Below are positions 1 to 13,814 of a stretch of 13,814 nucleotides of DNA, piece by piece. Position numbers and translations under genes: made by a program. Every line of letters starts with the position of its first letter. The stretch's first letter is position 1. The notes under the pieces were generated by a model. It was not told where the DNA came from and ran no database searches. It worked only from the letters and a program-made list of their open reading frames with translations. Source of the DNA: an uncultured Erysipelotrichaceae bacterium (lineage in GTDB: Bacteria; Bacillota_I; Bacilli_A; Erysipelotrichales; Erysipelotrichaceae); contig CADBMY010000016.1 of NCBI GenBank assembly GCA_902795905.1, positions 1 to 13,814 on the forward strand, in the 5' to 3' direction.

Positions 1-291
1 TCCGGTCTGACCGTAGACTATGCCGGAAAGCTTGGGGCCGGGGTCATCATCCGCGGTATCCGTGCTGTCAGTGACTATGAATATGAATTGCAGCAGGCAA
101 CAGCCAACCAGACGCTTGATCCGAATATCGAGACTCTGTTCATGATTGCACAGCCGAAGTATTCATTCCTGAGTTCATCAACAGTCAAGGAGATCGCATA
201 CGGCGGCGGTGATATCGCACCGTTTCTGCCGGCAGAGATCACCGAGAAGGTAAGAGAGGCTCTTGCCAAGCAGGGCACACTATTGCTTTAA
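1..291 (+). CDS. coaD: Phosphopantetheine adenylyltransferase, C-terminal part (5' end outside window)
   Basis: The reading frame is open from base 1 and ends at TAA 289-291, giving 96 residues of a protein usually about 160 long. The nucleotidyltransferase N-terminus with the HxGH motif is therefore outside the window. What remains matches the CoaD C-terminal half: an RG-R-AVSDYEYE segment (starting near visible residue 19), an IE-T-F-MIAQP segment, and the SFLSSSTVKEIA segment that helps bind nucleotide. The family transfers AMP from ATP to 4'-phosphopantetheine, the penultimate step of coenzyme A synthesis, in the cytosol. An internal ATG at 88 is not a real start, because homology runs upstream of it. 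The gene is the last of its transcription unit: a strong terminator follows about 40 bases downstream. Confidence 0.95.
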   Translation, partial: SGLTVDYAGKLGAGVIIRGIRAVSDYEYELQQATANQTLDPNIETLFMIAQPKYSFLSSSTVKEIAYGGGDIAPFLPAEITEKVREALAKQGTLLL

Positions 292-332
292 CGGGGAATA
301 AACAAAGGTAAAACCTGTATTTGTAAATCGAG

Positions 333-369
333 AACGGCCGGATTGGATCCGGCTGTTTTCTTTCTTTTC
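333..369 (+). terminator. Rho-independent terminator after coaD
   Basis: An 11-bp stem pairs 333-343 with 347-357 (one G-T pair) around a 3-base loop, with seven perfect GC-rich pairs next to the loop. A T-rich run follows to 369. It separates coaD from the membrane protein gene downstream. Confidence 0.9.
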
Positions 370-429
370 AATACATATAAGCATTTTTATCGACGGGATA
401 CTGTATGATGAAATCAGGAATAGTCATAT

Positions 430-957
430 ATGAAGCAGGAGAATGGTACGTATACCTGGCAGTATGATCTGGATATGAAAGAAAACAAGTCAGTCTTTTC
501 GGTTGCGCTGATGGCTGTTCTTGGTTCTCTTCTGCCGATCTTTCTTTTGCTTGTGTATCTTTCGGTAAAAGATGGTGTATCCCCGGATGATCTGCTGATG
601 ACGCTGATGATTACCGGCGGCACACTGCTAGTCATTCTTCTGATCACTGTATTCGCATACAAGCTGGTCAGTACCTCCTACGGCGGTACCTATCACATGC
701 TGTTTCGGATGGATGAAACCGGCATTGGATTCCGACGGATAAGCGGAAGAGCAGAGACAGAAGAGACTGTTACAGACAGATACAGAATGGACGGATATTC
801 GGATTTTGCCAAAGTCAGAAAGATCCGCTGTAAGCGTGAGAGTAACCTGATTTATGTTATTTCACCGTTTCTGATCAATATGATCTATGTTCCGGAAAAA
901 GACTACGATTTTGTGTATCGTTATATCCGTGAAAGATGTCCGCAGGCAAGAGTTTGA
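430..957 (+). CDS. Two-TM membrane protein, YcxB-like C-terminal domain
   Basis: This is a 175-residue protein with no signal peptide. Two hydrophobic segments lie at about residues 22-45 and 55-80, followed by a soluble C-terminal domain of about 90 residues. That domain looks beta-rich (a DETGIGFRR strand, a VRKIRCKRESNLIYVIS stretch) and ends with a YVPEKDYDFVYRYIRERC segment. This order of two membrane helices, a PH-like sheet and a closing P-K/E-x-D-F plus helix resembles YcxB-family proteins, whose function is unknown; I assign it by pattern only. An AGGAA sequence (416-420) lies 9 bases before the ATG. The gene stands alone between the coaD terminator and the lysR promoter. No good terminator follows: a T-run at 991-997 comes after only weak pairing (GATAA 956-960 with TTATC 986-990). 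Confidence 0.8.
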   Translation: MKQENGTYTWQYDLDMKENKSVFSVALMAVLGSLLPIFLLLVYLSVKDGVSPDDLLMTLMITGGTLLVILLITVFAYKLVSTSYGGTYHMLFRMDETGIGFRRISGRAETEETVTDRYRMDGYSDFAKVRKIRCKRESNLIYVISPFLINMIYVPEKDYDFVYRYIRERCPQARV

Positions 958-985
958 TAATCCTGTTTATATGAAGGAAATCCGC

Positions 986-1058
986 TTATCTTTTTTTATA
1001 TAGTACGCACTATAATGATAGTGAACAATAAATGTTTTTTATACATACAATGTGAGGA
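986..1058 (+). promoter_or_regulatory. Promoter and probable autoregulatory site of the LysR gene
   Basis: A perfect -10 hexamer TATAAT is at 1011-1016; the best -35 (TTATCT 986-991) is weak, which suits an activated or regulated promoter. Overlapping the -10 are three alternating half-sites at 9-bp steps: ATAGT (1000-1004), ACTAT (1009-1013) and ATAGT (1018-1022). They form two overlapping dyads, TATAGT-acgc-ACTATA and CACTAT-aatg-ATAGTG. LysR proteins bind such interrupted dyads as tetramers. GAGGA (1054-1058) is the ribosome binding site, 6 bases before the start. Confidence 0.6.
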
Positions 1059-1064
1059 TAAATC

Positions 1065-1940
1065 ATGCTGAAAATAAACGATCTGATTTATTTTGTTAAA
1101 GTAGCAGAAACCGGCAATGTCACAAAAGCAGCTGAACAGTTGTATGTTTCTCAGCCGGCAGTATCGCATTCAATCAAATCACTGGAAAAGGAGATCGGGA
1201 CAGAACTTTTTACCCGCAGAGATCGCAATCGTATTGAAATTAATCCGGCAGGACAGATCGTACTGAGACATGCCAAAGCGATCTTGGAGAATATTGAACA
1301 GATAAAAAGTGAAGTGAGTCAGCTGGAAGCTGCAGAGAAACCTGTACGTTTCTCTGTCCAGGCTGCTGCTCCTGTTATCGATAAATTCGTGCAATACTAT
1401 AAAAATAACATCAGCAATCTGACTGTTGATTATATCTTGGATGAAGAAGATGATACCTGGGATATCAGACTGTTTTCTTCCATGGAGAATATCCGGCGTG
1501 AGAGTATTAGTAAAGTAATGAATGAGAAGATCGTTGCAGTGATGTCCAACCATCATTCACTGGCTTCTAAAGCTATGATAAGCAGGGAGGATATCATGTC
1601 TTCCGCCTGGATCACTCTTCCTAAAGGAAAGAATCTGAGAAAAACGATAGATGAGTACTGCAGGATTGCGGCAATCAGACCGGCTTCAAGGGTTGAAGCC
1701 AAAACAGCAATATCCATGCTTGAATGTATCAAAGCAAATATGGGAATAGGGTTACTTCCTCAGCTGACATGGGTACCGGCAGATAATGAGATTACCATCA
1801 GAGCGATCGATGACCCTCTGGCAGTAAGAACCCTGTACATCGAATACAACAGAAACAGTCATAACAAAAATGCAGAAGCGTTGGGAAGATATCTGACTCA
1901 GCATTTTGAACAATATCTGAAGGAAACCCTTAAGCTATAA
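1065..1940 (+). CDS. LysR-family transcriptional regulator
   Basis: This is a 291-residue, full-length LysR regulator. The N-terminal winged helix-turn-helix covers residues 1-60: a FVKVAETGNVTKAAEQL helix pair, then a SQPAVSHSIKSLEKEIG recognition helix, then the GTELFTRR wing. A linker helix runs from about 62 to 90. The effector-binding domain from about 94 keeps the typical late NMGIGLLP segment (225-232). GAGGA lies 6 bases before ATG 1065. Unusually for the family, it is not divergent from its neighbour: a solute-binding protein gene follows on the same strand, separated by a terminator. Control of that downstream gene and of itself is an inference, supported by repeated short motifs in both promoters (TTTATACATAC at 1038-1048 and 1948-1958). 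The effector is unknown. Confidence 0.95.
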   Translation: MLKINDLIYFVKVAETGNVTKAAEQLYVSQPAVSHSIKSLEKEIGTELFTRRDRNRIEINPAGQIVLRHAKAILENIEQIKSEVSQLEAAEKPVRFSVQAAAPVIDKFVQYYKNNISNLTVDYILDEEDDTWDIRLFSSMENIRRESISKVMNEKIVAVMSNHHSLASKAMISREDIMSSAWITLPKGKNLRKTIDEYCRIAAIRPASRVEAKTAISMLECIKANMGIGLLPQLTWVPADNEITIRAIDDPLAVRTLYIEYNRNSHNKNAEALGRYLTQHFEQYLKETLKL

Positions 1941-1969
1941 AAGATCGTTTATACATACGGTCTTTTTTT
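1939..1969 (+). terminator. Rho-independent terminator after lysR-type gene
   Basis: A 9-bp stem (1939-1947 with 1958-1966, one T-G pair) encloses a 10-base loop and runs into a T tract to 1969. It overlaps the stop codon of the regulator. The loop holds TTTATACATAC, which also occurs upstream of the regulator gene. Confidence 0.8.
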
Positions 1970-2017
1970 GTATTGTTCAAAAACATACGGGGATGATACT
2001 TTTTGCCTGTAAGGAGG
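1953..2017 (+). promoter_or_regulatory. Putative promoter and operator region of the oligopeptide-binding protein gene
   Basis: A weak promoter can be read as TTGTTC (1973-1978), 16 bases, GATACT (1995-2000). The 8-mer ACATACGG occurs at 1953-1960 and again at 1983-1990, exactly 30 bases (about three helical turns) apart and flanking the -35. This arrangement suits a regulator bound to one face of the DNA, possibly the LysR protein upstream. The ribosome binding site AAGGAGG (2011-2017) is strong but 13 bases from the ATG, longer than the usual 6-9. Confidence 0.4.
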
Positions 2018-2030
2018 AAAGATCCACAAT

Positions 2031-3737
2031 ATGAAAACAAGGAGTATAATTTCTGCTCTGACAGCTGCACTGCTTCTGGCGGGATGTTCACAGTCAGCAC
2101 CTAGTCAGCCGTCGAGCACATCCCAGGCTTCAAGTGAACCTGCAGCAACCGAGGAGACACAGTTTAGTCCTGCAATCCAGACTTTAAGGGAAATGGAAAC
2201 ACTGACCAAACCTGTTGCGACAGGAGAAAAGAAGGGTAATGTTACAATGGGCCCGGATTCCGACAAGAAGACGATGGTAGCTTCCGGTGCGATGACATTC
2301 GAAACTCTCGATCCGTTCTTTATTAACGGTATTGAAGGTATGAGGATCGGCAGTGTGTATCTCGACAAAATGTGGGTAACTGCTGTTGGTGAACCTAATG
2401 AAATAGGTATTCTTGTCAAGGACTGGTCGATTCAGGATGATAATATGACGATCGACTGGGAGATCTACGACAATATCTATGATTTTGAAGGCAATCATAT
2501 TACAGCTAGCGATCTTGACTGGTTCTACAACAAGTATATTGAGACAAGAGCTATGGCTAACCTGACTGACTTCCATATGACCGGTGAATATACAGGTCAG
2601 CTGAAGCTGAAGAATCCGTACTATCCGGGTTTCCTTGCCAACGCGACAAGCAGTATCGTTGCCATCAGCCAGGCAGAATACGAAAAGGATCCGGAACGCT
2701 TCCGTAATGATCCTGTTGGTACCGGTCAGTACAGATGTATTGACTTCAAATCCGGTGCTACCGCGACATTCATGCAGACATATAACTGGTGGGGAGATCC
2801 CGAGAAGCTTCCCGGACATCTGAAAGCTAATGTAGACGTTGTTCGTTATGACGTTATTCTTGAACAGCAGCAGATTCAGACAGCTCTCGAGACAAATACG
2901 ATCCAGATCTATGATATCAGTGCTTCGACTGCTGAAGATTTCGTCAACAGCGGTAAAGTCAAAGTCTTGAAGTATCCGTGCTCGTGGCCGGTACTGCTGA
3001 CACTGAACTCCGCACCTGGTGCCGTATTTGAAAACAATCCTACGCTGCGTAAGGCAATTGCGTATGCGATCGACTATGATGCACTGGCACTGGCTGCTAC
3101 AAAGGGCACAGGTTCCGGTATGACAACATTCGGCTATGAAGGTCTTGTCGGCTACAACAAAGAATGGGAAAAACCCGGAAATCATATCTCCTATGATCCT
3201 GAAAAGGCTGCTCAGCTTCTTGAAGAAGCCGGATACAAGCCCGGTGAACTGAAACTGCGCTTTATTACCAACCAGAACAGTGAAGCCAACCTCGTCATCC
3301 AGGCATCTCTTGCAGCAATCGGTGTAGACTTTGAGATCAATGTCATGGACGAAGTTCAGTATCTTGACGCAAGATTTGCGGCTGTGCAGAACGAGTGGGA
3401 TGTCTGCGGTTATGCAATGAGCCCTAACGGTTTCCTGATGAACGGCTTCTATATGCTGTGTGATATAACACGTCTTGCGACAGGTGCAGCTTACGGAAAC
3501 AAGGACCAGGAACTGCATGACCTGATGATGGATGCTCTCTATGACCAGACACAGGAAAAGATCGACAAGGTCTACTATGCTCTGGAAGACAAAATGTACT
3601 ATGTGCCGGAGTATCAGTACAACAACTGGGTAGGTGCATATGAGAAGATCGAGGCTGGTTATCCTGAGACAGGTTTCAAAATCTTCCCGCAGTCCTGCAT
3701 CTTCGCAGATGATTACGACGTATATTACGAAAAATAA
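2031..3737 (+). CDS. Oligopeptide/dipeptide-type ABC transporter solute-binding lipoprotein (SBP family 5), orphan
   Basis: This is a 568-residue exported lipoprotein. The signal peptide runs from MKTRS through a hydrophobic core to the lipobox LLAGC, with lipid-modified Cys19. A Ser/Pro/Ala/Glu-rich flexible linker (about 20-44) tethers the protein to the membrane. The rest has the family-5 fold: TFETLDPFF near the start, an NDPVGTGQYR segment (normally N-PVGTGPY), LRKAIAYAIDYDAL, and YDPEKAAQLLEEAGY. The family (OppA/DppA/NikA) captures peptides or other small ligands for an ABC importer. No matching permease or ATPase genes lie beside it, so it must use transporter parts encoded elsewhere or act as a receptor. 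It sits between a LysR regulator and an SGNH hydrolase on the same strand. The ligand cannot be told from the sequence. Confidence 0.93.
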   Translation: MKTRSIISALTAALLLAGCSQSAPSQPSSTSQASSEPAATEETQFSPAIQTLREMETLTKPVATGEKKGNVTMGPDSDKKTMVASGAMTFETLDPFFINGIEGMRIGSVYLDKMWVTAVGEPNEIGILVKDWSIQDDNMTIDWEIYDNIYDFEGNHITASDLDWFYNKYIETRAMANLTDFHMTGEYTGQLKLKNPYYPGFLANATSSIVAISQAEYEKDPERFRNDPVGTGQYRCIDFKSGATATFMQTYNWWGDPEKLPGHLKANVDVVRYDVILEQQQIQTALETNTIQIYDISASTAEDFVNSGKVKVLKYPCSWPVLLTLNSAPGAVFENNPTLRKAIAYAIDYDALALAATKGTGSGMTTFGYEGLVGYNKEWEKPGNHISYDPEKAAQLLEEAGYKPGELKLRFITNQNSEANLVIQASLAAIGVDFEINVMDEVQYLDARFAAVQNEWDVCGYAMSPNGFLMNGFYMLCDITRLATGAAYGNKDQELHDLMMDALYDQTQEKIDKVYYALEDKMYYVPEYQYNNWVGAYEKIEAGYPETGFKIFPQSCIFADDYDVYYEK

Positions 3738-3744
3738 TCTATAA

Positions 3745-3760
3745 CAGGTGGGGTGACCTG
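3745..3760. repeat. Short dyad in the gap after the solute-binding protein
   Basis: CAGGT (3745-3749) and ACCTG (3756-3760) form a 5-bp inverted repeat around a G-rich 6-base centre, just downstream of the stop codon. It has no T-run. It may be a small RNA hairpin ahead of the larger hairpin at 3766-3798, or chance. Confidence 0.35.
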
Positions 3761-3765
3761 ACTAG

Positions 3766-3798
3766 TCTGAAAGGGAAACGCTTGGTTTCCCTTTTAGA
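3766..3798 (+). terminator. Long intergenic hairpin, terminator or read-through/processing element
   Basis: A perfect 10-bp stem (3770-3779 with 3785-3794) encloses the 5-base loop GCTTG. Pairing continues outward through one G-T and three further pairs to about 14 bp (3766-3779 with 3785-3798). Only four T residues follow the C-rich arm before AGATA, so termination may be partial, letting the SGNH hydrolase gene be transcribed from the upstream promoter at a lower level. Confidence 0.65.
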
Positions 3799-3818
3799 TA
3801 CAACATGGAGGCATTAAC

Positions 3819-4718
3819 ATGATAATGAAGTTTGATGATGCACCGCTGCGGTTTCTGATCAAATTTGATCTGACGGAACAGTTGGTTCATGAGTTCTTTC
3901 CTGTTCTTGATGAAGAAACGGTGGGAATGACTCTGAGCGGTGCGGCTGAAAAAGCAGGATTCAGTGATCAGAAGAAAGCGGATCTTCAGAAAGCTCTGCA
4001 GGAGACAACAGAAAAGTTCAATAAGATCACTGTAAAAGAAGCCATGGAGTTCGGACCGGATACAGATATAAATTCAGGACAGATGAACTGGGGCACACCG
4101 GAAAAGAAGGAGATCTGTGTCAGTTATCTGGAAAAGAAGTATGCCGGCAGAACCGGGGAGATCGTTTTCTACGGTCCGTCCAATATCACACTCTGGCATT
4201 CACTGGAGAGGGATATGCGGCCATGGAAGGCACAGAATCACGGCATGGGCGGCTGTACGGATGAAGACATGATGCATTATGCGGACAGACTGCTGTATCC
4301 GTTTGAACCGAAAGCTGTCTTCTTCCAGACCGGATCCAACGATCTGGCGATGGGTTTCACACTGGAACAGGTGCTGGCAAACAAAAGGAAAATGTATACC
4401 GAGTTTCTGGAGAAGATGCCGCAGGCAAATCTGATCGTCATGAGCGGACTTCCTTTGCCGGGGAGAATGGAATTCTGGAAAGCTACCGAAGAAACCAATC
4501 ACCATCTGGAGAAAATGTGTGAAGAGTTTGACCGCCTGTATTTCATGGATTCATCTCATGTCATGATGAGCAATACAGGAGAAGAAAAATACCGTTATGA
4601 AGACGGAAGATATTTCCGTCCTGAGCTCTTCCGGCAGGATCGTATCCATCTGAATGTCAGGGGACATGAAGAATGGACGAAGCTGATGAAGGAAATGCTT
4701 GTCAAACTTGGATTATGA
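3819..4718 (+). CDS. SGNH/GDSL-family hydrolase, cytosolic
   Basis: This is a 299-residue protein with no signal peptide or membrane segment. The first ~112 residues are an extra charged, helical N-terminal region I do not recognise. The SGNH core follows: block I is FYGPSN (117-122) with nucleophile candidate Ser121; block II has HGMGG (Gly144); block III is QTGSND with Asn174; block V is DRIH with Asp274 and His277. All four SGNH residues are present. Block I is G-P-S instead of G-D-S, and the context (FYG-S-ITLW) matches the subgroup that usually reads F-Y-G-S-S-S-I-x-x-W. Such enzymes are esterases or deacylases acting on small esters or acylated sugars; the substrate here is unknown. GGAGG (3807-3811) sits 7 bases before ATG 3819. 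A second in-frame ATG (3825) is less well placed. It follows the orphan binding protein across a hairpin. Confidence 0.88.
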   Translation: MIMKFDDAPLRFLIKFDLTEQLVHEFFPVLDEETVGMTLSGAAEKAGFSDQKKADLQKALQETTEKFNKITVKEAMEFGPDTDINSGQMNWGTPEKKEICVSYLEKKYAGRTGEIVFYGPSNITLWHSLERDMRPWKAQNHGMGGCTDEDMMHYADRLLYPFEPKAVFFQTGSNDLAMGFTLEQVLANKRKMYTEFLEKMPQANLIVMSGLPLPGRMEFWKATEETNHHLEKMCEEFDRLYFMDSSHVMMSNTGEEKYRYEDGRYFRPELFRQDRIHLNVRGHEEWTKLMKEMLVKLGL

Positions 4719-4720
4719 AA

Positions 4721-4747
4721 CGAAGATCACCGAAAGGTGGTCTTTTT
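4721..4747 (+). terminator. Rho-independent terminator after the SGNH hydrolase
   Basis: A 9-bp stem (4723-4731 with 4736-4744, one T-G pair) is capped by a stable GAAA tetraloop and followed by a T5 run (4743-4747). It insulates the operon that starts at 4827. Confidence 0.9.
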
Positions 4748-4759
4748 CAATCTTAAGAA

Positions 4760-4826
4760 TTGACTTGTTGCGCTGTATTAGTACACATAGTACAATTAGT
4801 ACAGATAGTACAGATGGAGGTGGAGG
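4760..4826 (+). promoter_or_regulatory. Promoter with four tandem TAGTACA repeats (GntR operator candidate)
   Basis: A -35-like TTGACT is at 4760-4765. The matching -10 is uncertain: TACACA (4782-4787, 16-base spacer), or TACAAT (4791-4796) paired with a weaker TTGCGC (4768-4773). Four contiguous 9-bp repeats of the form WTAGTACAN follow, at 4778-4786, 4787-4795, 4796-4804 and 4805-4813, covering the -10 and start region. The first overlaps a near-palindrome TGTA-TTAG-TACA (4774-4785). Repression by the GntR protein encoded next is the likely role. Two GGAGG sequences (4816-4820, 4822-4826) precede the start; the first is correctly spaced, the second abuts the ATG. Confidence 0.75.
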
Positions 4827-5180
4827 ATGTTCCTACTGAACTTACAAAGTAAAGTACCGATCTATGAACAGATCCTGTCACAGATCATCCGCTTCATCGA
4901 TGCAGGTGTGATGAATCCCGGCGACAAGCTTCCCTCGGTAAGACAGCTGGCTCTGGATAACGGGATCAATCCCAATACCGTAGCCAGGGCATATGCCATG
5001 TTGGAGGAGAAGGGATATGTATATAACCTGCCGAAGAAGGGTGTATATGTGGCAGAGAAGATCAGTAAAGACACGGGAAAGGATGAAATGATCCGCAGTG
5101 TGCTGAAGCCGCTGAAAGATAACGGAACAACTAAAGAAGAGATCATGCATGTACTGGATGAGCTCTATCCGGAGGACTGA
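4827..5180 (+). CDS. YtrA-subfamily GntR transcriptional repressor
   Basis: This is a 117-residue short GntR regulator. The start matches the family hallmark (SKVPIYEQI at residues 8-16). The winged helix includes GDKLPSVRQLA and the recognition helix NPNTVARAYAMLEEKGYVY, with the wing at LPKKGVYV. Only a ~40-residue helical tail for dimerisation follows, instead of a ligand-binding domain; this defines the YtrA type. Members repress operons that begin with their own gene and continue with ABC transporter genes, often in response to cell-wall-active antibiotics. Here the stop codon is one base before the ATPase start, and the ATPase ribosome binding site lies inside this gene, implying translational coupling. 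Four tandem TAGTACA repeats in its promoter are the probable binding sites. Confidence 0.95.
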   Translation: MFLLNLQSKVPIYEQILSQIIRFIDAGVMNPGDKLPSVRQLALDNGINPNTVARAYAMLEEKGYVYNLPKKGVYVAEKISKDTGKDEMIRSVLKPLKDNGTTKEEIMHVLDELYPED

Positions 5181-5181
5181 T

Positions 5182-6066
5182 ATGTTAGAGATCAAGAATG
5201 TATATAAGAAATTCAAGGATAAGGAAGTACTGAAGGGACTGTCGCTGGAAGTAGCAGATGGTTCGATCTTCGGTCTGGTCGGTGTCAACGGTGCCGGTAA
5301 GAGTACACTGCTGAGGCTGATTGCAGGTGTCTACCGCAGCGACAGCGGAGAGATCACCTGGAATGGCGAAGATACGTATAAGAACGAGAAGATCCGCAGT
5401 CAGATCGCCTTTGTCTCCGATGAACAGTATTATCCGATCGGCAGTACGGTAGAATCACTGAAGCTTCTCTACGAGACCGTATATGACTTTGACGAAGAGG
5501 CATATCAGAAGTATCTGAAGGTCTTTGAACTGGAGCCGAAGATGTCGATCAACACGCTGTCCAAGGGCATGAAGAGAAGAGTATCACTGCTGTTTGCGCT
5601 GTCCATCCATGCCGGACTGATCCTGCTGGATGAGGCATATGACGGACTGGAACCTCTTGCCAGACTTCGCTTCAAGCATGCGCTGACGGAACTGATCGAA
5701 GATGAACATGTATCGGTGATCATCTCCAGTCATAACCTGAAGGAGCTTGAGGATATCTGTGATTCCTTCGGTATTCTGGAAGACGGGAAGATCATCAGCT
5801 ACGGTGATCTGCTGCAGTCCAAGGAAAGAATAAACAAGTATCAGCTTGTCTTTGAGAAAGAGCCTGTACGCAGTGATTTCGATGCCTTCGATGTTCTGCA
5901 CTATGAGAATGAAGGCAGAGTGTGCAAGCTTGTCATCCGCGGGGATGAAGAGGAAGTGACAGCGAAACTGAATGAGATGAAACCTGTACTGATGGATGTA
6001 CTGCAGGTCAACTTCGAAGAACTGTTTATCTATGAACTGGAAAGCAGGGGTACCGGAAATGAATAA
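5182..6066 (+). CDS. ABC transporter ATP-binding protein (YtrB-like)
   Basis: This is a 294-residue ATPase. I place the start at ATG 5182, giving the usual MLEIKNVYKKF opening; GGAGG (5171-5175) is 6 bases upstream, and an upstream in-frame ATG (5149) lies inside the GntR gene. Walker A is GVNGAGKST (34-42). The signature is LSKGM (126-130) rather than LSGGQ, a variant common in this exporter class. Walker B is LILLDE (146-151) followed by a D-loop-like GLEP, and the H-loop His is 184 in SSHNLKEL. A C-terminal region of about 80 residues follows the core. It powers the permease encoded next, whose start overlaps its end by 8 bases. The YtrA regulator in front points to an exporter or antibiotic-response transporter, not an importer; no binding protein is present. 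Confidence 0.95.
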   Translation: MLEIKNVYKKFKDKEVLKGLSLEVADGSIFGLVGVNGAGKSTLLRLIAGVYRSDSGEITWNGEDTYKNEKIRSQIAFVSDEQYYPIGSTVESLKLLYETVYDFDEEAYQKYLKVFELEPKMSINTLSKGMKRRVSLLFALSIHAGLILLDEAYDGLEPLARLRFKHALTELIEDEHVSVIISSHNLKELEDICDSFGILEDGKIISYGDLLQSKERINKYQLVFEKEPVRSDFDAFDVLHYENEGRVCKLVIRGDEEEVTAKLNEMKPVLMDVLQVNFEELFIYELESRGTGNE

Positions 6067-7603
6067 AAAGTATATCAATTATCTGTTTAAGAACCGCAGG
6101 ATCGCAGTCGTATTCTTCCTGATCCTGTATCTTGGCATCAGTCTGTCCGGGTTTATGAACATGTACAGAGACCTGACACCTCAGGGCCTGCTCGATCGTG
6201 TAAAGGATGCTCTGGGCGTTGGCTTTGCCATGAGCATGATCCTTGCCTATGCACTGCCGGTGCTCCAGTTCAGCTATGTCCATTCCAAAAAGAGCGTGGA
6301 TCTGTTCTTCGCAATGCCGGTCAGCCGCAGGGATCAGCTGCTTGGCAATATCCTGTTCTGCTTTGCAGTATCGTTCGGCTACTTCGTGATCAATGCGGTA
6401 CTGGCATATATCCTCGGCAGAGGCGGTACGATCCCTGTTGATAACTATCTGATCTATGTTCTGGCTGCCGGTATTTATCTGCTGGTAATGATCGTGATCA
6501 CATCGATGTTCTATCTGTTAGCCAACAATGTCTTTGACGGTATTGTCATGATCGGCGCTTACTCAGCCCTGCCTCTTTTGATCTGGGCTGTAAAGGACAG
6601 CTTCATCAGCTATACGGTTGCCGGCATGTCAACGACAGGATTTGATACACTGTCAGGATATTTCTCACCGCTGTATATGATATCCATCACGATGGACAGA
6701 CTGTATGATCACCTGAACAAGAGCTTTATGAATGCAGGAATCAACCCGGTCTTTGCGGTACTGCCGGTGATCATGGCTGTTATTGCGGCGTGGCTGCTGA
6801 AGAGACACTTTGTGGACAGAGAGGCTGAAAGGGCAGACCAGGTCTCCGATCAGTTCTTTGCCTATCCGTTTGTGATCCATATCTATGCGTTCCTGATCAT
6901 GGTGATCTTTGGTTTCAGCTTCCGTGACAACAGTTTTGCGACGTCGTTCCTGTGGTATATATTACTGCTGTTTGTCTATATCGTTGCGACCTTCGTATAC
7001 AAGCGTAAGATCGAGATCACCCCGAAGTATCTGATCCGCTATGGCGTCGGTGTGCTGGTCACGCTGCTGTTTGGCTATGCGGCATTTGCGACGGAAGGCT
7101 TCGGTCAGGCCAGAAAATATACGACGAAAGAAGGAAACTATCTGCTTTACACATACGATGCGATGACAGACTGTCGGGATCTCGGCAGACTGGTTGATCA
7201 GGAAAATGGCGAAGATTGGATCAACGGCTGTAATGTCAGAGTTGCTGTATCGATTCCGACAAGCCGATTCGATGATTACCGTGAAGTGCTGGATATGATC
7301 GATCAGAAGCGTCAGCAGGATATTGACTGGTTTTACGGTGATTACGATCAGTACCGCGGATATCAGATCCATACGATGTTCGTGAATACCGACAAAGCAC
7401 CGGAAAATGATGATGACGGAAGGGCCTGGTATAACTCCTGGAACCAGTGGCATTACAGCAGTAAGGAGACTTTCACGGAAGATCAGCTGAAGTATCTTGC
7501 CCAGTACGGAGAGGTCACGATCTGGCCTAACGATTATGAGAAATGGCCGTATGAAGACGGTCAGGTAGATCTGGAGCAGTTTATTGAAGACAGAGGTAAA
7601 TAA
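6059..7603 (+). CDS. ABC transporter permease with large C-terminal non-membrane domain
   Basis: This is a 514-residue membrane protein starting at ATG 6059, inside the end of the ATPase gene (8-base overlap), with AGGGG 8 bases upstream. I count about nine hydrophobic segments, near residues 15-34, 52-72, 96-120, 131-155, 160-178, 230-247, 268-287, 296-314 and 326-344. The FFAMPVSRRDQLL stretch (83-95) is the coupling loop typical of ABC-2-type permeases in YtrA-controlled operons. Residues ~345-514 form a hydrophilic domain rich in Tyr, Trp and Asp with no family I recognise; if the helix count is odd, it lies outside the cell. The permease would form the membrane pore of the exporter. Its stop is 2 bases before the next gene. 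Confidence 0.9.
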   Translation: MNKKYINYLFKNRRIAVVFFLILYLGISLSGFMNMYRDLTPQGLLDRVKDALGVGFAMSMILAYALPVLQFSYVHSKKSVDLFFAMPVSRRDQLLGNILFCFAVSFGYFVINAVLAYILGRGGTIPVDNYLIYVLAAGIYLLVMIVITSMFYLLANNVFDGIVMIGAYSALPLLIWAVKDSFISYTVAGMSTTGFDTLSGYFSPLYMISITMDRLYDHLNKSFMNAGINPVFAVLPVIMAVIAAWLLKRHFVDREAERADQVSDQFFAYPFVIHIYAFLIMVIFGFSFRDNSFATSFLWYILLLFVYIVATFVYKRKIEITPKYLIRYGVGVLVTLLFGYAAFATEGFGQARKYTTKEGNYLLYTYDAMTDCRDLGRLVDQENGEDWINGCNVRVAVSIPTSRFDDYREVLDMIDQKRQQDIDWFYGDYDQYRGYQIHTMFVNTDKAPENDDDGRAWYNSWNQWHYSSKETFTEDQLKYLAQYGEVTIWPNDYEKWPYEDGQVDLEQFIEDRGK

Positions 7604-7605
7604 GT

Positions 7606-7899
7606 ATGACACCTGTACTGAATTATGATGATATGACGGTGGTAACCGACGGCCGCAGGGAACATCTGACACCGAAGGAATTCGACATTCTGGATTTCCT
7701 GCTGAGGAATCCCGACCGTGTATTTACCTCCGATGAGATCTATGAAGAGATCTGGGGATGTGAACCGTTTGAGACAAACAGTATCATTGCCGTACATCTG
7801 AGACATATCCGGGAGAAGATCGAAAAGGATCCCTCCAAGCCCAGGATGATCAGATCTCTGTGGGGCAGAGGCTACCGCTACTGCACCGACAGTGAGTGA
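7606..7899 (+). CDS. Stand-alone OmpR/PhoB-type winged-helix DNA-binding protein, no receiver domain
   Basis: This is a 97-residue protein consisting almost only of the C-terminal effector domain of an OmpR/PhoB response regulator. LTPKEFDILDFLL (21-33) and FTSDEIYEEIWG (40-51) are the first two helices. The recognition helix spans about 58-72 (NSIIAVHLRHIREKI), and the wing hairpin ends in WGRGYRY (86-92), normally V-R-G-V-G-Y. The ~120-residue phospho-acceptor receiver domain is absent, and no coding remnant for it exists upstream: the preceding bases belong to the permease in a different frame. No histidine kinase is nearby. AGAGG (7592-7596) inside the permease gene gives a 9-base spacing. 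It ends the four-gene operon and is followed by a strong terminator. A second regulator of the transporter, modulated by something other than phosphorylation, is the simplest inference. Confidence 0.9.
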   Translation: MTPVLNYDDMTVVTDGRREHLTPKEFDILDFLLRNPDRVFTSDEIYEEIWGCEPFETNSIIAVHLRHIREKIEKDPSKPRMIRSLWGRGYRYCTDSE

Positions 7900-7903
7900 C
7901 AGT

Positions 7904-7941
7904 AAAGGCTGTATCAGTAAACAGACTGGTACAGCCTTTTT
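7904..7941 (+). terminator. Strong Rho-independent terminator ending the GntR-ABC operon
   Basis: A 15-bp stem pairs 7904-7918 with 7925-7939 (one T-G pair) around a 6-base loop, with the T-run to 7941. It begins 5 bases after the winged-helix gene. Confidence 0.93.
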
Positions 7942-8090
7942 ACGTGATGTTACGGTCAGGGGATGGAATCTGCAGGGTTCTTTACCATCCGGATGATATA
8001 TCTGCTATCTGTATCATATTTCCTGTTTCTTGGTAATTTGCTGTTTCAGAAAACTGTTGTGTGTTATAAAATACTTTTTTGTTGAGGAGG
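7942..8090 (+). promoter_or_regulatory. Leader region of the amino acid transporter operon
   Basis: This gene-free stretch carries a perfect 10-bp palindrome CATCCGGATG (7986-7995). It also has a competing 6-bp pair, GGATGG (7961-7966) with CCATCC (7985-7990); the two cannot form together. TATAAA (8065-8070) may be part of a -10 close to the gene, but no good -35 lies at the right distance. I see no T-box, SAM or lysine riboswitch consensus. GAGGAGG (8084-8090) is a strong ribosome binding site 8 bases before the permease start. Confidence 0.35.
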
Positions 8091-8098
8091 AATCGAAG

Positions 8099-8776
8099 AT
8101 GAGTGCTGCAGATCAATGGAATTTGTTTCTGGATTCGTTTCTGAAGATACTTATACCCGGTCTGAAGATGACCCTTCCTCTAACGGTGGTTGCCTTTGCG
8201 TTTGCAATCGTGATTGCTGTGATCGTCGCCATGATCCAGTATGCCAAAGTACCGGTGCTGACGCAGATCTGCAGATTCTATATCTGGATCATCCGCGGTA
8301 CACCGCTGATGGTACAGCTGGCGATCGGCTATTTCGGCCTGAATTCCATTGGTATCAAGATCAGTGCTTTTCCGGCAGCCGTACTTGTCTTTTCCCTGAA
8401 TGAAGGCGCATACTGTGCGGAGACGATGCGCGGAGCTCTTGAATCTGTATCCACAGGACAGCTGGAAGCCGGATACTGTGTCGGTATGAATTACCGCCAG
8501 ATCATGTGGCATATCGTGCTTCCGCAGGCCTTCAGAACGGCTTTCCCGTCACTTGGCAATTCCCTGATCGGAATGGTCAAGGATACGTCTCTGGCTTCCA
8601 ATATCACATATGCAGAGATGTATATGGTCACCAAGCGTATAGCCGGCAAGACATACCAGTTCATGCTGCTGTATGTCGAGGTTGCCTTGATCTATCTGCT
8701 TTTCTCTACGGTACTGACATGGCTGCAGCGCTGGGGTGAGAGAAAACTTGACTCATACGGCGGCAGTAAGGGGTGA
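8099..8776 (+). CDS. Polar amino acid ABC importer, permease (His/Glu/Gln/Cys type)
   Basis: This is a 225-residue permease. ATG 8099 is chosen because GAGGAGG sits 8 bases upstream; a longer reading from TTG 8030 has no ribosome binding site. About five membrane segments are visible (near 18-46, 52-72, 75-103, 138-160 and 188-208). The RGTPLMVQL motif (66-74) is diagnostic of the HisM/GlnP family. The EAA loop, which docks the ATPase, is at about 122-141 ([20 protein letters not shown]). Only one permease gene is present, so the pore is a homodimer. The ATPase gene follows after 4 bases and the binding lipoprotein after that, making a complete importer. The substrate is a polar amino acid or cystine; the sequence does not decide which. 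Confidence 0.95.
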
Positions 8777-8780
8777 TCGC

Positions 8781-9551
8781 ATGGCACTTTTAGAGATAAA
8801 GAATATTAAGAAGAGTTTCGATGACCTGAAAGTCCTTGACGGTGTCGATCTGACCGTGGAAACAGGTGATGTGATTGCAGTCCTTGGTCCCAGCGGTTCC
8901 GGTAAGACAACACTTCTGCGGTGTCTCAATTATCTGGAGACGGCAGATGAAGGCACGATGATCTTTGACGGCAAGTCCTATGATATGGCGCATACGTCCG
9001 CAAAGGAGATCGCTGAGATCCGGAAGAAAACAGGCTTTGTCTTTCAGAACTATAACCTGTTCCGCAACAAGACAGCACTGGAGAATGTGACGATTGGTCT
9101 GATGGTCGCAAGACATATGCATAAGAAGGAAGCCGAGAAGATCGGTCTTGAGATGCTGGAGCGTGTCGGTATGCTGGAAAGGAAAGATCACTATCCAAGC
9201 ATGCTGTCAGGAGGTCAGCAGCAGCGTGTGGCGATTGCCCGTGCTCTGGCGGCCAACCCGAAGATCATCTACTTTGACGAACCGACATCGGCACTGGATC
9301 CCGAACTGATCGGAGAAGTGCTAGGTGTCATGCGTGAACTGGCAAATGAGGGAGTAACGATGATCGTTGTTACCCATGAGATGGAATTTGCCAGAAATGT
9401 ATCCAATAAGGTCATCTTCATGGAGGAAGGAAAGATCGTTGAGCAGGGAAGCTCAGAAGAATTCTTCCGGAATCCGAAAGAAGAGAGGACCAGAGAATTC
9501 CTGCGGCTCGAAGAGAACCGTACAGGACTGATAAGGGAGGAAAAGAAATGA
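8781..9551 (+). CDS. Polar amino acid ABC importer, ATP-binding protein (GlnQ/HisP type)
   Basis: This is a 256-residue ATPase. ATG 8781 gives the standard [13 protein letters not shown] opening; an earlier in-frame start (8736) lies within the permease gene and is rejected. Walker A is GPSGSGKT (36-43), the Q-loop is FVFQNYNLF (Gln89), the signature is LSGGQQQR (142-149), Walker B is IIYFDE (162-167), the D-loop is SALDP, and the H-loop His is 199 in THEMEFA. All catalytic motifs are intact and match GlnQ/HisP. The length equals the family norm. It hydrolyses ATP at the cytoplasmic face to drive uptake through the upstream permease. Its last four bases (ATGA) overlap the start of the binding-protein gene. 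Confidence 0.97.
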
Positions 9552-10354
9552 AAAAACTGATTTGTTCACTGCTTACTGTTTCCGCAGTACTGTTTGCCGG
9601 ATGTGCAGGGGAGAAACCTGCAGCTTCTCCGGCTGCTGAAGAGAAAGATCATCTTGCCAGGATCAAAGAGGCAGGAGAGCTGAAAGTCGGTCTTGAAGGC
9701 AACTGGCAGCCTTTCTCCTTTGAAGAAAACGGAGAGATCATCGGCTATGATGTGGAGGTCGCACAGGCAATCGCTGATCATCTTGGCGTCAAGCTGACAG
9801 TTACACCTACACCCTGGGATACACTGTTTATCGGTATGGAAGCCGGTACGATCGATATGGTCATCAACGGTGTCGATGTTACGGAAGGACGTAAAGCGAC
9901 ATATGACTTCTCTGATCCGTATCTGTATGACAAGGCAGTGCTGATCGTTAACGAAGATGATGAGGAGATCAAACAGTTTGAGGATCTTGAAGGCAAGACA
10001 ACAGCCAACTCCATCGGTTCCACATACATGGAGATCGGTGAGCAGTATGGTGCCGAGGTACAGGGTGTAGAGACACTGGATCAGACGCTGGAGATGCTCG
10101 GCAATCACCAGGTCGATGCGACGATCAACTCGGATGCGTCTTTCCAGGACTTCATGAAGACCAAGGGCGGTGCCTTCAAGACTGTTGATGAAACCAGCAC
10201 CTACATGGCAATTCCGTTTGTCAAGGGCGGTGACAACGACACACTGATCGCGGAAGTCAATGCCACGATCGCTGAGCTGCAGGAATCCGGCAAGCTGAAG
10301 GAACTCTCTCTGAAGTACTTCGAAGAGGATAAGACACAGCCTTACGGTGACTAA
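9548..10354 (+). CDS. Polar amino acid ABC importer, solute-binding lipoprotein (SBP family 3)
   Basis: This is a 268-residue lipoprotein. The signal peptide ends in lipobox LFAGC with Cys19, followed by a short Ala/Pro/Glu linker. The mature domain begins [14 protein letters not shown] (45-58), then [31 protein letters not shown], and the ligand-binding segment [16 protein letters not shown], where Arg115 is expected to grip the amino acid carboxylate. IGSTYMEIG (156-164) is the second-lobe anchor. Family members bind Gln, His, Arg, Glu or cystine; I cannot decide between them. AGGGAGG ends 7 bases before ATG 9548, and the ATGA overlap couples it to the ATPase. The gene is last in the operon and followed by a terminator. 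Confidence 0.95.
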
Positions 10355-10363
10355 GGGAAACAG

Positions 10364-10395
10364 GCTGTAATGGGAATAACTCATTACAGCTTTTC
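10364..10395 (+). terminator. Rho-independent terminator after the amino acid importer operon
   Basis: A perfect 9-bp stem (10364-10372 with 10382-10390) encloses a 9-base loop and is followed by TTTTC. It lies 9 bases after the stop codon of the binding protein. Confidence 0.88.
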
Positions 10396-10458
10396 TTATG
10401 CCGGGAATGGAAGAAGATGTGATATTCATGATAAAGTACAGATACAGGGAGTATACAG

Positions 10459-10668
10459 ATGAAAGATAAACCGCTTCTCTATGCGTTGTATTCTGGGGTG
10501 ATCTGTCTGCTGATCGGGCTTGTTGTATGGCCGCTGATCGGCTGGATCTTTGCGCTTGCCAGGCATACACCGTTTGTCTGGACAGCTTCGGCATATCTGT
10601 ACGGACCGCTGTCCTTTGCCTGTGTATATGCAGTCATGATCTATACCGGAAGCAGGAACCGGAAGTAA
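10459..10668 (+). CDS. Small two-TM membrane protein, unknown function
   Basis: This is a 69-residue protein with two hydrophobic helices, about residues 8-32 and 42-63, joined by a short loop and ending in a basic tail (RNRK). AGGGAG (10446-10451) lies 7 bases before the ATG, and a terminator overlaps the stop codon, so it looks like a real single-gene unit and not a random frame. I do not recognise a family. It sits between the amino acid importer and the BlaI/M56 operon, with a terminator on each side. The sequence AGTACAGATA at 10435-10444, just ahead of it, is identical to bases 4798-4807 of the GntR operator array, which may hint at shared control. Confidence 0.7.
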   Translation: MKDKPLLYALYSGVICLLIGLVVWPLIGWIFALARHTPFVWTASAYLYGPLSFACVYAVMIYTGSRNRK

Positions 10669-10689
10669 AGAGCGCAGAGCTCTTTTTTC
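10667..10689 (+). terminator. Rho-independent terminator after the small membrane protein
   Basis: A 7-bp stem (10667-10673 with 10679-10685) with a 5-base loop (GCAGA) leads into a T6 run. It overlaps the TAA stop, so termination and translation end together. Confidence 0.85.
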
Positions 10690-10704
10690 TTTCAGGAGAT
10701 AGGC

Positions 10705-10765
10705 TTGACGAATTTGGTTTATCACGATAAACTAAGCGTGTGGTTTATACGAATAAACCGGGAGG
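10705..10765 (+). promoter_or_regulatory. BlaI-type operon promoter with two matched palindromic operators
   Basis: The promoter is TTGACG (10705-10710), 17 bases, TAAACT (10728-10733). Two palindromes with the same arms surround it: GTTTATC-ac-GATAAAC (10717-10732), which spans the spacer and -10, and GGTTTAT-acga-ATAAACC (10742-10759), in the start region. Their centres are 26 bp apart, about 2.5 helical turns. This is the layout of an autorepressed BlaI/MecI operon, but the arms differ from the usual TACA/TGTA cores. GGGAGG (10760-10765) is the ribosome binding site, abutting the second operator, 8 bases before the start. Confidence 0.85.
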
Positions 10766-10773
10766 TGTACAGG

Positions 10774-11139
10774 ATGAAAGATATGGAACTCGGCGCTGTG
10801 CAGGAACGATTTGCGGATATCGTCTGGGCGCATGAACCGATCTCTTCCGGGGATCTCGTCAAAGTATGCGAGAAGGAGCTGAACTGGAAGAAACCGACAA
10901 CGTATACGGTTCTGCGCAAGCTCTGTGAGAAGGGGCTTCTTCAGAATGTTGACGGCATCGTTACCTCCCGGATCACAAAGGAAGACTTCTATGCACAGAA
11001 AAGCAGACAGATCATAGAAGAATCATTCAGCGGTTCACTGCCGGCATTTATTTCTGCCTTTGTCTCCGGCAAGAAGCTCACTGCTGAAGAAGCAGAAGAG
11101 ATACAGAAGATGATCGAAGCCTTCAGAAAGGAAGACTGA
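10774..11139 (+). CDS. BlaI/MecI/CopY-family transcriptional repressor
   Basis: This is a 121-residue repressor. ATG 10774 is chosen for its GGGAGG site and family-like N-terminus; an in-frame TTG at 10705 lies in the -35 box. The winged helix occupies about residues 5-72: ERFADIVWAHEPISSGDLV, then the recognition helix KKPTTYTVLRKLCEKGLL, then the wing to SRITKEDFYA. The C-terminal ~45 residues form the dimerisation tail (KLTAEEAEEIQKMIE). In Staphylococcus BlaI/MecI the BlaR1-linked cleavage is at Asn-Phe in this region; the aligned spot here reads S-A-F (Ala95-Phe96). One base separates its stop from the M56 peptidase gene, the classical repressor-sensor pair. It probably binds the two GTTTAT palindromes in its own promoter. 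No beta-lactamase or PBP gene is next to it. Confidence 0.93.
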   Translation: MKDMELGAVQERFADIVWAHEPISSGDLVKVCEKELNWKKPTTYTVLRKLCEKGLLQNVDGIVTSRITKEDFYAQKSRQIIEESFSGSLPAFISAFVSGKKLTAEEAEEIQKMIEAFRKED

Positions 11140-11140
11140 C

Positions 11141-13318
11141 ATGAGTGCTGTATTTCTGGGGATCCTGAGGATGAGTATTAAAGCAGGATGGCTGATCCTG
11201 GCTGTGATCCCGCTGCGTTTTCTCCTGCAGAAGTCTCCGAAATGGATATACTGTGTGCTCTGGGGACTGGTTGGGATAAGACTTGTCTGTCCGGTTTCAC
11301 TGCCCGGTCCCTTCAGTCTGATCCCGCATGTGAAACTGCCTGTTACGGATACAGCTCAGATCTCATTGATCAATGCGGGCATTACCGTGATCAATGAAAC
11401 TTCCGAGCCGATCCACTACAGTACGAATACTGTCAGTCAGAGCGTTGGGTCTGGTACCGTGCAGGGATTCATGAACGTGTTTACCGCTGTCTGGATCATC
11501 GGCGTGGTACTGATGCTTGCGTATGCACTGTTCAGTTACCTGAAACTGAAAAGAACGGTATCGGCTTCGATTCCTGAAGAAGAGGACATCATGGTATGCG
11601 ATGATATCTCTTCACCGTTTATTCTGGGGATCATCCGTCCGCTGATCTATCTTCCTTCCGGGCTCGATGAGAAGGTGAAAAAGAGCGTCATCAGTCATGA
11701 GCGGGCACACCTGCAAAGACGCGATCACTGGTGGAAACCGCTTGGCTGGCTGGTGCTGAGTATCCACTGGTTCAATCCGCTGTGCTGGCTTGCCTATATT
11801 CTTCTGTGCCGGGATATTGAAGCAGCCTGTGATGAGAAGGTGATCAGGACCATGGACAGACAGCACATGGCAGCCTATTCCGAGGCTCTGCTTGCGTGCA
11901 GAATGCAGCGGCGCATGATCACTGCCTACCCGGTAGCGTTCGGCAAAACAGGCGTAAAACAGCGTATCAGGAGTATTCTCAGCTACCGTAAGCCTGCGCT
12001 TTGGATCATCATCGTATCGGTGCTTGTGTGTATCATTGCAGGAATAGGTTTCCTGAGTGATCCTGCAGCTGATACAGTGATGGACGAAAAGCTCGCAAGA
12101 TCACTGGAGGCGGCTGCGATGGAACACCATGGCTATACAGCGGATCCGCGGCCGGGGTTTACCGCCGTGGATGCGGATGTGATGAAGATCGTACAGGAAA
12201 AGGACAGTACGGCAGTCTATGCCTGGATCATGTGTGAAAGGTATGCCTATGACGGGGAAAAGGTCAGCCATCAGAGCGGATCACGTATTCCGACTGTGAT
12301 CACGTTTGATACATCATCCGACAGCGAAGATATCTATCCGGTAAAGGAATACTGGCAGCCGCGCGACGGCAGCTATTATGCAGGGGATATCAGAGCGAAG
12401 TTTCCGATACTTCTCTGGCAGAGAGCCTTTGATGTATCGGGTTCAGAAGCACAGAGCGAAAGATGCCGGGCAAAGGCGGAAGCGTACTTTGCGGAAAACG
12501 GATCTTCCGGAGGCATACAGGTGAATGTGAAAACAGCATGGGCAGGATGGTCCGATGACAGCAGGATCTTTACCGAGAGTCTGAATCCTGAGACGATGCT
12601 GATCAGTTCCTACCGTCATCTTCCGGTATATAAAGCCGAAACGGCAGAAGAGCTGAGAAATCTGCGAAGTACCTTTGAAGATATTCTTATCCTGGATCAA
12701 AGTCATTTCGAAGTACCGTCCTTTGATGAGACCGTATCCGTGTATGATGAGAGCTTCTTTGAAGATCATACGCTCGTGCTTGCCTATGTATCGGCTTCAA
12801 GCGGAACCTTCCGCTATGCCGCAGATGACATCAGTACCGATCATCAGGTATTCTCCGTGATCGTCAGACAGACCAATGATCCCGAAGTTTACACGACCGA
12901 CATGGCCGGCTGGTTCATCATCGCCGAAGTGCCGAAAGATCTGCTGGATGGTATCACAGGCTATGATGCCTGGCTGGACCATCAGCCGGGAACAGCAACG
13001 TATCAGCAGTATCCCGGGATGATCGAATACGGGTCATTCTCCTATAAGGAAGAAAGAAACAGCCTGAGCCTGATCATCGGCAGGGATCAGCAGATCAGAA
13101 CGGAAGGATTTGTGCATACCGAGACTGTCGACTTTGTCCTGCCGGAGGATATTGCCAGAGAAGAAGTGACGATAGAGTATGATCTGATCCAGAAGTTCTA
13201 TGATGAAACAGAAGATATCTGGAAGATCCGTTTCTTCAGTTCGGATCCTTTTGCAGGGGAACAGACCGTATATCTTGACGGGCATGGGATCACCAGACTG
13301 ATCGTATACAGTAAATAA
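11141..13318 (+). CDS. M56-family (BlaR1/MecR1-type) membrane metallopeptidase with non-PBP C-terminal domains
   Basis: This is a 725-residue protein. Membrane segments lie near residues 10-28, 36-52, 112-133 and 286-305, with another hydrophobic stretch at 199-223. The zinc protease motif is HERAH (186-190, HExxH), with EAACDE (227-232) supplying the third ligand, probably Glu227. SPFILGIIRPLIYLP (158-172) is also hallmark M56. After the last helix comes a ~415-residue exterior region. Its first part (about 315-435, including the EYWQPRDGSYY segment) looks like a domain seen in other Firmicute M56 proteins. A later part (about 500-605) with SFFEDHTLVLAYVSASSG weakly resembles PrcB-like domains. 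The penicillin-binding transpeptidase fold and its SxxK motif are absent, so the sensed signal is probably not a beta-lactam. The family cleaves, directly or not, its partner repressor. It ends the operon. Confidence 0.92.
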   Translation: MSAVFLGILRMSIKAGWLILAVIPLRFLLQKSPKWIYCVLWGLVGIRLVCPVSLPGPFSLIPHVKLPVTDTAQISLINAGITVINETSEPIHYSTNTVSQSVGSGTVQGFMNVFTAVWIIGVVLMLAYALFSYLKLKRTVSASIPEEEDIMVCDDISSPFILGIIRPLIYLPSGLDEKVKKSVISHERAHLQRRDHWWKPLGWLVLSIHWFNPLCWLAYILLCRDIEAACDEKVIRTMDRQHMAAYSEALLACRMQRRMITAYPVAFGKTGVKQRIRSILSYRKPALWIIIVSVLVCIIAGIGFLSDPAADTVMDEKLARSLEAAAMEHHGYTADPRPGFTAVDADVMKIVQEKDSTAVYAWIMCERYAYDGEKVSHQSGSRIPTVITFDTSSDSEDIYPVKEYWQPRDGSYYAGDIRAKFPILLWQRAFDVSGSEAQSERCRAKAEAYFAENGSSGGIQVNVKTAWAGWSDDSRIFTESLNPETMLISSYRHLPVYKAETAEELRNLRSTFEDILILDQSHFEVPSFDETVSVYDESFFEDHTLVLAYVSASSGTFRYAADDISTDHQVFSVIVRQTNDPEVYTTDMAGWFIIAEVPKDLLDGITGYDAWLDHQPGTATYQQYPGMIEYGSFSYKEERNSLSLIIGRDQQIRTEGFVHTETVDFVLPEDIAREEVTIEYDLIQKFYDETEDIWKIRFFSSDPFAGEQTVYLDGHGITRLIVYSK

Positions 13319-13337
13319 GACATTGGTATAGTACACA

Positions 13338-13365
13338 GGAAGGACAGGAAGCTGTCCTTTCTTTT
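13338..13365 (+). terminator. Rho-independent terminator after the M56 gene
   Basis: A 10-bp stem (13338-13347 with 13352-13361, one G-T pair) with a GAAG loop is followed by TTTT. It separates the BlaI/M56 operon from the hrcA promoter. Confidence 0.87.
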
Positions 13366-13381
13366 ATGAATGAGGAAGATT

Positions 13382-13408
13382 TTAGCACACTGATGTTGAC
13401 AGTGCTAA
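13382..13408. promoter_or_regulatory. CIRCE element 1 (HrcA operator)
   Basis: TTAGCACAC-N9-CAGTGCTAA matches the CIRCE consensus TTAGCACTC-N9-GAGTGCTAA at 16 of 18 arm positions. The palindrome extends two bases further on each side (TT...AA). Its right half contains the -35 box of the hrcA promoter, so HrcA bound here would block RNA polymerase. Confidence 0.95.
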
Positions 13409-13424
13409 AAGGGTGTTATATACT
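13396..13424 (+). promoter_or_regulatory. Consensus vegetative promoter of hrcA
   Basis: TTGACA (13396-13401), a 17-base spacer and TATACT (13419-13424) form a near-ideal housekeeping-sigma promoter. It is sandwiched between the two CIRCE elements, which implies strong basal capacity held down by HrcA. Confidence 0.93.
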
Positions 13425-13425
13425 T

Positions 13426-13452
13426 TTAGCAGTCGGACAGATAGAATGCTAA
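13426..13452. promoter_or_regulatory. CIRCE element 2, degenerate
   Basis: TTAGCAGTC-N9-GAATGCTAA keeps the CIRCE geometry exactly, with 15 bases between the TTAGCA and TGCTAA arms. Inner arm bases deviate (GTC and GAA for CTC and GAG). It covers the transcription start and abuts the ribosome binding site AAAGGAGG (13451-13458), sharing two bases with it. Its centre is 44 bp from that of element 1. Confidence 0.88.
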
Positions 13453-13467
13453 AGGAGGCGGAGAGAA

Positions 13468-13814
13468 ATGTTGACACCGAGAAGAATCGAGATCTTTAAA
13501 GCAATTGTTGACGAATACATCCGCACTGCGGAGCCTGTCGGCTCCAAAGCTCTCCAGACTAAGTACCACCTGCCGTATTCCAGCGCCACGATCAGAAATG
13601 ACATGCAGGTCCTGGAAGAGATGGGATACCTCGAGAAGACACATACGTCGAGCGGACGTATCCCCAGTACGCAGGGTTACCGGTTCTACTGCGAGAATCT
13701 CTTGAGCAATACCGGTCTTGATAAACGCATGGAGGTCGCGATCAGGGATGCCTTCGACGCTTCGAATATGAATATAGAAGAAGCTGTGCATCTGAGCTGT
13801 GAGATCCTGTCAGA
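13468..13814 (+). CDS. hrcA: Heat-inducible transcription repressor HrcA, N-terminal part (3' end outside window)
   Basis: The frame from ATG 13468 stays open to the end of the window, giving 115 residues of a protein usually about 340 long. AAGGAGG lies 9 bases upstream. The N-terminal winged helix is intact and characteristic: MLTPRRIEIFKAIVDEYI, EPVGSKAL, then YSSATIRNDMQVLEEMGYLEK and the HTSSGRIPSTQGYRFY segment (about residues 60-75), highly conserved in HrcA. HrcA dimers bind CIRCE and repress class I heat-shock genes; GroEL keeps HrcA active. Both CIRCE elements just upstream indicate autoregulation. In Firmicutes hrcA normally heads an operon with grpE, dnaK and dnaJ, which would lie beyond the window. 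Confidence 0.97.
   Translation, partial: MLTPRRIEIFKAIVDEYIRTAEPVGSKALQTKYHLPYSSATIRNDMQVLEEMGYLEKTHTSSGRIPSTQGYRFYCENLLSNTGLDKRMEVAIRDAFDASNMNIEEAVHLSCEILS

Follow-up and report, generated by a model that had tools for sequence, protein, structure and literature searches.

Output domains of two-component systems are generally thought to require a receiver for control. The question raised by this locus is what an OmpR/PhoB-type DNA-binding domain without a receiver does as the last gene of an ABC exporter operon that begins with its own GntR-type regulator. The locus lies in the window, namely the whole analysed stretch of 13,814 nucleotides from an uncultured Erysipelotrichaceae bacterium (contig CADBMY010000016.1), and has the following features.

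4751..4756, forward strand: TCTTAA box at exactly −17 relative to the −35, where the winged helix is proposed to bind; a degenerate second half-site lies on the −35 side
4768..4773, forward strand: predicted −35, TTGCGC, a 3/6 match to TTGACA, with a 17-bp spacer to the −10
4779..4812, forward strand: four TAGTACA direct repeats with a 9-bp period (4779, 4788, 4797, 4806), predicted GntR operator
4791..4796, forward strand: −10, TACAAT, predicted from sequence
4827-5180, forward strand: YtrA-type GntR regulator, 117 aa (ORF list, Pfam, NCBIfam)
5182-6066, forward strand: ABC transporter ATPase, 294 aa (ORF list, Pfam, NCBIfam)
6059-7603, forward strand: ABC-2-like permease, 514 aa, with 9 TM segments followed by an alpha/beta domain at the C-terminus (residues ~361-513, predicted extracytoplasmic)
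7606-7899, forward strand: OmpR/PhoB-type winged helix without receiver, 97 aa (Pfam, AF2, structure matches, clade)
~7904-7940, forward strand: intrinsic terminator at the operon end (MFE −24 kcal/mol, z −6.9)

The ORF check confirmed the sequence-only reading of 4827..7899 as four co-directional genes with gaps of 1, −8 and 2 bases. The ATPase start is set at ATG 5182 and that of the permease at 6059, with further in-frame ATGs at 5149 and 5996, respectively. The terminator is absent from a strict short-loop terminator scan of the window, and the proposed promoter from the promoter-scan output for it. The first protein carries a GntR HTH (PF00392, E 9.6e-14, residues 13-75), and the NCBIfam PmtR model spans its residues 3-115. 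It has the N-terminal GntR HTH, the very small size with a short helical tail and the adjoining ABC genes that characterize the YtrA subfamily, an assignment based on HTH, size, PmtR model coverage and ABC neighbours. The second protein is an ABC ATPase (ABC_tran, E 6.2e-25). The permease matches ABC2_membrane_3 (PF12698) at E 1.5e-4, under the gathering score, and its sequence has no PDB match at E 0.1. Hydropathy and the positive-inside rule predict nine TM segments and place the last ~165 aa outside the cell; membrane domains of ABC-2 exporters usually have six TM segments. An AF2 model of the permease is consistent with this topology, and AF2 by itself gives no sidedness. A similar arrangement occurs in PmtR/pmtABCD of Staphylococcus aureus, where the gene of a small YtrA-type GntR regulator likewise heads an ABC exporter operon and shares its single promoter (PMC5080381). 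The GntR protein and the ATPase resemble PmtR and PmtA, but score only 61 and 139 bits, far under the NCBIfam equivalog cut-offs (200 and 350), and a second regulator or winged-helix gene, present here, is not mentioned in the accessible part of the pmtABCD report (PMC5080381).

The 97-aa protein matches Trans_reg_C (E 8.6e-25, residues 17-91), and Pfam finds no receiver domain anywhere in it. Receiver annotation is also absent from P0001-P0033 (94-101 aa). Since the open frame holding the gene has only 99 codons, there is no room upstream for a receiver remnant in this frame. An AF2 model gives a complete winged helix (mean pLDDT 92.8), whose best PDB matches are the DNA-binding domains of RpaA, VicR, KdpE and YycF, with PhoB at rank 18. 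Thus Pfam, open frame and model agree with the earlier description of a complete OmpR/PhoB winged helix with neither receiver nor leftover, and the kinase said to be missing nearby was indeed not matched in the listed Pfam/NCBIfam rows for 12 window proteins scanned. PhoB, KdpE, VanR and RpaA share the complete DNA-binding domain; they have a receiver, whereas the one here lacks the receiver with its phospho-acceptor Asp and has no kinase gene among the scanned neighbours. ToxR and CadC, OmpR-type winged helices without a receiver, carry a membrane segment and a sensor domain in the same chain. The protein here is likewise receiver-less, but nothing is fused to it: all 97 aa are modelled by AF2 as winged-helix fold. 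The atypical OmpR-family regulators ChxR and HP1043 act independently of phosphorylation, as would be expected here, but keep the receiver fold that is gone in this protein; ChxR dimerises mainly via its receiver and binds DNA less well without it, according to the part of the account available (PMC3960148).

The gene is not debris. It stands directly behind the permease gene in 40 of 70 genus genomes, or in 40 of the 51 with a readable stretch there; the remaining 11 permease-bearing genomes lack it, as judged from the stretch behind the permease (L251-L261). The 49 distinct short sequences form a single clade (support 96/96), separate from the nearest full-length response regulators, and dN/dS of the gene is 0.00-0.20 in 12 pairs. 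Starts of the short proteins were picked mechanically; L195, at a contig edge and clustering with full-length response regulators, was removed from the set, and L004, also at a contig edge, was treated as partial. That the protein is a decaying response-regulator fragment is hardly conceivable: the family does include truncated regulators (L290, for example), but conservation in 40 genomes, one clade, a complete fold and strong purifying selection oppose decay, and recent truncation is ruled out by conservation, clade and dN/dS. The sequence-only reading had proposed a neighbourhood search, and had named as refutation relatives that all carry a receiver or a winged-helix gene not kept beside the ABC genes; the gene order is kept in those 40 of 51 readable genomes, and neither situation was encountered within the genus.

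In every locus read from other genera, the exporter operon is without the winged-helix gene, and most of the nearest homologues listed are full-length response regulators; the receiver-less winged helix in this operon therefore seems to be an innovation of the genus rather than a feature of Firmicutes in general. Spread beyond the genus was considered for eight fetched short-frame stretches and rejected: L288, of the full-length regulator type, is interrupted by a contig edge, L289 and L290 resemble truncated regulators, and L291-L295 are other kinds of short wHTH. The full-length relative is followed by a 620-668-aa protein in eight of nine loci read, and the single one scanned is a histidine kinase. 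Many genus genomes retain such a relative besides the short protein. Fifteen paralogous short copies sit alone or in other operons, solely in genomes having the permease gene. No description of a GntR/ABC/receiver-less winged-helix combination was found in titles and abstract openings of the literature searched, in which subscription journals are thinly covered.

It was suggested earlier that transporter activity might be relayed to transcription by tethering of the winged helix to the permease; in such a scheme, the winged helix would be released or inactivated by that activity. Although tight coupling with the permease gene and a conserved partnership would fit, and partners may yet lie in cytoplasmic loops or the ATPase, tethering to the C-terminal domain is unlikely because that domain is predicted to be extracytoplasmic by hydropathy and the positive-inside rule. 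Short copies also occur away from the permease gene, though only in genomes having it, and tethering as a whole appears very improbable.

Two promoter motifs bear on the function of the two regulators. The TAGTACA repeats cover the −10 and the start region of the predicted promoter. Exact triple-repeat matches number 41 in the 70 genus genomes (37 genomes), all before the GntR gene of the same exporter operon, and tandem 9-bp TAnTACA repeats are present both with and without the winged-helix gene. From sequence, these repeats are likely the GntR operator. PmtR gives a 36-bp footprint over its own start site, and this operator has the length of four 9-bp repeats, as found here (PMC5080381, part of the text).

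The other motif occurs mostly where the winged-helix gene is present. Of the promoters with the gene, 23 of 35 have TCTTAA 17 bp ahead of the −35, against 1 of 15 of those without the gene (Fisher 1.3e-4; within the genus, 23/35 vs 1/9, p 0.006). A perfect TTGACA −35 is found in 3 of 27 with the gene and 11 of 15 without it (p 8e-5; within the genus, 3/27 vs 7/9, p 4e-4). All these Fisher values ignore relatedness. The box is common to 16 of 27 non-redundant promoters; twelve of the 35 lack the exact hexamer, among which one has TCTTAC and four have an inverted box at −20, spotted post hoc. The counts leave out L178 (another GntR), treat L262 and L263 (permease at contig end) as unknown and drop L153, for which no start was found, and L162, with 46 bp upstream; no promoter could be read for L253 and L257, and the −35 positions of L182, L183 and L268 were placed by hand. 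The box count rose from 17/28 to 23/35 when L282, L284-L287, L296 and L297 were included; these seven promoters lie on separate contigs of genomes with the winged-helix gene and are taken to represent the upstream portion of a split operon. Box labels of 7 loci were hand-assigned from promoters of this kind. Six of the seven added promoters were first noticed via the box pattern, and all seven were independently recovered by the GntR repeats; L283 (G245), recovered by the box pattern alone, was excluded. A PhoB-type promoter has a conserved site right before a degenerate −35; here the −35s are weaker and the box may be such a site, but its second half-site is weak. A weak −35 plus a box upstream is how activator-dependent promoters look.

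The box could also be the site of another regulator, or an UP-like element for the alpha subunit of RNA polymerase, correlated with the gene by descent only, a minority possibility of some weight. On the ABC tree the box changes nine times and the gene five times, with two well-supported independent pairs, too few for a phylogeny-aware test; few independent gains and losses favour this explanation, as do L255, where the box is present although the gene is absent, and the paralogous short wHTH genes, before which the box-promoter pattern was not found. Descent alone, however, does not preserve the box, because sequence 5′ of it is scrambled in the same genomes: between offsets −70 and −27, any one 6-mer recurs at a given offset in two of 27 promoters at most. 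UP elements have A-tract character, whereas the box is an exact 6-mer whose second base is C and whose spacing is rigid. Moreover, a Firmicutes regulator of the OmpR family, RR_1586 of Clostridioides difficile, is known to have TTAAG-type half-sites; its predicted 11-bp tandem sites include one containing TCTTAA and some, such as TCTTAAGAAATATTTAAGAATT, close to the box; RR_1586 is full-length and has a clear 11-bp tandem repeat, in contrast to the weak second half-site here (PMC6222199, as far as its text was available). Separately, TCTTAA is found upstream of the paralogous loci L180 and L198, without the spacing.

The winged helix might instead mainly regulate other genes, its position behind the permease merely tying its dose to exporter expression. 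The paralogous copies elsewhere indicate that the domain is portable, and G208:C66 has, by eye, a near-perfect box copy before an XRE-like regulator gene. However, TCTTAA-N11-TTG-N20-TANNNT has 57 matches in the 70 genomes, of which 25 are the promoter of this exporter operon (23 from gene-bearing genomes, one from G225, which lacks the gene, and one from G217, of unknown state), and the remaining 32 are at the level of a reversed control pattern (29); a wider regulon for this pattern was rejected on this ground. Eleven of the 32, fetched and inspected by eye, gave no conserved second target beyond close relatives, and regulation of mainly other genes is decidedly unlikely. Among the inspected sites, those of G200 and G210 precede a Fur-like gene and zinc-type ABC genes, those of G214 and G220 an rpoB-like gene, and others unlike genes.

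We think it somewhat probable that GntR represses the operon and that the receiver-less winged helix activates it like a permanently unlocked PhoB. The YtrA-type GntR would repress by binding the TAnTACA repeats, which span the −10 and the start region, and a transported or membrane-active compound would probably relieve it, by analogy with PmtR and PSM peptides. The freed OmpR-type domain may bind the TCTTAA box just 5′ of the weak −35 and recruit RNA polymerase in a PhoB-like manner, independently of phosphorylation. It would be controlled solely by its own level: with GntR bound, little would be made, and once GntR is released, winged helix from the operon end would boost the promoter. Positive autoregulation of this kind would make induction sharper and could provide memory. 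The two-layer switch proposed earlier is supported independently by the promoter architecture (box, repeats, weak −35); binding and activation we infer, like the feedback, inducer and substrate of this model.

Free DNA-binding domains behave in different ways. That of PhoB binds DNA 7-fold better than unphosphorylated PhoB, phosphorylated PhoB binding better still, and that of KdpE binds half-sites and does not promote expression in vivo (PMC3264566, partial text). Receiver loss therefore need not yield an activator. The winged helix could be a repressor or competitor that takes the site of its parent or of some other full-length response regulator, blocks activation or RNA polymerase and makes the operon refractory to that two-component system. 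Besides the KdpE precedent, its descent from a response-regulator DNA-binding domain, the full-length relative kept in many genomes and a box abutting the −35, where binding can block too, speak for this. Nevertheless, the −35 hexamers are weaker, not stronger, with the gene; ten genomes with the gene, several of them incomplete, have no full-length match at E 1e-15 (own genome, G241, G244, G238, G213, G181, G222, G218, G245, G190); and TCTTAA-N11-TTG was not found in 20 fetched loci of full-length relatives (L201-L220). A repressor or competitor, with the operon refractory to a two-component system, is thus unlikely.

On the preferred reading of GntR repression and winged-helix activation, a wider history can be put forward tentatively, with somewhat less than an even chance: the output domain was freed once in the genus, became the self-activating partner of GntR and then spread as a portable cassette into a second YtrA-type ABC operon and two-component/ABC-FtsX, ECF-sigma and MacB-type operons. 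If so, a new class of one-component regulator would have arisen by domain liberation, controlled by its own dose alone and adding positive feedback to operons already having a sensor-regulator. Dozens of species keep a bare output domain under strong selection, together with a matching site in the promoter, in a repressor-bearing operon. This makes the exporter operon a natural test of an unlocked OmpR domain controlled by gene dosage alone, and shows a route from response regulator to one-component autoregulator.

The four genes stand on the plus strand and form one unit, with intergenic gaps of 1, −8 and 2 bases and a strong terminator 3′ of the last gene.

4827-5180, plus strand: YtrA-type GntR gene (Pfam GntR)
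5182-6066, plus strand: ABC ATPase gene (Pfam ABC_tran)
6059-7603, plus strand: permease gene (Pfam ABC2_membrane_3, sub-threshold)
7606-7899, plus strand: winged-helix gene, 97 aa (Pfam Trans_reg_C)

The domain is complete, with a Trans_reg_C match spanning residues 17-91; its AF2 model (mean pLDDT 92.8) has the sheet at the N-terminus, the three helices and the wing that are usual for this fold, and its top PDB matches, also by sequence, are the DNA-binding domains of RpaA, VicR, KdpE and YycF. On coordinates, gaps, Pfam matches and complete fold, the claim of the sequence-only reading that a four-gene operon ends in a receiver-less winged helix was right, even understated. Elsewhere in the window (10705-13318), there is a BlaI-type repressor and, after it, an M56 (BlaR1-type) membrane peptidase whose C-terminal part is long.

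Conservation of gene order had been set as a check beforehand, and the short winged helix was found behind the permease in 40 of the 70 genus genomes searched (39 fetched loci and the window). The permease itself is present in 54; it meets the contig end in three (G217, G234, G246), and in 11 (L251-L261) a readable stretch behind it lacks the winged helix. No short winged helix was detected at E 1e-15 in those 11 or in the 16 permease-less genus genomes. In a family draw of 195 genomes, the permease was matched in 80, covering 26 of 59 genera. At the other-genus loci inspected (L229-L232, L235-L250, L264-L270), GntR and ABC genes lie 5′ of the permease within the limits of each contig, and no winged helix lies behind it. 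Among the matches listed for 315 genomes of the order, short open frames are confined to the genus, with one contig-edge exception. A protein search returned 39 relatives of the winged helix, 33 of which (P0001-P0033) are 94-101 aa long with Trans_reg_C alone; three short members among the named records are from MAGs, two titled ‘Solobacterium sp.’ (one of them Sheep_Rumen) and the third ‘Erysipelotrichaceae bacterium’ (L035, L081, L039). The 146-aa metagenomic protein P0035, in which an ABC ATPase start is fused to a winged helix at a short common motif, is probably an assembly chimera. In G211, a 421-aa ORF, IscB/TnpB-type by eye, stops right where the permease starts (L188), and GntR and ABC lie on a separate contig (L282); this arrangement possibly reflects an insertion into the operon or an assembly join.

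The output domain of a response regulator was most likely freed once, since the 49 short members among 90 distinct winged-helix domains form a single clade (support 96/96) adjoined by 35 full-length relatives. A 620-668-aa protein follows the full-length relative in 8 of 9 loci inspected, and the one scanned is a histidine kinase (Pfam). This tree rests on 95 columns, and its finer branching is poorly resolved. On the ABC ATPase tree, presence of the winged-helix gene requires 5-6 changes, best read as a single gain and several losses. Its dN/dS is 0.00-0.20 (12 pairs), below that of the permease in 11 of the 12.

Other loci hold fifteen extra short copies, spread over 14 of the 40 genomes:

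L178: behind a different GntR/ABC/ABC2_membrane_4 operon
L181: behind a response regulator/kinase/ABC/FtsX operon
L191 (Pfam), L192 (alike): after genes for an ECF sigma factor, a 190-aa product that no Pfam family matches, and a DUF4349 protein, the DUF4349 and winged-helix ORFs overlapping and all four genes in one unit
L198 (Pfam), L199 (alike), L196 (alike to its limit): between MacB-type permease/ABC and lipoprotein-like/ECF sigma pairs
L161: beside a transposase-like ORF (sub-threshold)
L185 (Pfam), L189, L190 (alike): divergent from a flavin-reductase gene
L164, L180, L187, L194: less clear settings

The recognition-helix Arg (VHxRH) is kept in 38 of 39 fetched core copies (Cys in L193). 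Among the 15 paralogs 8 no longer have this Arg, so their targets may differ from those of the core copies. Receiver-less winged helices of 159-180 aa, with an N-terminus of ~60-85 aa in which Pfam detected no receiver (L293, L295), also occur in other genera of the family (L292-L295) directly behind a P-type ATPase gene (Cation_ATPase families in L292 and L293, by eye in the others); this is a second, separate instance of a receiver-less OmpR-type protein ending a transporter operon. One stretch of G086 (L291) holds two more short winged-helix genes, of 111 and 119 aa; a 442-aa ORF, MFS-like by eye, precedes one of them at a distance of ~200 bp.

Tethering of the winged helix to the permease C-terminal domain, one of two mechanisms proposed from the sequence, is unlikely because that domain is predicted outside the cell. 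Hydropathy windows merge into nine membrane segments, loop charges place the ~165-aa domain outside, and the AF2 model (mean pLDDT 82.1) agrees with hydropathy in giving nine membrane helices followed by an alpha/beta domain.

The other proposal, a two-layer switch, is approached through the promoter.

4751-4756: TCTTAA box, 5′ of the predicted −35 by exactly 17 bp
4768-4773: predicted −35, TTGCGC
4779-4812: four TAnTACA repeats (9-bp period) 5′ of the GntR gene
4791-4796: predicted −10, TACAAT, overlapped by the repeats

The repeats occur at operons both with and without the winged-helix gene, and all 41 exact triple repeats in the 70 genomes lie inside fetched loci of the operon, 5′ of its GntR gene. 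Among promoters ascertained by the GntR gene, the box occurs at 17 of the 28 that have the winged helix and at 1 of the 15 that lack it. With seven further promoters, located by the repeats on other contigs of winged-helix genomes, it was found in 23 of 35 (p 1.3e-4 by Fisher's test, 0.006 within the genus alone; relatedness ignored); the ABC tree yields just two supported independent pairs for this comparison. At its fixed offset the box is common to 16 of 27 non-redundant promoters; any other 6-mer at one offset from −70 to −27 is common to at most 2, and in 2000 shuffles sharing never rose above 4. A perfect TTGACA occurs in 3 of 27 promoters with the gene, whereas 11 of 15 without it have one. 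Twelve promoters with the gene lack the exact box; L157 has TCTTAC, and L147, L149, L171 and L296 have an inverted TTAAGA 20 bp 5′ of the −35, noticed post hoc. L255 has the box without the gene. At L262, where the contig end cuts the permease, the winged helix is predicted past that end because the box is present; at L263, likewise at a contig end, the box is absent. The box-promoter pattern gave 57 matches in the 70 genomes, 25 at the operon and 32 elsewhere; a wider regulon is thus not visible there, the reversed control pattern giving 29. A near-perfect box with its spacing precedes an XRE-like regulator gene and a membrane-protein gene (by eye) at L273 (G208:C66), and may mark a second target in that one genome. 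TCTTAA also stands 5′ of paralogous units at L180 and L198, core spacing absent; at L198 it lies within TCTTAATAATAACTTAATC, an 11-bp tandem-like repeat.

The best-supported reading of repeats, box and weak −35 is a two-regulator switch, in which GntR, bound at the repeats, would repress and the unattached winged helix, acting at the box 5′ of the weak −35, would activate; the activating part of this earlier proposal is one that we infer. PmtR is a parallel for the repressing half: it protects 36 bp across its start site, and PSM peptides displace it (PMC5080381). For the winged-helix half, PMC3264566 gives both a parallel and a counter-example: the free PhoB DNA-binding domain binds better than unphosphorylated and less well than phosphorylated PhoB, but the free KdpE domain bound and yet did not promote expression in vivo. 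Conserved in the genus and an innovation at that level, the combination joins a YtrA-type exporter operon, a known kind, to a liberated response-regulator output domain whose proposed role is activation, and it has a candidate operator.
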